Position numbers and translations under genes: made by a program. From Atopobium sp. UBA1382 (lineage in GTDB: Bacteria > Actinomycetota > Coriobacteriia > Coriobacteriales > Atopobiaceae), in NCBI GenBank assembly GCA_002305805.1, contig DBQY01000015.1:88513-152512 (forward strand): a stretch of 64,000 nucleotides of DNA, given 5' to 3'. A model generated the notes under the pieces. That model did no database searches and was not told the origin of the DNA. It worked only from the letters and a program-made list of their open reading frames with translations. This document shows, piece after piece, positions 1 to 64,000 of this stretch. The stretch's first letter is position 1, and every line of letters begins with the position of its first letter.

Positions 1-23
1 TTGTTGAGCTCCAGGTGCTCCAT
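1..23 (-). CDS. 5' end of an unidentified gene running off the window
   Basis: An ATG at the complement of 21-23 is preceded by a strong Shine-Dalgarno sequence (GGAGGAGACC directly upstream of the ATG). The first residues are MEHLELN before the window ends. Too little is visible to name a product. The 250 bp upstream (24-274) contain no convincing gene and probably hold its promoter and leader. Confidence 0.45.
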
Positions 24-274
24 GGTCTCCTCCTCGCTTTGGGAACGCCTTCACAACCTGATGGTCGCGCCGCACGGGCGAGAAGTACAATGCCGGCTCC
101 GCAGCTCGGTATGCATGGGTTGCATGGCAAGAGCGGCTGGTCCGGTCGGTATAACTCTGCCCTCTTCGAGCACGCGTACCTTGCCGAGAATATCGGCGCC
201 ATCCTCGCCTTCCCCGAGGACCTCAAGGTCGTGGGCAACGCAGCCGGACATCCGACGAGGACGGACGGCCCGCG

Positions 275-658
275 TCAGCCCAGCAGGTCATGGTAGATGG
301 CGAAATCGTCGTCCTTGAAGACGTTGAAGACCACGCGCTCGACGGGCGAGAGGCCCGCCCCGAGCACGTCACGCACCGTGGACACGGCGACTCGCGCCGC
401 CTCGCGCCGGGGAAAGCGAAACTCGCCCGTCGAGATGCAGCAGAACGCCACCGACCTGAGGCCGTTCTCGGCAGCAATCCCAAGGCACGACCGGCAGCAC
501 GCCGCAAGGTCGGCCCGGTCGCGCGCGGTGGGCGCGATGCCGCGCACGACGGGTCCCACGGTATGGATGACGTGGGCGGCCGGCAGGTTGTGACCGCGCG
601 TGACCTTGGCGCGGCCGTTTGGCTCCTCATGGCCCTGGGCGCGCATAAGCGCCGCGCA
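275..658 (-). pseudogene. N-terminally truncated macrodomain (ADP-ribose hydrolase) gene
   Basis: The reading frame matches the C-terminal half of the macrodomain protein-ADP-ribose hydrolase family. Recognisable segments are GHEEPNGRAKVT, the VIHTVGPVV strand, FCCISTGEFRFP (phosphate-binding loop) and FNVFKDDDFAIYHDLL at the C-terminus. Intact members are about 260-270 residues and carry an N-terminal NAAN-type ADP-ribose-binding motif. That half is absent: residues upstream of about 658 do not resemble the family, and the terminator of the next gene lies there. The frame itself is open and ends normally, so this looks like a 5' deletion rather than a frameshift. It is unlikely to be active, although a non-catalytic remnant cannot be excluded. 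Confidence 0.7.
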
Positions 659-717
659 GTGGCACGTGGATACGAGTCGAGTTCGTCGTCCCGACCTGTA
701 GGCAGACAGTCTCGCGC

Positions 718-755
718 AACAAAACGCGCCGCGGCGAGATATCCCGCCGCGGCGC
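718..755 (-). terminator. Rho-independent terminator of the EIIA gene
   Basis: A perfect GC-rich inverted repeat (CGCCGCGGCG at 727-736 and 745-754, extended by one pair) with an 8-nt loop is followed on the minus strand by TTTTGTTG. It lies about 25 bp after the stop codon of the PTS gene. Confidence 0.85.
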
Positions 756-778
756 CGCTGGACGATCATCGCAGAAGC

Positions 779-1306
779 CTAGAAGGTCACCTTGAGGACG
801 GGCGCGCCGGCCTCGACCTTCTCGCCGTAGCCCGCCGTGAGCTCCACGCCCGCCAGCTCGTCGGAGTTGGAGACGGCGAAGACCACGCAGTCCTGGTAGC
901 CCGCCTCGGTGATCACCCTTCGGTCCATCTTGATGATGGGCTGGCCGGCAACCACGCGCTCGCCCTCGGACACGTAGTTGGTGAAGCCCTTGCCCTTGAG
1001 GTTGACGGTGTTGACGCCCACGTGGACGAGCACCTCGGCGCCGCCGTCGGACTTGATGCTCACCGCGTGACTCATCGCGCTGCCCACCCAGCCGCTCGCC
1101 GGGGCGTACACGACGTCCCCGTCCGGCCAGAGCGCGCAGCCCTTGCCCAGGACCTCGGTGCTGAAGACCTTGTCGGGCACGTCGGTCATGCGAATCACGC
1201 TACCGGAGACCGGCGCGTAGCCAATGCCCGGCTGGGCGTCGATCGAAAGGCCGGCAGGCGGCTCGGCCGGCGCATCCTTCTTGGCGAACTTGTCAAACAG
1301 TGCCAC
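779..1306 (-). CDS. PTS system EIIA component, glucose-specific (Crr) type
   Basis: This 175-residue protein is a single EIIA-Glc domain. It would accept phosphate from HPr and pass it to a membrane EIIB/EIIC, and in some bacteria it also regulates sugar uptake. The conserved pair of histidines is present: His80 in the SHAVSIKS segment and the phosphorylated His95 in EVLVHVGVNTVNL, matching the spacing of His75/His90 in E. coli IIAGlc. The start is a GTG at 1306 with GAGGAG upstream. No EIIB/EIIC gene is adjacent, so the sugar cannot be deduced. A strong terminator follows, so it appears monocistronic. Confidence 0.9.
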   Translation of the reverse strand: MALFDKFAKKDAPAEPPAGLSIDAQPGIGYAPVSGSVIRMTDVPDKVFSTEVLGKGCALWPDGDVVYAPASGWVGSAMSHAVSIKSDGGAEVLVHVGVNTVNLKGKGFTNYVSEGERVVAGQPIIKMDRRVITEAGYQDCVVFAVSNSDELAGVELTAGYGEKVEAGAPVLKVTF

Positions 1307-1409
1307 TGATGGCTCCTCTCGTCGTCAACGCAGATGGGGAGATTGTATCGCGAGACGCCCTCCCATGCCCTATCATGATGAAACGTCAACCCAGTTTGTT
1401 GGAGGTCCC

Positions 1410-1667
1410 ATGGACGTCATGTCCATCGTGCTCGGCGCGCTCTCGCTCGTCACGGCGTTCACGCCGTTCATCTGGCTGCAGGTCGTCGGTGGCTGCGTGG
1501 GCATCGCCGGCATAGTCCTTGCGCGCAAGGCAAAGAAGGCGGACTATCGCAAGAGCCTCACCACGGCGATCGGCATGCTCTGCTCGATCACGGGCGCGCT
1601 GCTGTGCTTCCTGGCTCCGGTCCTCTCGCTGATAAGCAACGCTTTGCTGCTTCTCATGACCCAGTAG
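1410..1667 (+). CDS. Small two-helix membrane protein of unknown function
   Basis: The 85-residue product has two hydrophobic stretches, about residues 5-38 and 52-83. They are separated by a short basic loop (ARKAKKADYRKS) that would face the cytoplasm. The start ATG at 1410 is preceded by GGAGG at 1401-1405. The layout resembles DUF4190-like or other small actinobacterial membrane hairpin proteins, but no family can be assigned with confidence. It is transcribed divergently from the EIIA gene and ends about 40 bp before the convergent yeiH-like gene. Confidence 0.7.
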   Translation: MDVMSIVLGALSLVTAFTPFIWLQVVGGCVGIAGIVLARKAKKADYRKSLTTAIGMLCSITGALLCFLAPVLSLISNALLLLMTQ

Positions 1668-1708
1668 CGTCGGCGGCGCCGAGAGGGGCACGGACGTCTC
1701 GGGGCTCC

Positions 1709-2743
1709 CTACCAGATGCCCAGCGCGTGCTGCATGCCCAGACTCACGGCAGCGATGGCGACCCAGCAGCAGAGTCCCATGAGGATCGGCTTGCCGCCCG
1801 TCCGCACGAGCTTGACCACGTTGGTGTTGAAGCCGATCGCCGCCATCGCCATGACGATGAGGAACTTGGAGAGCTCCTTGATCGGCGCGGTCACGGACGC
1901 CGGGAGCGCGAGCACCGTGGTCGCCACGCTCGCCAGCACGAAGAACACGATGAAGGTCGGAAACGCCCGGCGCAGGCTGAACGTGTTTCTCGACTCGCCA
2001 CCCGCGCGACGGGCCTGACGGGCCTGCCAGATCCCCAGCGCGAGCGTGATGGGGATGATCGCCAGCGTGCGCGTGAGCTTGACGATGGTGGCAGCGTCGA
2101 GCGTGTTGGCGCCCGGATGCATGCCGTCCCATGCCGCCGCGGCGGCCGTGACGGAGGAGGTGTCGTTCACCGCCGTGCCCGCGAACAGGCCGAACCCCTC
2201 GTTCGTGAGGCCGAGCATGCCGCCGAGCGTGGGGAACACGAGCGCCGCGACCACGTTGAAGAGGAAGATCACGCTGATGGCCTGGGCGATCTCCTCGTCG
2301 TCGGCCTCGATCACCGGCGCGGTCGCCGCGATGGCCGAGCCCCCGCAGATTGAGGAGCCCACGCCGATGAGCGTGGAGATCTTGCCGGGGATTTTGAGCG
2401 CGCGGCACAGCGCATAGCTCACCACGAGCGAGGTGGCGATCGTGGAGAGGATGATGGGCAGCGAGGTCATGCCCACTCGCGCTATCTGAGCGAGGTTGAG
2501 GCCAAAGCCCAGAAGGACCACCGCCCACTGGAGCACCTTCTTGGACGTAAACCTGACGCCGGGGGCCAGGGGCTCGCCCTTATCGCCCGGAACCAGAAGC
2601 GCCATCGCCATGCCAATCAGGATGGCAAAGACCGGCCCTCCCACGACCTCGAACTGCTTGCCCAGAAGCCATGCCGGCACGGCGATGGCCAACGCAAACA
2701 GCGCTCCCCTCCACAGCTTCCCAAAGTCCCTGACGAGCTCCAT
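1709..2743 (-). CDS. YeiH/UPF0324 family putative sulfate exporter
   Basis: A 344-residue polytopic membrane protein with about ten predicted transmembrane segments. Family-typical stretches are visible: [12 protein letters not shown] near the N-terminus, [13 protein letters not shown], the glycine-rich [20 protein letters not shown] with the following DDEE acidic cluster, and [15 protein letters not shown]. The family is annotated as putative sulfate/sulfonate-related exporters, with little direct biochemical proof. It is divergent from a LysR regulator, the usual yeiE-yeiH arrangement, which suggests that the regulator controls it. The start at 2743 has GGGCGG upstream. Confidence 0.9.
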
Positions 2744-2817
2744 GCGTCCGCCCTTCTCGCGTCCCTCTGTCCCAGAAGAGGCTAACGCCGGTCGTTATAA
2801 TTAAATACAACCAGTTG

Positions 2818-2833
2818 CTTATAGACTCATAAG
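2818..2833. promoter_or_regulatory. LysR-type operator between yeiH-like and lysR genes
   Basis: CTTAT-N6-ATAAG is a perfect dyad that satisfies the T-N11-A rule of LysR boxes. It sits in the 113-bp AT-rich divergent region, 24 bp upstream of the regulator's start. It probably serves both autorepression and activation of the transporter gene; this is inferred from position and symmetry. Confidence 0.65.
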
Positions 2834-2856
2834 TATTATTTGAAAGAGGGTGGCGC

Positions 2857-3750
2857 ATGCTCGACTATCGCACGCACACGTTCCTTGCCGTGTACCGCAC
2901 CGGCAGCTTCACGCGCGCTGCCAAGCGGCTGCATGTCACCCAGCCGGCGGTCTCGCAGCACATACGCCAGCTCGAGGCGCACTACGGCTGCACGCTCTTC
3001 GCAAAGACGGGCCGCGGCGTTGAGCCCACACCAGCTGGGCGCCTGCTCTATCGCACGCTCGACGTGGCGGAAAACGACGAGGCCAGGCTGCGCGCGGAGT
3101 TGGCGTCCTTACAAGGCGAGAGTGGCGCGCGCCCGCCCCTGCGCCTCGGCTGCACGCGAACGGTTGCCGACTACGTCGCCCCGCGCCTGCTCTCGGAGCA
3201 CCTGAGACGGCACCCGGACGACCGTGTCTATCTGCGCACAGGCAACACCGCCGAACTCGTAGGGCTTATCGAAACCGGAGAGGTCGACCTTGCCCTCGTG
3301 GAGGGTTCGTTCGACCGGAGGCTCTTCGAGAGCGCCGCGCTTTCGCGGGAGCCCTTCGTGGCGGTCGCCGCTGGCGGGGGGCGTCCCGCGAGCGTCGCGG
3401 ACCTTCTCGCCCAGAGGCTCGTGCTCCGCGAGCCCGGCTCGGGCACCCGAGAGATCCTCGAACACCACCTTGCGGCACGAGGGCTGTCCACAGACGACTT
3501 CGTCGGCGTCATCGAGCTCGCCAGCATCCCCGCCATCAAGGCGTGCGTGGCAGCCGGAGCCGGCGTGAGTTTCCTCTACCGCGTGGCTGTAGAGGACGAG
3601 CTGGGCACGGGCAGGCTGGCCGACGTCACGCCCGCGGACTTTGCCGCGGAGCACGACTTCTCCCTCATCTGGCAGCGCGGCAGCCGCTACGCCCCGCGCT
3701 GGCGCGCCCTGCTGCGCGAGTGGGCGGCCCCGAAAGACAACCGAGCCTAG
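2857..3750 (+). CDS. LysR-family transcriptional regulator
   Basis: The 297-residue protein has an N-terminal winged helix-turn-helix (about residues 3-62; SFTRAAKRLHVTQPAVSQHIRQLE is split around the typical recognition helix, TQPAVSQHI) and a C-terminal periplasmic-binding-protein-like effector domain (about 90-290). Length and layout are those of CysB/YeiE-type regulators. It is divergent from the YeiH-type exporter, which it likely controls. Its stop codon overlaps that of the convergent DUF853 gene within the 4-bp sequence CTAG (3747-3750), so the two transcripts must overlap at their 3' ends. Confidence 0.93.
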   Translation: MLDYRTHTFLAVYRTGSFTRAAKRLHVTQPAVSQHIRQLEAHYGCTLFAKTGRGVEPTPAGRLLYRTLDVAENDEARLRAELASLQGESGARPPLRLGCTRTVADYVAPRLLSEHLRRHPDDRVYLRTGNTAELVGLIETGEVDLALVEGSFDRRLFESAALSREPFVAVAAGGGRPASVADLLAQRLVLREPGSGTREILEHHLAARGLSTDDFVGVIELASIPAIKACVAAGAGVSFLYRVAVEDELGTGRLADVTPADFAAEHDFSLIWQRGSRYAPRWRALLREWAAPKDNRA

Positions 3751-5288
3751 CGACGGCGGCCGCCGAAGAGGTTGCGAGTGATCTGGCGCGTTGCCTCGCG
3801 GCCGAAGGTGCCCAGGATCTGACCGGCGAACTTGCTCACGCCCTTCATGAACTGCTGCTGTTGCCTCTCGGCCTCGCGCTCTGCCTTCCTGGCGGCCTTC
3901 TCGGCCTCCTTTGCCCTCTGCCTCTCCAGCTCGGCCTTCTCCCTCTCGAGCGCCGCACGCTCCTCGGCGAGCTTCTCGGCCTCCTCGTCCTCCTTGGCCT
4001 GCTCGGTGAGCTGCTCGAAGGCGCTCTCGCGGTCCACGGCCTCGCCGTACTTCTTCATGAGGTCGCCCTGCGCGTCGAGCGCAGCCTTGAGGTCGGACTC
4101 GGGCGCCGCTGCCATAAGGCACTGCGATGGCAGGATCTTGGCGCGCTCCACGATTTCCGGCTGGCCATCGTCGTTCAGGAACGAGACGAGCGCCTCGCCG
4201 GTGCCCAGCTCCAGAATCGCGTCCTCGCTCTTGAACGCCGGGTTCTCGCGGAACGACTGCGCGGCGGCACGCACGGCCTTCTGCTCGGCCGGCGTGTAGG
4301 CGCGCAAGCCGTGCTGCACGCGGTTGGAGAGCTGGGCGAGCACCTCGTCGGGGATGTCGCTCGGGCTCTGGGTGATGAAGTAGACGCCCACGCCCTTGGA
4401 GCGGATGAGCTTGACCACCTGGACGATCTTGTCCAGGAGCTCGCTCGGCATGTCGTTGAAGAGCAGGTGCGCCTCGTCGAAGAAGAAAACGAACTTGGGC
4501 TTCTCGAGGTCGCCCTCCTCCGGCAGCGTGTCAAAGAGCTCCGAGAGCATCCACAGCAGGAACATCGCGTAGATCTGCGGGCTCTGGATGAGCTTGGCGG
4601 CATTGAGGACGTTCACGTAGCCGTGGCCGTTGGAGTCGCACGCAAACCACTCGGAGAGGTCGAGGTCCGGCTCGCCAAAGAAGACGTCGCCACCCTGGTC
4701 CTCGATGGAGATGAGCTGGCGCAGGATCGCACCCACGGACTGGCTGGACACCTTGCCGTAGGTGGTCTCGTACTCCTTGGCGTTCTCCGCCACGTAGTTG
4801 AGCATCGAGCGCAGGTCCTTGAGGTCAATGAGCAGGAGGTTCTTGTCGTCCGCGATGCGAAAGGCGATGTCGAGCACGCCCTCCTGGACCTCGGTGAGCT
4901 CAAGCAGGCGCGAGAGCAGCGTCGGCCCCATGTCGGAGACCGTGATGCGCACCGGGATGCCCTTGCCGCCGAGCATGTCCCAGAAGCGGCACGGGCAGCC
5001 TTCGTAAGTGAAGCCCTCAAGGCCAAACTTCTTGATGCGCTTCTGCATGTCCTCAGTGTCCTCGCCGGGAGAGCACATGCCGGTGATGTCGCCCTTGACG
5101 TCGGCCATGAAGACGGGGACGCCCGCCTTGGAGAAGCCCTCGGCCATGACCTTGAGCGTGACGGTCTTGCCCGTGCCGGACGCACCGGCGATGAGGCCGT
5201 GGCGGTTGGCCTGGTTGAGCAGCAGGCTGACGGGCTTGTTGTCGGGCTCGGCGCCCACTCCCATCCAGATGGAGTTGTCCTTGAGCAT
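3747..5288 (-). CDS. DUF853 / HerA-like ATPase
   Basis: A 513-residue P-loop ATPase of the DUF853 group, related to HerA/FtsK-type helicases. Walker A is GASGTGKT at residues 35-42, Walker B is FVFFFDEAH near residue 265, and the YFITQSPSDIPDEVLAQL segment is the conserved sensor/arginine-finger region. The C-terminal 110 residues are a charged Glu/Lys/Arg/Gln-rich coiled coil that ends in a basic tail. The physiological substrate of the family is unknown. No nuclease partner (NurA-like) is adjacent. The start is an ATG at 5288. Confidence 0.88.
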   Translation of the reverse strand: MLKDNSIWMGVGAEPDNKPVSLLLNQANRHGLIAGASGTGKTVTLKVMAEGFSKAGVPVFMADVKGDITGMCSPGEDTEDMQKRIKKFGLEGFTYEGCPCRFWDMLGGKGIPVRITVSDMGPTLLSRLLELTEVQEGVLDIAFRIADDKNLLLIDLKDLRSMLNYVAENAKEYETTYGKVSSQSVGAILRQLISIEDQGGDVFFGEPDLDLSEWFACDSNGHGYVNVLNAAKLIQSPQIYAMFLLWMLSELFDTLPEEGDLEKPKFVFFFDEAHLLFNDMPSELLDKIVQVVKLIRSKGVGVYFITQSPSDIPDEVLAQLSNRVQHGLRAYTPAEQKAVRAAAQSFRENPAFKSEDAILELGTGEALVSFLNDDGQPEIVERAKILPSQCLMAAAPESDLKAALDAQGDLMKKYGEAVDRESAFEQLTEQAKEDEEAEKLAEERAALEREKAELERQRAKEAEKAARKAEREAERQQQQFMKGVSKFAGQILGTFGREATRQITRNLFGGRRR

Positions 5289-5444
5289 GGGTCCCCCTTG
5301 CGCGAGGTTTGGAAGGCTGAATATCCGCAGCTAAGAATACCAGCCGAGAAGAACCGGCCGACCGGCCCTCAACGCGTGTTTGACAGCTCTGGCAAAGAGC
5401 GAGGCCCGCTCCTTTGCGAACCCAGCACATGGCCATGGCAAAAG

Positions 5445-5562
5445 GTTGGGTACTTTTTGAGACTCCCCTGAACTAGGGGCGCCGAAGGAACCCGAAGAAG
5501 CGCTGGTAGAAAAATGGCACCCTTCAAGTCGTACTTGAAGGGTGCCCAAAAAAGTACCCAAC
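5445..5562. repeat. Structured intergenic element with 14-bp terminal inverted repeats
   Basis: GTTGGGTACTTTTT (5445-5458) is repeated in inverse as AAAAAGTACCCAAC (5549-5562). Between them lie a perfect 14-bp-stem hairpin with a 3-nt loop (5516-5529 with 5533-5546), flanked by A-runs on both sides, and a smaller hairpin (CCCCT...AGGGG, 5465-5479). The inner long hairpin can act as a bidirectional terminator for the glycosidase gene that ends at 5588. The outer repeats resemble a small non-autonomous insertion. No coding capacity was seen in 5289-5587. Confidence 0.6.
5516..5553 (-). terminator. Terminator downstream of the GH13 gene
   Basis: A perfect 14-bp stem (GGCACCCTTCAAGT and its complement) with a 3-nt loop is followed on the minus strand by TTTTT and preceded by a matching A-run. 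It therefore works in the direction of the glycosidase gene and perhaps on the other strand too. Confidence 0.75.
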
Positions 5563-5587
5563 TTTTAAGGGGTGCTCGGCTTACGCT

Positions 5588-7150
5588 CTACGCAAGCTCA
5601 AAGAACGTCGCCGAGGCAGCGGGCACGCGCAGCACGCCGTCGACAAGCTGGGCCCCATCACCCAGTGCGTAGAGCACGCGCGCGGCCTCGAAGTCGCACG
5701 GAACCTCGACCTCGCGCGCGGCGGGGTTGAGGGCCACCAGCACGCGCTGGCCACCCTCCCCGCGCTCCGTGCGCAGGTAGACGAGCGGGTACGCGTCCTT
5801 CTCGCAGTAGACGAACTCCACCGCGGCGTTCACGCCGAGGGCCGGCGTCGCGCGGCGCAGGGCGACGAGACGCTGAACCTCACGCCAGAGCGACGCCTCG
5901 TCGGCCATCTGGGCGGCGACCGTGGGCGCGTCGTCACCCGCGTCCTGGAGGATGTAGAGCTGCTCGGCAGGGGCGTCGGAGAATCCGTAGTTCTTCTCGT
6001 CCGCCGACCATTGCATGGGCGAGCGCGCGCCCGTGCGCTGGTAGCCGCCCTCGACGGAGGTCACGTCCAGGTGGCGCATCCCGATCTCGTCTCCCGCGTA
6101 GACGAAGGGGCATCCCGGCATGGACATGATGAAGGCAAACGCCAGCTTCATCTCCTCCGGGTCGAGGAACTTGCGCAGACGGTCCATGTCGTGGTTGCCG
6201 GACGGGATGCACATGAGGCCGCGCCCGTCGGTGAGATCGAGGTTGCGTCGGTAGGTGGCCACGAACTCACTCGCGTCGCCCGCGCCCTCGCGCGCGAACC
6301 ACGGGTGCTCGCAGCGGAAGAGGTCCATGTAGTGCGACGTACCAAACTGCAGCAGGAAGTCCATGTGGAAGCCCGCTCGTATGGTCTTGTCCGGCTCGCC
6401 CCACTCGGAGATGAGGACGGCCTCGGGATAGCGCTCGTCAAGGAACGCGCGCATGTCCTGCCAGAGGGCTATCGTGCCCTCCTGCTCGGGATCGTCCTTC
6501 ACGAGCGAGCCGGCCATGTCCACGCGGAAGCCGTCGCAGCCGCGGTCCAGCCAGAACGCCATCACGTCCTTCATGGCCTGGCGCGTGGCGAGGGCCTCCG
6601 GCGAGTCCATCGCACTCTGCCAGGGCTCGGTCACGCGGTAGAAGCCGTAGTTGAGCGCCGGCTGGAAGGCGAAGAAGTTCACTGCGACGGCACCGTTGCG
6701 CTCTGCGATTCCGCGCAGCACCCCATTCACGCCGGGCACGTCGCCCACGGGCGTCCAGACGTCGTCGGTCCACACGTAGCGGCCAGAGAATTCGTTGCTC
6801 TCGGCGCGGCAGGACTCCTTGAACCAAGGGTGCTCTATCGAGGTGTGCCCGGGGACGAGGTCGAGAAGAACGTGCATGTCGCGGGCGTGAGCCTCGGCAA
6901 AGAGCCGCTCGAGGTCCTCGTTGGTGCCGTAGCGCGGCGCCACCTGGCAGTAGTCCGCCACGTCGTAGCCCGCATCGCCAAAGGGGGACGCGAAGCACGG
7001 GTTGAGCCAGAGGGCGTTAGCGCCCAGCTCGCGCACGTAGTCGAGCTTCTCGATGACGCCGGGCAGGTCGCCGATGCCGTCCGCGTTGGTGTCGTTGAAG
7101 CTCTGGGGGTAGATCTCGTAGAAGACCGCGTCGTCGAGCCACGTGCTCAT
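5588..7150 (-). CDS. GH13 alpha-glycosidase (alpha-glucosidase / oligo-1,6-glucosidase type)
   Basis: A 520-residue cytoplasmic protein without a signal peptide. The GH13 (beta/alpha)8 barrel motifs are in order: the N-terminal YEIYPQSF, DLVPGHTS near residue 100, DGFRVDMAG with the nucleophile Asp211, LISEWGEP with the acid/base Glu249, and SGNHDMDR with the transition-state Asp321. The C-terminal beta domain spans about residues 430-520. The family acts on short alpha-glucans such as maltodextrins, isomaltose or trehalose-type substrates; which one cannot be read from the sequence. A LacI-type operator lies just upstream, and two sugar O-acetyltransferase genes precede it on the same strand, separated by a strong terminator-like structure. 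Confidence 0.9.
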   Translation of the reverse strand: MSTWLDDAVFYEIYPQSFNDTNADGIGDLPGVIEKLDYVRELGANALWLNPCFASPFGDAGYDVADYCQVAPRYGTNEDLERLFAEAHARDMHVLLDLVPGHTSIEHPWFKESCRAESNEFSGRYVWTDDVWTPVGDVPGVNGVLRGIAERNGAVAVNFFAFQPALNYGFYRVTEPWQSAMDSPEALATRQAMKDVMAFWLDRGCDGFRVDMAGSLVKDDPEQEGTIALWQDMRAFLDERYPEAVLISEWGEPDKTIRAGFHMDFLLQFGTSHYMDLFRCEHPWFAREGAGDASEFVATYRRNLDLTDGRGLMCIPSGNHDMDRLRKFLDPEEMKLAFAFIMSMPGCPFVYAGDEIGMRHLDVTSVEGGYQRTGARSPMQWSADEKNYGFSDAPAEQLYILQDAGDDAPTVAAQMADEASLWREVQRLVALRRATPALGVNAAVEFVYCEKDAYPLVYLRTERGEGGQRVLVALNPAAREVEVPCDFEAARVLYALGDGAQLVDGVLRVPAASATFFELA

Positions 7151-7181
7151 GGGCTCCCCTTTCTCCTCTCGTTCCCATTGT

Positions 7182-7195
7182 TGGAAACGTTTCCA
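7182..7195. promoter_or_regulatory. LacI/CcpA-type operator upstream of the glycosidase
   Basis: TGGAAACGTTTCCA is a perfect 14-bp palindrome with the central CG and the AAACGTTT core typical of LacI-family operators. It is located 31 bp upstream of the glycosidase start codon, suggesting sugar-dependent repression. No LacI gene is in the window. Confidence 0.75.
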
Positions 7196-7236
7196 GTCTG
7201 GGGCGATTGTACACCATATTCGCTGCCCTCACACTG

Positions 7237-7338
7237 AAAAAAAAAACGGCGACCGGTGCCAATTCGCCGAGACGAAGCGTCTACGGAAAACCGCCCCGAA
7301 AACCCGGCTATTTTTCCGTAGCTGCTCCGTCTCGGCGA
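7237..7338 (-). terminator. Terminator with competing upstream hairpin (possible attenuator)
   Basis: On the minus strand a 6-bp hairpin (CGGCGA/TCGCCG, plus-strand 7247-7252 and 7264-7269) is followed directly by ten T residues (A-run at 7237-7246). This is an intrinsic terminator after the acetyltransferase gene. Its upstream arm also forms part of a much longer stem: 7264-7274 pairs with 7328-7338 (11 bp) and 7281-7290 with 7312-7321 (10 bp). The two folds exclude each other. Confidence 0.7.
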
Positions 7339-7372
7339 GGGGAGGGCGGCGCAGGCACGCGCCGCGCCCGCA

Positions 7373-7999
7373 TCATGCGTCAAGCCAGAGCCCCTCGACC
7401 GGCTTGTCGTGGTCGTACTCGCGCTCGTCCTTCTCGCCGATCTTGCGCAACACGCGACACGGGTTGCCAGCGGCGACCGCGCCGGCGGGGACGTCGCGCG
7501 TGACCACGCTGCCCGCGCCCACCACCGATCCCGCGCCGACCGTCACGCCCGGCAGGACCACGCACCCGGCACCCAACCATGCCCCCGCGCAGATTCGGAC
7601 CGGCTTGTTGTACTGGAGCCCCTTTGCGCGAAGCCGCGGCGAGACGGGGTGCGTGCCCGTGCAGATGGTCACGTTGGGACCGATCATGACGTCGTCCTCG
7701 ATGAAGATATCGGCGTCATCCACCAGTGTGAGGCCCATGTTGGCATAGACGTTGCTGCCCAGGTGCAGGTTCGCCCCGCCCCAGTTTGCATGGAACGGCG
7801 GCTCGATCATGCAGTTCTCACCCACCTCAGCGACCAGCCGGGCGAGAAGCGCGTCGCGCTTCGCAGAGCTGCTGAAGGGCAGCGCGTTGTAGGCGTCCAG
7901 CACGTCGCGACGACGCTCCTGCTCGGCGAAGAGCTCCGGGCTGTTGCAGGCGTAGAGCCGCCCGTCTGCCATGCGCCGCCTGACTTCTGACAGGTCCAT
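7373..7999 (-). CDS. Maltose/galactoside O-acetyltransferase (Maa/LacA family)
   Basis: This 208-residue protein has an N-terminal Mac domain (RRRMADGRLYACNSPELFAEQ) and a left-handed beta-helix of hexapeptide repeats. The catalytic region is recognisable as CTGTHPVSPRLRAKG, whose His is the general base, followed by GAGSVVTRDVPAGAVAAGNPCRV. The family transfers acetyl from acetyl-CoA to the 6-OH of sugars. The start is an ATG at 7999 with GGAGGGGG upstream; longer in-frame upstream sequence belongs to the neighbouring gene's other frame. It follows a paralogue by about 20 bp, probably as one transcript. Confidence 0.9.
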   Translation of the reverse strand: MDLSEVRRRMADGRLYACNSPELFAEQERRRDVLDAYNALPFSSSAKRDALLARLVAEVGENCMIEPPFHANWGGANLHLGSNVYANMGLTLVDDADIFIEDDVMIGPNVTICTGTHPVSPRLRAKGLQYNKPVRICAGAWLGAGCVVLPGVTVGAGSVVGAGSVVTRDVPAGAVAAGNPCRVLRKIGEKDEREYDHDKPVEGLWLDA

Positions 8000-8021
8000 G
8001 TGCCCCCTCCGATCGCTGCGC

Positions 8022-8615
8022 CTATGCCCCGTTGATCGTCCGTATGACCCTGCACGGGTTCCCAACGGCGACGGAGTTTGCGGGGATGTCCCTCGTGACG
8101 ACGCTCCCGGCACCGATGACGCTGCCGTCGCCGATCGACACACCCGGCAGGACGATGACCCCGCCGCCCAACCAGCACCCGCTCCCAATCCGCACGGGCA
8201 GCGCATAGGTGCGGCAGAAGTACTCGTCGTCTCCCGGGGCCCATCCAGGGGTCAGCCTCTCCGCCAGCTCGACGGGATGCGCGGCGGTGTAGATCTGCAC
8301 GTTCGACGCAATGAGGACGTTATCCCCAATCTCGATCCTGTTGCAGTCGACGAAGGTGCAGTTCATGTTGATCGACACGTTGGAGCCGACATGGATGTTG
8401 CGCCCGTAGTCACACATGAAGGGCGTGCCCACGGACACGTTGGACCCGATTTCCCCAAAGAGCCTGCTGAGAACCTCGGTCTTCTCCTCTTTCTGCTCGT
8501 ATGCCAGGGAGGCGTACTCCCTCAGAAGCCTTCGCGCCGTTGCCTTCATCTCAAGGAAGACCCTGAGGTGGCAGTTGTAGTGCTCGCCCGCCAGGCACTT
8601 CTCCAGCTCCGTCAC
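8022..8615 (-). CDS. Second Maa/LacA-family O-acetyltransferase
   Basis: The product is about 197 residues. It starts VTELEKCLAGEHYN, which matches the N-terminus of maltose O-acetyltransferases, so the GTG at 8615 is preferred. A GTG at 8630 would add five residues and overlap the upstream stop codon further. Hexapeptide-repeat segments and the catalytic YTAAHPVELAERL are present. Overall it is only moderately similar to the neighbouring acetyltransferase, so it is an old duplication or a separate acquisition. It overlaps the 3' end of the GMP synthetase-like gene in either case and is probably translationally coupled to it. Confidence 0.85.
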   Translation of the reverse strand: MTELEKCLAGEHYNCHLRVFLEMKATARRLLREYASLAYEQKEEKTEVLSRLFGEIGSNVSVGTPFMCDYGRNIHVGSNVSINMNCTFVDCNRIEIGDNVLIASNVQIYTAAHPVELAERLTPGWAPGDDEYFCRTYALPVRIGSGCWLGGGVIVLPGVSIGDGSVIGAGSVVTRDIPANSVAVGNPCRVIRTINGA

Positions 8616-8620
8616 AACGA

Positions 8621-9607
8621 CTATTCCCACTCGATCGTGCCGACGGGCTTGGGCGTGAGATCGTACGTCACGCGGCAGATACCCGGCACCTCGGCGAGGA
8701 TGCGGTCGGTAATCTTCTTGAGCAGCGCCCAGTCGAGCTCGGGCACCGTGGCGGTCATGGCGTCGACGGTGTTGACGGCGCGGATGACGGCAGGCCAGTC
8801 GTAGGCGCGCTTGCCGTCGCGCACGCCCGTGGCGCGCATGTCAGGCACCACAACGAAGTACTGCCACACCTTGCCGGCAAGCCCTGCCTCGGCAAACTCC
8901 TCGCGCAGGATGGCGTCGGCCTCGCGCAGCGCCTCCAGGCGGTCGCGGGTGATGGCACCGAGGCAGCGCACGCCCAGGCCCGGGCCCGGGAACGGCTGGC
9001 GCTCGACCATACCCTCGGGCAGCCCGAGCGCGCGGCCAACCACGCGGACCTCGTCCTTGAAGAGGAGGCGCACGGGCTCCACGAGCTCGAACTGCAGGTC
9101 ATCGGGCAGGCCACCCACGTTGTGGTGCGCCTTCACGCCGTCGGACTCCACGATGTCAGGGTAGATGGTGCCCTGCGCCAGGAAGTCCACGTCGTCGGCG
9201 ACCTTGCGTGCCTCCTCCTCGAAGACGCGGATGAACTCGGCGCCGATGATCTTGCGCTTGCGCTCGGGCTCGGCCACGCCGGCCAGCAGGTCGAGGAAGC
9301 GGTCAGTAGCGTCAACGTACACGAGGTTGGCATCCATCTGGTTCTGGAAGACGTCGACGACCTGCTCGGACTCGCCCTTGCGCATGAGACCGTGGTTCAC
9401 GTGCACGCAGATGAGCTGCTTGCCAATGGCCTTGATCAGCAGCGCGGCCACCACGGAGGAGTCCACGCCGCCGGAGAGGGCAAGCAGGACCTTCTTGTCA
9501 CCGACCTGCGCGCGGACGGCCTCGACCTGCTCGTCGATGAAGGCCTGCGCAAGCTCGGGGGCGGTGATGCGCGCCATGTTATCCGGGCGCTTGTTCGGGA
9601 GGTCCAT
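8621..9607 (-). CDS. GMP synthetase ATP-pyrophosphatase subunit lacking the glutaminase domain
   Basis: This 328-residue protein corresponds only to the C-terminal two thirds of GuaA. It has the PP-loop [28 protein letters not shown], the [12 protein letters not shown] signature, and the dimerisation domain ending KPVGTIEWE. The N-terminal GATase (Cys-His-Glu triad) is missing. The start ATG at 9607 has AAAGGAG upstream, so this is not a truncation by mis-chosen start. In archaea the two activities are on separate subunits; a stand-alone subunit would need a partner amidotransferase or use ammonia. A complete GuaA is encoded at 30323-31912, so this is a second copy. It sits at the head of the acetyltransferase operon. 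Confidence 0.88.
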
Positions 9608-9644
9608 GCCAGCTCCTTTGAATGGGGAATCGATACCCCCGATT

Positions 9645-10307
9645 CTAGCGTGAGCTGGGCGACGGGACGATGACGTCATAGCGAACGGCCTTTCCCGCAA
9701 TCGAATGGCTCGGCTTGGCGCCGGCGAGCCACGGACCCTTGGGCGGCCGCTTGATCACAATCTTGCGCGGGCGCGCAGCGAGCGCAGCGTCCAGCAGCTC
9801 CTCCTCGTTGTCGCACGGACGCTCCAGATGATGCAGCAGCTGGAACTTCTTCTTCACCGCAGCGCTCTTCGTGCGCTCGGGAAACATTGGGTCCAGGAAC
9901 ACCACATCGGGCGAGAAGTCCAGCTCGCGCAGACCCGCCACCGAGTCACCCTCCACCAGCGTCATGCGCGCGGCGACTCCCGCGAGCTGCGGATCGCTTG
10001 CTGCCCGCTCGAGCGCGTCACGCAGAAGGGCCGCAATCACCGGATCCTTCTCGAACATCGTAACTGTGAAGCCCGCCGCGGCCAGAAGTAGCGAGTCCTC
10101 CCCGAGCCCCGCTGTGGCGTCGACCGCCGTTGGAGCCTCCACTCCGCGCACGCGCGCTGCCCGCACGAGCAGCTCGCGCCCCAGGCGGTCGGGTCGCAAC
10201 CGCGGCAGCAGGCGCATAAAGTCCGCGCGAAGGACCATGCCGTCGCCAACGAGCGCCAAACCCTCGTCGTCACGCCGCAGCCCGAGTCCCCCGACAGCTC
10301 CCCCCAT
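9645..10307 (-). CDS. rsmJ: RsmJ-like 16S rRNA (guanine1516-N2)-methyltransferase
   Basis: The 220-residue protein has the SAM-binding [18 protein letters not shown] motif (about residues 63-80), the family's catalytic [16 protein letters not shown] stretch, and [15 protein letters not shown] near the C-terminus, all characteristic of the YhiQ/RsmJ family. In E. coli this enzyme makes m2G1516. The start at 10307 is reasonable, but an internal ATG at 10238 is also possible. It is divergent from the DUF1275 gene across an unusual repeat region. Confidence 0.88.
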
Positions 10308-10330
10308 GTCACTCCCCGTTGTCAGAGTTC

Positions 10331-10554
10331 CAAAACGGCCTCTCGTGCATCATTGTCGCAATTCCAAATTCAAAACGGTCTCTCGTGCAACATGATTTCT
10401 CGCAAATAATGGCTCGCGAAGAAACACTTTCAGAAAAATCCCAGTTCGCAATATCAATTCTCTATTCGAATTCACTCAAAGCCACAAGACGCTGTTGCAC
10501 GAGCGGCCGTTTTGGATTGAGGCTGTTAAAAATGTCGCACGAGCGTCAGTTTTG
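10331..10554. repeat. Four-copy inverted motif element (copy A) in a divergent intergenic region
   Basis: Two forward copies of a 19-bp motif (CAAAACGGCCTCTCGTGCA at 10331-10349; CAAAACGGTCTCTCGTGCA at 10371-10389) lie exactly 40 bp apart. Two reverse copies (10496-10514 and 10536-10554) are also exactly 40 bp apart. The 106-bp AT-rich centre contains CCCAGTT-N3-AATAT at 10440-10454. The same layout recurs at 61805-62029. The element fills the 325-bp gap between rsmJ and the DUF1275 gene. Function is unknown. Confidence 0.85.
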
Positions 10555-10632
10555 CCCTCCTTGGGGCATCGCGCGCGCTTGTGCCCTAGGATGAAGTCCG
10601 GTTATTCCGAGATCCGAGCGAGGGGACGTCAC

Positions 10633-11319
10633 ATGGAGACAGCGGAAGCGGCCGTCACGCCCAAGATTCCCGTGAGGTTGGGGCTCACCGTCATCTGCGC
10701 CGGCGGGTTCATGGACGCGTACTCGTACCTGCTGCACGGCCAGGTCTTTGCCACCGGGCAAACGGGCAACATCGTGCTGCTCTGCATGAACCTCGCCGAG
10801 GGGGCATGGCTCGGCGTGGCCCGCTATCTCGCCTCGATCTTTGCATTCGTGCTCGGCGTCATGCTCTCGCGACACGTGTTGGTGCGCGTTCATGGTAGGG
10901 CGACGCACCGCATGCAGCGTTGGGTGGCAGTCTTCGAGGCGGTGGCCTTCGCCGCAATCGCGCTGCTCCCCGCATGGACACCAGACCTCGCGGTAAACGT
11001 CGCCATTTCGTTCTGCGCGGCAATCTCCTACGAGAACTTTCGGCAGTTCGGAACGAAGTCTGCCTACGCGAGCGTCTTCTGCACCGGCAACCTGCGCTCC
11101 CTTGGAGAGACGCTCTACGACGGGCTCTTTGAGGGGGACCGCCACGAGCTGCATCGCTCCCAGCGCTACGCGGGCCTCATCCTCTCGTTTTGCGTGGGCG
11201 CCGTGATCTGCAAGTTCCTCATCGACCTCGTGGGCCAGTACGCCTGCCTGGCAATAAGCGCGCTCTTCCTGCTGTCACTGCGCTTCATCGCGGAGCCCAC
11301 AACCGGCCCTGCGGAGTGA
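10633..11319 (+). CDS. YoaK/DUF1275 family membrane protein
   Basis: A 228-residue protein with about six transmembrane helices. Family features are the N-terminal CAGGFMDAYSYLLHGQVFATGQTGNIV segment (glycine/asparagine-rich first helix pair) and the internal repeat around SYENFRQFGTKSAYASVFCTGNLRSLGETLY. The family occurs widely and its function is unknown. The start ATG at 10633 has AGGGGA upstream. It ends 3 bp before the convergent B3/B4-domain gene, with no terminator between them. Confidence 0.85.
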   Translation: METAEAAVTPKIPVRLGLTVICAGGFMDAYSYLLHGQVFATGQTGNIVLLCMNLAEGAWLGVARYLASIFAFVLGVMLSRHVLVRVHGRATHRMQRWVAVFEAVAFAAIALLPAWTPDLAVNVAISFCAAISYENFRQFGTKSAYASVFCTGNLRSLGETLYDGLFEGDRHELHRSQRYAGLILSFCVGAVICKFLIDLVGQYACLAISALFLLSLRFIAEPTTGPAE

Positions 11320-11322
11320 CCC

Positions 11323-12018
11323 CTACGCGCTCGGAGCGTCCACGCTGGCGAGAAATACCTCGGCCCGTGCGCCAAACTCATCCCTCAGCACCGCCGCGAG
11401 CTCCTCGCACGCAGCCCCGACCTCGGTCTCGTTGACGCTCGTGAAGCCATCGATCGGAAACGCGATGCGCGTCGTCGAGGGCTCCACCTTGCCGTTCTCG
11501 CTCTGACGCCAGGTCCAGCGGCGCGTGTGCACCAGCTTGCCCACCGCATAGACGAGCTCCCCGGGCGCGAGCGTGGCGTCCGGCCCCGATTCCCCGAGCG
11601 CCACAAAGACGTCGTCCGGGCGAGAGAAGCGCAGCTCGAGCACGTCCTTCTCGTCCAGCGCATGGGCGCCGAGCGGCAGACCATACTTGATGGAGATGGC
11701 GTTGCCCAGGTCCACTACCGGGTTCACGCGCCAGAGCCCCTTGCCCTTGGTAATGCGCCTGAGCAGGGCGATGTTTGAGGAGGGATAGCGGCTGGGGCTC
11801 ATGCCCAGCTCGTGGAAGGCCTCGCGGTAGGGCTGGACACGCGGATCGTCGCTGGCGTGGACGCCCTCGAGACGGCGCTCGGCGTCGCGGACCGCCTCGT
11901 CGAGCAGCACGTCCACGGCAGGACGAGCGCCCGTGCCGTCGATGCCCTCCGCGAGCACCACGCCCACGCAGAGCGCGGGCAGCCTCCGGAACACCTCGTC
12001 GTCTATCGAGAAGAACAC
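11323..12018 (-). CDS. B3/B4 tRNA-binding domain protein (PheT-like)
   Basis: The 231-residue protein consists of a B3/B4 domain as found in the beta subunit of phenylalanyl-tRNA synthetase. It includes the YREAFHELGMSPSRYPSSNIALLRRITKG segment and NPVVDLGNAISIKYGLPLGAHAL. Stand-alone copies are thought to bind or edit aminoacyl-tRNA or amino acids, but their role is not established. The start is a GTG at 12018 with AGGGG upstream. It follows tex by about 25 bp and is probably cotranscribed with it. Confidence 0.85.
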   Translation of the reverse strand: MFFSIDDEVFRRLPALCVGVVLAEGIDGTGARPAVDVLLDEAVRDAERRLEGVHASDDPRVQPYREAFHELGMSPSRYPSSNIALLRRITKGKGLWRVNPVVDLGNAISIKYGLPLGAHALDEKDVLELRFSRPDDVFVALGESGPDATLAPGELVYAVGKLVHTRRWTWRQSENGKVEPSTTRIAFPIDGFTSVNETEVGAACEELAAVLRDEFGARAEVFLASVDAPSA

Positions 12019-12042
12019 CGCGCCCGCCCCTCGCGCCGCCGC

Positions 12043-14199
12043 CTACTTGCCCTGCACCATGGTAAGCGAGATTTTGCCGCGGTCGCGGTCCACGCGCTCG
12101 ACCCAGACCTTCACCGTGTCCCCCACCGCCACGACGTCGCTCGGGTGCTTGACGAAGCGGTTTGCCAGCTTGGAGATGTGCACCAGGCCGTCCTGGTGGA
12201 CGCCCACGTCCACGAAGGCGCCAAAGTCCACGACGTTGCGCACGGTGCCCGTGAGCTCCATGCCGGGCTGAAGGTCGTCGATCGAGAGCGCGGCGCGGCT
12301 GAACACGGGCTCTGGGGCGTCGTCGCGCGGGTCGCGGCCCGGCTTCTTGAGCTCGGCCACGATGTCGATCAGCGTGAGCACGCCGCAGTCCAGCTCTCCC
12401 GCGAGCGCGGCCACGCTGCCCACGCGCTTCTCGATGTCCGGCACGCCGCCACGCGTGAGCTCGTCCGCGCCCACGCCCGCGCGCTCGAGCAGCGCCGTGG
12501 CCACGTCGTAGCTCTCCGGGTGCACGGCCGTGGCGTCGAGCGGGTTCTTGCCGCCGGTGATGCGCAGGAAGCCCGCCGCGTTCTGGAACGCCTTGGGACC
12601 CAGCTGGGGAACCTTCTTGAGCTCGCGGCGATTGGCGAAGGCGCCGTGCTCCTCTCGGTAGGCCACGATGTTCTTGGCCACGGAGGACGTGACGCCGGAA
12701 ACGTAGCCCAGAAGGCTCGCGCTCGCGGTGTTGACGTCCACGCCAACGCGGTTGACCACGTCCTCAACCACGTAGCCCAGCGTGCGCGCGAGCTCCGTCT
12801 GGTCGAGGTCGTGCTGGTACTGCCCCACGCCGATGGACTGGGGCGGGATCTTCACGAGCTCGGCGAGCGGGTCCTGCAGGCGACGCCCCAGGCTCATGGC
12901 GCCGCGCGTGGTGACGTCGAGGTCCGGGTACTCCTGGCTCGCGAGCTCGGAGGCCGAGTAGACCGAGGCGCCCGCCTCGTTGACGATGGTATAGCGCAGC
13001 TCCGGCGCGGACTCGGCGATGAACTCGGAGACGACCTCCTCGGTCTCGCGGCTGGCCGTGCCGTTGCCAATGACGATGGTGTTGATCGCGTACTTCTCGG
13101 CCAGGCGCCTGAGCTCGCGCTTGGTGCCCGCGACGTCGTGACGGGGCTTGGTGGGATAGACCACGCCGTGGTCAAGCAGCTTGCCCGTCTCGTCCAGCAC
13201 CGCCACCTTGCAGCCGGTGCGATAGCCCGGGTCGAGCGAGATGATTCGGGCGCCGCGCACGGGACGAGCCGAGAGCAGGCTCTCGAGGTTCTTGGCAAAG
13301 ACCTTGATGGCGTCCGTCTGAGCGCGCACGGTGAGCTTGGCGCGAACCTCGCGCTCGAGCGAGGGTGCCATCAGGCGCTTGTAGCCGTCCGCGACGGCGG
13401 CCTCGAAGACGGGCGCAAAGACGCCCTGGCGGCGCGGCCAGCGCCCGCCGAGGCGCGCCACCGCGGCGGCCTCGTCCACGCGCACGCGCACGCGGAGCTT
13501 CTCCTCGCGCTCGCCGCGGTCGATGGCAAGCACGCGGTGGTTGGGGATCTTTGCCGCGGGCTCGGCGTAGTCGTAGTAGGGCTCGTAGGGGGTCTTCTCG
13601 TCGGCGTTTGTCGCCACGGAAATGATGTCGGCCGTGGCCTCGGTAAAGGCGCGCAGGTCGGCGACGTTCTCGGCGTCCTCCGCCACCACCTCCGCCACGA
13701 TGTCGGCAGCGCCCGCGAGAGCCCTCTCCGGCGTGTCAAAGCCCGCCTCGGCGGACTCCGGCGTCACAAAGCGCGCCGCCTCGTCGGTCGCGGAGCCCCT
13801 TGTTGCCACCTGCATGAAGATCATGTTGGCAAGCGGCTCCAGGCCCGCCTCGCGCGCCTTCTGCGCGCGCGTCATGCGCTTCTTGCGGTACGGCTTGTAG
13901 AGGTCCTCCACGCGCTGGAGCTGCGTGGCGGCCCGGATCTCCGCCTCGAGCTCGGGCGTGAGCTTGCCCTGGGCGCCAATGAGGAGAATGACGTCCTCCT
14001 TGCGCTTCTCGAGGTTGCGCAGGTAGGACAGGCGCTCGTCGAGGGCGCGCAGGGCAACGTCGTCCATGCCACCCGTGGCCTCTTTGCGGTAACGCGCGAT
14101 GAAGGGGATGGTGTTTCCCTCGTCGATGAGCTTGACTGCCGCGTCAACGGCCTCCGGCCTGAGGCCGAGCTCGCTTGCGAGCGTGGCGATAAGGTCCAT
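12043..14199 (-). CDS. tex: Tex-family RNA-binding transcriptional accessory protein
   Basis: A 718-residue protein with the full Tex layout. It has the N-terminal Tex domain (IPFIARYRKEATGGMDD), a YqgF/RNase-H-like domain (ISLDPGYRTGCKVAVLDETGKLLDHGVVYPTKP region), tandem helix-hairpin-helix motifs (ENIVAYREEHGAF, LLGYVSG), and a C-terminal S1 RNA-binding domain starting about residue 640 (GMELTGTVRNVVDFGAFVDVGVHQDGLVH). The start ATG at 14199 is chosen because MDLIATLASELGL matches the family. The first step of the divergent promoter lies in 14200-14319. Confidence 0.93.
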   Translation of the reverse strand: MDLIATLASELGLRPEAVDAAVKLIDEGNTIPFIARYRKEATGGMDDVALRALDERLSYLRNLEKRKEDVILLIGAQGKLTPELEAEIRAATQLQRVEDLYKPYRKKRMTRAQKAREAGLEPLANMIFMQVATRGSATDEAARFVTPESAEAGFDTPERALAGAADIVAEVVAEDAENVADLRAFTEATADIISVATNADEKTPYEPYYDYAEPAAKIPNHRVLAIDRGEREEKLRVRVRVDEAAAVARLGGRWPRRQGVFAPVFEAAVADGYKRLMAPSLEREVRAKLTVRAQTDAIKVFAKNLESLLSARPVRGARIISLDPGYRTGCKVAVLDETGKLLDHGVVYPTKPRHDVAGTKRELRRLAEKYAINTIVIGNGTASRETEEVVSEFIAESAPELRYTIVNEAGASVYSASELASQEYPDLDVTTRGAMSLGRRLQDPLAELVKIPPQSIGVGQYQHDLDQTELARTLGYVVEDVVNRVGVDVNTASASLLGYVSGVTSSVAKNIVAYREEHGAFANRRELKKVPQLGPKAFQNAAGFLRITGGKNPLDATAVHPESYDVATALLERAGVGADELTRGGVPDIEKRVGSVAALAGELDCGVLTLIDIVAELKKPGRDPRDDAPEPVFSRAALSIDDLQPGMELTGTVRNVVDFGAFVDVGVHQDGLVHISKLANRFVKHPSDVVAVGDTVKVWVERVDRDRGKISLTMVQGK

Positions 14200-14319
14200 G
14201 TGTCTGTGACTCCAAACGGTTGCGTCCAAGAGCCACCTAGCATAGCCGAACCGCGTGAGAGGCGTGACTTTTGGAAATAAGTACCCTCGGCAACGCACGC
14301 CGCCGACAGGGAGTGCCAC

Positions 14320-15096
14320 ATGACGGACATGACTGAGCCGAGCCTCACCGACCACGGGAAGATTGCCCTCGAGGGCCTGCACAACACCCGCGACCTAGGA
14401 GGGCTTCCCGCGGGCAGCGGACACGTCAGGCCCCGACGCCTCCTGCGCTCCGGGATGCTCGCCCCGGCGACCGCCGGGGACCTGGCGACGCTGCGCGACA
14501 CCTATGACGTGCGCCTTGTCGTCGACCTGCGAACTGACGAGGAGGCGACGCGCTGGCCCGACCCCATGGAGCTCCTTCCGGAGGCGCGCCTCGTCCGCCT
14601 GCCCGTGTTCCGGGCGCCGAGCGGCAGAGACGCGCAGGAGGCGATAAGGGCGCTGGGCGAGAAGCTCAAGAGCGGCGAGCTGGGCATCACCGACCTGTTC
14701 TCCGGCCTTTACCCGCGCTTCGTGCTCGGCGAGGACGGTCTTGCCGCCTACCGCGGCCTCTTCCGGGAGCTCCTCTCCCTCGAGGGGGGCGCCGCACTCT
14801 GGCACTGCTCCGCCGGCAAGGACCGCTGCGGGATGGCCTCCGTGCTGGTTGAGACGGCGCTTGGCGTCCCCAGGGACCTTGTCGAGAAGGACTATCTCGC
14901 CACGAACGAGCTGATCGAGGCGAAGGGCGCCGCGCAGAACATGTTCGACGTCGGCGGCGTCGACGCGCGTTACCTCCATGCGGCGCTCGATGCGATCAAC
15001 GAAGCGTACGGCTCGCTCGACGCATATCTCGCCGACGCGCTCGGCATCGACGACGACGCACGCGAAGAGCTGCGCCGCAAGTTCGTCTCGGCATAG
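14320..15096 (+). CDS. Tyrosine-protein phosphatase (Y_phosphatase3 family)
   Basis: The 258-residue protein carries the CX5R phosphatase loop HCSAGKDRCG, with nucleophile Cys163 and phosphate-binding Arg169, and the N-terminal NTRDLGGLP motif of the Y_phosphatase3 group. Members dephosphorylate phosphotyrosine and sometimes phosphoinositides; the substrate here is unknown. There is no signal peptide, so it is cytoplasmic. It is divergent from tex and is followed by a hairpin terminator and a TetR gene. Confidence 0.92.
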   Translation: MTDMTEPSLTDHGKIALEGLHNTRDLGGLPAGSGHVRPRRLLRSGMLAPATAGDLATLRDTYDVRLVVDLRTDEEATRWPDPMELLPEARLVRLPVFRAPSGRDAQEAIRALGEKLKSGELGITDLFSGLYPRFVLGEDGLAAYRGLFRELLSLEGGAALWHCSAGKDRCGMASVLVETALGVPRDLVEKDYLATNELIEAKGAAQNMFDVGGVDARYLHAALDAINEAYGSLDAYLADALGIDDDAREELRRKFVSA

Positions 15097-15117
15097 GCCC
15101 GGTGAGACCCCGGGCCT
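15095..15117 (+). terminator. Hairpin after the phosphatase gene
   Basis: An 8-bp perfect stem (AGGCCCGG/CCGGGCCT) with a 7-nt loop starts inside the stop codon of the phosphatase gene. Only two T residues follow, so termination may be weak. Confidence 0.55.
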
Positions 15118-15258
15118 TGCCACGCAAGTCCATGGGCTCGCGGCCGTAGGTGACGCACACCCGCCGTCGCTGCGCCGGTTCTCGCGCCCGTCGCCGTTGT
15201 CCGCAAATCCCTCCGGCGCGCAAGGGTATACGGAGAGAAACGACCACTGGGAGGACCC

Positions 15259-15873
15259 ATGCCTAGCCAGCTCACCAAGCGCGCGCTCGAGGAGTCGCTC
15301 AAGCGCCTCCTGCTCGAAAAGCCCCTGGGCAAGATCACCATCGCGGACATCACCGACGACTGCGGCATCAGCCGCATGACGTTCTACTATCACTTCCAGG
15401 ACATCTACGATCTGGTCGAGTGGTCGTGCGAGGAGGACGCCGCGCGGGCCATCGCCGGCCACAAGACCGCCGACACCTGGCAGACCGGCCTTCTCGGCAC
15501 GTTTCTCTCCCTGCGCGAGAACAAGCCCTTCATCACGAGCATCTACCATGACATGAGTCGCGAGCAGGTGGAGCGGTTTCTCGTCCCCGTGGTGAGCGAC
15601 CTGGTGAAGGACGTGGTTGACGAGCACGCAGCGCGTAGGCACGTGCGCGAACAGGACAGAGACTTCATCGCGCACTTCTTCGCCCACGCCCTCATCGGAA
15701 CGGTCCTGGACTGGATCGCCCGAGACATGCGCGACGACCCGCAGCAGCTGGTGCAGCGGGTGGCCACCGTCGCAGACGGCGCCATCGAGACCGCGCTCGA
15801 CCGACTCGAGATCCCCGGCGGCTACGTCGCCGGGAGCGAGGGCAGCGTGCCGGAAGGGCCCGCCGCGTCATAG
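15259..15873 (+). CDS. TetR/AcrR-family regulator
   Basis: The 204-residue protein has an N-terminal helix-turn-helix (residues about 6-55; ITIADITDDCGISRMTFYYHF) and a C-terminal domain of the TetR_C_8/DhaS-like type (FLSLRENKPFITSIYHDMSREQVERFL). It lies 170 bp upstream of the oleate hydratase gene in the same direction, so it may sense a fatty acid and control that gene; this is inferred from position only. Confidence 0.9.
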   Translation: MPSQLTKRALEESLKRLLLEKPLGKITIADITDDCGISRMTFYYHFQDIYDLVEWSCEEDAARAIAGHKTADTWQTGLLGTFLSLRENKPFITSIYHDMSREQVERFLVPVVSDLVKDVVDEHAARRHVREQDRDFIAHFFAHALIGTVLDWIARDMRDDPQQLVQRVATVADGAIETALDRLEIPGGYVAGSEGSVPEGPAAS

Positions 15874-15911
15874 AGGGGAGCGACGCGGGCCTCGCCCGTT
15901 CTTCTCGCCCG

Positions 15912-15950
15912 TCTGTACAATCCGGCCGCATTGATAAGAAACCGTACAGA
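15912..15950. promoter_or_regulatory. Spaced inverted repeat upstream of oleate hydratase
   Basis: TCTGTAC (15912-15918) and GTACAGA (15944-15950) form a 7-bp inverted repeat separated by 25 bp. The sequence TACAAT at 15916-15921 could be a -10 element. The site lies between the TetR gene and the hydratase and is a candidate operator. Confidence 0.45.
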
Positions 15951-16046
15951 GGCACCGTTCTGCCCATGGTGCGCCGCCCGCCGCGGACCCACCATGGAAC
16001 CAGACGCATCGGACACGCCCGGTGCGCACGTAAGAAAGGTGCGACC

Positions 16047-17945
16047 ATGTACTATTCAAGCGGCAACTACGAGGCATTCGCTCGTCCCAAGAAGCCCGCG
16101 GGCATCGAGCACAAGAGCGCCTACATCGTGGGCACGGGCCTGGCGGCGCTCTCCGCCGCGTGCTACCTCGTCCGCGACGCCCAGATGCCGGGCAAGAACA
16201 TCCACATCTTCGAGAAGGACGACGTGGCGGGAGGCGCGTGCGACGGCCTTGACATCCCCGGCCTTGGCTACGTCATGCGCGGCGGCCGCGAGATGGACAA
16301 CCACTTCGAGGTGATGTGGGACCTGTTCCGCTCCATCCCCTCCATCGAGACGCCCGGCGTCTCCGTACTTGACGAGTACTACTGGCTCAACAAGGAGGAC
16401 CCCAACTACTCGCTCTGCCGCGCGACGAAAGATCGCGGGTGCGACGCGGGGTGCGCCGGGAAGTTCGGCCTCTCGGACAAGGCGGCCATGGAGATCATGG
16501 AGCTCTTCTTCACGCCGGACGAGAAGCTCTATGACCGTCCCATCACCGACTTCTTTGACGACGAGGTGCTCTCCTCCAACTTCTGGATGTACTGGCGCAC
16601 CATGTTCGCATTCGAGAACTGGCACTCCGCGCTCGAGATGAAGCTCTACATCAAGCGCTACATCCACCACATCGCCGGGCTGCCGGACTTCTCTGCCCTG
16701 CGCTTCACCAGGTACAACCAGTACGAGTCGATGATCTTGCCTCTCGTCGAGTACCTCAAGGCCGCGGGCGTGCAGTTCCACTTCAACACGAAGGTCGAGG
16801 ACATAAGGTTCTCCATCGGAGGCGGCGCGGGCCCGGTGCGCCCGCGCACCGGCACCGGCCAGGACACCATACAGCGCATCCAGCAGGCGGCCTTTCCGCG
16901 CAACCCCTACAGCTCGCCCGCGAGGAAGGTGGCGACGAGCATCGTGCTGAGCCGAACGGCGTCAGTCGATGGAGCCGAGGCCGGCGCGACCACGGTCGTT
17001 GACCTCACCGAGGACGACCTTGTCTTCATCACCAACGGCGGCTGCGTCGAGAACTCAACCATGGGGGCGCAAGACAGACCCGCCGCATGGAGGCCCGAGC
17101 TCGCCCCCGGCGGCGGCTGGGACATGTGGCGCCGCATCGCAGCACAGGACCCCAGCTTCGGCCATCCCGACACCTTCTGCGGCGACCCCGAGAAGACCAA
17201 GTGGATGAGCGCCACGGTGACGACCCTCGACGGCGAGATTCCACCCTACATCCAGGCGATCTGCAAGCGCGACCCCTTCAGCGGCCACGTGGTCACCGGC
17301 GGCATTGTGACCTGCACCGACTCCAACTGGCTTATGAGCTGGACGCTCAACCGCCAGCAGCAGTTCCGCGACCAGCCCAAGAACGAGCTGTGCGTCTGGG
17401 TGTACGGCCTCTTCCCCGACGAGCCCGGCAACTACGTGAGAAAGCCCATGCGCGACTGCACCGGCGAGGAGATCTGCCAGGAGTGGCTCTACCACATGGG
17501 CGTTCCCGAGGACCGCATCGCCGAGCTCGCCGCGAACCACGCCAACACGGTGCCCGTCATGATGCCCTACATCACGGCGTTCTTCATGCCGCGGGCGGCG
17601 GGCGACCGCCCCGACGTGGTGCCCGACGGCGCGATCAACTTTGCCTTCATCGGCCAGTTTGCCGAGACGCCGCGCGACACCATCTTCACCACCGAGTACT
17701 CCATGCGCACCGGCATGGAGGCCGTCTACACGCTCTGCGACGTCGACCGCGGCGTGCCCGAAGTGTGGGGCAGCGTCTTTGACGTGCGCGACCTGCTCAT
17801 GGCGAGCGTGAAGCTGCGCGACGGCAAGCCGGTCACCGACATGAAGCTCGGCCTGGTCGAGCGGTTTGCGCTCAAGGAGGCGCTCAAGAAGGTCAGGGGG
17901 ACGGACATCGAGAAGGTCCTGAGGGAGTTCGAGGCGATTCCGTAG
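16047..17945 (+). CDS. ohyA: Oleate hydratase (myosin-cross-reactive antigen family)
   Basis: A 632-residue FAD-dependent hydratase that adds water to the cis-9 double bond of unsaturated fatty acids such as oleate, giving 10-hydroxy products. The N-terminal Rossmann motif YIVGTGLAALSAACYLV (about residues 26-42), the FEKDDVAGGACDG segment, and the conserved RGGREMDNHFE active-site segment are visible, as is IGQFAETPRDTIFTTEYS near the C-terminus. Length is typical (560-650). The enzyme is common in gut bacteria and is linked to detoxifying free fatty acids. The start ATG at 16047 has AAAGGTG upstream. Confidence 0.95.
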   Translation: MYYSSGNYEAFARPKKPAGIEHKSAYIVGTGLAALSAACYLVRDAQMPGKNIHIFEKDDVAGGACDGLDIPGLGYVMRGGREMDNHFEVMWDLFRSIPSIETPGVSVLDEYYWLNKEDPNYSLCRATKDRGCDAGCAGKFGLSDKAAMEIMELFFTPDEKLYDRPITDFFDDEVLSSNFWMYWRTMFAFENWHSALEMKLYIKRYIHHIAGLPDFSALRFTRYNQYESMILPLVEYLKAAGVQFHFNTKVEDIRFSIGGGAGPVRPRTGTGQDTIQRIQQAAFPRNPYSSPARKVATSIVLSRTASVDGAEAGATTVVDLTEDDLVFITNGGCVENSTMGAQDRPAAWRPELAPGGGWDMWRRIAAQDPSFGHPDTFCGDPEKTKWMSATVTTLDGEIPPYIQAICKRDPFSGHVVTGGIVTCTDSNWLMSWTLNRQQQFRDQPKNELCVWVYGLFPDEPGNYVRKPMRDCTGEEICQEWLYHMGVPEDRIAELAANHANTVPVMMPYITAFFMPRAAGDRPDVVPDGAINFAFIGQFAETPRDTIFTTEYSMRTGMEAVYTLCDVDRGVPEVWGSVFDVRDLLMASVKLRDGKPVTDMKLGLVERFALKEALKKVRGTDIEKVLREFEAIP

Positions 17946-17953
17946 GGATGGCG

Positions 17954-17983
17954 CGGCGCGCGGCGAGAGCTCGTCGCGCGCCG
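17954..17983 (+). terminator. GC-rich hairpin after oleate hydratase
   Basis: A 14-bp stem with one G-U pair (CGGCGCGCGGCGAG with CTCGTCGCGCGCCG) lies 8 bp after the stop codon. It lacks a clear T-run, but a second hairpin follows at 18022. Confidence 0.6.
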
Positions 17984-18021
17984 ACCGACGCTTCCGATTA
18001 CTCTCACCCTTTGATGGACAT

Positions 18022-18057
18022 GGCCTTGTTTTCGCATTCATTGGCGAAAACAAGGCC
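18022..18057. terminator. Perfect 14-bp-stem hairpin
   Basis: GGCCTTGTTTTCGC (18022-18035) and its exact complement (18044-18057) enclose an 8-nt loop. It sits between the oleate hydratase and the convergent ATPase gene and can act in either direction. The rest of 18058-18239 shows no gene. Confidence 0.6.
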
Positions 18058-18239
18058 GTGATGAAGGCGGTTCTGGAGAAGGTCAGGCGGAGGCGTTACT
18101 CCCACTCAGTAATCAAATCGCACATTTCCATGGTCCCTCGTCTACGTGGTGTACCGCCGTCTCCCCATTCATCGGAATCGGCCGGTTCTTAAGTACCCGA
18201 GTTGAACTCAAAAGTGAACTCAACGTGGCACACCCCAAC

Positions 18240-19532
18240 CTATATCCCAGCAAGGCTGTTCTCGTCGAGCAGGAAGTCGAACACGCTCATCGTGACCACG
18301 CCGTGCTCGTCGCGCAGGGGCTTCACCACGTCGCGCACAAGCACAACCTTCTTAAAGCTGTCATTGATGCCGAGCAGGGAGGCCTTCTCCTGTGCGGCCT
18401 TCTCGGGAGTCCTCATCTCCAACGCCGATTGGATGTAGACGCGGTCGGAGCCTCTGTTGGCGACAAAGTCGACCTCAAGCTGCTTGCGAACGTCCCTGCC
18501 CTCCTCACGGACGCGCTTCTCGACCACGCCAACGTCCACGGAGTACCCGCGCGCCCTGAGCTCGTTGTAGACCACGTTCTCCATGATGTGGCTCTCCTCG
18601 ACCTGACGGAAGCCGAGCCGCGCGTTTCGGAGCCCCACGTCCTCGAAGTAGTATTTCAGGGGGCTGCCGATGTAGCCCCTCCCCTTCACGTCGTAGCGCC
18701 GCGCCTCCTCGATGACGAAAGCGTCCTCGAGGTAGCCTATATAGCTGGAAATCGTGTTCGAGGAGATCTTGGAATGAAGCACGCTCCTGAACGTGTTCTC
18801 GAGCTTGCCCGGATTCGTGAGCGTTCCGATACCGGAAGCGAGCACGTTCACGAGATCATCGAGCTCTCCTCGCCTCCTGACGCCATATCTGTCCACGACG
18901 TCCCTCAGATACGTCTCCTCGAAGAGCCGCTCGAGGTAGCGCGCCTTCTGCTCGTCCGTGCGCATTGATGCCACAAGCGGCATGCCGCCGTACACCGTGT
19001 ACTCGGCCCAGCCTTGGTAGCGATCGCCATCGAAGCCCTGCATGAACTCAGAGAAGGACAGCGGTCGCACGCGGACCTCGTCCCCGCGCCCCCGGAACTC
19101 CGTCATGACGTCACGCGAGAGGAACTTCGAGTTGCTCCCCGTCACGTACACGTCGACATTGCGCATGCGCAGAAGCCCGTTGAGCACGCCGTAGAGCCGG
19201 GGTGGGACGTCCGGGTTCTTGAGCTCCTCGCGCGAGATGGCATACTGGACCTCGTCGAGAAAGACATAGTACTGCTCGCGCCCACTCGCGATTTTCGAGC
19301 GCAGGTACGCGGACAGCGCGGCGGGATCGCGGAGCGCGGCGTTCTCCTCGACGTCGAGCGCAACCTCGATGATGCGTCCGTCGCCGACGCCCTCCGAGCG
19401 CAGGTAGTCGCCGAAGAGGTTGAAGAGCAGATACGTCTTCCCGCAGCGACGGATGCCCGTGACCACCTTAACCATATCGTTGTGCATGCGGTCGATGAGC
19501 CTGTTGAGATATCGGTCCCGTCTGATTTCCAT
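18240..19532 (-). CDS. AAA ATPase with DUF4143 domain
   Basis: The 430-residue protein has an N-terminal AAA_14 ATPase module: Walker A GIRRCGKTYLLFNL near residues 27-40, Walker B YVFLDEVQ near residues 90-97, and the sensor VYVTGSNSKFLSRD. A C-terminal DUF4143 nuclease-like domain follows (EARRYDVKGRG ... LEVDFVA near residue 370, with an ED...EVDF pattern reminiscent of restriction-endonuclease folds). The biological role of this abundant family is unknown. It borders the accessory island, and a second, diverged relative is at 28951-30219. A nested palindrome lies upstream of its start. Confidence 0.88.
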   Translation of the reverse strand: MEIRRDRYLNRLIDRMHNDMVKVVTGIRRCGKTYLLFNLFGDYLRSEGVGDGRIIEVALDVEENAALRDPAALSAYLRSKIASGREQYYVFLDEVQYAISREELKNPDVPPRLYGVLNGLLRMRNVDVYVTGSNSKFLSRDVMTEFRGRGDEVRVRPLSFSEFMQGFDGDRYQGWAEYTVYGGMPLVASMRTDEQKARYLERLFEETYLRDVVDRYGVRRRGELDDLVNVLASGIGTLTNPGKLENTFRSVLHSKISSNTISSYIGYLEDAFVIEEARRYDVKGRGYIGSPLKYYFEDVGLRNARLGFRQVEESHIMENVVYNELRARGYSVDVGVVEKRVREEGRDVRKQLEVDFVANRGSDRVYIQSALEMRTPEKAAQEKASLLGINDSFKKVVLVRDVVKPLRDEHGVVTMSVFDFLLDENSLAGI

Positions 19533-19561
19533 GCACGCCTCACCTTATTTCCCGATTAGCA

Positions 19562-19605
19562 TCTATTGAGCAATTTTGCCGCATGCGGCATTTTTTCTCA
19601 ATAGA
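19562..19605. promoter_or_regulatory. Nested palindromes upstream of the DUF4143 ATPase
   Basis: A 14-bp perfect palindrome (TGCCGCATGCGGCA, 19577-19590) is centred inside a 9-bp inverted repeat (TCTATTGAG / CTCAATAGA). On the minus strand TTGCTC, 17 bp, AAATAA could form the promoter here. The structure is a candidate operator or an intrinsic terminator on the plus strand (T-run at 19591-19596). Confidence 0.5.
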
Positions 19606-20352
19606 GTAGGATGAGTCTCAAGAATCAACGTGAATTGGTGCATCAAGAGTGCCGGAGCCTTTTCATCGGTTTACAGAGCTGGGACTACCAAGAACGTGTC
19701 CACATCATTGATGATCAGCTTGAGCAAGTCACTTTTTTTGAACCCCCGCCTTGTTTCCATAGCAAATAGAAGCTCGGAAGCAGACGGCCGCTTTCCAACG
19801 GTCGCCAACCTCCATTCATCCCGTAGACGAATGGCTTTGAAAGACCCCCCTCCACGAAGTAAGAGACTGGTGAAAGTCATTCATGTCGTTTAGCATTTCG
19901 TCTGAACCACGTCGTTCCTTCTTCTTTGATTTCATCAGCGTTTTGCGTGCCATTTCCAAGGTGGCTAATGATGACACGCCCAAGAAAATGAGAAAGCGCA
20001 TCTGCCTCATGGTGCATGTCGAGCAAGGCCAAACAGGGCAATCTTCATAAGCGCGCCTTCGAGGAGGACGTCGTCATCAAGCCCGGCGTGCGCGTCTACG
20101 CCTACAAGATGCTCTGGGGCGAAATGAAACACGTGTATCAGGGCCCAAGCGCATACGAACCGCAAACAAGTTTGATGAGGAACGCGCCTAGATCGACAAC
20201 CCCCTTGCGGGGGTCTCCGCCATACAAGGCGGAGCTTGGACGCCAAGTACAAGGGCACCCTCATCTTCAACATGTCGCGAAGGCGGAAGGGCAACGCAAA
20301 ATCACAAAATGACGCCCATCCATCACCTAGGGAATGAGATACGCTGCCCTTA

Positions 20353-20411
20353 GATAAAAGCACATCGTGCTTTTATCGCTCTGGGGCGCCTGCGTGCCGG
20401 AGCGGTTTTTT
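20353..20411 (+). terminator. Tandem hairpins ending in a T-run
   Basis: A perfect 11-bp stem (GATAAAAGCAC with its complement, 3-nt loop) runs directly into an 8-bp stem (CGCTCTGG/CCGGAGCG with one G-U pair), followed by GTTTTTTG. This is a strong intrinsic terminator on the plus strand, but no intact plus-strand gene precedes it. A related arrangement is at 28691-28745. Confidence 0.7.
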
Positions 20412-20525
20412 GTATCAGCAGATGGAAAGCGGCATACCGCACTTGCTCGTCTGTTCGATATGCCAGAGCTTTCCCTTGACAGAAAACAGCCGCAGCAAGA
20501 CGAGCGGAAAAATTCGATCGATTGA

Positions 20526-20885
20526 GACGGATCTCCAGAAAACGTCGTCGCCTTGACCTACAATTCCGTGACCCCCATCGACTGCCAAGCGGTCAAGAGC
20601 AGCGCCGCAAATCCTGGCTTCCAGCTTTTCCATGCCGTGGAGAGGAACCACTCCGCGCAGGGAAGGCTGCGCATCTCGAACGGATGCTCTGACGGGCTCG
20701 AGAACTACCTGATGATAAGCTGCGGCCACTATAGGTTCGATAGGGCAACCTTCACCAACCTTGGAATATTCAGCGACAGTGCGTTCGCCGAAAAGAACGA
20801 CGAGATTGCCCTCGTCACGCCTTCGAGACCCATTCACCTCATACTGAAGTTTGCGAACAACGGAACGCCTCCTCGGGTTCGATAA
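20526..20885 (+). pseudogene. Unrecognised protein fragment
   Basis: An open frame beginning after a stop at about 20524 reads DGSPENVVALTYNSVTPIDC and continues through GRLRISNGCSDGLENYLMIS to a TAA at 20885. Third codon positions are strongly G/C biased, unlike the opposite strand, so it was once coding. No good start codon with ribosome-binding site is present, and the region around it is broken. Function unknown. Confidence 0.45.
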
Positions 20886-21257
20886 CCAAGACAAACTCAT
20901 GCCTATATGGACCAGGAATCTGATGAGAACGAACTTAGCCTCGATATAATCCCGATAACACGAGGGAATACGTACTCGTGGTCTGCTCGTGCAAGACGAG
21001 CAACTCTAGGACCATCATGCATACTGCCGAGGGGGGTGCAGCAATACAAGCACTGCCGTTCATTATGGGATTTCTCATGGAGCACCCGTGCCCTTGTCGG
21101 TTATTGCTGCATCTGGTCCAATTCTTCGCACCACGACAAACGAAACTGTTCCAGCTCGAATGATGCCTTTTGTCATTAGAAGCGAAGCCGAATAAATGAA
21201 GCCATATATGAGCAGAAAAACTACTCGAAACTCTCCAGGTCGTTGATCTCCACGAAC

Positions 21258-21505
21258 ATGCACGAGACGAACGAGATGCCAATTATCCTTGAAGGAATCA
21301 CCATCCCAGCTGAGAAGCGCGAGAAACTCGTCGAGGCTGTCGGAAAACTAGCGATCGAGCAGTTCTGGGTGCCACCTTCAAGGAGTTGCTCGACAGCGGT
21401 CTGGACGATGAGTCCGCGCATGCTACAGGCGGGCAGTGCGCCCAGGAACAGCTCAACGCCATGATGGGGCCCACGGTACTCTTCCTTGAAGATACATACG
21501 AGTAG
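21258..21505 (+). pseudogene. Frameshifted small hypothetical gene
   Basis: From the ATG at 21258 (or 21276) the frame reads EMPIILEGITIPAEKREKLV and AVGKLAIEQFW. At about 21370 the sense continues in another frame as ATFKELLDSGLDDESA to GPTVLFLEDTYE and a TAG at 21503-21505. The two halves give one plausible protein of about 80 residues if a single-base frameshift is corrected. The family is unknown. Confidence 0.55.
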
Positions 21506-21561
21506 AACCAGCAAGAAACGATGCCAAACCCCTCACCGATGCAACGCGTGGACAGCGGTTA

Positions 21562-22095
21562 TTATAAATCGCTTTTCTTAAACGAAGTCGAGAGCATCAT
21601 AAGAAGGACGTCGTTGACTAGCCTTCCCCTGAAGTTGCAGAGGGCGGTGAAAGCCGTTTTGCTGAGGAGCGCCATTTCTTCTGGAGGTAGATATCCGTTT
21701 TCCGGCGGACAATACACAATCAGCCCGCATCGTGCATTTTTTCCTTTTACTAGCTCCCGAAAATCTTCCTTATTTAAATACCCGTAAACAGCAACAAGCA
21801 GAAGTGCATCCTTTGCCTTTGCCAGCTGCTTGTCAGAAATACGAATTATGTTGTTCTCCTTGATGAGACCCGAGTCGGCAAGGTCTTCCCCGAGATCTTG
21901 ATAGTCGTCGTCACTCGCCACAACTGCTATTTTTTTCTTGAATAATGCAAGTCCAAAGCGCCCCGCCGCTTTGCCCAGACGGGTGAAAGCTCCGATTATC
22001 AATGCAGCGAACGAAATGATTCCCCATATTTCGAAGATGAGAGAAGCGCAGCTAGAAATAAAACTTATTATCGAATACGTAATTTCAGCTTCCAT
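21562..22095 (-). CDS. Membrane-anchored predicted CBASS effector
   Basis: A 177-residue protein. Residues about 6-38 are hydrophobic (one long or two short membrane helices), followed by a basic stretch (LFKKKIAVV). Residues about 54-177 form an alpha/beta domain that starts like a Rossmann fold (KIAVVASDDDYQDLGEDLAD) and contains a second strand (CGLIVYCPPENGYLPPEE). It lies 9 bp downstream of a CD-NTase gene, so by position it is the effector of a two-gene CBASS system, killing or arresting the cell when a cyclic nucleotide is made. The soluble domain matches none of the effector domains I know (TIR, NUDIX, Cap15-type beta barrel, phospholipase), so the assignment rests on context. Confidence 0.65.
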   Translation of the reverse strand: MEAEITYSIISFISSCASLIFEIWGIISFAALIIGAFTRLGKAAGRFGLALFKKKIAVVASDDDYQDLGEDLADSGLIKENNIIRISDKQLAKAKDALLLVAVYGYLNKEDFRELVKGKNARCGLIVYCPPENGYLPPEEMALLSKTAFTALCNFRGRLVNDVLLMMLSTSFKKSDL

Positions 22096-22104
22096 TGATT
22101 TCCC

Positions 22105-23409
22105 CTACTCCACATTAATGAAAAATGGTTTCGACCAGCGCGCACAGCTTCCGTTTCGCAAGATGTAGCATTGGACGAAGTGCTTGCCTGTGTACGCAGT
22201 CGATTCACGACGCGCCGCCTTGCCTTCGTTCGGCTCTTCGAATCCGCCTCGAGGGCATACGTTCATCGCCTCTTCGCCCGTGTTCGTAACCTGCCACTTA
22301 ACCACGCCGCCTCTTACCGGCGCGCAGGTAACCTTGTAGATCACGGTAGAATCTTTCGGTATGGCGGGACCGTCGTTTTCGAGCTCATATGAAAGTCCCG
22401 AGGGCAGCGTAACGGTCGCAGTCACGATTGCGTTTGGCTTTGGCGGCTGTATGGGAAAGTAGGGCGCCTGCCTGTGCTTTACGGAAAGGGCATAGTCTTG
22501 ACCGATCGCCTTCGCTAAAGACATGGTGGTGCTCGAAGCTTTGCCCGAGGGGAATCTGTCTCCAAATATTTTTTTCCAGACCGAGTTGTCGGTCCCTTCG
22601 TCGGCAAGAAGGTCAAGATGCTCATTCAATTTCGAAACGAACTGCACGAAATCGTCTAAGGAATAGCTGCTTGCGAGGTTGTTTTCGGGCAGGACCGGAT
22701 CTTCGATAAATGGAACTTGCTGAGAATCAAGCTCTTCGCTATACGCGCTCGCCAAGTTCGCCATCGTCTGCATAACGCGCTCCTCGATCAGAAGACCCGC
22801 GTCGGGAAGGTTGTCGGCAATCATTTTTTCCAGCATTATGCCTTTTGGAAATTTCACTCCGACTGGGCAATTTTCCCTACGCCACCACTTTAAGATTTTT
22901 ACCAAGGGCTTGTAATCCCCATTAAAGTCCCTATTCACATCGGCAGACCAAGAGACGTGCTGCTTCGGTTCCGTTCGAGCCCAGCTGCCATCATTGGACG
23001 ATCCAATATATAGAAGGCCATATTGATCTTTAGCCAAAGGAACGACGTCAAGATGGAAGTTCGCCATTTCGATACCGACGGAGTGATCTTGGATCCTAGC
23101 GTCTTGATAGCATGTTCGCTCGCAAATCGCATTCTTCAGTTCCAGTAGAACGGCATAAGGCTCATCGCCAGTAGAATTATCGGTCTCAACAACGATGTCG
23201 ATGTCGCAGCCATCAGAATCCTTCTTCGGACGTATAAACGTATGCTTGGCATAAGAGCCAGAGAGGTAGGAATTTTCATAAACGTCGTAGACTTCGCTGT
23301 CCTTTAGGTAATCTCTAAGGCTCGCGTGAAGCCTGCTAGCCTCAGCGATAGTACTATCGCTGGGATTGATGTCTCGCAGAAACGATTCGAAATCCGCGCT
23401 TTTAGCCAT
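22105..23409 (-). CDS. CD-NTase (cGAS/DncV-like nucleotidyltransferase) with AGS-C sensor domain
   Basis: The 434-residue protein has the nucleotidyltransferase core with GSYAKHTF (Gly51-Ser52), the metal-binding acidic pair in GCDIDIVVE (Asp69, Asp71) and the third acidic residue in FHLDVVPL (Asp121). All catalytic residues are present. The C-terminal ~110 residues (from about NAIVTATVTLPSG) match the AGS-C/SMODS C-terminal nucleotide-sensor domain. Such enzymes make cyclic di- or trinucleotides on phage infection and activate a linked effector, here the membrane protein just downstream. The start ATG at 23409 has GGAAGGG upstream. No Cap2/Cap3 or HORMA/TRIP13 genes accompany it, as in type I CBASS. 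Confidence 0.88.
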   Translation of the reverse strand: MAKSADFESFLRDINPSDSTIAEASRLHASLRDYLKDSEVYDVYENSYLSGSYAKHTFIRPKKDSDGCDIDIVVETDNSTGDEPYAVLLELKNAICERTCYQDARIQDHSVGIEMANFHLDVVPLAKDQYGLLYIGSSNDGSWARTEPKQHVSWSADVNRDFNGDYKPLVKILKWWRRENCPVGVKFPKGIMLEKMIADNLPDAGLLIEERVMQTMANLASAYSEELDSQQVPFIEDPVLPENNLASSYSLDDFVQFVSKLNEHLDLLADEGTDNSVWKKIFGDRFPSGKASSTTMSLAKAIGQDYALSVKHRQAPYFPIQPPKPNAIVTATVTLPSGLSYELENDGPAIPKDSTVIYKVTCAPVRGGVVKWQVTNTGEEAMNVCPRGGFEEPNEGKAARRESTAYTGKHFVQCYILRNGSCARWSKPFFINVE

Positions 23410-23444
23410 GTAATCGCCCTTCCAAACAAGTGTTCTATTTCTCG

Positions 23445-23473
23445 ACAATATACCCGATATGTCGGAAAAGCAA
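23445..23473 (-). promoter_or_regulatory. Candidate promoter of the CBASS-like operon
   Basis: On the minus strand TTGCTT (complement of 23468-23473), a 17-bp spacer and TATTGT (complement of 23445-23450) form a plausible sigma-70 promoter 36 bp upstream of the CD-NTase start. An imperfect dyad, GACATAT-N5-ATATTGTC, covers the spacer and -10 and may be an operator. Confidence 0.5.
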
Positions 23474-23517
23474 CATCTGGCTATTAACATGGGGCTGAGA
23501 GCGATTTCCTGTACATC

Positions 23518-24150
23518 CTAGACCGCGTAGCCCAGCAGTCTCCGGTTCTCGCCCGAGGCGCGCCAGCTAAGCGACCCCGAGATGCAGCCCAAACTGAACC
23601 ACTTGAGCCACGGCACAGCTCGATCACGTACCTGCCCTCGTCCCAACCCAGCCGGCCCGAGCATGGGAGAACTCACGCTTGAACAGGCGGAGGAAGTCCT
23701 CCATCCGCACGTTATCCGGACTCGCGCCCTTGCGCGACATGCTCCCCTCGAGCCCGTTGTGCCAGCATATCTCAATCTAGCCAGGCAGGCGGTAGCGCTC
23801 ACCGCGGTCTAAGTGCACCTCCAGCCGCTCGCCTAGACAAGCGTCGCGCAAGCCGCCCCGAACAACGAGTCCGCAGGGCACGCAGCGGGCGGCGCCCCGA
23901 TCGACTAGGAGACGAACCTGCCGTCGAAGCGGTCGAACACCACGAAGAGGTAGCATTTGCTGGCACCGCCCGGCCTGAACTCGGCGATGTCGGCGACACG
24001 CAGGCGATTCGGGGTCGGCGCCCGGAAAGCGTGCGCGCCGTCCTCGCGCAACGGCAGGCTCGGCGGCACCTCGGATACCTCACCCACAAGACAGGCCGCG
24101 ACGCGCACAGCTATACCTCCCTCCTTGACGAGCAGGAACAGCTCGACCCC
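23518..24150 (-). pseudogene. Degenerate IS3-family transposase (OrfB) remnant
   Basis: Fragments in several minus-strand frames line up with IS3 OrfB. In order they are PNRLRVADIAEFRP (first catalytic Asp region) near 24020, VHLDRGERYRLPG (second Asp, usual HSDRG) near 23800, NGLEGSMSRKGASPDN near 23740, and ISGSLSWRASGENRRLLGYAV at the end (23521-23583). Frameshifts and stop codons separate them, so it is inactive. Terminal inverted repeats could not be found. It lies between the CBASS-like operon and the STAND-like gene, consistent with island turnover. Confidence 0.75.
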
Positions 24151-24319
24151 CGTCGTACATACGAGCCTCAGTCCCGACGCCCTGCGGCACCCAGCTTTTC
24201 GCCCACCGCCCTGAATAAGCCAAATAGACATCGCGTATTCGAAATAGTGCGCTCCACTGCTGGTTAACGTATATGCCTACGCTCATCATCTTGCTTGCGT
24301 CAAAAGCCTCTAGCCCCCC

Positions 24320-27300
24320 TTAGACCGATTCGTGGAAGCTCCGCCATCTTTCTTGCTCAATCTCACGCTTCTTCGCATAAACGATTTCATCCAAACGCCT
24401 TCTGTGGAGACTAAAGCGGCTGTCCCCTGGCAAAGATTTCGATATCGATCTTATTATCTCTATTTCCTCACGATATGCAGGAGCAAAGCCCTCTTCCCCC
24501 GACCCGACATAAGAAGAGGAGCCAAATGGAAGAACCTCGAAAAGCCTGCCCTCCGGATCTTTGCTTAGCAAATCAATGTAGGTTTCCATGCGGCTCTTAA
24601 ACGGAATATCCGCAAGAACAACGGGATAGCATCTTGGCACGTCCCCCTCTTCTAGCCCACGCAGCAACTCTTTGGAAATAAACCTCAAAACATTGAAGCC
24701 CGTAGAGAGATACTCATTGTGAATAAACAGAATTCCAACATCGGTACTTGGAGACCCACTACATGACACGAGGCGCTGAATCGTCCCATGCATCCTCTCC
24801 TCAGAATCGGGCAACCAAGAGATCTGCCCCATGCGACGAATTATCACGCGGCGATTATCGTAGCTACCAACAGTCTTAAGATGCTTAAGCAACTGGCCTA
24901 CTGGATCTGTACCCTTCTCGTCAAGGTATCTAAACAGCGCACCATAATAATCGAAATGCCTGTTAAGAATATTGGCCTCGTAGACTTCCTGCAGCAGACT
25001 TTGGCAACCTCCAAAGCAGGCATCTAGCACTTCGTCCGGATCGTCCAATTTGACAAGAGGTAAAAAGAAGCAGTGCGCATATCCCGGTTTTGTGAGCAAC
25101 CAGTCCTTTGCCGCCTCGCAATAGCGCTTTGCAAAGCCCGTAGATTTTCGCTCGATGTCCATGACACCGTCGATACGCATCAGCGCCCGTCCGCTACTCG
25201 CCAAGCTAATTAAGGAATCCAAATCCCCGGCGGTCAAAACCTCTGCCGGCGCGTTCATGACGACAGCACCAACTAAAGCTGAAAGACCGTGAACTCGCGC
25301 TTGGTCAATCATTGAACGCCAACTTATCCTCTGCGCCATCCTTTTGACGATTCTAGAGCCGAGCGATATTTCATGATCGCCGTCGTAAAGAGTGCAGATG
25401 AACTCGAATATCTTTCTTACATCAGCAGAAGAGTCGTCCCTTATCAACAAAGACAACAGTACTCTGTCGATAAGAGAACCATTTTCATACGAATCAAGCT
25501 CTCCGCGCTCCCACATCTCCCGATTGATATAAAGAACGTTCTTATAGCGCTGAACATCCCAGCCCACAGTAGCAACGGCTATCTCCCTTTCGTCGGGACC
25601 GGAGCTCTCCATAAGATTCTCGAGATCGAAATACTCTTTTGGCAGAAGCGCGGACACACTCTCAGACTCCGACATAAAGAGTGCCTCACAGGCGAGGGCA
25701 CAATGATAGACAAGCTTGCGCTCTTCTCTCGTAGCAGGCACATACCCAGCCGGAATCGCAGATACAAACGTTTTGATGCCATCTTTTATGAAGAACCGGA
25801 CGTTTTCCCCAGTTGCCGTTTTATCGAATACTCCGACATGAGGAGTAAGAATCTTGGCTGCTTCGACTCGATAATCCAGAGAGCAAAGCAGGTTGCAGAG
25901 AAACGCTATCGCATCGCTTCTAAGCTCGAGAGCGGCTTCCGATTCTGGCATCTCCATCGTGGTGTAGCAAATCGACCCGCCGTCCTCGGCCTCGTAAGAC
26001 ACATGTGAAAAGGCAAGATACTGCTCGCAAAGCTTCATTCCAAAGTATTGCAGATTACGAGCGTCGGACTCACAGTCAATCGACCGATTCATTTCATCGA
26101 AAAGAGCATGCTCGTACTCGAACTCGCTCATGACGGAGCGTATCGATATTGCCAACGGCCCCTCGATTGCCAAACGATAATCCCCGAGCTTAAAGCAACC
26201 CCTCTCAACTGCCGTGAGCAAAGTTGGAATCGCATCGGGATAGCGTTTAGAGTCCCTCAACTCACATAGAATGGCCAAGCTTGTTGGGAGCGTGCCGACC
26301 ACTTGCCCCTCATATTCCCCTCGCTCGAACAGGGGAACTGGAGAAGCCGCCGCGCCGGTAATTTCATCGAGCGCGAAACGATAGGCCTCGTCCGGAATGA
26401 GTGGATGAAGCACATCCATAATCTCATGTCGTTCAGCATCTGACTTCGATTCAGAATCCCTCCAGACCTTTGCGCATTCAGATTTGATGCGAGAAAGCGT
26501 TGTGTCATCACCAAATACGGAAATGAGGATGTTGAGAACCCTTACGACCTTCTGCTTGTCCTGAACAACGAATTCTTCGATGAAGTTACGAAGGTCGATA
26601 ATGTGTTCTTTGAAAATTGCCTTATAGACACAGTAGTCTTGTAGGTTTAGCTGCTCAAACTTGACCGCGACAGTTCCATCGGAGCTCTCCAGCAAATCGA
26701 GAATGTTACGATCATGAAGCTTTCTCGCCCTCCGTTCCATTGAAGAGTGGGATATACCTTCCGACAACAATCCGTCGTAAGCTGGATCGCCCTCTTTGAA
26801 ATCACACGGGGCGTATACGCTCAGATATGAGAGAAGGATGAGGTCTTTTTCTTCAAGTCCGTCAACGAGCTTGCCATAGAAGACGTCCATAATCCCATAG
26901 GCACTTTCAATACTGGGATATCCGTCGCGCTTGGCGCACAGTGCCGCCATTATCGCGATTCTTAAGTTGCCCCGAGCAATTCTTTCGATCTTATCGAGAA
27001 ACACGGAATTGGTGATTGCATAGTCTTCCTGCAATAGCGCTCTTACAGATGCATTTTCTAGTCGCTCAAGCAAGTAAGTCTCACTTTCCACCGAACACCG
27101 AATGCCATGCAGCAGACGTTCGAAAGCGTAGTCCCTCACCGTGAGAATCACCCGAAGCCCCGGGTTCCTTACAACCGCTTCGAGAACCGCGTCGAATCCC
27201 TCGGATAACTGGGCGTCATCAACCAGAAGCACAGCTTCGCCTTCTGAAAGAAAAGCGTTGACATCCTCTGCAACACCTGAAATCCGCGTTTGGGCCAATA

Positions 27301-27988
27301 CATAGGACCCGATTTGCTTGTCGCCTGCGTAACGCTTTACTACTTCAAGCGCAAGCCTCGTCTTTCCGCTTCCCGATGAACCCGTAAGAACAAGGAGTTG
27401 CACTTGGTCGAGTTTATTCTCAAGCTCATTGAGTTCCCGGTCCCTATGACGCAAAGGTTCGGATTGCGGGGTAGCAAAGCTCTTCCTCCCCTCCCTCTCA
27501 ATCCACTCATTTACGGTAACAAACGCCCCTGTCCCTATTCGTATATTGAGGAAATCCGCCGCAAGATCGTGATATTCGACAGCCAAATCCATGGCAATGG
27601 TCTTGGGCCCAAGAAGCTCAACACGCGAATCAATTCCCAAGAGCTCACCTTCTTGCGCTGGAGTCAATCTCCACACGAGATGGCAACAGACGATTCTTCT
27701 GCTATCTCCTTCGGGTATTTGCGTAGAAACGCATTCCTCGATATCGCGCTTGAGCTTTCTGAACGAGTCACACTGAGCGGTGGTAAACGGAATGAGGATG
27801 GCCTCACCATCGACCAAGCTATGAGCATCTGGAACACCCCTCGTCGACTTATTGGTCCCAGGCTGCGATCCAAGTGCCGCAATTGATTTAAGATGAAGCT
27901 TACGATATACATACGCCTCGGCAAGCTTCTGAAAAGAACCTCCGTCGAGCTGCTTCAGCTCGTTCTCAATCAGATTAAATCGAGACAT
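24320..27988 (-). CDS. Large STAND-like NTPase with degenerate nuclease-like N-terminus (predicted defence protein)
   Basis: The 1222-residue protein starts with a ~150-residue domain. It contains GVPDAHSLVDGEAILIPFTT, which resembles the PD-(D/E)xK-like N-terminal domain of several STAND proteins (PDAYF...VEYTT pattern), with the usual Glu replaced by Pro67. A P-loop NTPase module follows: Walker A GSSGSGKT at 203-210, Walker B AVLLVDDAQ at about 252-260, and VILTVRDYAFERLLHG as sensor. About 750 residues of helical repeats without recognised motifs complete it. The architecture matches nSTAND3/Avs-like antiphage sensors, but no exact family can be claimed. The start has GAGGG upstream. Codon use is more AT-rich than the neighbourhood, indicating transfer. 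Confidence 0.7.
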   Translation of the reverse strand: MSRFNLIENELKQLDGGSFQKLAEAYVYRKLHLKSIAALGSQPGTNKSTRGVPDAHSLVDGEAILIPFTTAQCDSFRKLKRDIEECVSTQIPEGDSRRIVCCHLVWRLTPAQEGELLGIDSRVELLGPKTIAMDLAVEYHDLAADFLNIRIGTGAFVTVNEWIEREGRKSFATPQSEPLRHRDRELNELENKLDQVQLLVLTGSSGSGKTRLALEVVKRYAGDKQIGSYVLAQTRISGVAEDVNAFLSEGEAVLLVDDAQLSEGFDAVLEAVVRNPGLRVILTVRDYAFERLLHGIRCSVESETYLLERLENASVRALLQEDYAITNSVFLDKIERIARGNLRIAIMAALCAKRDGYPSIESAYGIMDVFYGKLVDGLEEKDLILLSYLSVYAPCDFKEGDPAYDGLLSEGISHSSMERRARKLHDRNILDLLESSDGTVAVKFEQLNLQDYCVYKAIFKEHIIDLRNFIEEFVVQDKQKVVRVLNILISVFGDDTTLSRIKSECAKVWRDSESKSDAERHEIMDVLHPLIPDEAYRFALDEITGAAASPVPLFERGEYEGQVVGTLPTSLAILCELRDSKRYPDAIPTLLTAVERGCFKLGDYRLAIEGPLAISIRSVMSEFEYEHALFDEMNRSIDCESDARNLQYFGMKLCEQYLAFSHVSYEAEDGGSICYTTMEMPESEAALELRSDAIAFLCNLLCSLDYRVEAAKILTPHVGVFDKTATGENVRFFIKDGIKTFVSAIPAGYVPATREERKLVYHCALACEALFMSESESVSALLPKEYFDLENLMESSGPDEREIAVATVGWDVQRYKNVLYINREMWERGELDSYENGSLIDRVLLSLLIRDDSSADVRKIFEFICTLYDGDHEISLGSRIVKRMAQRISWRSMIDQARVHGLSALVGAVVMNAPAEVLTAGDLDSLISLASSGRALMRIDGVMDIERKSTGFAKRYCEAAKDWLLTKPGYAHCFFLPLVKLDDPDEVLDACFGGCQSLLQEVYEANILNRHFDYYGALFRYLDEKGTDPVGQLLKHLKTVGSYDNRRVIIRRMGQISWLPDSEERMHGTIQRLVSCSGSPSTDVGILFIHNEYLSTGFNVLRFISKELLRGLEEGDVPRCYPVVLADIPFKSRMETYIDLLSKDPEGRLFEVLPFGSSSYVGSGEEGFAPAYREEIEIIRSISKSLPGDSRFSLHRRRLDEIVYAKKREIEQERWRSFHESV

Positions 27989-28020
27989 TATTACCCTCTT
28001 CGCTATGCAGAATTGAATAC

Positions 28021-28299
28021 CTACAGCCCCAACAGCTCGCTATGACTTCCCCTGCGCGTGGCAACGAGGACAAGCCCCTCCTCATCGATACGGTAGATGA
28101 GCAGCCAGTCCGGTTCGATATGGCACTCGCGATGCCCGCGGTATGTCCCGCCAAGTGAGTGGTCGCGTATCGCATCTGGCAGACTCGCACCGCGCACGAG
28201 CGCCTCGAGAGTCGCCTCAAGCTTTGAGAGGTCCTTGCCCTGTCTCTTGATGCGCCTGTAGTCCTTCTTGAACTTCGACGTGAATCTCAGCTCCAGCAT
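28021..28299 (-). CDS. yafQ: YafQ/RelE-type toxin
   Basis: A 92-residue mRNA-interferase-like toxin. It shows the basic N-terminal helix KFKKDYRRIKRQGKDLSKLE, the DHSLGGTYRGHRECHIEPDWLLIY core with the conserved His and Asp of YafQ, and a C-terminal RRGSHSELL with the catalytic His. It starts 3 bp after the antitoxin stop codon, so the two are translationally coupled. It would cleave mRNA on the ribosome when the antitoxin is degraded. Confidence 0.9.
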   Translation of the reverse strand: MLELRFTSKFKKDYRRIKRQGKDLSKLEATLEALVRGASLPDAIRDHSLGGTYRGHRECHIEPDWLLIYRIDEEGLVLVATRRGSHSELLGL

Positions 28300-28302
28300 G
28301 GC

Positions 28303-28587
28303 CTACTCCTCGTCAAGCGCGGCCATGACCTCCTTGACGGTGCGGTAGGGACCGGAGAGGTTCCTGCCCGCTGCAGCATCGTCCATCGCAGCGAGCGTCT
28401 CAGGGCTGAACCCGTAGGGGTTCGACGGATCGAACGGGAAACCCCCACGACGATTGAACGCAGAGACGAACATGCGAATGGCATTGCTCGGGGAGGTGCC
28501 AATCTCATCACAGATGACGGTGAAGCGGTCCTTCTCGTCTTTACGAAGCTTGGCGGAAATGGACTCAGTCGCTGCTGGAATAGCCAT
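28303..28587 (-). CDS. dinJ: RelB/DinJ-family antitoxin
   Basis: The 94-residue protein has an N-terminal ribbon-helix-helix DNA-binding segment (ISAKLRKDEKDRFTVICDEIGTSPSNAIRMF) and a C-terminal toxin-binding tail, as in DinJ. It precedes the toxin in one operon and probably autoregulates it through a palindrome upstream. The start ATG at 28587 has AGGAGG upstream. Confidence 0.9.
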   Translation of the reverse strand: MAIPAATESISAKLRKDEKDRFTVICDEIGTSPSNAIRMFVSAFNRRGGFPFDPSNPYGFSPETLAAMDDAAAGRNLSGPYRTVKEVMAALDEE

Positions 28588-28631
28588 TGCAACCTCCTAG
28601 TACATAATCCTCCTTTGTCAGACATTGTATA

Positions 28632-28642
28632 CTCATTATGAG
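28632..28642. promoter_or_regulatory. Palindromic operator of the toxin-antitoxin operon
   Basis: CTCAT-T-ATGAG is a perfect 11-bp palindrome 45 bp upstream of the antitoxin start and adjacent to a TATACAAT-like -10 on the minus strand. RHH antitoxins bind such short dyads; assignment by position. Confidence 0.55.
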
Positions 28643-28690
28643 CAAATGCCTTCAACACAGCCGCTAACGTGATAGCATTGCGATAGTGTG

Positions 28691-28745
28691 AAAAGCCAGA
28701 AGGCTTTTAGCGGTCGCGGGCGCCTGCGCCTTCGGCCGCATTTTT
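28691..28745 (+). terminator. Tandem hairpins ending in a T-run
   Basis: AAAAGCC/GGCTTTT (7 bp, 4-nt loop) is followed directly by a GC-rich stem (GCGG...CCGC with an inner GGCG/CGCC) and five T residues. The order, the AAAAGC...GCTTTT first hairpin and the GGCGCCTGCG core of the second resemble 20353-20411. No plus-strand gene lies upstream. Confidence 0.6.
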
Positions 28746-28783
28746 CTTGAGGCATCCAGAGGCCCTTACCTACTCTGCCCCTC

Positions 28784-28945
28784 GGTCCGAGTAGGTAAGA
28801 GTAGGTCCGAGTAGATAAGGGTGAATAAAGGCAGTCAGCAAACAGCCTGACCATCATCAGAATAGAAAACCGCAGCTCAGCTTCATGTCACGCGGCTTGC
28901 TAAGCAATTGGCGCGGGTAAGAGTAGGGCCGAGCAGGTAGAAGTA
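28784..28945. repeat. Three diverged 20-bp repeats
   Basis: Copies of GGTCCGAGTAGGTAAGAGTA occur in tandem at 28784-28803 and 28804-28823 (GGTCCGAGTAGATAAGGGTG) and again at 28926-28945 (GGGCCGAGCAGGTAGAAGTA), the last preceded by GGTAAGAGTA. An inverted partner (CCTTACCTACTC, 28764-28775) can pair with them to make a hairpin. The repeats lie just 3' of the ATPase gene. The remaining 28588-28950 DNA holds no gene. Confidence 0.65.
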
Positions 28946-28950
28946 ACTTC

Positions 28951-30219
28951 CTAGTAGTCCGCCTCTGGCAAGGCGCTCGCTTGCTCCACCCCGAACGTCC
29001 GTCCCTCCCCGATCAGCTCTGTCACGCTCTCGTGCACGATGCCGCCGCGGCGCTGGATGGGGTCGCCGCGCGTGATGACGAACTTGGGCCAGTTGTCCCG
29101 TATCTGCTCGAGCGGGCGGTACTCGCGGTCCTCGGTCTTCCGGTCGCTCATGATGGTCATCGCCACCTGCACGTAGGCGTACTCCATCTCGGGCGAGCGC
29201 ATGACGAAGTCGCATTCGAGCTTGCCGATGCGCCCCACGCCCACCTCATAGCCCAAACTCCTTGCGTAACAGTAGACGATGTTCTCCAGCACCGGCCTGT
29301 AGTTGATGCGGTTGTCCGTGTTGAGCGCGAAATAGAAGCTCAGGTCGACGAGGTAGTACTTCTGCTCGCCTTTGAGCGACTTGCGCGACTTCATGTCGAA
29401 GCGCGTGCACTTGCTGATGATCTTGGCGTCCTCGAGTATCTGGAGGTAGCGGTTGAGCGTCTCGCACTTGATGCGGACGCCCTGCCGCTCGAGGTCGGAT
29501 TGGATGTTCGCGAGCGAGGCCGTCGCGCCGAAGTTGTTGATGACGTAGTCGCGCACCCGGTTGAAGACCGAGACGTTCTTCACCTTCACGCGGCAGCGGA
29601 TGTCCTTCTCGAAGATCTCCTTGATGACGGAGCTCACGTACGCGCGCTTGTCCGCCATCCTGGGGTAGCCGAGCGCCTTGGGGAAGCCGCCCTCGAGGAT
29701 GTAGCGGTCGAGCTCGGCCACGGGGTTGGGGTCGACCGCCTGCCCGAGGAAGCGCTTCATCTCGCGGTACTCCCTAAAGCTGAGTATCTGCACCTCAAAC
29801 TCAACGTAGCGCCCCGTCAGCTTGGTGGCGAGCTCGTCGGAAAGCAGGTAGGAGTTCGAGCCGGTGATGAAGATTGAGAAGCCGCCCTCGGCCCGGAACT
29901 CGTTCACCACCTCCTCGAAGCCCTCGACGTTCTGGATCTCGTCGATGAAGAGGTACTTCATGCCGTCAACCTTGAGCGCGGGCTCGATCAGCGCCTCGAG
30001 CTGGTCCGGCGTCTTCACCGAGCGGAAGCCGTACCGGTCGAGGTCGAGGTAGATGATGTGGTCCTCCCGCACCTCCGTGGCCCTGAGCCCCTCGGCGATG
30101 GTCTGCATGAGGCACGACTTGCCGCACCGGCGGACCCCGGTGAGGACCTTGATCACGCCGTCGTCGTGGTAGAACTCGCGGATCTTCTCGAGGTAGTCCT
30201 CGCGCTCGAACAGACGCAT
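28951..30219 (-). CDS. AAA ATPase with DUF4143 domain (second copy)
   Basis: A 422-residue relative of the 18240-19532 protein, only moderately similar. The AAA module has Walker A LTGVRRCGKSCLMQ near residues 26-39, Walker B YLFIDEIQN near residues 88-96, and IFITGSNSYLLSDELATKL. The DUF4143 part follows, with YYLVDLSFYFALN and GKLECDFVMRS (conserved E...D). Function unknown. The gene closes the accessory island next to guaA. A 12-bp GC-rich hairpin includes its start codon. Confidence 0.88.
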   Translation of the reverse strand: MRLFEREDYLEKIREFYHDDGVIKVLTGVRRCGKSCLMQTIAEGLRATEVREDHIIYLDLDRYGFRSVKTPDQLEALIEPALKVDGMKYLFIDEIQNVEGFEEVVNEFRAEGGFSIFITGSNSYLLSDELATKLTGRYVEFEVQILSFREYREMKRFLGQAVDPNPVAELDRYILEGGFPKALGYPRMADKRAYVSSVIKEIFEKDIRCRVKVKNVSVFNRVRDYVINNFGATASLANIQSDLERQGVRIKCETLNRYLQILEDAKIISKCTRFDMKSRKSLKGEQKYYLVDLSFYFALNTDNRINYRPVLENIVYCYARSLGYEVGVGRIGKLECDFVMRSPEMEYAYVQVAMTIMSDRKTEDREYRPLEQIRDNWPKFVITRGDPIQRRGGIVHESVTELIGEGRTFGVEQASALPEADY

Positions 30220-30251
30220 ACGGGCCCCAATCTCCCGACTGGGGCCCGTAT
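30218..30251 (-). promoter_or_regulatory. Start-codon hairpin of the DUF4143 ATPase
   Basis: ATACGGGCCCCA (30218-30229) and TGGGGCCCGTAT (30240-30251) form a perfect 12-bp stem with a 10-nt loop. In the mRNA the first bases of the AUG are in the stem and the only purine-rich ribosome-binding sequence (GGGAG) is in the loop, so folding should limit initiation. Confidence 0.65.
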
Positions 30252-30322
30252 AGCAAATATCGCGTTTATCGGGGTATTTCTAGCAGAGTTGACGATTTAT
30301 ACCCCCATAACTGCCGAATTTC

Positions 30323-31912
30323 CTACTCCCACTCGATCGTCGCCGGCGGCTTGGGCGTGACGTCGTACACCACGCGGTTCACGCCGGGGACCTCGGCCAC
30401 GATACGGCTGGAGATGCGGCCCAGCACGTCATACGGCAGCTTCGCCCAGTCCGCAGTCATCGCGTCGCTCGACTCCACCGCGCGCACGATCACCGGGCGC
30501 GCGTAGGTGCGCTCGTCTCCCATGACGCCCACAGAGCGGATGTCGGGCAGCACGGCAAAGTACTGCCAGCAGCTGTGCTCGGAGTTGCGCTCGCCCGTCT
30601 CCTCGAAGAGGCGCTCGTTGTAGGCGTCCAGCTCCTCGCGCACGATCGCATCGGCGTTCTTGAGGATCTCCAGCTTCTCGGAGGTCACCTCGCCGATGAT
30701 GCGAATCGCGAGGCCCGGGCCCGGGAACGGCTGGCGGTACACCATGCGGTCCGGCAGGCCGAGCGCCACGCCCAGCTCGCGCACCTCGTCCTTGAAGAAG
30801 TGGTCGAGCGGCTCGATGAGGTCAAAGTGCACGCCCTCGGGAAACGGGATCAGGTTGTGGTGGCTCTTGATCGTGGACGCCTTGCCGCCCGTCTTGCGCG
30901 CGCCGGACTCGATGATGTCCGGGTAGATGGTGCCCTGGGCGAGCATCTCCACGCCGCCGATTCGCTGGGCCTCGTCGAAGAAGACCTTCCAGAACTCGGA
31001 GCCAATGCGACGGCGCTTCTCCTCCGGCTCGGTCACGCCGGCAAGCAGGCGCTCGTAGCGCTGCTCAGCGTGCACGTGCACGAGCGGCACCTGGAACTGG
31101 TCGCGGAAGACCTCCTCCACCATCTCGGGCTCGCCCTTGCGCAGCATGCCGTGGTTCACAAAGACGCAGGTCAGCTGGTCGCCGATTGCGCGGTGCACGA
31201 GCGCGGCCACCACCGAGGAATCAACGCCGCCAGAAAGGCCGAGGATGACCTTGCGCTCCCCCACCTGCGCGCGAATCTCCGCGACCTTCTCGTCGATGAT
31301 GTTGTCCATGGTCCACGTGGCATCGAGCCCGCAGATATCAAAGAGGAAGTTCTCCAGCAGCCTGCGGCCATGCTCGGTGTGACGCACCTCCGGGTGGAAC
31401 TGGGTCGAGAAGAGCTTGCGCTCGGCGCACTCCATGGACGCAACCGGGCACACGTCCGTGTGCGACGTGACGACAAAGCCCTCGGGCACACGGCTCACGG
31501 CATCGCGGTGGCTCATCCACACGGTCTGCTCGTCGGGCGTGCCCACGTACAGAGAGGACTCGCCGTCGCGCACGATGGTGGCCGGGCCGTACTCGCCCAC
31601 CTCGGAGTGCGCGACCTCGCCGCCCAGCGTCACGGCCATGATCTGGTGCCCGTAGCAGAAGCCCAGCACCGGCAGGCCAAGCGTGAAAATCGCGGGGTCC
31701 ACGCTGGGCGCGTCCTCGGCGTACACGCTCGCCGGGCCGCCGGAGAGGATCAGTGCGGAGGGCTTCATGGCGGCGAGCTCGTCCGCGGGGATGTCGCACG
31801 GGACGATCTCCGAGTAGACGTGCAGGTCGCGCACGCGACGCGCGATCAGCTGCCCGTACTGGGCACCAAAGTCCAGAACCGCCACGAACTGCTTGGGGGT
31901 GGCCTCACTCAT
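30323..31912 (-). CDS. guaA: GMP synthase (glutamine-hydrolysing), full length
   Basis: The 529-residue enzyme makes GMP from XMP, ATP and glutamine. The N-terminal class I GATase has the nucleophile Cys in GFCYGHQIM and the His/Glu in QFHPEVRHTEHG. The ATP-pyrophosphatase domain carries [14 protein letters not shown] and [12 protein letters not shown], and the dimerisation domain has [16 protein letters not shown] and ends PKPPATIEWE. All catalytic residues are present. It is divergent from the LCP gene. The window also encodes a shorter paralogue at 8621-9607. Confidence 0.96.
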   Translation of the reverse strand: MSEATPKQFVAVLDFGAQYGQLIARRVRDLHVYSEIVPCDIPADELAAMKPSALILSGGPASVYAEDAPSVDPAIFTLGLPVLGFCYGHQIMAVTLGGEVAHSEVGEYGPATIVRDGESSLYVGTPDEQTVWMSHRDAVSRVPEGFVVTSHTDVCPVASMECAERKLFSTQFHPEVRHTEHGRRLLENFLFDICGLDATWTMDNIIDEKVAEIRAQVGERKVILGLSGGVDSSVVAALVHRAIGDQLTCVFVNHGMLRKGEPEMVEEVFRDQFQVPLVHVHAEQRYERLLAGVTEPEEKRRRIGSEFWKVFFDEAQRIGGVEMLAQGTIYPDIIESGARKTGGKASTIKSHHNLIPFPEGVHFDLIEPLDHFFKDEVRELGVALGLPDRMVYRQPFPGPGLAIRIIGEVTSEKLEILKNADAIVREELDAYNERLFEETGERNSEHSCWQYFAVLPDIRSVGVMGDERTYARPVIVRAVESSDAMTADWAKLPYDVLGRISSRIVAEVPGVNRVVYDVTPKPPATIEWE

Positions 31913-32084
31913 GTGTCTCTTCTCCCTTGGCCTTCAGGCTTTATCAAACAGTGACAGTTTATAGAGAATACAGCGTTTTTTGCCCCCACTACACTCAGGC
32001 CACATCTCTCTTGCGTATCATTTGTGAGTCTGAGTCATCAGTCGACAGGGCAATTGCACCTAAACACACAAGGAGGGCCCTCGC

Positions 32085-33617
32085 GTGGCCGATAGGAAAC
32101 ACCGGCGCATGACCAGAGCCGAGCAGGTTCGCCGCTCGCAGAGCAACCACGGCGGCGGCCACGCCCCTCACGCCGCCCCCGCGCACACGCCGTCCACGGT
32201 GCGTCAGTCCGCCTCGACGGACCCCCATCACACCCCCTCTCGTTCGGAGGGCATCGGTTCCTACACCGCACGGCGGAAGAAGAAGCGTCGCGGTCGCGTC
32301 CTTCGCGTTCTTCTCGTCATGCTCCTCGTGGCGTTCGTGGGCGTCGGGACCGCAGCGGCCGCTTTCATCGTGCGAACCAACAGCACGTTCCATGAGAACG
32401 TCTCCGACGAGATGCGCGCGATGCTCACCGAGCCCGTTGAGTTGCAGGACCCCTTCTACATGCTGCTCCTCGGCGTGGACAAGAACCAGGACCGCGCGGA
32501 CGAGTGGGGCGCCGACGCCTCGAACTTCCGCTCGGACACGATCATCCTCGCGCGCATCGACGCGCCGGGGCAGAAGGTCACGCTCGTCTCCATCCCTCGT
32601 GACACCTTGGTTGACATGGGGGTCAACGGGGAGCGCAAGATCAACGACGCGTACTCCATCGGTGGCGGCGCCTACATGATGGAGGTCGTCGAGGAGTTTG
32701 CCGGCGTCGACATCACCGCGTACGCCGAGGTTGACTTCGAGCAGTTCATCTCAATCGTCGATACCATCGGCGGCATCGACGTGACCCTGCCCGTCGACGT
32801 CGTAGAGATGACGTACGCCATGATCGACCTCAAGGCGGGCGAGCACCACCTCGACGGCACGACCGCGCTCGCGCTCTGCCGCGCGCGCCACGCCTACGAC
32901 GATTACGGCGGCGGCGACTTCTACCGCGCAGCCAACCAGAGAATGGTCATCGGCGCCATCATCAAGAAGGTCCTTACGCTCGATCCCGTGAGCATGGTCA
33001 ACGCCGTCTCTGCGATGGCCGAGGGCATCACGGTCTATCCCCTCACGGTCACGGACATCGTGAGCCTTGCCGCGCAGTTCCAGAGCTTCAACGTTGACAC
33101 CGGCTTCTACTCTGGCCAGACCCCCACGATCTCCGAGTACATCAACAACGTCTGGTACGAGCTGCCCGACGAGGTGGGCTGGGAAGAGATGATGGAGCGC
33201 GTCAAGGCTGGCGAGCCTCCCTACGAGAGTGAGGAGGACGACTTCACCCGTGGCGTCGCCGGCTCCATCGGCGTCTCTTCGGCGGACGCCACGGGCTCGG
33301 ACGAGGGTGAGACCGAGTCGGCAGAGGACGAGGCGACCTTCTCCGGAAGCGTGCTCGTGCTCAACGGCACCTCCGTGCCTGGCCTTGCCGCTACCAAGTC
33401 GACCGAGCTCGAGGGCGCCGGCTTCATGCCGTACGCCGACAGCGCCAGCTCGATGGACCACACCGCTTCGAGGGTCTACTACAACGGCAACGGCCGCTCC
33501 GCCGCGCTCGGCGTGGCCCAGACGCTCGGCATCAGCGAGTCCAACGTCGAGGAGAACACCGAGGGCTATTCCACGGACTACGACGTCATCGTGGTGCTTG
33601 GAACCGACGTGGCGTAG
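32085..33617 (+). CDS. LytR-CpsA-Psr (LCP) family cell-wall glycopolymer ligase
   Basis: A 510-residue membrane protein: a basic cytoplasmic N-terminus (~70 residues), one transmembrane helix (about 72-95), an extracellular LCP domain and a C-terminal LytR_C domain from about residue 410. Within the LCP domain, RSDTIILARID and SIPRDTLVDM carry the conserved Arg/Asp pair, and INDAYSIGG and CRARHAYDDYGGGDFYRAANQRMV follow; the LytR_C domain begins around SVLVLNGTSVPGLAATKS. LCP enzymes attach glycopolymers from lipid carriers to peptidoglycan. The glycosyltransferase genes downstream at 36-39 kb fit that process. The start is a GTG at 32085 with AGGAGG upstream. Confidence 0.93.
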   Translation: MADRKHRRMTRAEQVRRSQSNHGGGHAPHAAPAHTPSTVRQSASTDPHHTPSRSEGIGSYTARRKKKRRGRVLRVLLVMLLVAFVGVGTAAAAFIVRTNSTFHENVSDEMRAMLTEPVELQDPFYMLLLGVDKNQDRADEWGADASNFRSDTIILARIDAPGQKVTLVSIPRDTLVDMGVNGERKINDAYSIGGGAYMMEVVEEFAGVDITAYAEVDFEQFISIVDTIGGIDVTLPVDVVEMTYAMIDLKAGEHHLDGTTALALCRARHAYDDYGGGDFYRAANQRMVIGAIIKKVLTLDPVSMVNAVSAMAEGITVYPLTVTDIVSLAAQFQSFNVDTGFYSGQTPTISEYINNVWYELPDEVGWEEMMERVKAGEPPYESEEDDFTRGVAGSIGVSSADATGSDEGETESAEDEATFSGSVLVLNGTSVPGLAATKSTELEGAGFMPYADSASSMDHTASRVYYNGNGRSAALGVAQTLGISESNVEENTEGYSTDYDVIVVLGTDVA

Positions 33618-33640
33618 CAACCCGTCCCGCTTGCAAGCAA

Positions 33641-33678
33641 AGGCGGCCTGTCCCCCATCTCGCGGGGACAGGCCGCCT
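33641..33678. terminator. Bidirectional hairpin between LCP and ychF
   Basis: AGGCGGCCTGTCCCC (33641-33655) pairs perfectly with its complement (33664-33678) over an 8-nt loop. It separates two convergent genes; no strong T-run flanks it. Confidence 0.65.
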
Positions 33679-33730
33679 CATTGACAAAGTAGACGCTCGA
33701 ACAAGGGAAGAGAAGAACGTCCGTCCCCGG

Positions 33731-34807
33731 CTACACGTTGAAGCGGAAGTGCATGACGTCGCCGTCCTGGACGACGTAGTCCTTGCCCTCGATGCGGAGC
33801 TTGCCGGCCGCCTTGCAGCCGGCCTCGCCACCGAGCTCGACGTAGTCCTCGTAGCTGGCAACCTCGGCCTTGATGAAGCCGCGCTCGAAGTCGGAGTGGA
33901 TTACGCCGGCCGCCTCGGGGGCCTTGGCGCCCACGCGCACGGTCCAGGCCTTGACCTCCATCTCGCCGGCGGTGAAGTAGCTCTGCAGGCCCAGCAGGCG
34001 GTACGCCGCCTGCGCGAGCGTCTCCAGACCGCTCTTCTCGAGGCCCAGGTCGGCAAGGTACTCGGCCGCCTCCTCGGGCTCCAGCTCGGAGAGTTCGGCC
34101 TCCACCTTGGCGCAGATGGGAATCGGCGTCACGCCGTCGATGGGCGCGAGCTCCTCGCCCAGCTGGTCCTCGTCGACGTTGGCCACGTAGAGGATCGGCT
34201 TCATCGTGAGCAGGAAGAGGCCCTTGGTCTCGGCGCGCTCCTCGTCGGTCATCTCCATCATGGCGGCGCGGTTGCCCTCGTTCAGCCAGTCGAGCAGGCG
34301 ACGCGCCACGTCGGCCTTCGCCGCGAGCTCCTTGTCGCGCTTGGCCTCCTTCTCCAGGCGCGGAAGCTGCTTCTCAAGCGACTGGATGTCCGCGAGGATG
34401 AGCTCGGTCATGATGGTCTCGGCGTCGCCGGCGGGGTCCACGAACTCGCCCACGCGGCCCACCTCGCGCATGACGTTGGGGTCGGAGAAGTAGCGCACCA
34501 CCTCACAGATGGCATCCGTCTCGCGGATGTTGGCCAGGAACTGGTTGCCCAGGCCCTCGCCCTCGTTGGCACCCTTCACCAGGCCGGCGATGTCCACGAA
34601 CTCAACCGTCGCGGGCACGATGCGCCCGGGGTTCACGATCTCGGCCAGCTTGCCCAGACGCTCGTCGGGCACGTCCACGATGCCCACGTTGGGGTCAATC
34701 GTGGCAAAGGGATAGTTGGCAGCGAGGCCGCCCTTCTTGGTGAGCGCCGTGAACAGCGTCGACTTGCCCACGTTGGGCAGGCCCACGATACCGATGGAAA
34801 GGGACAC
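33731..34807 (-). CDS. ychF: Redox-regulated ATPase YchF (Obg-like)
   Basis: A 358-residue OBG-family P-loop protein. It has the G1 motif [11 protein letters not shown], switch [22 protein letters not shown], the NxxE-type nucleotide motif (YVANVDED) that favours ATP, a coiled-coil insertion, and a C-terminal TGS domain ([27 protein letters not shown]). It binds ribosomes and is involved in stress responses. The start is a GTG at 34807 preceded by AAGGAG; longer frames upstream are inside the neighbouring gene. It follows the ferredoxin-type gene by 13 bp. Confidence 0.95.
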
Positions 34808-34820
34808 GTTCTTCTCCTTA

Positions 34821-36116
34821 CTACTTGCTCTTGTCGGAGCCGTCGGAACCCGTCTCGTCGAGCTTCTCCAGGGCATCGGCCACGCGGTTCAGCTGCCTCT
34901 TACCCTTTTCCATGTACTCGGAGGCCTTGGCCTTTGCCGCGGCCTTCTTGCGCGCGACCTCCTCGGCGACCTTGTCTGGGATCACCAGTTCGCGCACGTC
35001 CATCGGTTCCATGGACAGGGCACCCTCCTCGCAGGCGACCACACAGGCGCCGCAGCTCGCGCAGTACGCGCTCTGAACCGTCACCTGGCCGTCGCGCCCG
35101 AGGTCGAGCGCGTGCAGGGTGCAGGCCTTCGCACAGTCTCCGCACATGGTGCAGCGGGAGTGGTCGCAGACGGGGACCTCGAGCTTCACCAGCTCGGCGA
35201 GCGTCTCGTCGTGCTGGAGCGCCCCCATCATGAGCTTGCGGCTCTGCGTGAGGATGCGCACGTGGTTGCCCGACGTCTTGGAGCCCACGGCGTTCTCGAG
35301 CTCCTTCTGGAGCCGGTTGAGGCGCTGCGAGTGGTCGGAGATCTTCTTAGCCACGGCCTTGGCTCCGGCAAGCGCCGGGTTGGTTCGCGTGACGAGACGC
35401 TCCACGGAGGTGACCGCCCCGCTCACAAACTGGCTGCGCTTGTAGGCGCGCGTGAGCTCGTGGGTCATCTCCGACTCCTCGGCCTCCAAGCCGAGCGCGG
35501 CATCCGCCCACTCCTCGGCCGTGCCGATGGCATCCACGTAGGTCTCCTCGCCCGTGGTGGTGCGACAGCGGTCGCAGATGCCCACGGGCAGGTAGACGCT
35601 GATGTTGTCGTAGTCCGCGAGCAGGGAGAACCACAGGTCGCGCGGGACGGCGCCCACGCACGCGAGCACGACCTCGTTGCCCTGGGGCAGGCGCTTGAGC
35701 GCACGGGTGCAGGTGATGTAGCACTGCTCGTAGGAGGACGCCACCCGGGCGATCTGATCGTAGAGCTGGCGCGGCATATGACGGCGGGTCGCAAAGGCCT
35801 CCGTCGGGCAGACGGCCGCGCACAGCCCGCACTTGCGGCAGTCGTCGGCCACCGAGACGGACTTGTTGTGGATGGTGATCGAGTGCGTGGGGCACACGTC
35901 GAGGCAGCGCGAGCAGACGTCGGTGCGCTCGCTCGCCACGCGCAGACAGCGCCCGGAGTTGGCGAAGGGCTTCTCCTTGTAGTCGGCGGGGTTGAACACC
36001 TTCTGTTCCTCGCCGTCCATAAGGGAGCCCACCATCTGGTTGGGCATCTCCTTGAGGGAGCGCCAGTCACTCTGCAGGTCTATGAGCTCATCGAGAAAGT
36101 CTCTCTTCTCGGCCAC
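34821..36116 (-). CDS. Multi-cluster 4Fe-4S ferredoxin-type protein
   Basis: A 431-residue soluble protein with two pairs of Cys motifs. Near the N-terminus are CSRCLDVCP and CRKCGLCAAVCP; near residue 330 are CDHSRCTMCGDCAKAC and CASCGACVVACEEG. These probably hold four [4Fe-4S] clusters. The central part has further cysteines (CYITC, CDRCR). The last 60 residues are a charged Ala/Lys-rich helix. It is likely an electron carrier or scaffold; no partner enzyme is adjacent, so the electron donor is unknown. The start is a GTG at 36116 with GGAGAGG upstream. Confidence 0.8.
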   Translation of the reverse strand: MAEKRDFLDELIDLQSDWRSLKEMPNQMVGSLMDGEEQKVFNPADYKEKPFANSGRCLRVASERTDVCSRCLDVCPTHSITIHNKSVSVADDCRKCGLCAAVCPTEAFATRRHMPRQLYDQIARVASSYEQCYITCTRALKRLPQGNEVVLACVGAVPRDLWFSLLADYDNISVYLPVGICDRCRTTTGEETYVDAIGTAEEWADAALGLEAEESEMTHELTRAYKRSQFVSGAVTSVERLVTRTNPALAGAKAVAKKISDHSQRLNRLQKELENAVGSKTSGNHVRILTQSRKLMMGALQHDETLAELVKLEVPVCDHSRCTMCGDCAKACTLHALDLGRDGQVTVQSAYCASCGACVVACEEGALSMEPMDVRELVIPDKVAEEVARKKAAAKAKASEYMEKGKRQLNRVADALEKLDETGSDGSDKSK

Positions 36117-36150
36117 GGGTATCGGTCCTCTCCCCTCGCGTCACGGTCCT

Positions 36151-37158
36151 TCATTGTACGCCACGCTCGGCGAGCGGCGGCATCGGCTCCCAGGAGGGGT
36201 CATGGAGGATCCTGCGCGCCTCGCGCTGGCCCGCCACGAGCCGGCGCATCCCGGAGACGAGGTGGGACCGGTCGATGAGGAGAATCCTGATGAGCTCCTT
36301 GGCAAACGTGAGGAGCGTGCCAAACGCAAAGCCCACCGCGTTGTATTCCCCGTACAGCTTGAAGTAGCGGGCGAGGTAGCCCCGGTTGCGCGTGATGTAG
36401 TAGCGCGCCATGTCCGAGGTGGAGTTGAGCTGGCGCACCGACCCGATTCCCTGGTTGGCCACCTCACGCCGGCGCGAGAGCACGTAGTCGGGAACGTAGT
36501 ACACGTCCGTCACCTTGCTCGCCAGATAGCCATAGAGTGCGTCGTCCAGATAGATGAAGAAGCGGGCATCGGGCAGGCCGATCTTCTCGACCACCCCGCG
36601 CGAGAAGAACCCACCCTCGAAGCACAGGGCGTTGCAGAGCTTGAAGCGCTCGCCCTGTCGCCACCCGTCACGCGAGAGGGGGTTGTAGATGGCCAGGCGC
36701 GGCCAGAAGCGGTACTGCCAGAAGAAGTGCCCGTCGTCGAAGTCGCGACGCAGCCCCATGACCGCCTCGGTCTCCTCGCTCCAGCGGCCCAGCGTCTCCA
36801 GTCCGTCCGGCTCCACGGCAACGTCGTCGTCCATGACCCAGAACCACTCGGCGCCCAGCTCGTAGGCGCGGCGCACCCCCTCCGAGAAGCCGCCGGAGCC
36901 TCCGGTGTTGCTCTCCATGGGAACGTAGAGGGCACGGGAGGTGCCGCCCAGCGAGTCGGGGTCGTCCGTCGTGAGGCCCCAGCGGGCGTTGGCACGGGCC
37001 TCGAAGTCGGCCACGATGCACGCCGTCTCGTCGGAGTTCTCGTTGTCGACTACCACCACGCGCCAAGGCGCCGCCGTAAGCTCGAGCACGGAGTCGAGAA
37101 GACCGCCGAGAAGGGCCTGACGCTTGAAGGTCACGATGACGATCGCGGCTCGCCTCAT
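36151..37158 (-). CDS. GT2 glycosyltransferase (GlfT2-like)
   Basis: A 335-residue GT-A fold enzyme. IVIVTFKRQALLGGLLDSV starts the nucleotide-binding fold, NTGGSGGFSEGVRRAYELG and FWVMDDDVAVEPD give the metal-binding DDD motif, and YLDDALYGYLASK is the acceptor-side acidic motif. The C-terminal amphipathic helices (FGTLLTFAKELIRILL) suggest membrane association. This type is related to galactofuranosyl- and rhamnosyltransferases that build cell-wall polysaccharides. Confidence 0.9.
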   Translation of the reverse strand: MRRAAIVIVTFKRQALLGGLLDSVLELTAAPWRVVVVDNENSDETACIVADFEARANARWGLTTDDPDSLGGTSRALYVPMESNTGGSGGFSEGVRRAYELGAEWFWVMDDDVAVEPDGLETLGRWSEETEAVMGLRRDFDDGHFFWQYRFWPRLAIYNPLSRDGWRQGERFKLCNALCFEGGFFSRGVVEKIGLPDARFFIYLDDALYGYLASKVTDVYYVPDYVLSRRREVANQGIGSVRQLNSTSDMARYYITRNRGYLARYFKLYGEYNAVGFAFGTLLTFAKELIRILLIDRSHLVSGMRRLVAGQREARRILHDPSWEPMPPLAERGVQ

Positions 37159-37248
37159 TGTCTTCCTCTCGTTCCCAGCACCCTGCCCGCCTACGACGCC
37201 CTAGTATTATAGGGTACGCCGCAGGGAGCCCCCGAGCCAAGGAGGGTC

Positions 37249-38361
37249 ATGAGCGCCATAAACCCATCCCATGGCCACGACCTCGTGTCCGTGGTCGTTC
37301 CGATCTACAACGCCGGGGAGACCCTCGAGGCGTGCCTGGAGAGCATCGAGGCGCAGACGCACCGTGAGCTCGAGATCGTCTGCGTGAACGACGGGTCCAC
37401 GGACGCCTCGGCGCGCATCGTGCGCGACCACGCCGCGCAGGACACGCGCATCGTCATCATCGACAAGCCCAACGAGGGCTACGGCGCCTCCTGCAACCGC
37501 GGGATCGCCGCCGCCCGCGGGACGTGGGTCGCCATCGTCGAGCCGGACGACCTGCTCGTCCCCACGGCCTACGAGGATCTTCTCGCCTGCGCCGCGGAGC
37601 TAGGCGGGGCAGATGCCGTCGATGTCGTGAGGGCTCCGTACTGGCGCGTCGTCCCGGACGGGAAGGGCGGCGAGCTCCGCGCGAGCTGTCCGTACCGCGG
37701 CCGCGTCCGACCCCGTCACCAGCCCTTTGCCATAGGCGAGGGTGTGGAGCTGCTGCGCCATCACCCTGCCATCTGGGCCGGCGCCTATCGTCGGGCCTAC
37801 CTCGTCCAGGCGGGAATACGCTTTCCCGAGGTTCCCGGCGCGGGCTGGGCGGACAACCCGTTTCTGGTGGAGACGCTCTGCCGCACCGACAAGATCGCCT
37901 ACACGGACCGCTGCGTCTACGTCTACCACGAGCGCGACCTGCGCGAGGCCGAGACGCTCGCCGGGAGGTCGCCGCTCGTCCCCCTCGAGCGCTGGAACGA
38001 GATGATGGACGCCGCGGAGCGCGCCGGCGTGTCCGACCGACGGGTTCTCTCCGCCCTGGCCCTGCGCGGCGTGAACTACGCCCTCATCACGATCGAGGGC
38101 GCTGGGGAGGACGCACCCGGGGTCCGTGAGCTCGTGGAACGCTCGATGGCGCGGCTTGACCCCAAGCTGGTCTTTGGCGAGGCCGGCATCTCCGCTGCGG
38201 GACGGGAGCTCTACGCGCGCGTCCGCGACGTCTCCGAGCCGCACGGTGGTCATCTGCTCCATCTTGCGTACCTTGCCCGTGAAGGCCTCTATCGCGTGCG
38301 CGCCAACGGGCTCGCCTTCACCGTCAGGACCGCCCTGAGCCGGCGCGGCGGGCGTCTCTAG
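37249..38361 (+). CDS. GT2 glycosyltransferase
   Basis: The 370-residue protein opens with VSVVVPIYNAGETLEACLESIEAQTHRELEIVCVNDGSTD, the classic GT2 sugar-nucleotide site split across strands. The metal motif is VEPDDLL near residue 100. The second half is specific and carries GAGWADNPFLVETLCR. It is divergent from the preceding GT2 gene and convergent with the next. Its TAG stop overlaps the next gene's stop in CTAG. It is probably part of cell-wall or capsule glycan synthesis; the sugar is unknown. Confidence 0.9.
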   Translation: MSAINPSHGHDLVSVVVPIYNAGETLEACLESIEAQTHRELEIVCVNDGSTDASARIVRDHAAQDTRIVIIDKPNEGYGASCNRGIAAARGTWVAIVEPDDLLVPTAYEDLLACAAELGGADAVDVVRAPYWRVVPDGKGGELRASCPYRGRVRPRHQPFAIGEGVELLRHHPAIWAGAYRRAYLVQAGIRFPEVPGAGWADNPFLVETLCRTDKIAYTDRCVYVYHERDLREAETLAGRSPLVPLERWNEMMDAAERAGVSDRRVLSALALRGVNYALITIEGAGEDAPGVRELVERSMARLDPKLVFGEAGISAAGRELYARVRDVSEPHGGHLLHLAYLAREGLYRVRANGLAFTVRTALSRRGGRL

Positions 38362-39425
38362 ACGAAGGCGTCCGGCATCGCCCACACGGTGCGCCCTCGA
38401 CCGAGCAGCGAGAGGAGCCGAGCCTGCGCGCAGACGAGCCCCACGTTGCGGCTCCGCACGGGGGCGAGCATCGAGCGCGCCGCATTGCTCGCCGGACGAG
38501 CCAGGGAGGCGGCGAGCCGCGCCTGGTCGGTGCCAATCAGGCGCCCGACGGCGGCCTTTTGCTCCGCGGGAGCAAGTCGGCTTCCGCACACGCCCTCGAT
38601 GCATGCCACCAGCCGCTCCATGTAGCGGCCCTGGAGCATCTCCATGCTCGCCGCGTCGCCCTCGAGCCCCCAGTGTCGATAGAGGGAGAGCAGTGCCGCA
38701 TGCTCACGCTCGAGAACACGGCCGCCCTCGGGCCTCTCGAACCGTCGCATCGCTGGTGCGGTGCGACGGTCAACGTGGCAGCAGGTGCCACCGATGACGC
38801 CCACGCGCTCCACGTCTTCCAGATAGCCCAGGACAAAGAGGTGATCAGAGGGGACATCCGAGCCAAAGCGAAGACCCAGATCGCGAGCACGCCCCAGCGA
38901 GAAGAGCTTGCCCGTGGCGGGGAGCAGCTGACCGGAGGCGAAGAGCCTCCATGCCGCGCTCCTGAAGTCATGCTGCGTGGGAAAGGTGACCTCGTCAGCC
39001 GTGAGCTCGACCTCCGAGGCCCGACCGTCGGCACCGAGCAGGCAGAGGTCCACGCCACCGATAGCCAAATCGAGCGCCCGATCCTCCGCGCGGCCGACGA
39101 GGTCGGCAAGCATGGTCGGGCGGGCAAAGCCATCGGCGTCGATGACGGAGAGGTAGCGGCCCGCGGCGCGCTCGAGGGCAACATCGAGGGCCTCCTGTCG
39201 GGAGCAGGCGTCAGCACGCACGAGCTCGATCCTGAGGTCGCGTTCCGCCATGACCTCGACGACCTGGGCAGTCGAGTCCTGCGACCCCGCGTCGACGACG
39301 ATGAGCTCGAGCTCTCGAAGGGACTGGTTCTGGATGCTTTCGACAGCACGACGCACGTAGCCCTCGGCGTCATGGACTGCCATGAGCACCGAGACGACCG
39401 GGCCTCTGCTTGTGCCGTACGCCAT
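38358..39425 (-). CDS. GT2 glycosyltransferase
   Basis: A 355-residue GT2 protein with VSVLMAVHDAEGYVRRAVESIQNQSLRELELIVVDAGSQDST at the N-terminus and VIDADGFARPTML as the acidic motif. Here DAD replaces the usual DDD. The C-terminal half is not recognised. The ATG at 39425 (with GGAGG upstream) is preferred over an in-frame start at 39467. It shares the 4-bp stop overlap with the convergent gene. Confidence 0.87.
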   Translation of the reverse strand: MAYGTSRGPVVSVLMAVHDAEGYVRRAVESIQNQSLRELELIVVDAGSQDSTAQVVEVMAERDLRIELVRADACSRQEALDVALERAAGRYLSVIDADGFARPTMLADLVGRAEDRALDLAIGGVDLCLLGADGRASEVELTADEVTFPTQHDFRSAAWRLFASGQLLPATGKLFSLGRARDLGLRFGSDVPSDHLFVLGYLEDVERVGVIGGTCCHVDRRTAPAMRRFERPEGGRVLEREHAALLSLYRHWGLEGDAASMEMLQGRYMERLVACIEGVCGSRLAPAEQKAAVGRLIGTDQARLAASLARPASNAARSMLAPVRSRNVGLVCAQARLLSLLGRGRTVWAMPDAFV

Positions 39426-39535
39426 CTCCGCATCCTCCCGCCCTCGTCGGGGCACCTCTGGGGACACTCTCTCTAGAGTATCAGCGTGATGCGGCTTCGC
39501 AGGTCGCGCAGAAAAACGACAGAGATGCGGCGGCG

Positions 39536-40324
39536 CTATGCGGCGGCAAGGCGGCCGACGGCGACGCCGAGCTGGGCCTGGTCAAGAACCTGTCGGCCGG
39601 TCTCAGTGACGGCGCCGGCCTCGTCTGTGATCGTCTCCGCCGTGAGCGGCGCATCCACGACCGCGAGGTTGGAGACGCCAATCCCGGCCAGTGCCTCCGC
39701 AAACGAGAGCAGCGCGGGGGCGTCCATGTTGGTCCTGATCTTGGAGAGGAACCCCGACGCAGACTTCACGAGGGTCTCTGCATCGGACCCGGCGAGCTGC
39801 GCCGCCTCCTCTAGCACGTCGTCAGTCGCAAGAATGACGTTGCCAAAGCGAAGGCCGGCGGCCCTGCCGAGCGGGGCCACGCACGCAGCATAGCCCTGAC
39901 CAGAGAAGAGCTCGGAGAGGGTCGTGGGCTGCTCGTCGACCGTGAGGGCAAGGTCGGTCGGAACGTTCACGAGCGTCGCCGTGCCCGTCGTGGCGTTGAC
40001 CGCGAGGATGCGCGCCGCCGTGAGCGAGGCCCCTTGCGCGTCCAGGCTACTAGCGGTCAGAAGCAGCGTGCTGTTGATCTCGCTTCCCGTCTCGACGTAG
40101 CCGTCGGCGGGGCCCGCCAGGCTGCTCGCAGAGAGCTCGGAGAGGGCGCCGGCAAGGGAGCGGTCGCCCATGCGGCTCTCCAGGGTCGCACGGTTCCAGG
40201 CAAACATGACGATCCCCGCCATCACGACAAGAGCCGCAACGGCAACGACGGCACCGATGAGGCTGCGCCGGGGGCTCGGCTCCGGTACGTCGGTCCGCTC
40301 GAACCTCTCGCGCTTTCTTGGCAT
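39536..40324 (-). CDS. Membrane-anchored LCP-like protein with degenerate motifs
   Basis: The 262-residue protein has a short basic N-terminus, one transmembrane helix (about residues 22-45) and an extracellular domain. ARILAVNATTGTATLVNVPTDLALTV resembles the beta-strand region of LCP enzymes (usual SIPRD replaced by NVPTD), and the order of elements is similar, but the conserved Arg/Asp residues are missing. It may be a non-catalytic accessory protein. The start is an ATG at 40324 after AAGGGCGG. It lies next to glycosyltransferase genes. Confidence 0.6.
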   Translation of the reverse strand: MPRKRERFERTDVPEPSPRRSLIGAVVAVAALVVMAGIVMFAWNRATLESRMGDRSLAGALSELSASSLAGPADGYVETGSEINSTLLLTASSLDAQGASLTAARILAVNATTGTATLVNVPTDLALTVDEQPTTLSELFSGQGYAACVAPLGRAAGLRFGNVILATDDVLEEAAQLAGSDAETLVKSASGFLSKIRTNMDAPALLSFAEALAGIGVSNLAVVDAPLTAETITDEAGAVTETGRQVLDQAQLGVAVGRLAAA

Positions 40325-40350
40325 GATCAACCGCCCTTCTCGCCAGTCGT

Positions 40351-41253
40351 TTAGAACAGCATACCCGAGGCGCCCACGAGAAGGCCCACGCCGACGGCGA
40401 CGACGTAGACAAAGGCGGTGATGAGGGCGTTCTGACGCGCGTCGGCGTTGGTGCGCCAGAGCACGAGAAGGCCGACGCCACCCGAGGCGAGAAGGCCCGC
40501 GAGCATGGGGCCCGTCGCGAGCACGCCGTCGAGGTAGAGCTCCGTGATGGCGACGCTCGCCGCGCAGTTGGGAATCAGGCCCACGAGCGCCGAGACGAAG
40601 GTCGCGCGAACCGGGTGGTTGGCGAGGAGCGCCCCGAGCGCATCCTGTCCCACGTATTCGATCGCCAGGCCAAAGACGAACGTCACGGCGAGGATGAAGA
40701 GCGTCACCTGGACGGTGTGGACCAGCGCCGAGCGCACGATGGACCAGCGCCCGTGGGCGTGCTCGTGAGCGTGATCGTGGTCGTCGTCGCAGTGGCAGTG
40801 CTCGCGCTCACAGAGTTCGTGGATGTGGACGTGGCCGTCCCCCGCGCGATGCCACGCGCGCAGCGCCACGTCCACGACGAGGCCGACCGCGATGCCCACC
40901 ACAACCTTGAACACCATGATGGCGATGAGCCTGCCCAGCGGCTCCTGATGGGCGAGGAACACGGGCACCATCTCATCTGACGTGGAGAGCACCACCGCGA
41001 CGAGCGTGCCGAGCGTGACCACGCGACCGGCATAGAGGGTCGCCGCCATCGCGGAGAAGCCGCACTGGGGCAGGGCCCCCAGAGCGGCGCCCACGACGGG
41101 GCCCGCCTTACCCGAGCGCTCCACGGCCCCGCGCACGCGGTCGCTCGCGACATGCTCGATCGCCTCCATGGCGAGGTAGGTCAGGAAGAGGAGCGGGACG
41201 AGCGCCAGCGTGTCCAAGACGCTGTGCTCAAGCACATGCAGCAGAAAATCCAA
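40351..41253 (-). CDS. ArsP_2-type permease (putative manganese transporter) with His-rich loop
   Basis: A 300-residue membrane protein with about eight helices in two halves. Each half contains a family motif (GALPQCGFSAMAATLYAGRV and GLIPNCAASVAITELYLDGV). The central loop is rich in His, Asp and Cys (HVHIHELCEREHCHC, DDDHDHAHEHAHG), which would bind divalent metal in the cytoplasm. Related proteins are annotated as putative manganese transporters, and the direction of transport is not proven. The start is a TTG at 41253 with GGAGG upstream. Confidence 0.82.
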   Translation of the reverse strand: MDFLLHVLEHSVLDTLALVPLLFLTYLAMEAIEHVASDRVRGAVERSGKAGPVVGAALGALPQCGFSAMAATLYAGRVVTLGTLVAVVLSTSDEMVPVFLAHQEPLGRLIAIMVFKVVVGIAVGLVVDVALRAWHRAGDGHVHIHELCEREHCHCDDDHDHAHEHAHGRWSIVRSALVHTVQVTLFILAVTFVFGLAIEYVGQDALGALLANHPVRATFVSALVGLIPNCAASVAITELYLDGVLATGPMLAGLLASGGVGLLVLWRTNADARQNALITAFVYVVAVGVGLLVGASGMLF

Positions 41254-41287
41254 GTTCGAGCCTCCAGGGCAGAGTTCGCCGGGAGAC

Positions 41288-42082
41288 TCACTCCCAGGGC
41301 GAAAGAGTTAGCTTGGGGTATTCTACCCCGACGAAGGTGAGGCCTTTCGCGGGGGCGCAGGGACCGGCCACCGCGCGATCTCGCGCGGCGAGGACCTCAG
41401 CGAGCCAGCTCGGCGTACGATGCCCGCGCCCCACCTCCACGAGCGACCCCGCAATCGTACGCACCATGTTGTGCAGGAAGGCGTTGCCCGTGATGTCGAT
41501 GGCGACGAGCTCCTCGCCCGCCTCGCACACGCGGCTCACGTCGAGCGCCGACACGTAGCGACAGGTGGGCTTGCCCACAGCCGAGGTCGCCTTGCAGAAG
41601 CTCTTGAAGTCGTGCTCGCCCAGCAGCGGGCGCGTCGCCTCCGCCATCGCTTCCACGTCCAGCTCACCGCGATACCACCAGCTGTGGTCCCACGCGAGTA
41701 CGGGGCGCGCCTGGGACGCCGCGATGCGATAGCGGTAGCTGCGGCTGAGCGCGTCAAAGCGAGCCGAGAAGCCCGCGGGCGCGCGATAGAGCGCCTGTAC
41801 GGAGAGGTCGTCGGGCGTGAGGGCGCAGAGGCTGCGCATGAAGCGACTGCCGGGGAGCGAGAGCTCGTCTCCGCTCACGGGCAGGCTCACGTACTGGGCG
41901 ATGGCATGCACGCCGGCATCCGTGCGGCCCGCGCAGGTGAGCTCGCAAGGTCGCCGCAACGTGGTCTCGAGTGCACGGCGCAACTCGCCGGCAACCGTGC
42001 GCACGCTCGGTTGCTCGGCAAAGCCGGCAAATTCCGCCCCGCGATAGCCGAGCCGTATGACCAGCGTTCCGTCCTCGGGCAT
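41288..42082 (-). CDS. truA: tRNA pseudouridine38-40 synthase
   Basis: A 264-residue enzyme. The catalytic Asp is in CAGRTDAGVHAIAQYVSL (Asp56), followed by SRSYRYRIAA and HNMVRTIAGSLVEVGRG, all typical of TruA. It modifies U38-U40 of many tRNA anticodon arms. The start ATG at 42082 has GGGAGGGG upstream. It follows ecfT, the order often seen behind the alpha-operon. Confidence 0.95.
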   Translation of the reverse strand: MPEDGTLVIRLGYRGAEFAGFAEQPSVRTVAGELRRALETTLRRPCELTCAGRTDAGVHAIAQYVSLPVSGDELSLPGSRFMRSLCALTPDDLSVQALYRAPAGFSARFDALSRSYRYRIAASQARPVLAWDHSWWYRGELDVEAMAEATRPLLGEHDFKSFCKATSAVGKPTCRYVSALDVSRVCEAGEELVAIDITGNAFLHNMVRTIAGSLVEVGRGHRTPSWLAEVLAARDRAVAGPCAPAKGLTFVGVEYPKLTLSPWE

Positions 42083-42135
42083 AGCCCCTCCCTTCCTGAT
42101 CAAGGTTAGCATGCGCCAACGACCGCGTCGCCCCC

Positions 42136-42894
42136 CTATAGCAGCAGCGATGCCACTCCCCATGCCGCGACGAGCAGAATAAGCGCCCGGTCGCACGCGC
42201 CGAGCGGCCCGAGGAGGGCGGTCTGCTCCCCCAAGTAGCAGCGGTCGCACATAGCGCTCGCCAACTCGTCCGCGCGCCGGAACAGGCTCACCACGAGCGG
42301 AACGAGGACCTGTCCCCAGCTCGAGAGGCGCCGCAGCGGCCCTCCCTCGTCGAGGCGCGCGCCGCGGGCCCGCTGTGCGCACCGTATGCGGTCCGCCTCC
42401 TCTGCCGTGAGCGGTATAAAGCGTAGCGCCACGGACGCCGTCGTCGCGATGCTGCCCACCGGCACGCCCAGGCGCCTGAGTGGTGAGATGAGGGCGGCCA
42501 GCGCGTCGGCGATCGCCGGCGGCGCCGTGGTGGACGAGAAGGACAGCGCAAACCCCACGACCAAGACAATCCTGCACACGACCGTGATCCCCCTCGCCAA
42601 GCCGTCGGTCGAAAGACCCGGCTGCCCGACCAGGACGATGGCATTTGACAGCACGGAGAGGGCCAGGATCAGCGCGGCAGGGCGAAGCCCCATGAGCACC
42701 GTCGCCGGAGAGGTCTTGCTGACGACGAGCGCCGTGACGAGACCCGTCGCAACAAGCAGCAGTCCCCACGGCGCAGGGGCGGCAAACGACGCTACCGACG
42801 CGATCAGCAGCGCGATGAGCTTGGACCGCGCGTCGGCGCGGTGCGCGACCGTGTCGCCGGGGGCGTAGGCGCCCGGCACGCGAGCCCTACGCAT
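42136..42894 (-). CDS. ecfT: ECF transporter transmembrane protein EcfT
   Basis: The 252-residue integral membrane protein has about five helices and the two coupling motifs of EcfT (AQRARGARL near residue 170, and FRRADELASAM near residue 205, the ARS/ARG type). It joins the ATPases to interchangeable S components that bind vitamins or metals. Its ATG overlaps the end of ecfA by 8 bp, so the two are translationally coupled. Confidence 0.9.
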   Translation of the reverse strand: MRRARVPGAYAPGDTVAHRADARSKLIALLIASVASFAAPAPWGLLLVATGLVTALVVSKTSPATVLMGLRPAALILALSVLSNAIVLVGQPGLSTDGLARGITVVCRIVLVVGFALSFSSTTAPPAIADALAALISPLRRLGVPVGSIATTASVALRFIPLTAEEADRIRCAQRARGARLDEGGPLRRLSSWGQVLVPLVVSLFRRADELASAMCDRCYLGEQTALLGPLGACDRALILLVAAWGVASLLL

Positions 42895-44185
42895 GTTCCA
42901 CCACCCTCTCGACGCGGCCGTCCCTGAGCTGGACGGTCGTATGCGCAATCGGCTCCCACTCGTCGGGGTCATGCGTTATGACGACGACGCTTGAGCCCTC
43001 GCACACAAGACGGCTCGCCAGGGACCGCAGGTCGTCCACCCCGCCCGCGTCCAGACCCGCCGTAGGCTCGTCAAGGACGTAGGCGCGCGGGCGCGGTGCG
43101 ACCACGCCGGCGAGTGCCGCGCGGCGCATCTGCCCCCCGGAGAGCTCGAAGGGGGAGCGGTCCAGGAGCTTCTCGTCAATGCCGAGGTCGCGCGCGGCCC
43201 CGCGCGCCGCGTCGGCCGGGTCGGCAAGACCCTGGATGCGAGGCCCGTACGCAATATCATCGAATACCGTGTCACAGAAGAGCTGGTCTTCGGGTCGCTG
43301 GAACGCAAGACCCACGTCGCCGGGGCATACGGGACGCCCGTCGAGCGTGACCGACCCCGAATCCGGGACGAGGACGCCGGCCAAGACGCGAGCGAGCGTG
43401 GTCTTGCCTGCACCCGAGGGACCAGTGAGTACAACCAGCCCCTGAAAATCGAGCGACACGTCGTGCAGTCTACCTAATACTGTCACGCCGGAAGACCGGA
43501 GCACCTGTTGACGGGATCGAGCGCGCTGAGTTTTAGGCGGCCTTACGTGACTGGGTCCAGTAAACACGCTCAACTGGTCTGCAATCCGTCCGCTTTCGAG
43601 GAATACCTCACGGCCATCGAGCGCCGGCCGGTGCGATATCTCGAGCACCCCGACATCCGTAAGACCGTCCACGATTCGCGCCACACGGCGCCGCATCGGT
43701 TGGTCGAGCATCGACGTTGCCTCGTCCAGCACAAGATAGCGCGGGTGCATGGCCAGCACGCCCGCGAGCGCGATGAGCTGCTGCTGACCCCCGGAAAGTT
43801 CCGTGGTCATGCGATTGCGCAGCTCGGAGATGCCGCACGCCTCGAGCGCCTCGTCGACCCGCTCAAGCACCTCGTCCCTCGTCAGACCGAGGTTGCGAGG
43901 GCCAAAGGCCACCTCGTCCGACACGACGGGGCTTATGATCTGGTTGCACGGGTCCTGGCGAACGTAGCCGACAAGGCGCGCCAGCCCCCCGGTCTCACCG
44001 TCAACGGAAACGATGCCATCCGTCGGGGTGAGCGAGCCGTTCAGCAGTCGTGCGAGCGTGGACTTGCCCGACCCGTTGCGCCCGAGCAGCGTGACCCGCT
44101 CGCCTGGCCCCAGCGTAAGCGAGACGTGATCAACCACGTTCTTCTCGCCATCATATGAGAAGCACGCGTCCCTAACCTCAATCAT
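42887..44185 (-). CDS. ecfA: Fused energy-coupling-factor ATPase (two ABC domains)
   Basis: A 432-residue protein combining EcfA1- and EcfA2-like ABC domains. The first has Walker A GRNGSGKST (35-43), LSGGQQQ and YLVLDEATSML; the second has GPSGAGKTT, LSGGQMRR and YVLDEPTAGLD. In many bacteria these are two genes. It powers uptake with EcfT and S components encoded elsewhere (group II ECF). The start ATG at 44185 has GGAGG upstream; a longer in-frame stretch above it overlaps a structured intergenic region and is rejected. Confidence 0.93.
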   Translation of the reverse strand: MIEVRDACFSYDGEKNVVDHVSLTLGPGERVTLLGRNGSGKSTLARLLNGSLTPTDGIVSVDGETGGLARLVGYVRQDPCNQIISPVVSDEVAFGPRNLGLTRDEVLERVDEALEACGISELRNRMTTELSGGQQQLIALAGVLAMHPRYLVLDEATSMLDQPMRRRVARIVDGLTDVGVLEISHRPALDGREVFLESGRIADQLSVFTGPSHVRPPKTQRARSRQQVLRSSGVTVLGRLHDVSLDFQGLVVLTGPSGAGKTTLARVLAGVLVPDSGSVTLDGRPVCPGDVGLAFQRPEDQLFCDTVFDDIAYGPRIQGLADPADAARGAARDLGIDEKLLDRSPFELSGGQMRRAALAGVVAPRPRAYVLDEPTAGLDAGGVDDLRSLASRLVCEGSSVVVITHDPDEWEPIAHTTVQLRDGRVERVVEHA

Positions 44186-44236
44186 GTCCCACCTCCTCGT
44201 GCTCGCCGGGAGTCCACACCCCTGACGCCCTCTCAT

Positions 44237-44368
44237 GTTTTGGGCAACAACTTTAATATTCTTCTCGCCAATTTGATACAAAACCATGGGCTTTGTTGCA
44301 GATGGGCGAGCAAAACCTCTCATTTCCTGGCAAATGCCATCGAGTACATAAAAACTGTTGCCCAAAAC
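44237..44368. promoter_or_regulatory. Inverted repeat region upstream of ecfA
   Basis: GTTTTGGGCAACA (44237-44249) and its exact complement (44356-44368) are 13-bp arms separated by 106 bp of AT-rich DNA. Several CAAAAC-type words lie between and beyond them (44279, 44311, 44363), and a small dyad, CCAAAAC-TTTG-GTTTTGG, lies downstream near 44432. No gene is visible in 44186-44528, which must hold the ecf operon promoter. Confidence 0.55.
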
Positions 44369-44474
44369 CTCAGGAAAACCTCTGGTTCAGGGCACACCCC
44401 GAGCACGGCGACGCGAGAAACCCAAAACTTTGGTTTTGGCGGCATCCCAGAGATGGGCCCAGGTCGTTTTAGTC

Positions 44475-44503
44475 AAAAAAGGCCCCGGCACGTGGCCGGG
44501 GCC
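44475..44503 (-). terminator. Terminator of the alpha-operon
   Basis: A 9-bp GC-only stem (GGCCCCGGC/GCCGGGGCC, 5-nt loop) is followed on the minus strand by TTTTTTGAC. It lies 25 bp after the rplQ stop codon. Confidence 0.9.
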
Positions 44504-44528
44504 CGGACGTACGATGAGCGGCGCGAGG

Positions 44529-45059
44529 TTACTCGGCCTTCTCCTCCTCGGCGGGAGCCTCCTCAGCGGCAGTATCCTCGACCTCGGCGACCTCCTCGAC
44601 AACCTCGGTCTCCTCGGCCTTGGGCTCCTCGGCGGGCGCCTCCACGACCTTGGTCACCCTAGCGGCAGGGGCGGCCTTCTTGGCCTTGGCCTTCACGGGC
44701 TCGGTCACGAGCTCCATGATGACGATCTCGGCGCCATCGCCCTTGCGGGGACCAAGCTTCATGATGCGGGTGTAGCCGCCGTTGCGGTCGGCCCACATGC
44801 CCTGCTGGGCCTTGTCAAAGACCTCGCGGACGATGTCCTTGTCGCCCACGGTGGCGATGGCCAGACGACGGCTGGCGACGTCGCCCTTCTTGGCCCAAGT
44901 GATCACGTGGTCCACGTCGGCGCGGATGGCCTTGGCGCGGACGTCGATCGTCTTGATGCGGTCGTTCTCAAACAGGGCGCGAACCAGGCTGCGCTTCATG
45001 GCCTTGGTGTGGCTGGCATCGGTGCCCAGCTTCATGCCCCTCTTCTTGTTGTGTCGCAT
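44529..45059 (-). CDS. rplQ: Ribosomal protein L17 with acidic C-terminal tail
   Basis: The first ~120 residues are a normal L17 (MRHNKKRGMKLGTDASHTKAM, LFENDRIKTIDVRAKA, GGYTRIMKLGPRKGDGAEI). From about residue 122 a tail of ~55 residues follows, made of Lys/Ala then almost only Glu, Ala, Val and Pro, giving 176 residues against about 116-130 in most bacteria. Last gene of the alpha-operon, followed by a strong terminator. Confidence 0.95.
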   Translation of the reverse strand: MRHNKKRGMKLGTDASHTKAMKRSLVRALFENDRIKTIDVRAKAIRADVDHVITWAKKGDVASRRLAIATVGDKDIVREVFDKAQQGMWADRNGGYTRIMKLGPRKGDGAEIVIMELVTEPVKAKAKKAAPAARVTKVVEAPAEEPKAEETEVVEEVAEVEDTAAEEAPAEEEKAE

Positions 45060-45086
45060 GTCTCGCTACTCCTAAATCCGGCGCGC

Positions 45087-46028
45087 CTAGGCCTTGAGGG
45101 ACAGGCCCATGGTCTCGAGCTTGTCCTTGACTTCCTCGATGGACTTGACGCCAAAGTTTCTGATGTTGAGAAGGTCGTTCTCCGAGAACTCCACGAGCTG
45201 GCGCACGGAGTGGATGCCGGCGCGCTTAAGGCAGTTGTAGGAGCGGACCGAGAGGTCCAGGTCCTCAATCTGCTTGTCGAGCTCAACGTTGTCCTCGACG
45301 GTGCCCGTCGCGAAGATGGAGGCGTCCTCGACGGGCTCGTCCTCCTCGGCCAGGCCCATGAACGCAGTCATGTGCTGGTTGATGATGTTGGCGGCCTCGA
45401 CGACGGCGTCGCGCGGGGAGATGGAGCCGTTGGTCTCCACCTCGAGCACGAGACGGTCGTAGTCGGTGTGACGACCAACGCGGCAGGCCTCGACGGCCTT
45501 GGCGCAACGGCGGACGGGCGAATAGAGCGAGTCCACGTGAATGATCCCAATCGGGTCGTTCTCGCGCTCGTTGTCCTCGCCGGAGACATAGCCGCGGCCC
45601 ACACCGATGCGCATGCGCATGGTGAGGTGGGCGCCTGCGCCAAGGGTGCAGATGACGTGCTCAGGGTTCACGAGCTCGAACTCGGCGGGAATGTCGAAGT
45701 CGCCGCCCGTGACCGTGGCCGGACCGTCAATGGAGATGGAGGCCTCGGCCTCGTCGCCGGTGCCCATGGAGCGGAAGACGAGCCCCTTGACGTTGAGCAC
45801 GATGTCGGTGACGTCCTCGTAGACACCCTCGACGGTGGTGAACTCGTGCTGGATGCCATCGATCTGGATGGCCTCGACGGCAGCGCCGGAGAGCGACGAC
45901 AGGAGCACGCGACGGAGCGAGTTGCCGAGGGTATCGCCATAGCCACGCTCGAGCGGCTCAGCGCTCACGCGGGCGAGGTTCTCGTTGATCTCCTCGACCG
46001 ACACCTGGGGTCGAATGAATTCGGACAT
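45087..46028 (-). CDS. rpoA: RNA polymerase alpha subunit
   Basis: 313 residues. The N-terminal assembly domain (GYGDTLGNSLRRVLLSSLSGAAV) and the C-terminal DNA/activator-binding domain (about residues 245-313; RSYNCLKRAGIHSVRQLVE) are complete. The start ATG at 46028 follows GGAGG. In the usual position between rpsD and rplQ. Confidence 0.97.
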   Translation of the reverse strand: MSEFIRPQVSVEEINENLARVSAEPLERGYGDTLGNSLRRVLLSSLSGAAVEAIQIDGIQHEFTTVEGVYEDVTDIVLNVKGLVFRSMGTGDEAEASISIDGPATVTGGDFDIPAEFELVNPEHVICTLGAGAHLTMRMRIGVGRGYVSGEDNERENDPIGIIHVDSLYSPVRRCAKAVEACRVGRHTDYDRLVLEVETNGSISPRDAVVEAANIINQHMTAFMGLAEEDEPVEDASIFATGTVEDNVELDKQIEDLDLSVRSYNCLKRAGIHSVRQLVEFSENDLLNIRNFGVKSIEEVKDKLETMGLSLKA

Positions 46029-46052
46029 TGCTACCTCCAAATCTGGTCGGGC

Positions 46053-46646
46053 CTACTTGGAGTAGAGCTCGACGATCAGCTGCGCGTCGATGTCGAGGTC
46101 GATCTGATCGCGCGTGGGGAGCTGGAGGACGGTGCCCTTGAGCTTCTCGATATCAACCTCGAGCCAGGCGGGAACGGCCATGTGCTCGGAGCTGATGAGG
46201 GCCTCCTTGATGGGGAGAAGGTCACGGGCCTTCTCGGCAACGGCGACAACGTCGCCGGCCTTCACCTGGTAGGAGGGGATGTCAACGCGCTTGCCGTTCA
46301 CGGTGATGTGGCCGTGACGGACGGTCTGGCGGGCCTCCTTGCGAGTGCGGGCAAAGCCGAGACGGAAGACGACGTTGTCCAGGCGGCACTCGAGCAGGCT
46401 CATCAGGTTGTCACCGGTGATGCCCTCGCGCTTCATGGCGAGGACGTAGTAGTGACGGAACTGCTTCTCGAGAACACCGTAGATGAACTTGGCCTTCTGC
46501 TTCTCGCGGAGCTGCATGCCGTACTCGCTCTCCTGGCGACGACGACGCTTGGGCTCGCGGTTGGAGGTCTTGTTGATGCCCATCACAACGGGGTCGATGC
46601 CGAGCTGACGGCACCTCTTGAGGACGGGAGTCCTATCGATAGCCAT
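46053..46646 (-). CDS. rpsD: Ribosomal protein S4
   Basis: 197 residues. The S4 RNA-binding domain (about residues 88-150; LECRLDNVVFRLGFARTRKEARQ) and the conserved C-terminal DIDAQLIVELYSK are present. Only one N-terminal Cys remains, so it is the zinc-free form. S4 nucleates assembly of the 16S rRNA 5' domain. Confidence 0.97.
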   Translation of the reverse strand: MAIDRTPVLKRCRQLGIDPVVMGINKTSNREPKRRRRQESEYGMQLREKQKAKFIYGVLEKQFRHYYVLAMKREGITGDNLMSLLECRLDNVVFRLGFARTRKEARQTVRHGHITVNGKRVDIPSYQVKAGDVVAVAEKARDLLPIKEALISSEHMAVPAWLEVDIEKLKGTVLQLPTRDQIDLDIDAQLIVELYSK

Positions 46647-46661
46647 TGATATTCCTCCTAG

Positions 46662-47063
46662 CTACACGCGGCGACGCTTGCTCAGACGGCAACCGTTGTG
46701 CGCGATGGGGGTCTTGTCCTGGATGCCCGACACCTCGAGGCCGGCGGCCTGCAGGGAGCGGATAGCGGTCTCGCGGCCGGAGCCGGGGCCCTTGACGAAC
46801 ACGGCGACCTTGTGCAGGCCGTGCTCCATGGCCGCCTTTGCAGCGGCCTCGGCGGCGAGCTGCGCGGCGAACGGCGTGGACTTACGGGAGCCCTTGAAGC
46901 CGACGGTGCCACCGGACTGCCAGGAGATCACGTTGCCCTGGGGGTCGGTAATCGAGACGATAGTGTTGTTGAACGTGCTCTTGATGTGGGCCTGGCCCAC
47001 GGCGATGTTCTTGCGCTCGGAGCGGCGCACGCGGGTGGTGCGCTGGTTCTTCTTCTGCGGCAT
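46662..47063 (-). CDS. rpsK: Ribosomal protein S11
   Basis: 133 residues, platform of the small subunit. Core segments [20 protein letters not shown] and [20 protein letters not shown] are visible, with the normal C-terminal RLSKRRRV. It lies 10 bp after rpsM. Confidence 0.97.
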
Positions 47064-47073
47064 TGTCTACTCC

Positions 47074-47445
47074 CTAGCCCCTCTTCTTGGCACCGATCTG
47101 ACGCTTCTTGCCCTTGCGGGTACGAGCGTTGGTGTGGGTGCGCTGACCGTGGACAGGAAGGCCCTTGCGGTGACGGAGGCCGCGGTAGCAGCCGATCTCC
47201 ATCAGGCGGGCGGTGTTCTGACGAACCTCGCGACGAAGGTCACCCTCGGTGGTGTAGTTGGCGTCGATGAAGTCACGAATCTTGGTGACCTCGTCCTCCG
47301 TCAGGTCCTTCACGCGGGTATCGGGGTTGACACCGGTCTCCGCGCAGATCTTGGTGGCGCGGGTCTGGCCGATGCCGAAGATGTAGGTGAGTCCGACCTC
47401 GACGCGCTTGTCGCGCGGCAGGTCGACGCCGTTAATACGGGCCAA
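47074..47445 (-). CDS. rpsM: Ribosomal protein S13
   Basis: 123 residues. The helix-two-turn-helix segment ([18 protein letters not shown]), [19 protein letters not shown] and the basic C-terminal tail that reaches the P site are present. Head of the small subunit. Confidence 0.97.
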
Positions 47446-47460
47446 CTTGGAGCTCCTTCC

Positions 47461-47574
47461 TTAGCCCTGACGCTGCTTGTGGCGCGGGTTCTCGCAGATG
47501 ACGTAAACCTTGCCATGGCGACGGATGATCTTGCACTTGTCGCACATCTTCTTGACCGAAGGACGTACCTTCAT
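47461..47574 (-). CDS. rpmJ: Ribosomal protein L36
   Basis: 37 residues, a gene too short for ordinary gene finding. It reads [15 protein letters not shown]...[13 protein letters not shown]. The CxxC...C...H zinc ribbon is complete (C-plus form). It sits in the standard place between infA and rpsM. Confidence 0.96.
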
Positions 47575-47662
47575 GCGTCTTCCTTCCGGTAGTGCTGATA
47601 CGAACTATCTACTCGCCCAGCCGCTGGCGTGAATATCCACAGCTGAAGAGCGGACGTGCCCC

Positions 47663-47881
47663 CTACTTGTAGCGGTAGGTGATGCGTCCCCTCGTGAGGT
47701 CGTAGGGAGAGATCTCCACGACGACCTTGTCGCCCGGGAGGATGCGGATATAGTTCATCCTGATCTTTCCCGAGATGGTGCAGAGAATGGTCTTTCCGTT
47801 CTCGAGCTCAACGTTGAACATGGCATTGGGCAGCGGCTCGATGACCTTGCCCTCCAGCTCGATTGCGTCCTGCTTGCTCAA
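47663..47881 (-). CDS. infA: Translation initiation factor IF-1
   Basis: 72 residues, exactly the family length, if the TTG at 47881 is used ([15 protein letters not shown]...). GGAGAGGG stands 6-9 nt upstream, which decides this rare start. OB-fold landmarks are ALPNAMF-type [11 protein letters not shown] and [16 protein letters not shown]. It blocks the A site during initiation. Confidence 0.95.
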
Positions 47882-47915
47882 ATTGACACCCTCTCCACTC
47901 CGACAGCGACCAAAT

Positions 47916-47921
47916 ATCATA
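47916..47921 (-). promoter_or_regulatory. Candidate -10 element of an infA promoter
   Basis: TATGAT on the minus strand lies 35 bp upstream of the infA start in an AT-rich 106-bp gap after map. A weak -35 (GTGGAA, 17-18 bp upstream) is possible. The infA-rpmJ-alpha genes may therefore have their own promoter. Confidence 0.4.
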
Positions 47922-47987
47922 CCTAAAATTCACGGACGTTCCACACGGCACTTCTCGTGCTGCATGAGACGCACACAAGAAGAGCGC

Positions 47988-48779
47988 CTAAGCGTCGGCA
48001 CCCCCCTGCATCGCGCACCACGGACCCTGCTCGTCCTGCGTGAGGATGACGGGTCCATCGTTGGTGATGGCGACGGTGTTCTCGTAGTGCGCGGCAGGCT
48101 GACCGTCATCGGTGACGACCGTCCAGCCGTTGGCGAGCGTGTGGCACTTGTACGTGCCGAGGCAAATCATGGGCTCGATGGCGATGACCATGCCCGCCTG
48201 CAGCTTAACGCCGCGACCGCGCTTGCCGTAGTTCCTGACCTCGGGCTCCTCGTGCATGACGCTGCCGACGCCGTGGCCCACGTAGTCACGGACGACCCCG
48301 TAGCCGTTCGACTCGGCCAGCTCCTGCACGGCAGCGCCGATGTCACCGAGGTGGTTGCCGGGGACAGCCTGCTCGATGGCCGCCTCGAGGCAGTCGCGCG
48401 TGCACTCGCAGAGCGCACGCCACTCAGCGGACGGCTCGCCGACATAGAACGTCCAGGCGTTGTCACCGACCCATCCCTGGTAGGTGGCGCCGGTGTCAAT
48501 CGAGACGATGTCGCCCTCCTGCAGGATGACGGTCGGGGACGGAATGCCGTGGACGATCTGCTCGTTGACCGACGAGCAGATGCTCCCCGGGAAGCCGCCG
48601 TAGCCCTTGAAGGTCGGCGTGGCGCCGTGGAGCCTGATGAATCCCTCGACCACCTGGTCGATTTCCATCGTCGTCGCACCGGGGCGAACAAGCGCCCCGG
48701 CACGACGAAGGGCCGCCTTGGACAGAGCCCCGGCGGCCTTCATCTGCTCGATCTGTTCTGGAGTCTTGATCTTGATCAT
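47988..48779 (-). CDS. map: Methionine aminopeptidase, type I
   Basis: 263 residues. The five metal ligands are recognisable: Asp in SIDTGATYQGWVGDNAW (two), His in GHGVGSVMHEEPEV, Glu in AIEPM and Glu in YENTVAITNDG. It removes the N-terminal Met from nascent proteins. Its ATG overlaps the adk stop (ATGA). Confidence 0.96.
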   Translation of the reverse strand: MIKIKTPEQIEQMKAAGALSKAALRRAGALVRPGATTMEIDQVVEGFIRLHGATPTFKGYGGFPGSICSSVNEQIVHGIPSPTVILQEGDIVSIDTGATYQGWVGDNAWTFYVGEPSAEWRALCECTRDCLEAAIEQAVPGNHLGDIGAAVQELAESNGYGVVRDYVGHGVGSVMHEEPEVRNYGKRGRGVKLQAGMVIAIEPMICLGTYKCHTLANGWTVVTDDGQPAAHYENTVAITNDGPVILTQDEQGPWCAMQGGADA

Positions 48780-49402
48780 AGACCGAGAAGGACCTTGACG
48801 TCGGCATAGACCTCGTCGACCGGACGGTCCCCGTCAACCTCCTTGAGAATCGAGTGACCGCGATAGTACTCGACGAGCGGCGCGGTCTGAGACTGGTAGA
48901 CATCGAGACGGTGCTGGATGGTTTCCGGCTTGTCGTCATCACGCTGGTACATCTCGCCGCCGCAGCGCGGGCAGGTGTCCACGCCGGCAGGGGCGGTGTA
49001 GCCGCAGGAGCGGCAGGTACGACGAGAGCTCAGGCGCTCGACGATTACGCTGGGCTCAACGGAGACGAGCAGGGCGGCGTCGAGCGTGCGACCCATGGCG
49101 GCGAGCTCGGAGTCGAGCGTGACGGCCTGGGCGGTGTTGCGCGGGAAGCCGTCGAGGATAAAGCCCTTCTGGGCGTCGTCGGCCTCAAGACGCTCCTTGA
49201 CGAGGTCGATGACCAGGTCATCAGGAACGAGCTTGCCCTCGTCCATGTAGCCCTTGGCCTTCATGCCGAGCTTGGAGCCCTCCTTGATAGCGGCACGCAG
49301 AAGGTCGCCGGTAGAGATGTGGGCAATGCCGAACTCAGCCACGAGCTTCTGTGCCTGGGTTCCCTTGCCCGCGCCGGGAGCTCCGAGAAGAACGATGTTC
49401 AT
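48776..49402 (-). CDS. adk: Adenylate kinase
   Basis: 208 residues. P-loop GAPGAGKGT at 7-15, DGFPRNTAQA, and a long-form LID with four cysteines (CRSCGYTAPAGVDTCPRCGG) that would bind zinc. It converts AMP and ATP to two ADP. It follows secY by about 50 bp and is coupled to map. Confidence 0.97.
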   Translation of the reverse strand: MNIVLLGAPGAGKGTQAQKLVAEFGIAHISTGDLLRAAIKEGSKLGMKAKGYMDEGKLVPDDLVIDLVKERLEADDAQKGFILDGFPRNTAQAVTLDSELAAMGRTLDAALLVSVEPSVIVERLSSRRTCRSCGYTAPAGVDTCPRCGGEMYQRDDDKPETIQHRLDVYQSQTAPLVEYYRGHSILKEVDGDRPVDEVYADVKVLLGL

Positions 49403-49453
49403 GATGCGGACCGCCTTTCCTAGCTACTTGACCTTACCTGCCGACGACGGGCC

Positions 49454-50731
49454 CTACTTGAAGAACCCGTCGTAGTTGTGCATCTTGAGCTGGCTCTCGA
49501 TGGAGGAGAGCGTGTCCATAGCAACGCCGACCATGATCAGGACGGAGGTGCCCCCGAACGCCTGGATGAGCGAGTTGCCCGTGAACCAGAAGATAATCGT
49601 AGGCACCACGGCAAGAACCGCCATGAACAGCGCACCCGGAAGCGTCACGTGGTCGATGGTGCTCTTGATGTAGGCAGCCGTCGCGGCACCCGGACGGACG
49701 CCGGGGATAAAGCCGCCCTGCTTGCGCAGCTGGTCTGCCGTCTCGGTGGGGTTGAACACCATGGACGAGTAGAAGTACGCAAAGGCGACGATGAGGACGA
49801 CGGAGAGCACCCAGTTGATCCAGCCGGACGAGAGCGCGTTGGCAAAGGCCTGAACCCACTCGACCGTCGGGAAGAACACCGCGAGCTGCGCCGGCAGATA
49901 CAGGATCGCCGAGGCGAAGATGATCGGCACGACGCCGGCAGTGTTGACCTTGATCGGCAGATAGGTGGCCTGGCCGCCCATCATGCGCCTGCCCACGACG
50001 CGCTTGGCGTACTGGATGGGAATGCGACGCTGACCGCGCTCGACGAACACGATGATCGGGATGATGGCGACGATGATGACGAGCGTCACCACGGTGAGAA
50101 CAATGTTGCCCGTGCCCGTCACCGAGGAGATGAGCGAGGTGGGCAGACCCGACATGATGTTCGCGAAGATGATGAGCGACATGCCGTTGCCCACGCCGTT
50201 CTGGGTGATGATCTCGCCGAGCCACATGATGACCATGGCGCCGACGACCATGGTGAAGACCACCATGATGTCGAGAAGGATCTCGGGTGCGCCGGTGTCC
50301 GCGAGGCTCACGCCGTAGCTCCTGAACAGGAAGAGGTAGCCGACGGCGTTGAGCAGGGCGAGACCGATCGTGAGGTAGCGCGTGTACTGCGTAATCCTGC
50401 GCTGACCGGCCTCGCCCTCGCGGGCAAGCTCGCCAAGAGACGGAATCACGGCCTGGAGCAGCTGGAAGATGATCTGCGCCGTGATGTAGGGCATGATTCC
50501 GAGGCTGAAGACCGACATGCGGGAGAGTGCTCCGCCCGAGAACAGGTTGAGCACCGCCATGGCGCCGCTCTCGGACAGCCCGGACTGGTATGCGCCGAGC
50601 AGGTCCTGGAACGGGGCACCCGGAACGGGCAGATAGGCACCGAAGCGATACAGCAGCAGGATTGCCGCCGTCAGAAGCAGCTTCTGCCTGAGTTCCGGAA
50701 CGCGAAACGCGTTGGCGATTCCCTTTAGCAC
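49454..50731 (-). CDS. secY: Protein translocase subunit SecY
   Basis: 425 residues with ten transmembrane helices. [13 protein letters not shown], the conserved second-loop [19 protein letters not shown], and [22 protein letters not shown] are all family signatures. Central channel of the Sec translocon. It overlaps rplO by 7 bp. Confidence 0.97.
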
Positions 50732-51174
50732 GCCTGCTCGACCTTTCCTCCGGCCGCCTCGATCTTGGCCTTGGCAGAGGCGGAGACCTTGTCCACCTTG
50801 ACGGTGAGCTTCTTGGTGATCTCACCGTCGCCGAGGACCTTCACGGGAACATAGTTGTGCTTGATGACGCCCTTGGCAACCAGGGTATCGGCGTCGACGG
50901 TCTCACCGTCGGCGAACAGCACGTCGAGACGGGCAACGTTCACAGGAGCGTACTCGACGCGGTTGTGGTTCTTGAAGCCGGGGAGCTTGGGAAGACGCAT
51001 CGCGAGCGGCTGCTGGCCGCCCTCGAAGCCCTTGCCCTTACCGCCGCCGGAACGGGAGAGCTGGCCCTTGGTGCCGCGACCGGCCGTGGTGCCGTGACCG
51101 GACGAGTTGCCACGGCCGATGCGCTTGCGGTTCTTGCGCGAGCCCTCCGCGGGACGCAGATCGTTGAGCTGCAT
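50725..51174 (-). CDS. rplO: Ribosomal protein L15
   Basis: 149 residues: [20 protein letters not shown], the Gly/Arg-rich extension [23 protein letters not shown] and the C-terminal globular domain. Late-assembly protein of the 50S subunit. Confidence 0.97.
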
Positions 51175-51183
51175 GAGTGACTC

Positions 51184-51369
51184 CTAGTTCTCTTCCACGA
51201 CCACAAGGTGCTTGACCTTGAAGATCATTCCACGGATGCTCGGGTTGTCCGGCTGCTCCACGACGTCACCGATCTTGCGGAGACCGAGGGCGCGGCAGGT
51301 GGCCGTCTGGTCCTTCTTGACGGAGGCAACGGCGCTGCGGACGAGCTTGATCTTGAGGGACTGAGCCAT
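51184..51369 (-). CDS. rpmD: Ribosomal protein L30
   Basis: 61 residues, complete ([40 protein letters not shown]). It lies between rpsE and rplO with minimal spacing. Confidence 0.96.
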
Positions 51370-51371
51370 CG

Positions 51372-51893
51372 TTAGTTCTCCTTCCCGGCGAACATCTCGC
51401 TGACCGTGATGCCACGGCGCTCGGCGGTCTGAGCGGGGCTGGAGAGCTCCTTGAGGCCCTCGGCGGCAGCCTTGATGATGTTCATGGCGTTGTTGGTGCC
51501 GAGGGACTTGGAGAGCACGTTGGTGATGCCAGCGAGCTCGAAGAGCGGGCGGACGGGGCCGCCGGCGATGACGCCGGTACCCTCGATAGCCGGCTTGATC
51601 AGCACGTGGCCGGCGCCGTAGTGGCCCTCGACGGTGTGCGGGATGGTCCCGTGCTCGGTGACGGGCACGTGGAACATGTTCTTCTTGGCGTCCTCGACGC
51701 CCTTGGAAATGGCCAGGGGCACCTCGGCGGACTTGCCCATGCCGAGGCCGACGTTGCCCTTGCCGTCACCGACGGCAACGAGGGCGACGAGGGACATGCG
51801 GCGGCCGCCCTTGACGGTCTTGGAGACACGGTGGATGAAGACGACGCGCTCCTGAAGATCCGTGTCCTGCTGGCGCTTGCGATCTCGTGCCAT
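51372..51893 (-). CDS. rpsE: Ribosomal protein S5
   Basis: 173 residues. The double-stranded RNA-binding N-domain ([20 protein letters not shown]) and the C-domain with [21 protein letters not shown] are intact. Involved in decoding accuracy. Confidence 0.97.
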
Positions 51894-51902
51894 TGAATCC
51901 TC

Positions 51903-52271
51903 CTAGAACTTCAGGCCCGCGTTACGGGCACCGTCTGCCAGAGCCTTGACACGGCCGTGATAGATGCGACCACCGCGGTCGAAGGTGACCTCGGTGACGC
52001 CCTTCTCGACGGCGCGCTTGCCCACGAGCTCGCCCACGAACTCAGCGGCCTCCTTGTTGGAGCCGATCTTGCCCGTGGCACGGAACTCGGGGTCGAGGGT
52101 CGAGGCAGAGCAGATGGTCTTGCCGTCGGCGTCATCGATGACCTGAGCGTAGATGTTTGCGTTGGTGCGGTGCACGCTGAGGCGCGGACGCTCAGCGGTG
52201 CCGAAGATCTTGGCGCGGACGCGGCGCTCGCGGCGCTTGAGACCGGCCTTCTTCGCCTGCTGCTTGTTCAT
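51903..52271 (-). CDS. rplR: Ribosomal protein L18
   Basis: 122 residues: [29 protein letters not shown] and [20 protein letters not shown]. Binds 5S rRNA. Start ATG at 52271 after AAGGAG. Confidence 0.97.
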
Positions 52272-52289
52272 TCCTTCTCCTTAGACGTG

Positions 52290-52311
52290 CCATCACCTGA
52301 CGGGGTGATGG
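52290..52311. promoter_or_regulatory. Hairpin between rplF and rplR
   Basis: CCATCACC and GGTGATGG form a perfect 8-bp stem (6-nt loop) in the 59-bp gap just upstream of the rplR ribosome-binding site. It may influence processing or translation; on the plus strand TCTTTTAT follows. Confidence 0.4.
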
Positions 52312-52330
52312 TCTTTTATAAGCCTCGAGG

Positions 52331-52867
52331 CTACTTGGCGGCCTTGCCGAGCTTCCTGCGGATGTGCTCGCCCTCGTAGTGAATGCCCTTGCCCTTGTAC
52401 GGCTCGGGCGGGCGCTTCATGCGGATCTCGGCGGCAACCTGACCGACCTGCTCCTTGGAGATGCCCTTCACGGTGATGTGGGTGTTGTCGGGCACCTCGA
52501 AGGTGATGTTGTCGGGGGCCGGGTAGACCACGGGGTGAGAGTAGCCGAGGGAGAGGTCGAGGTCCTTGCCCTTGAGCGTGGCACGGTAGCCAACGCCGGT
52601 GAGCTCGAGCTTCTTCTCAAAGCCCTCGGAGACGCCCACGACCATGTTGTGGAGGAGGGTGCGGGTGAGACCCTGCTGGGCGTTGGAGGCGGTGGACTCG
52701 TCAGCGCGGACGACATGGAGCTCCTCGCCCTCCTCCTCGATCTTCACGAGGTCGGAGAAGGTGCGGGTGAGCTCACCCTTGCCGCCCTTAACGGTGACGG
52801 TGGTGCCATTGACTGTCACAGTGACTCCGGCCGGAACCTGGACAGGCTGCTTACCAATACGAGACAC
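52331..52867 (-). CDS. rplF: Ribosomal protein L6
   Basis: 178 residues with the two-repeat fold, ending PPEPYKGKGIHYEGEHIRRK, the L6 signature. Start GTG at 52867 (MSRIGKQPVQVP). Located near the GTPase centre. Confidence 0.97.
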   Translation of the reverse strand: MSRIGKQPVQVPAGVTVTVNGTTVTVKGGKGELTRTFSDLVKIEEEGEELHVVRADESTASNAQQGLTRTLLHNMVVGVSEGFEKKLELTGVGYRATLKGKDLDLSLGYSHPVVYPAPDNITFEVPDNTHITVKGISKEQVGQVAAEIRMKRPPEPYKGKGIHYEGEHIRRKLGKAAK

Positions 52868-52895
52868 GGCTGTCTCCTTTCATTCCTGCCGAGAG

Positions 52896-53294
52896 TTACC
52901 AGACGTAGGCGATGACCTCGCCGCCGATGCCCTGCTTGCGGGCGTCGCGGTCGCACATCATGCCCTTGGAGGTGGAGATGACGGCGGTGCCGAGGCCGCC
53001 GAGCACGCGCGGGAGCTTGTCCGCGGTGGAGTAGATGCGCAGGCCAGGCTTGGAGATGCGACGGATGCCGCGAATGACCTTGGCGTGGCGAGCGCCGTAC
53101 TTGAGGGTGATGTGGAGGGTCTTCTGCGGGGTCGTGTCCTCGACCTCATAGCCCGCGATGTAGCCCTCCTCGCAGATGACGCGCGCAACCTCGACGAGCA
53201 CCTTGGTCGAGGGCATGGACACCTCGGCCTTGTTGGCTGCGTTCGCGTTGCGGATGCGCGTCAGCATGTCGGAAATGGGATCAGTGATCTTCAT
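52896..53294 (-). CDS. rpsH: Ribosomal protein S8
   Basis: 132 residues: [18 protein letters not shown] at the start and [21 protein letters not shown] near the end. In E. coli S8 represses spc-operon translation by binding near the L5 start; the long leader before rplE here would be a place to look. Confidence 0.97.
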
Positions 53295-53383
53295 GGATCA
53301 TTCTCCTTCGGTAATGATGAACCTGAGTGCCCGGTTCGCCCGCACCCGTGGCGCGTGCGCCTGGGCGCCAGAGCCCTGCCGCC

Positions 53384-53569
53384 CTACCAGCTGGCCTTGC
53401 GGACGCCAGGAAGCTCGCCCTTGCTCGCAAGCTCGCGGAAGCACACGCGGCAGAGGCCGAACTTGCGATAGACGGAGTGGGGACGCCCACAACGCTGGCA
53501 GCGGTTCTGCGTACGCGTAGAGAACTTCGGCTCGCGCTGAGCCTTGACGATCATCGATGTCTTAGCCAC
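53384..53569 (-). CDS. rpsZ: Ribosomal protein S14, zinc-binding type (S14Z)
   Basis: 61 residues from a GTG at 53569 with GGAGG upstream. Zinc ligands are CQRCG and CRVCF. It ends PGVRKASW, as is typical. The short Z form instead of the ~100-residue form. Confidence 0.96.
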
Positions 53570-53631
53570 AAATCCTCCTTCAGTGCAATCTCGGCGCCCC
53601 GCTCGCACGGGGCGTCTTGTTGATATACGAC

Positions 53632-54189
53632 CTACTCAGCCTTGAACGGGAAGTGGAAGGCAGTGAGAAGTGCCTTGCCCTCCTCGTCGGTCTGAGCGGT
53701 GGTCACGATGGTGATGTCCATGCCGCGGGTGTGGTCGACCTTGTCGAAGTCGATCTCCGGGAAGATGAGCTGCTCGGTGACGCCCATGGAGAAGTTGCCA
53801 CGGCCGTCGAAGCTCTTCGGGGAGATGCCGCGGAAGTCGCGGATGCGCGGGATGGCGATGGAGATCAGGCGATCGAAGAACTCCCACATGCGGTCGCCGC
53901 GGAGGGTGACCTTGGCGCCGATCGGCATGCCGGCACGGAGCTTGAAGGTGGCGATGGACTTGCGGGCGTGGGTAATCAGCGGCTGCTGGCCGGTGATGGC
54001 GCGCAGGTCAGCGACGGCACCGTCGATGGCCTTGGCGTCCGTAGCGGCCTCGCCGACACCCATGTTCACCACGATCTTCTCGATCTTGGGGATCTGGTTG
54101 ACGTTCTTGTAGCCAAACTGCTTCTGGAGCTCGTCGCGCACGGTGGCGAAATACTGCTCCTTGAGACGCGGGACGTACTTGTCTGCCAT
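53632..54189 (-). CDS. rplE: Ribosomal protein L5
   Basis: 185 residues: [36 protein letters not shown], and [20 protein letters not shown]. It contacts 5S rRNA and the P-site tRNA. The ATG at 54189 follows AAGGAG. A gap of more than 400 bp separates it from rplX, unlike the usual spacing of a few bases. Confidence 0.97.
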
Positions 54190-54522
54190 GTTCACTCCTT
54201 AAATCCTGGGGTTCTCAGCACGGGGTTTCCAACCTCGTACCTCCCTGCCTTGGCGGGGCCGGGAGCCTTGTCATGCGTCCGAGGCAGAATCCTCCCTACC
54301 TACAGACGCAAGGAAACATATTACGCCCTTTCTCCACAAAAGGGAACGACGAACTCCTCGGCACCGTTTATGCACAATCCGCACGTTCTTCTCGCCTGCC
54401 ATCCGCTCCCGCAAATACGCGATTTCCAACGTTTCAACCCCCTAAAGTGTTGGAAGCCGCGTATCGAAGAGCACACACCAGGGCGGCGACAAGAACGAGC
54501 CTGACCGTACGCGTTAACAGAA
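54190..54522 (-). promoter_or_regulatory. Long leader/promoter region of the rplE-led transcript
   Basis: After the long hairpin at 54523-54588 the minus strand has TAATAT (complement of 54323-54328), a plausible -10, and about 130 nt of leader before rplE. A 7-bp inverted repeat (TTCCAAC 54424-54430, GTTGGAA 54449-54455) lies upstream of that promoter. No coding sequence was found. Confidence 0.45.
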
Positions 54523-54588
54523 GGAGCCCCCGGATTTCCGGAGAGAAGTTCCGCGAAGCGCACTTCTCGAAGGAAATCCGGGGGCTCC
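54523..54588 (-). terminator. Long hairpin after rplX (17-bp outer stem)
   Basis: GGAGCCCCCGGATTTCC (54523-54539) pairs perfectly with 54572-54588. The interior has a second stem (GAGAAGT/ACTTCTC) and a loop around CCGCGAAGCG. On the minus strand TTCTGTT follows. The 18-bp apex sequence at 54547-54564 recurs, inverted, in the hairpin at 62816-62880. Confidence 0.75.
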
Positions 54589-54613
54589 CGTCAGGTTCGT
54601 GGGACTCAGGCTC

Positions 54614-54931
54614 TTAGAACTGGGCGCCGCACTTCTTGCAGACGCGAACCTTGTCGCCCTTGTCGTTAACGTCGTGACCGACGCGGGTGGGCTTGCCGCA
54701 CTTGGGGCAGACCAGCATGACGTTGGACGCGTCGATGGCGGCCTCCTTCTCGACGAAGCCACCCTGCTGGTTCTGGGCGGTCGGGCGGACGGCCTTCTTG
54801 ACGACGGCGACGCCCTCGACGACGACCTTGCCCTCGGCGGGCAGAGCGCGCAGGATCTCGCCCTCCTTGCCCTTGTCCTTACCGGAGAGAACGACGACCT
54901 TGTCGCCCTTCTTCACGTTCATCTTCGCCAT
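54614..54931 (-). CDS. rplX: Ribosomal protein L24 with zinc-ribbon-like C-terminus
   Basis: 105 residues. The KOW domain ([21 protein letters not shown]) initiates 50S assembly. The C-terminus carries CPKCG and CKKCG pairs, a possible zinc site found in many but not all L24 proteins. ATG at 54931 chosen over an upstream GTG. Confidence 0.97.
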
Positions 54932-54944
54932 ATTCACTCACTCC

Positions 54945-55313
54945 CTAGAGCGTCTCAGGCGCGAGCGAGACGATCTTCATGTACTTGTGGTCACGGAGCT
55001 CGCGGGCGACGGGCCCAAAGATACGGGTGCCCTTGGGCTCGCCCTCCTTGTCGACGAGAACGCAAGCGTTCTGGTCGAACTTGATGTAGCTGCCGTCCTT
55101 GCGGCGGGTCTCCTTGGTGGTGCGCACGATGACGCAGCGGACGATGTCGCCCTTCTTCACCGAGCCGCCCGGCGTGGCCTCCTGCACGGCGCCGATGATG
55201 ACGTCGGCCAGGCCGGCGTAGCGACGCTTGGAGCCACCGAGGACCTTGACGCACTTCACGCGTCGGGCGCCGCTGTTGTCAGCGACGTTGAGCATGGTCT
55301 CCATCTGAATCAT
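54945..55313 (-). CDS. rplN: Ribosomal protein L14
   Basis: 122 residues, complete: [39 protein letters not shown] and [20 protein letters not shown]. Inter-subunit bridge protein. Confidence 0.97.
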
Positions 55314-55389
55314 TGGTGTTCCTCCGAACGTATGCCACCCAGAGGTGCGCCCAGACGCGCGACGCACATGGGAAGCTTGTCACTGATAC

Positions 55390-55656
55390 TTACTTGGCGC
55401 GCTCGACGATCTCCACGAGACGCCAACGCTTGGTCTTGGAGAGCGGACGGGTCTCCATGACGGTCACGAGGTCGCCGACGCCGCACTCGTTCTTCTCGTC
55501 GTGGGCGTGGAGCTTCTTCGAGATGGTCATCATCTTGCCGTACTTGGGGTGACGCTTGCGGTAGTCGATCTTCACCGTGATGGACTTGTCGCCAGAGATG
55601 GAGACGACCGTCCCGGTGACGACCTTGCGCGCGTTCCTCTTCTCGGTCTCAGCCAT
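55390..55656 (-). CDS. rpsQ: Ribosomal protein S17
   Basis: 88 residues: [20 protein letters not shown] and [20 protein letters not shown]. Of two nearby ATGs (55662 and 55656) the second has the better spacing to GGAG. Confidence 0.96.
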
Positions 55657-55670
55657 AGTCATATCTCCTG

Positions 55671-55886
55671 CTAGTTCTGGGCGGCGGACTTCTCCGCGGC
55701 GATCTGACGGGCGCGCTGCTCGGTGAGGACGCGCGCGATGTCCTTCTTCACGATCTTGACGCGAGCCGTGTTGTCGAGCTGGCTCGTGGCCATCTGGAAG
55801 CGGAGGTTGAAGAGCTCCGCGCGGCCCTCCTCCAGCTTCTTGGCGAGCTCATCGTCGCTCATGGCCTGGATGTCCTTGTACTTCAT
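55671..55886 (-). CDS. rpmC: Ribosomal protein L29
   Basis: 71 residues of two helices ([30 protein letters not shown]). Located at the tunnel exit near L23. Adjacent to rplP with 3-bp spacing. Confidence 0.96.
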
Positions 55887-55889
55887 TGA

Positions 55890-57025
<1,136 letters not shown>

Positions 57026-57031
57026 GCTCGC

Positions 57032-57391
57032 TTACGCCTCCTTTCGCGGAGCGACGACGACGGTGATGTGGCTCATGCGCTTGTTGATGCGAGAGGCAGA
57101 GCCCTTGGCGCGCGGACGAATGCGCTTGAGGGTGGGGCCCTCGTCAACATAGGCGAGCTTGACGCAGAGGTTGTCGGCGCGCAGGCCGTTGTTGTTCTCG
57201 GCGTTGGCGATCGCGGAGCGCAGGACCTTGGCGACGTCGACAGCGGCGGCGCGCTTGGAGAACTGCAGGACCTCGAGGGCCTTCTCGACGGGGAGGTTGC
57301 GAATCAGCGAGACGACGGCGCGGGCCTTGCGCGGGGCAACGCGCACGTACTTGGCGGTCGCGCGGACCTCGTTGGTGTTGTTCTGAGGCAT
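57032..57391 (-). CDS. rplV: Ribosomal protein L22
   Basis: 119 residues. The beta hairpin that lines the exit tunnel includes [20 protein letters not shown]. Complete, between rpsS and rpsC. Confidence 0.97.
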
Positions 57392-57404
57392 CTAGCTAAC
57401 CTCC

Positions 57405-57665
57405 CTAGTTGGCCTTGTGGCCACGGAACGTGCGGGTGGGCGCGAACTCGCCCAGCTTGTGCCCGACCATGGACTCAGTGACGTACACGGGCACGTGCTT
57501 GCGGCCGTCGTGGACGGCGATCGTGTGACCGACCATCTCGGGGAAGATGGTCGAGGAGCGCGACCAGGTCTTGATGACCTCCTTGGTGCCGGCCTCGTTC
57601 TGAGCGGCGACACGCGCGAGGAGGCGAGTCTCCACGAACGGGCCCTTCTTGAGACTTCTGCTCAT
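57405..57665 (-). CDS. rpsS: Ribosomal protein S19
   Basis: 86 residues: [19 protein letters not shown] and [19 protein letters not shown]. Head of the small subunit, partner of S13. Confidence 0.97.
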
Positions 57666-57695
57666 GCTTTCTATCTCCTACTACTCGTGTTCCGA

Positions 57696-58532
<837 letters not shown>

Positions 58533-58667
58533 TGAAACCTTTCCCTTCTTTTCCGTTGGCCGGCCCGCTCAGGGAGTGGCGGACCGACACCGGATTACCA
58601 CGGTACCGCGCGTATCCATCATGCGCGGCATGCTGCCCGAGCCCCAGGCGGGACCCGGGCGAAAGCG

Positions 58668-58970
58668 CTACTCGGCGGCCTGCTGGCTGCCGAAGATCTC
58701 GATCGTCTCGCCGGGGGCGAGAGTCACGACGGCCTTCTTCCAGGAGCGCGTGGTACCGGGGTTCTGGTAGCGAACGCGCTTCTTCTTACCGGAGACGTTC
58801 ATGGTGTTGACCTTGACCACGTGGACGCCGAAGAGCTTCTCGACGGCGCTGGCGATCTCCTCCTTGGGGGCGGACTTGGCCACCTCGAAGGTGTACTTGC
58901 CCTGCTCAATGAGGTCGAAGGAACGCTCGGAGACGATCGGGCGGATGATCACGTCGTAGGCGGAGTTCAT
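58668..58970 (-). CDS. rplW: Ribosomal protein L23
   Basis: 100 residues: IIRPIVSERSFDLIEQGKYT and FGVHVVKVNTMNVSGKKKR. Docking site for trigger factor and SRP. Its start overlaps the rplD stop. Confidence 0.96.
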   Translation of the reverse strand: MNSAYDVIIRPIVSERSFDLIEQGKYTFEVAKSAPKEEIASAVEKLFGVHVVKVNTMNVSGKKKRVRYQNPGTTRSWKKAVVTLAPGETIEIFGSQQAAE

Positions 58971-59596
58971 TATGCGAGCACCTCCTCGAACTGCTTCGCG
59001 ATGTCGGCGGTCATGACGAGGGCGCCGTTGTCGATGAGGGTGCGCGTGGTGGCCTCGGAGACGCCGATGACGCTGACGCCGGCGAGGTTGCGGAACGAGA
59101 GGTAGGTGTTGACGTCATCGTCGGCGACGACAATCGTCACGCGCTTCTCGCCGATGCCGAGGGCGCCGAGAAGGGCCTTGGCCTGCTTCGTGGACGGCTT
59201 CTCGAAGGAGAGGGCGTCGACGAGCACGAGCTCCTGGTCGGCGACCTTGCCGGAGAGTACGGAGCGCATGGCGAGCTTGACCATCTTGTTGTTGATGCGC
59301 TTGTTGTGGGTGCGCGGGGTGGGGCCAAAGACGACGCCGCCGCCGGTCCACTGCGCGGCGCGGGTGGAACCCTGACGCGCACGACCGGTGCCCTTCTGAC
59401 GGTAGGGCTTGGCGCCGCCGCCAGAGACGTCGTGACGGTTCTTCACGGCGTGGGTGCCCTGACGAGCGCAGCTGTCCTGGCACACCACGACCTGGTGGAT
59501 CACGGGGATGTTCGGCTCGATGCCGAAGACGCCGTCAGAGAGCTCGGCCTCAGCGACCTGAGCCCCCTCGACGTTCTTGATTGCGTACTTGGACAT
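58970..59596 (-). CDS. rplD: Ribosomal protein L4
   Basis: 208 residues. The tunnel loop contains GGGAKPYRQKGTGRARQGST and GGVVFGPTPRTHNKRINNK. In E. coli L4 represses the S10 operon; here rpsJ is on a different transcript. Confidence 0.97.
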   Translation of the reverse strand: MSKYAIKNVEGAQVAEAELSDGVFGIEPNIPVIHQVVVCQDSCARQGTHAVKNRHDVSGGGAKPYRQKGTGRARQGSTRAAQWTGGGVVFGPTPRTHNKRINNKMVKLAMRSVLSGKVADQELVLVDALSFEKPSTKQAKALLGALGIGEKRVTIVVADDDVNTYLSFRNLAGVSVIGVSEATTRTLIDNGALVMTADIAKQFEEVLA

Positions 59597-59633
59597 TCTG
59601 TCCTCCTTGTTAGCCTAAGAGTTTTCCTGGCAC

Positions 59634-60254
59634 TTAGGCCATGCGGATCTGGACGAGAGCGTTCTTGCCGCCGGGGACAGCGCCCTTGACGAGCATGAGG
59701 TTCTGCTCGGCGTCGATGCGGACGAGCTTGAGGTTCTTGACCGTCACGCGCTCGTCGCCCATGTGGCCGTACATGTGCAGGCCCTTGCGGACGCGCGCGG
59801 GGTAGGCGCACTGACCGATGGAGCCCGGACGGCGCTGGTTGCGGGAACCGTGGGTCATGGGGCCACGGGAGAAGTTCCAGCGCTTGATGGTGCCCTGGAA
59901 GCCCTTGCCCTTGGAGGTGCCGATGACGTCGACGGACTTGACGTCGGCGAAGTCGGCGACGGTGACGACGTCACCGGTCTTGTGCTCCTCGCCGTTCTCG
60001 ACGCGGACCTCGCGGAGGTAGCGCATCGGCTCGACGCCGGCGGCCTTGAAGTGGCCGGCCATGGGCTTGTTGACGTGCTTGGCGGAGATGTCTCCGAAGC
60101 CGATCTGGACGGCGTCGTAGCCGTCGGTCGCCTTCGTCTTGACCTGCGAGACGGTGCAGGGGCCAGCCTGGATGACGGTGACAGGCACGACGTTGTCGTC
60201 CTCGTCCCAGATCTGCGTCATCCCAAGCTTGCGGCCAAGGATCGTGCTGACCAT
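59634..60254 (-). CDS. rplC: Ribosomal protein L3
   Basis: 206 residues from the ATG at 60254 (MVSTILGRKLGMTQIW), with AGGAAAGAG upstream. Signature FSRGPMTHGSRNQRRPGSIG near the peptidyl-transferase centre. An in-frame ATG at 60356 with its own strong ribosome-binding site would add 34 residues of non-L3 sequence. First gene of the S10-like operon after a break. Confidence 0.96.
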   Translation of the reverse strand: MVSTILGRKLGMTQIWDEDDNVVPVTVIQAGPCTVSQVKTKATDGYDAVQIGFGDISAKHVNKPMAGHFKAAGVEPMRYLREVRVENGEEHKTGDVVTVADFADVKSVDVIGTSKGKGFQGTIKRWNFSRGPMTHGSRNQRRPGSIGQCAYPARVRKGLHMYGHMGDERVTVKNLKLVRIDAEQNLMLVKGAVPGGKNALVQIRMA

Positions 60255-60505
60255 GCTCTTTCCTAACCCTCGGTGGTCATGGGCTTTTTCGGGCGCCCCT
60301 TGCGCCCGTCCCCAGCGGACCACGTCCTGTATCTGCGGCTCTTGGGGTCGAGACATAGCTCTCCCCTTTTGAGCAGCCTGTCTAGTCTACACGCGCAGCG
60401 TGGTCGACACAATGTCTCCATATAATTTTTAGGGTCGCTGAGCTGCGGCGTCACATTCCGCGTCCCCGGGCGTATCCATGGTTTGGACGAGCGCCCGCGC
60501 GTTGC
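60255..60505 (-). promoter_or_regulatory. Promoter and leader of the rplC-led operon
   Basis: AT-rich DNA on the minus strand near 60420-60435 (AAAAATTATAT) is the likely -10 region. The leader of about 165 nt contains a GGGGAGAG site before an ATG at 60356, in frame with rplC, and a 6-bp hairpin (GGGCGC/GCGCCC, 60274-60290) just upstream of the rplC ribosome-binding site. Confidence 0.45.
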
Positions 60506-61114
60506 TCAGATGCCCTGGTTCACGATCTTCTCGCACGCGAACGTACGCGCCGCGGGGTCGTAGTCGAAGACGAGCACGCAGCAGTTCCCGAGGTGCACGT
60601 CCTGCGGGCACCGCGCGAGGCGCTCCCAGGCGAGCTTGAACTGCAGTGTCGCCGAGCCGTGGCAGACGGCGAGCGCGCACTCGACGCCGGGTGCCTCCAT
60701 GATGTCCGTCATCGTCGCGACCACGCGCTCGCGCAGCTCGACGCTCCCCTCCCCGCCGTACGGCACGAGTTTCTCGCCCGGGTCCCAGAGCTCGGCCGGG
60801 ACGTCCTCGACCGGCCCTCCCTCAAAGGGTCCGTAGCTGCGCTCCATGAGGCCGTCAAGCGCCTCTGCGGGCGGCAGGTCCTTCTTGCCGGCAGCGCGAT
60901 ACTCCTCGCGCACCACCTCGAGCGTCGCCGCGGCCCGGCCGAGCGGCGAGGTGCACATGCGGTCAAAGTGGACCCCCTGCCCCGCAAGCCAGCACCCCGC
61001 CGCGCGGGCCTGCTCCACGCCGAGCGGCGTGAGCGGCGAGTCGCAACGACCCTGCACGCGGTGCTGCAGGTTGAACTCGGTCTGGCCGTGGCGCAGCACG
61101 TAGAGCATGGGCAT
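60506..61114 (-). CDS. Histidine phosphatase (phosphoglycerate mutase-like) family protein
   Basis: 202 residues. The phosphorylated His9 lies in LRHGQTEFNLQHRVQGRCD; the second conserved His is in AVCHGSATLQFK, and Arg in SPLGRAAATLEVV. These are general phosphatases as well as cofactor-dependent mutases; the Gln-His-Arg pattern favours a phosphatase of unknown substrate. It overlaps thrH by one base (TAATG), so the two are coupled. Confidence 0.9.
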   Translation of the reverse strand: MPMLYVLRHGQTEFNLQHRVQGRCDSPLTPLGVEQARAAGCWLAGQGVHFDRMCTSPLGRAAATLEVVREEYRAAGKKDLPPAEALDGLMERSYGPFEGGPVEDVPAELWDPGEKLVPYGGEGSVELRERVVATMTDIMEAPGVECALAVCHGSATLQFKLAWERLARCPQDVHLGNCCVLVFDYDPAARTFACEKIVNQGI

Positions 61115-61713
61115 TAGAGCGCCTCCGTGATGGCGGCGAGAAGGTCGGCGTACTCTGTGAACGCCGGGAGGTCCGGGTTGTCCGCCTGGATCTGCGTCGT
61201 GCTGCGGAAGAGGAAGCCCGCCTTGCTCGCACGGATCATCGCGAGGTCGTTGAAGGAGTCGCCCGCCGCGATGGTGTCAAAGCCGCAGCTTTGAAGGGCG
61301 CGAACGGTGGTCAGCTTGGAGTTCTCACAACGCATGCGGTGACGGAGAATCTCGCCCGTGGGCATCACCTCGAGCGAGTTGCACAGCAGAGTGGGCCAGC
61401 CGAGCTTGGCCATGAGCGGGCGTGCGAACTCCTCGAACGTGTCCGAGAGGATCACGACCTGGGTGCGCTCGCGAAGCGCATCGAGGAACTCGTGCGCGCC
61501 GGGCAGCGGGTCGATGCGCGCGATGACGTCCTGAATCTGCGGAAGCCCAAGCCCGTGCTCGCGCAGTGTGGCGATGCGGAAGGCCATGAGCTTGTCGTAG
61601 TCGGGCTCGTCGCGCGTGGTACGGGAGAGCTCCGGAATGCCGGACTCCTCGGAGAACGCGATCCAGATCTCGGGCACGAGCACACCCTCGAGGTCGAGGC
61701 AGACGATATTCAT
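61114..61713 (-). CDS. thrH: Phosphoserine phosphatase / homoserine phosphotransferase ThrH
   Basis: A 199-residue HAD enzyme. MNIVCLDLEGVLVPEIWIAF (nucleophile Asp7, Glu9) is characteristic of ThrH, where DxE replaces DxD. VVILSDTFEEF and IAAGDSFNDLAMIRA are HAD motifs II and IV. ThrH dephosphorylates phosphoserine and can transfer the phosphate to homoserine. ATG at 61713 after AAGGAG. Cotranscribed with the histidine phosphatase. It sits in the middle of the ribosomal locus. Confidence 0.93.
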   Translation of the reverse strand: MNIVCLDLEGVLVPEIWIAFSEESGIPELSRTTRDEPDYDKLMAFRIATLREHGLGLPQIQDVIARIDPLPGAHEFLDALRERTQVVILSDTFEEFARPLMAKLGWPTLLCNSLEVMPTGEILRHRMRCENSKLTTVRALQSCGFDTIAAGDSFNDLAMIRASKAGFLFRSTTQIQADNPDLPAFTEYADLLAAITEAL

Positions 61714-61804
61714 GGATGCTCCTTCGTCGGGCCGTCTTCTTCTCGTCATCATACACAGCAATGGTTTCGTCTTCGCAACGAGCGGCGGACGGCATTGGAT
61801 TGTC

Positions 61805-62029
61805 CAAAACGGTTGCTTGTGCGGCGTTGGGCCCTGCTTGAGAATCAAAACGCTCGTTCGTGTGGCGCAGATTTCCCGTATTTCGTCACCCATGGCTTCG
61901 ATTTTTTAGGTTTGCCCAGTTGAGAATATGTGTCTTTGAATCATTTTGCTGTTGCGATTCAAAATCACGCTACACGAGTCAGCGCTTTGATTTTGAGGCC
62001 AGAGTTTTGTAGCACGAGAGCCAGTTTTA
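61805..62029. repeat. Four-copy inverted motif element (copy B) in a divergent intergenic region
   Basis: Forward motif copies at 61805-61823 (CAAAACGGTTGCTTGTGCG) and 61846-61864 (CAAAACGCTCGTTCGTGTG); reverse copies at 61971-61989 (TACACGAGTCAGCGCTTTG) and 62011-62029 (AGCACGAGAGCCAGTTTTA). Offsets are 41 and 40 bp, with a 106-bp centre that contains CCCAGTT-N3-AATAT at 61915-61929. Layout and centre match the element at 10331-10554. It lies between thrH and the glutaredoxin gene; the remainder of 61714-62107 holds no gene. Confidence 0.82.
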
Positions 62030-62107
62030 TGCATTCGAAGGTGTGGGAGACCCGTCATGGGGTACAAGTCCGTGAAGAACGCCCTGCCGTCGACCGAAAG
62101 GACGCCC

Positions 62108-62350
62108 ATGGCACCCCGTTACGAGCTCTTCATCATGCCCGCCTGCCCCTACTGCCAGAAGGTCCTGCGCTTCATGGAGCGCCGCGGCATCGAGATGCCC
62201 CTGCGCGACATCACCTCCGACCCTGACGCCCGCGAGGAGCTCGTTCGCGTAGGCGGCAAGCCTCAGGTTCCCTGCCTGTTCATCGACGGCGCCCCGCTGT
62301 ACGAGTCAGACGACATCATCACCCGTCTCTCCAAGGCTTTTGAGAACTAG
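62108..62350 (+). CDS. Glutaredoxin-like protein
   Basis: 80 residues with a thioredoxin fold. The redox motif CPYC is at residues 13-16 (FIMPACPYCQKVLRFME), the cis-Pro loop is KPQVPCLFIDG, and the last helix is YESDDIITRLSKAF. ATG at 62108 with AAAGGA upstream; an in-frame ATG at 62057 lacks a good ribosome-binding site. Likely reduces disulfides, though Coriobacteria often lack glutathione, so the physiological reductant is open. Confidence 0.9.
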   Translation: MAPRYELFIMPACPYCQKVLRFMERRGIEMPLRDITSDPDAREELVRVGGKPQVPCLFIDGAPLYESDDIITRLSKAFEN

Positions 62351-62431
62351 CATCTCAACGCATCTGTACACCACATTTGACATACGCCCGACACCGTCCT
62401 GGGCACACTCTCGCCAACGAGGGGAGGCGCC

Positions 62432-62787
62432 ATGGACGTAGGTTCGGGCATCCGGGAGCTCAGGTTAGCCCGTGGTCTTACGTAGGAGGAGCTCGCCGCC
62501 GCTCCCCCCCGCTCGAGGCGCAGATCGACGGCGTTGGAACCGTCACGATGCACAAGAATCTGCGCATGCGCATGGGCATAGCGGAGGTTTGGGAGCTCAA
62601 GGACTGCGACGTGTGGGTGACGGGCAACTGGCTGGGCGAGAAGGTCGAGCTCACGCAAGCCAACCGCCCTGTAGCGTCTGTCGAGCTCAATGGGCCAGAC
62701 GCACGCTTGCGCGTGGCGCACGGCCGCTACACCCTTCTAGCCCTCAGCCTGGCGTTCCTTCGGATTCTCGTCCGCTCAGACACGTAG
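62432..62787 (+). pseudogene. Broken XRE-type HTH gene and LURP-one-like fragment
   Basis: An ATG at 62432 with GGGGAGG upstream starts an XRE helix-turn-helix (GSGIRELRLARGLT), but the codon expected to be Gln is TAG (62483-62485); EELAA continues after it. About 40 bp later another frame reads RMRMGIAEVWELKDCDVWVT to VASVELNGPDARLRVAHG and stops at 62787. That stretch resembles the C-terminal half of LURP-one/YxjI-type proteins. Either one fusion gene or two neighbouring genes have decayed. Confidence 0.55.
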
Positions 62788-62815
62788 GTTGGACTGGTTG
62801 AGGCCAAAACGCAGG

Positions 62816-62880
62816 AGGCCCCCGGTATTCCACGCGAGAGTGCGCTTCGCGGAACTCTCGCTTAGGAATACCGGGGGCCT
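62816..62880 (-). terminator. Long hairpin after rpsJ (16-bp outer stem)
   Basis: AGGCCCCCGGTATTCC (62816-62831) pairs exactly with 62865-62880, with an inner GAGAGT/ACTCTC stem. On the minus strand the stem is followed by CCTGCGTTTTGG. It closes the fusA-rpsJ transcript 20 bp after the stop codon. The apex shares 18 identical bases (inverted) with the hairpin behind rplX. Confidence 0.78.
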
Positions 62881-62899
62881 CACCCAGGTGCGTTAGGAC

Positions 62900-63208
62900 C
62901 TAGAGCTTGATCTCGATGTCCACGCCGGCCGGGAGGTCGAGACGCATGAGCGAGTCAACCGTGGCGGCAGCCGGGTCGAGGATGTCGATGAGGCGCTTGT
63001 GGGTGCGCATCTCGAACTGCTCGCGGGAGTCCTTGTCCTTGTGCGGCGAGCGGATGACCGTGTAGAGGTTGCGCTCGGTGGGCAGGGGGATGGGGCCGGA
63101 CACGCGGGCGCCCGTCTTCTGGGCGGTGTCGACGATGAGCTTCGCGGACTGGTCGACGACCTCGTGGTCGTAGCCCTTGAGGCGAATCCTGATCTTCTGG
63201 CTTGACAC
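62900..63208 (-). CDS. rpsJ: Ribosomal protein S10
   Basis: 102 residues: [39 protein letters not shown] and C-terminal [12 protein letters not shown]. Also transcription factor NusE. It follows fusA by 39 bp and is cut off from rplC by about 2.6 kb, so it ends the str-type transcript instead of starting the S10 operon. Confidence 0.97.
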
Positions 63209-63247
63209 TTTGTACCTCCAAATGAGCTAGGGCTCGTGGTCGTTGAC

Positions 63248-64000
63248 TTAGGAAGCGTTTCCGCCGTTCTTGGCGACGATCTCGTCGCGAATGTTCTTCG
63301 GGACGGGCTCGTAGGAGTCGAACTGCATGGTGTAGCTCGCACGGCCCTGCGTCTGGGAGCGGAGGTCGGTGGCGTAGCCGAACATCTCGCCCAGCGGCAC
63401 CTTGGCGCGGATGACCTTGGTGTCGCGACGGTCCTCCATGCCCTCGATCTTGCCGCGGCGGGAGGAAAGGTTGCCCATGACGTCGCCCATGTACTGCTCG
63501 GGCGTCTCAACCTCGACCTCCTCGACGGGCTCGAGCAGGATCGGGTCGGACTTGCGCAGGGCCTCCTTGATGGCCATGGAGCCGGCGATCTTGAAGGCGG
63601 CCTCGGAGGAGTCGACCTCGTGGTAGGAGCCGTCGATGAGCTTGACCTTGATGTCGACGACCGGGTAGCCGGCGATGACGCCGCTCTCGAGCGCCTCCTG
63701 GATGCCCTTGTCGATGGAGGGGATGTACTCCTTCGGGATGACGCCACCGACGATGGCGTTCTCGAACTCGTAGCCCTTGCCCTCCTCGTTGGGCTCCATG
63801 TCGATGATGGCGTGACCGTACTGGCCGCGACCACCGGACTGGCGGACGAACTTGCCCTCGGCGTGCATGACGGCCTTGCCGGCGGTCTCACGGTAGGCGA
63901 CCTGCGGCTTGCCCACGTTGCAGTCGACCTTGAACTCGCGGCGCAGACGGTCGACGATGATCTCGAGGTGCAGCTCGCCCATGCCGGCGATGATGGTCTG
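63248..64000 (-). CDS. fusA: Elongation factor G, C-terminal part (runs off the window)
   Basis: The last 251 codons are inside the window. They cover the end of domain III ([19 protein letters not shown]), domain IV ([31 protein letters not shown]) and domain V ([20 protein letters not shown]). The C-terminus is unusually Asn-rich ([10 protein letters not shown]). GTPase domain lies beyond the window edge. Confidence 0.96.

What the first reader, a model, noticed from the sequence alone, without database searches (positions are those of the whole stretch)
10331..10554. A 224-bp intergenic element made of two forward and two reverse copies of a 19-bp motif
CAAAACGGYCTCTCGTGCA occurs twice, exactly 40 bp apart, then after 106 bp it occurs twice in reverse, again exactly 40 bp apart. 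The same design recurs 51 kb away. Regular helical spacing and the convergent orientation suggest a dedicated DNA-binding or DNA-folding site, a bidirectional regulatory module for divergent genes, or a small mobile element. I know of no described element with this layout.
Basis: seen in the sequence. Interest (0 to 1): 0.85.

Follow-up and report, generated by a model that had tools for sequence, protein, structure and literature searches.

The report
Four-site docking arrays with nuclease-like partner
This stretch is one of about fourteen look-alike DNA docking arrays in a gut bacterium's chromosome, probably bound by an undescribed, fast-changing nuclease-like protein whose own gene carries such an array at its tail, and the spacing stays fixed from species to species while the recognised letters change.

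Summary
Window 10331-10554 holds four ~23-bp sites: two forward 40 bp apart, 106 bp, two reverse 40 bp apart. A second element lies at 61805-62029; the genome holds about 14. In a set of 109 elements from related genomes the distance from site 1 to site 3 takes only values near 158, 168, 178 and 188, about one helical turn apart, and an asymmetric core sits at a fixed offset. Elements are intergenic, often at the same place in different species, and not recent copies. Behind yaaA the geometry persists while site sequences fall into about a dozen families. An unnamed ~331-aa protein gene has an element at its 3' end in 28 of 30 loci. Its modelled fold resembles Rv2827c (AbiEi family) plus a Vsr/EDxHD nuclease, with modest scores. 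Genomes lacking it lack the yaaA element (0 of 4 against 21 of 25). In one species gene body and element look exchanged together, and the site type differs with them. Most likely these are docking arrays of that protein. Binding is inferred; the function is open.

The parts
10331..10353 (+). element 1, outer left site (M1)
10371..10393 (+). element 1, inner left site (M2), 40 bp from M1
10435..10470 (+). element 1, asymmetric core (AAAATCCCAGTTCGCAATATCAATTC...), at the common register
10492..10514 (-). element 1, inner right site (M3)
10532..10554 (-). element 1, outer right site (M4), 40 bp from M3
61805..61827 (+). element 2, outer left site (M1)
61846..61868 (+). element 2, inner left site (M2), 41 bp from M1
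61910..61945 (+). element 2, core GTTTGCCCAGTTGAGAATATGTG...TTGAATCATT
61967..61989 (-). element 2, inner right site (M3), degenerate
62007..62029 (-). element 2, outer right site (M4)
9645..10307 (-). left neighbour of element 1: SAM-dependent methyltransferase (PF04445)
10633..11319 (+). right neighbour of element 1: DUF1275 protein (PF06912)

Best explanation
The element is a chromosomal docking array for a sequence-specific, nuclease-like DNA-binding protein. The protein is an unnamed ~331-aa family whose gene in this genome lies outside the window, between a flavoprotein and a corC-like gene, with its own array at its 3' end. Shown: four ~23-bp sites with helical phasing (two forward, two reverse, 40-41 bp apart); a loop whose length changes by about whole turns; a core at a fixed offset; conserved places; site sequences that tend to follow the protein. 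Inferred: each site is bound by one protein molecule, the four molecules pair across the bent loop, and the complex places the nuclease domains over the core. Most likely the protein nicks or breaks DNA there, or waits there to do so, so that arrays and gene are reshuffled by recombination. That last step is the least certain.
Confidence: 0.6

Rival explanations
1. Non-autonomous mobile element (MITE-like) with two transposase sites at each end and a spacer of fixed size.
For: Terminal inverted pairs; families differ per genome; in G084 and G091 two elements of different families lie side by side, one of them short of a site; some interiors in G105 and G108 are 73-76% alike.
Against: Same-genome interiors are otherwise near the shuffled level (519 pairs, median 53% against 49%). 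73 of 109 elements share both flanking genes across genomes. Sites, core and phasing are kept where the interior is saturated. No target-site duplication was seen by eye in 12 flanks.
Confidence: 0.13
2. Ordinary transcription-factor operators: the protein is a regulator that loops DNA upstream of ~15 genes, and the nuclease fold is idle.
For: Elements lie a median 66-78 bp from called genes; loop-forming operator layouts are well known (recalled).
Against: Neighbours are unrelated, mostly housekeeping genes, orientation is free and 7 of 102 are convergent, candidate catalytic residues are invariant, no sigma-70 promoter match in element 1.
Confidence: 0.22
3. Invertible switch (inverton): the loop between the inner sites flips and turns neighbours on or off.
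For: At yaaA the loop is inverted between G086 and G098 (by eye); 4 of 31 resolvable ortholog pairs (of 96 compared) are inverted.
Against: 27 of 31 keep the same orientation. In G000 and G086 the two tyrosine recombinases found are, by my reading, XerC- and XerD-like. No promoter match in element 1. Template switching at inverted repeats can also flip loops (recalled). Serine recombinases were not searched.
Confidence: 0.05
4. Structured RNA gene or terminator formed by the inverted arms.
For: 62-nt arms 73% complementary; one weak terminator-like stem.
Against: No Rfam match in the window at gathering scores. Facing sites agree at 60-63% of the five degenerate positions, other pairs at 55-57%. 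Phasing by helical turns is a DNA property.
Confidence: 0.02

Closest known systems
AbiEi-family antitoxin operators (S. agalactiae abiE; M. tuberculosis Rv2827c)
   Same: ~23-bp repeats bound by monomers; the Rv2827c promoter has four repeats in two inverted pairs, with gaps 10 bp longer than in abiE (PMC7319586 passages). Our protein's residues 1-180 resemble Rv2827c.
   Different: Repeats there are 3-13 bp apart in the promoter of the antitoxin's own operon. Here they start 40 bp apart around a ~106-bp loop, lie 3' of the gene and at ~14 places, and no DUF1814 toxin is next door at the one locus scanned.
EDxHD homing endonucleases and Vsr nuclease
   Same: C-terminal fold, long non-palindromic sites, gene beside such sites.
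   Different: No intron or intein seen; many fixed dispersed arrays of four sites; cleavage untested.
GalR-HU or lambda-type looped complexes (recalled)
   Same: Phased sites, whole-turn loop lengths, a bend or core motif at a fixed offset.
   Different: Dispersed next to unrelated genes; recognition sequence differs between close species; no arm-type integrase seen in G000 or G086.
PRDM9 recombination hotspots (recalled)
   Same: Fast-evolving recogniser and dispersed sites whose sequence changes with it.
   Different: Bacterial, four-site geometry kept at conserved places; recombination not shown.

Membership tests
AbiEi / type IV toxin-antitoxin | 23-bp repeats bound by the protein | tested here: inconclusive
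   Site length fits; binding not testable here.
AbiEi / type IV toxin-antitoxin | AbiEi-like two-domain fold | tested here: inconclusive
AbiEi / type IV toxin-antitoxin | DUF1814 nucleotidyltransferase toxin encoded next door | tested here: not met
   Neighbours in G000 are an ODP/flavodoxin protein and a CNNM/CorC protein; only this locus was scanned.
Vsr / EDxHD nuclease | Vsr-type fold | tested here: inconclusive
Vsr / EDxHD nuclease | acidic and histidine active-site residues | tested here: inconclusive
   E187, D232, H249, D258 invariant in 41 sequences; equivalence to the motif is recalled, not superposed.
Vsr / EDxHD nuclease | site-specific cleavage | not testable with these tools
   Needs protein.
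MITE / transposable element | near-identical copies in one genome | tested here: not met
   Maximum interior identity 76%, median 53% of 519 same-genome pairs.
MITE / transposable element | target-site duplication | tested here: inconclusive
   None seen by eye in 12 flanks.
lambda-type attachment site | integrase with arm-binding domain | tested here: not met
   G000 and G086: both PF00589 matches in each fall into the two sets I read as XerC- and XerD-like.
Inverton | invertible promoter and mixed orientation | tested here: inconclusive
   No promoter match in element 1; same 27, inverted 4 of 31 resolvable pairs, plus one by eye.
Rfam RNA family | match above the gathering score | tested here: not met
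   0 matches in the window.

The most novel reading that the evidence does not exclude
Coriobacteria carry a family of self-linked nucleases whose DNA specificity changes fast, each with phased four-site arrays at its own gene and at fixed hot spots in the core chromosome. The nuclease breaks DNA at the arrays, driving gene conversion, arm homogenisation, loop flips and exchange of the gene-plus-array cassette: a bacterial counterpart of PRDM9-type hotspots or of homing.
Probability: 0.2. Interest if true: 0.95.

Novelty: categorically new. Interest (0 to 1): 0.86.

Why it matters
It links a nameless, fast-evolving protein family to a DNA element with a fixed geometry and a changing alphabet. 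It offers a natural series of protein-site pairs for reading how specificity evolves, and possibly a new kind of chromosomal break or loop system in gut Actinobacteria. Three members had no Pfam hit, two no NCBIfam hit, two no PADLOC hit; of 41 homologs a few had weak Pfam hits. My paper searches (open-licence papers, capped listings, titles and abstract starts) showed no description of the element.

Tried and rejected
Arm-type tyrosine integrase: rejected for G000 and G086. Structured RNA: rejected. Promoter with direction: no orientation bias. Viral origin: 0 matches in viral contigs for two patterns. TerB_N neighbour of yaaA as the binding protein: dropped once the corC-side gene fitted better; it matches PADLOC SngA. 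Sampling stretches for arrays: only scores well above the control spacing are trusted (control spacing gave 10 candidates of 84 or more in G090 and 0 in G087; 2 in G088 and 1 in G111 at 88 or more). N-terminal model A2 had pLDDT 65.8, so it was not searched. Absences are not used as evidence. The element set leaves out 18 duplicate or short loci (L001-L008, L022-L031) and counts element 2 twice (window and L021); L021 was removed and L024 added, again 109. Loci had one 40-bp spacing by construction; the other pair was free within 38-42 (40 or 41 found).

Full report
Observation. The four sites at 10331-10554 and the second set at 61805-62029 are real and far beyond chance. In the host genome (G000, 2.0 Mb, 23 contigs) the single-site pattern gives 29 places and its reversed control none. 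With weaker partner sites they form 14 four-site elements: eight with a tail like CTCGTGCAACAT (type A, both window elements among them) and six with CTCGTGATGAA (type B). In the 12 elements shown the four sites share the type, with variants.

Anatomy. In one search, 90 of 109 have 40 and 40 bp inside the pairs and 19 have 40 and 41. The distance from site 1 to site 3 is 157-160 in 31, 167-169 in 72, 177-179 in 5 and 188 in 1. One element per position (59) shows the same gaps. Elements outside this set also show 148-149 (G091, G092), 170 (G084) and 201 (G110). An asymmetric core, roughly RWWWNSCCAGNTNANNNNATAA with AATCAAA downstream, lies 41-42 bp from one inner site in 90 of the 95 elements with a clear core; the other side is then 37-38, 46-48 or 57-58 bp. 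In 28 elements beside the partner gene, 17 belong to site families not used to make the core model. Only 3 of the 17 reach p 0.05 against shuffles, but the best hit lies in the expected register in 10 of 17. So the short front part of the core seems shared and the rest family-specific.

Where they lie. None of the 109 overlaps a called gene by more than 60 bp; flanks are ++ 35, -+ 32, -- 28, +- 7 (a simple codon-usage caller that missed some genes, the partner gene at L015 among them). Neighbours are core genes such as those for isocitrate dehydrogenase, DNA ligase, YebC or EngB, named mostly by eye. 73 of 109 lie in 23 clusters where both flanking genes are shared between genomes. Interiors at the same place can be up to 99% alike (99 pairs, median 56%); in one genome they are at 53% median against 49% for shuffled sequence.

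The letters change, the geometry stays. Downstream of yaaA (found in 29 of 31 genus genomes) an element is present in 21. Twenty score 104 or more; G096 scores 84 and rests also on L121. The site sequences fall into about a dozen families by eye, for example CTCGTGCAACAT, CTCGTGATGAA, CTCGTGTGATG, CTCGTGCCACAA, CTTCAGTCCATGG, CTTGGTGCGAA, CTAAGTGCGAC and GGGATAGTGCGAA. In another genus, g34, two of three genomes looked at have the same design there with CGAACTGCCCTTCGTTACA; one of the two has lost site 4. Some orthologous elements have alignable interiors (71-74%) but different site families (L066/L094, L043/L077), so the sites can change in place. Losses and side-by-side elements of two families also occur (G097, G084, G091). 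Some elements have perfectly matching inverted arms (G091; G090 L277), and the loop is inverted between G086 and G098 at yaaA, which suggests copying between the arms.

The partner. At the corC-like locus the other neighbour of the element is a ~331-aa protein without a Pfam, NCBIfam or PADLOC match in the members scanned. Close orthologs occur in 26 of 31 genus genomes (E 2.4e-69 or better), in g34, g24 and g28; five genus genomes hold only distant paralogs. In 28 of 30 fetched ortholog loci a four-site element starts close to its 3' end, roughly 0-40 bp where I compared coordinates. The site family beside the gene is the same as at yaaA in 16 of 20 genomes compared by eye; it differs in G085, G086, G092 and G104. 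The protein evolves fast: G000 against G098 is 56% identical, while YaaA is 83%. G098 is closest to G086 by YaaA (92%), and the first 66 residues are 93% identical, but the rest is 49%; the rest of the protein and the sites instead are nearest to G099. DNA comparison shows a stretch of low identity (51-73%) covering most of the gene and the element, between flanks of 88-100%. G085 and G103 share 96% identity over that later part and matching sites although neither is the other's nearest by YaaA. Distant paralogs show something similar: of 8 found in sampled stretches, L271 (both sides) and L297 have clear arrays nearby, L304 one with three matching sites, L173 a weaker one, and 4 none. Genus g22 (G043) has 81 related sites, many in phased arrays.

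Presence and absence. Sampling 400 kb each: G090 and G111 (ortholog present) gave 3 and 5 elements of this type; G087 and G088 (absent) gave one diverged element and none. At yaaA it is 21 of 25 against 0 of 4 (Fisher p 0.003; relatedness not corrected).

Reading. Shown: element, geometry, core, conservation, gene adjacency, co-occurrence and a joint low-identity stretch. Inferred: the protein binds the sites, four molecules per element, across a bent loop. Open: what the complex does. The conserved candidate catalytic residues, arm copying and cassette exchange make a DNA-breaking role my first guess; regulation or chromosome folding remain close rivals. Unexplained: which protein serves the six type-B elements in G000, and why elements beside broken genes in g34 look intact.

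Noticed in passing
L010:3244-4764 (G000 C8, next to yaaA): The TerB_N/TerB_C protein beside the yaaA element matches PADLOC SngA (E 1.1e-72), a part of the Shango defence system (system name recalled).
   Followed up: no
L271:7264-8995 (G090): A distant paralog gene is flanked on both sides by inverted arrays of another class (spacing 41, site TGCGNNATNGGGGTTRTGGCA).
   Followed up: partly
L177, L208-L213 (G043): A related genus has 81 sites CTGAGRAAAGTCGANNNNTGGCA (up to 2 mismatches), in the stretches read spaced 41-43, 52-53, 62-63, 73 and 94 bp.
   Followed up: partly
L304, L319, L320 (G111): Further array classes in one genome: CTGAAAAACGAGGCTGTGGCAC and TTTGGAAAAGCCCGCGCGTTGC.
   Followed up: no
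L131:3693-3918 and just downstream (T. provencensis): Two elements of different families side by side; one has matching inverted arms including the spacer, the other has lost a site.
   Followed up: partly
g34 orthologs (G114-G118, G121): Six of eight g34 orthologs of the partner gene carry internal stop codons.
   Followed up: no
L184:9770-9960 (G018): Tandem near-palindromic repeats CCCACAGAAGCTTTTGCGGGTG near yaaA in another genus, origin unknown.
   Followed up: no
L014 ~3043, L016 ~2996 (G000 C19): Two single site-like matches inside coding genes without partner sites.
   Followed up: no
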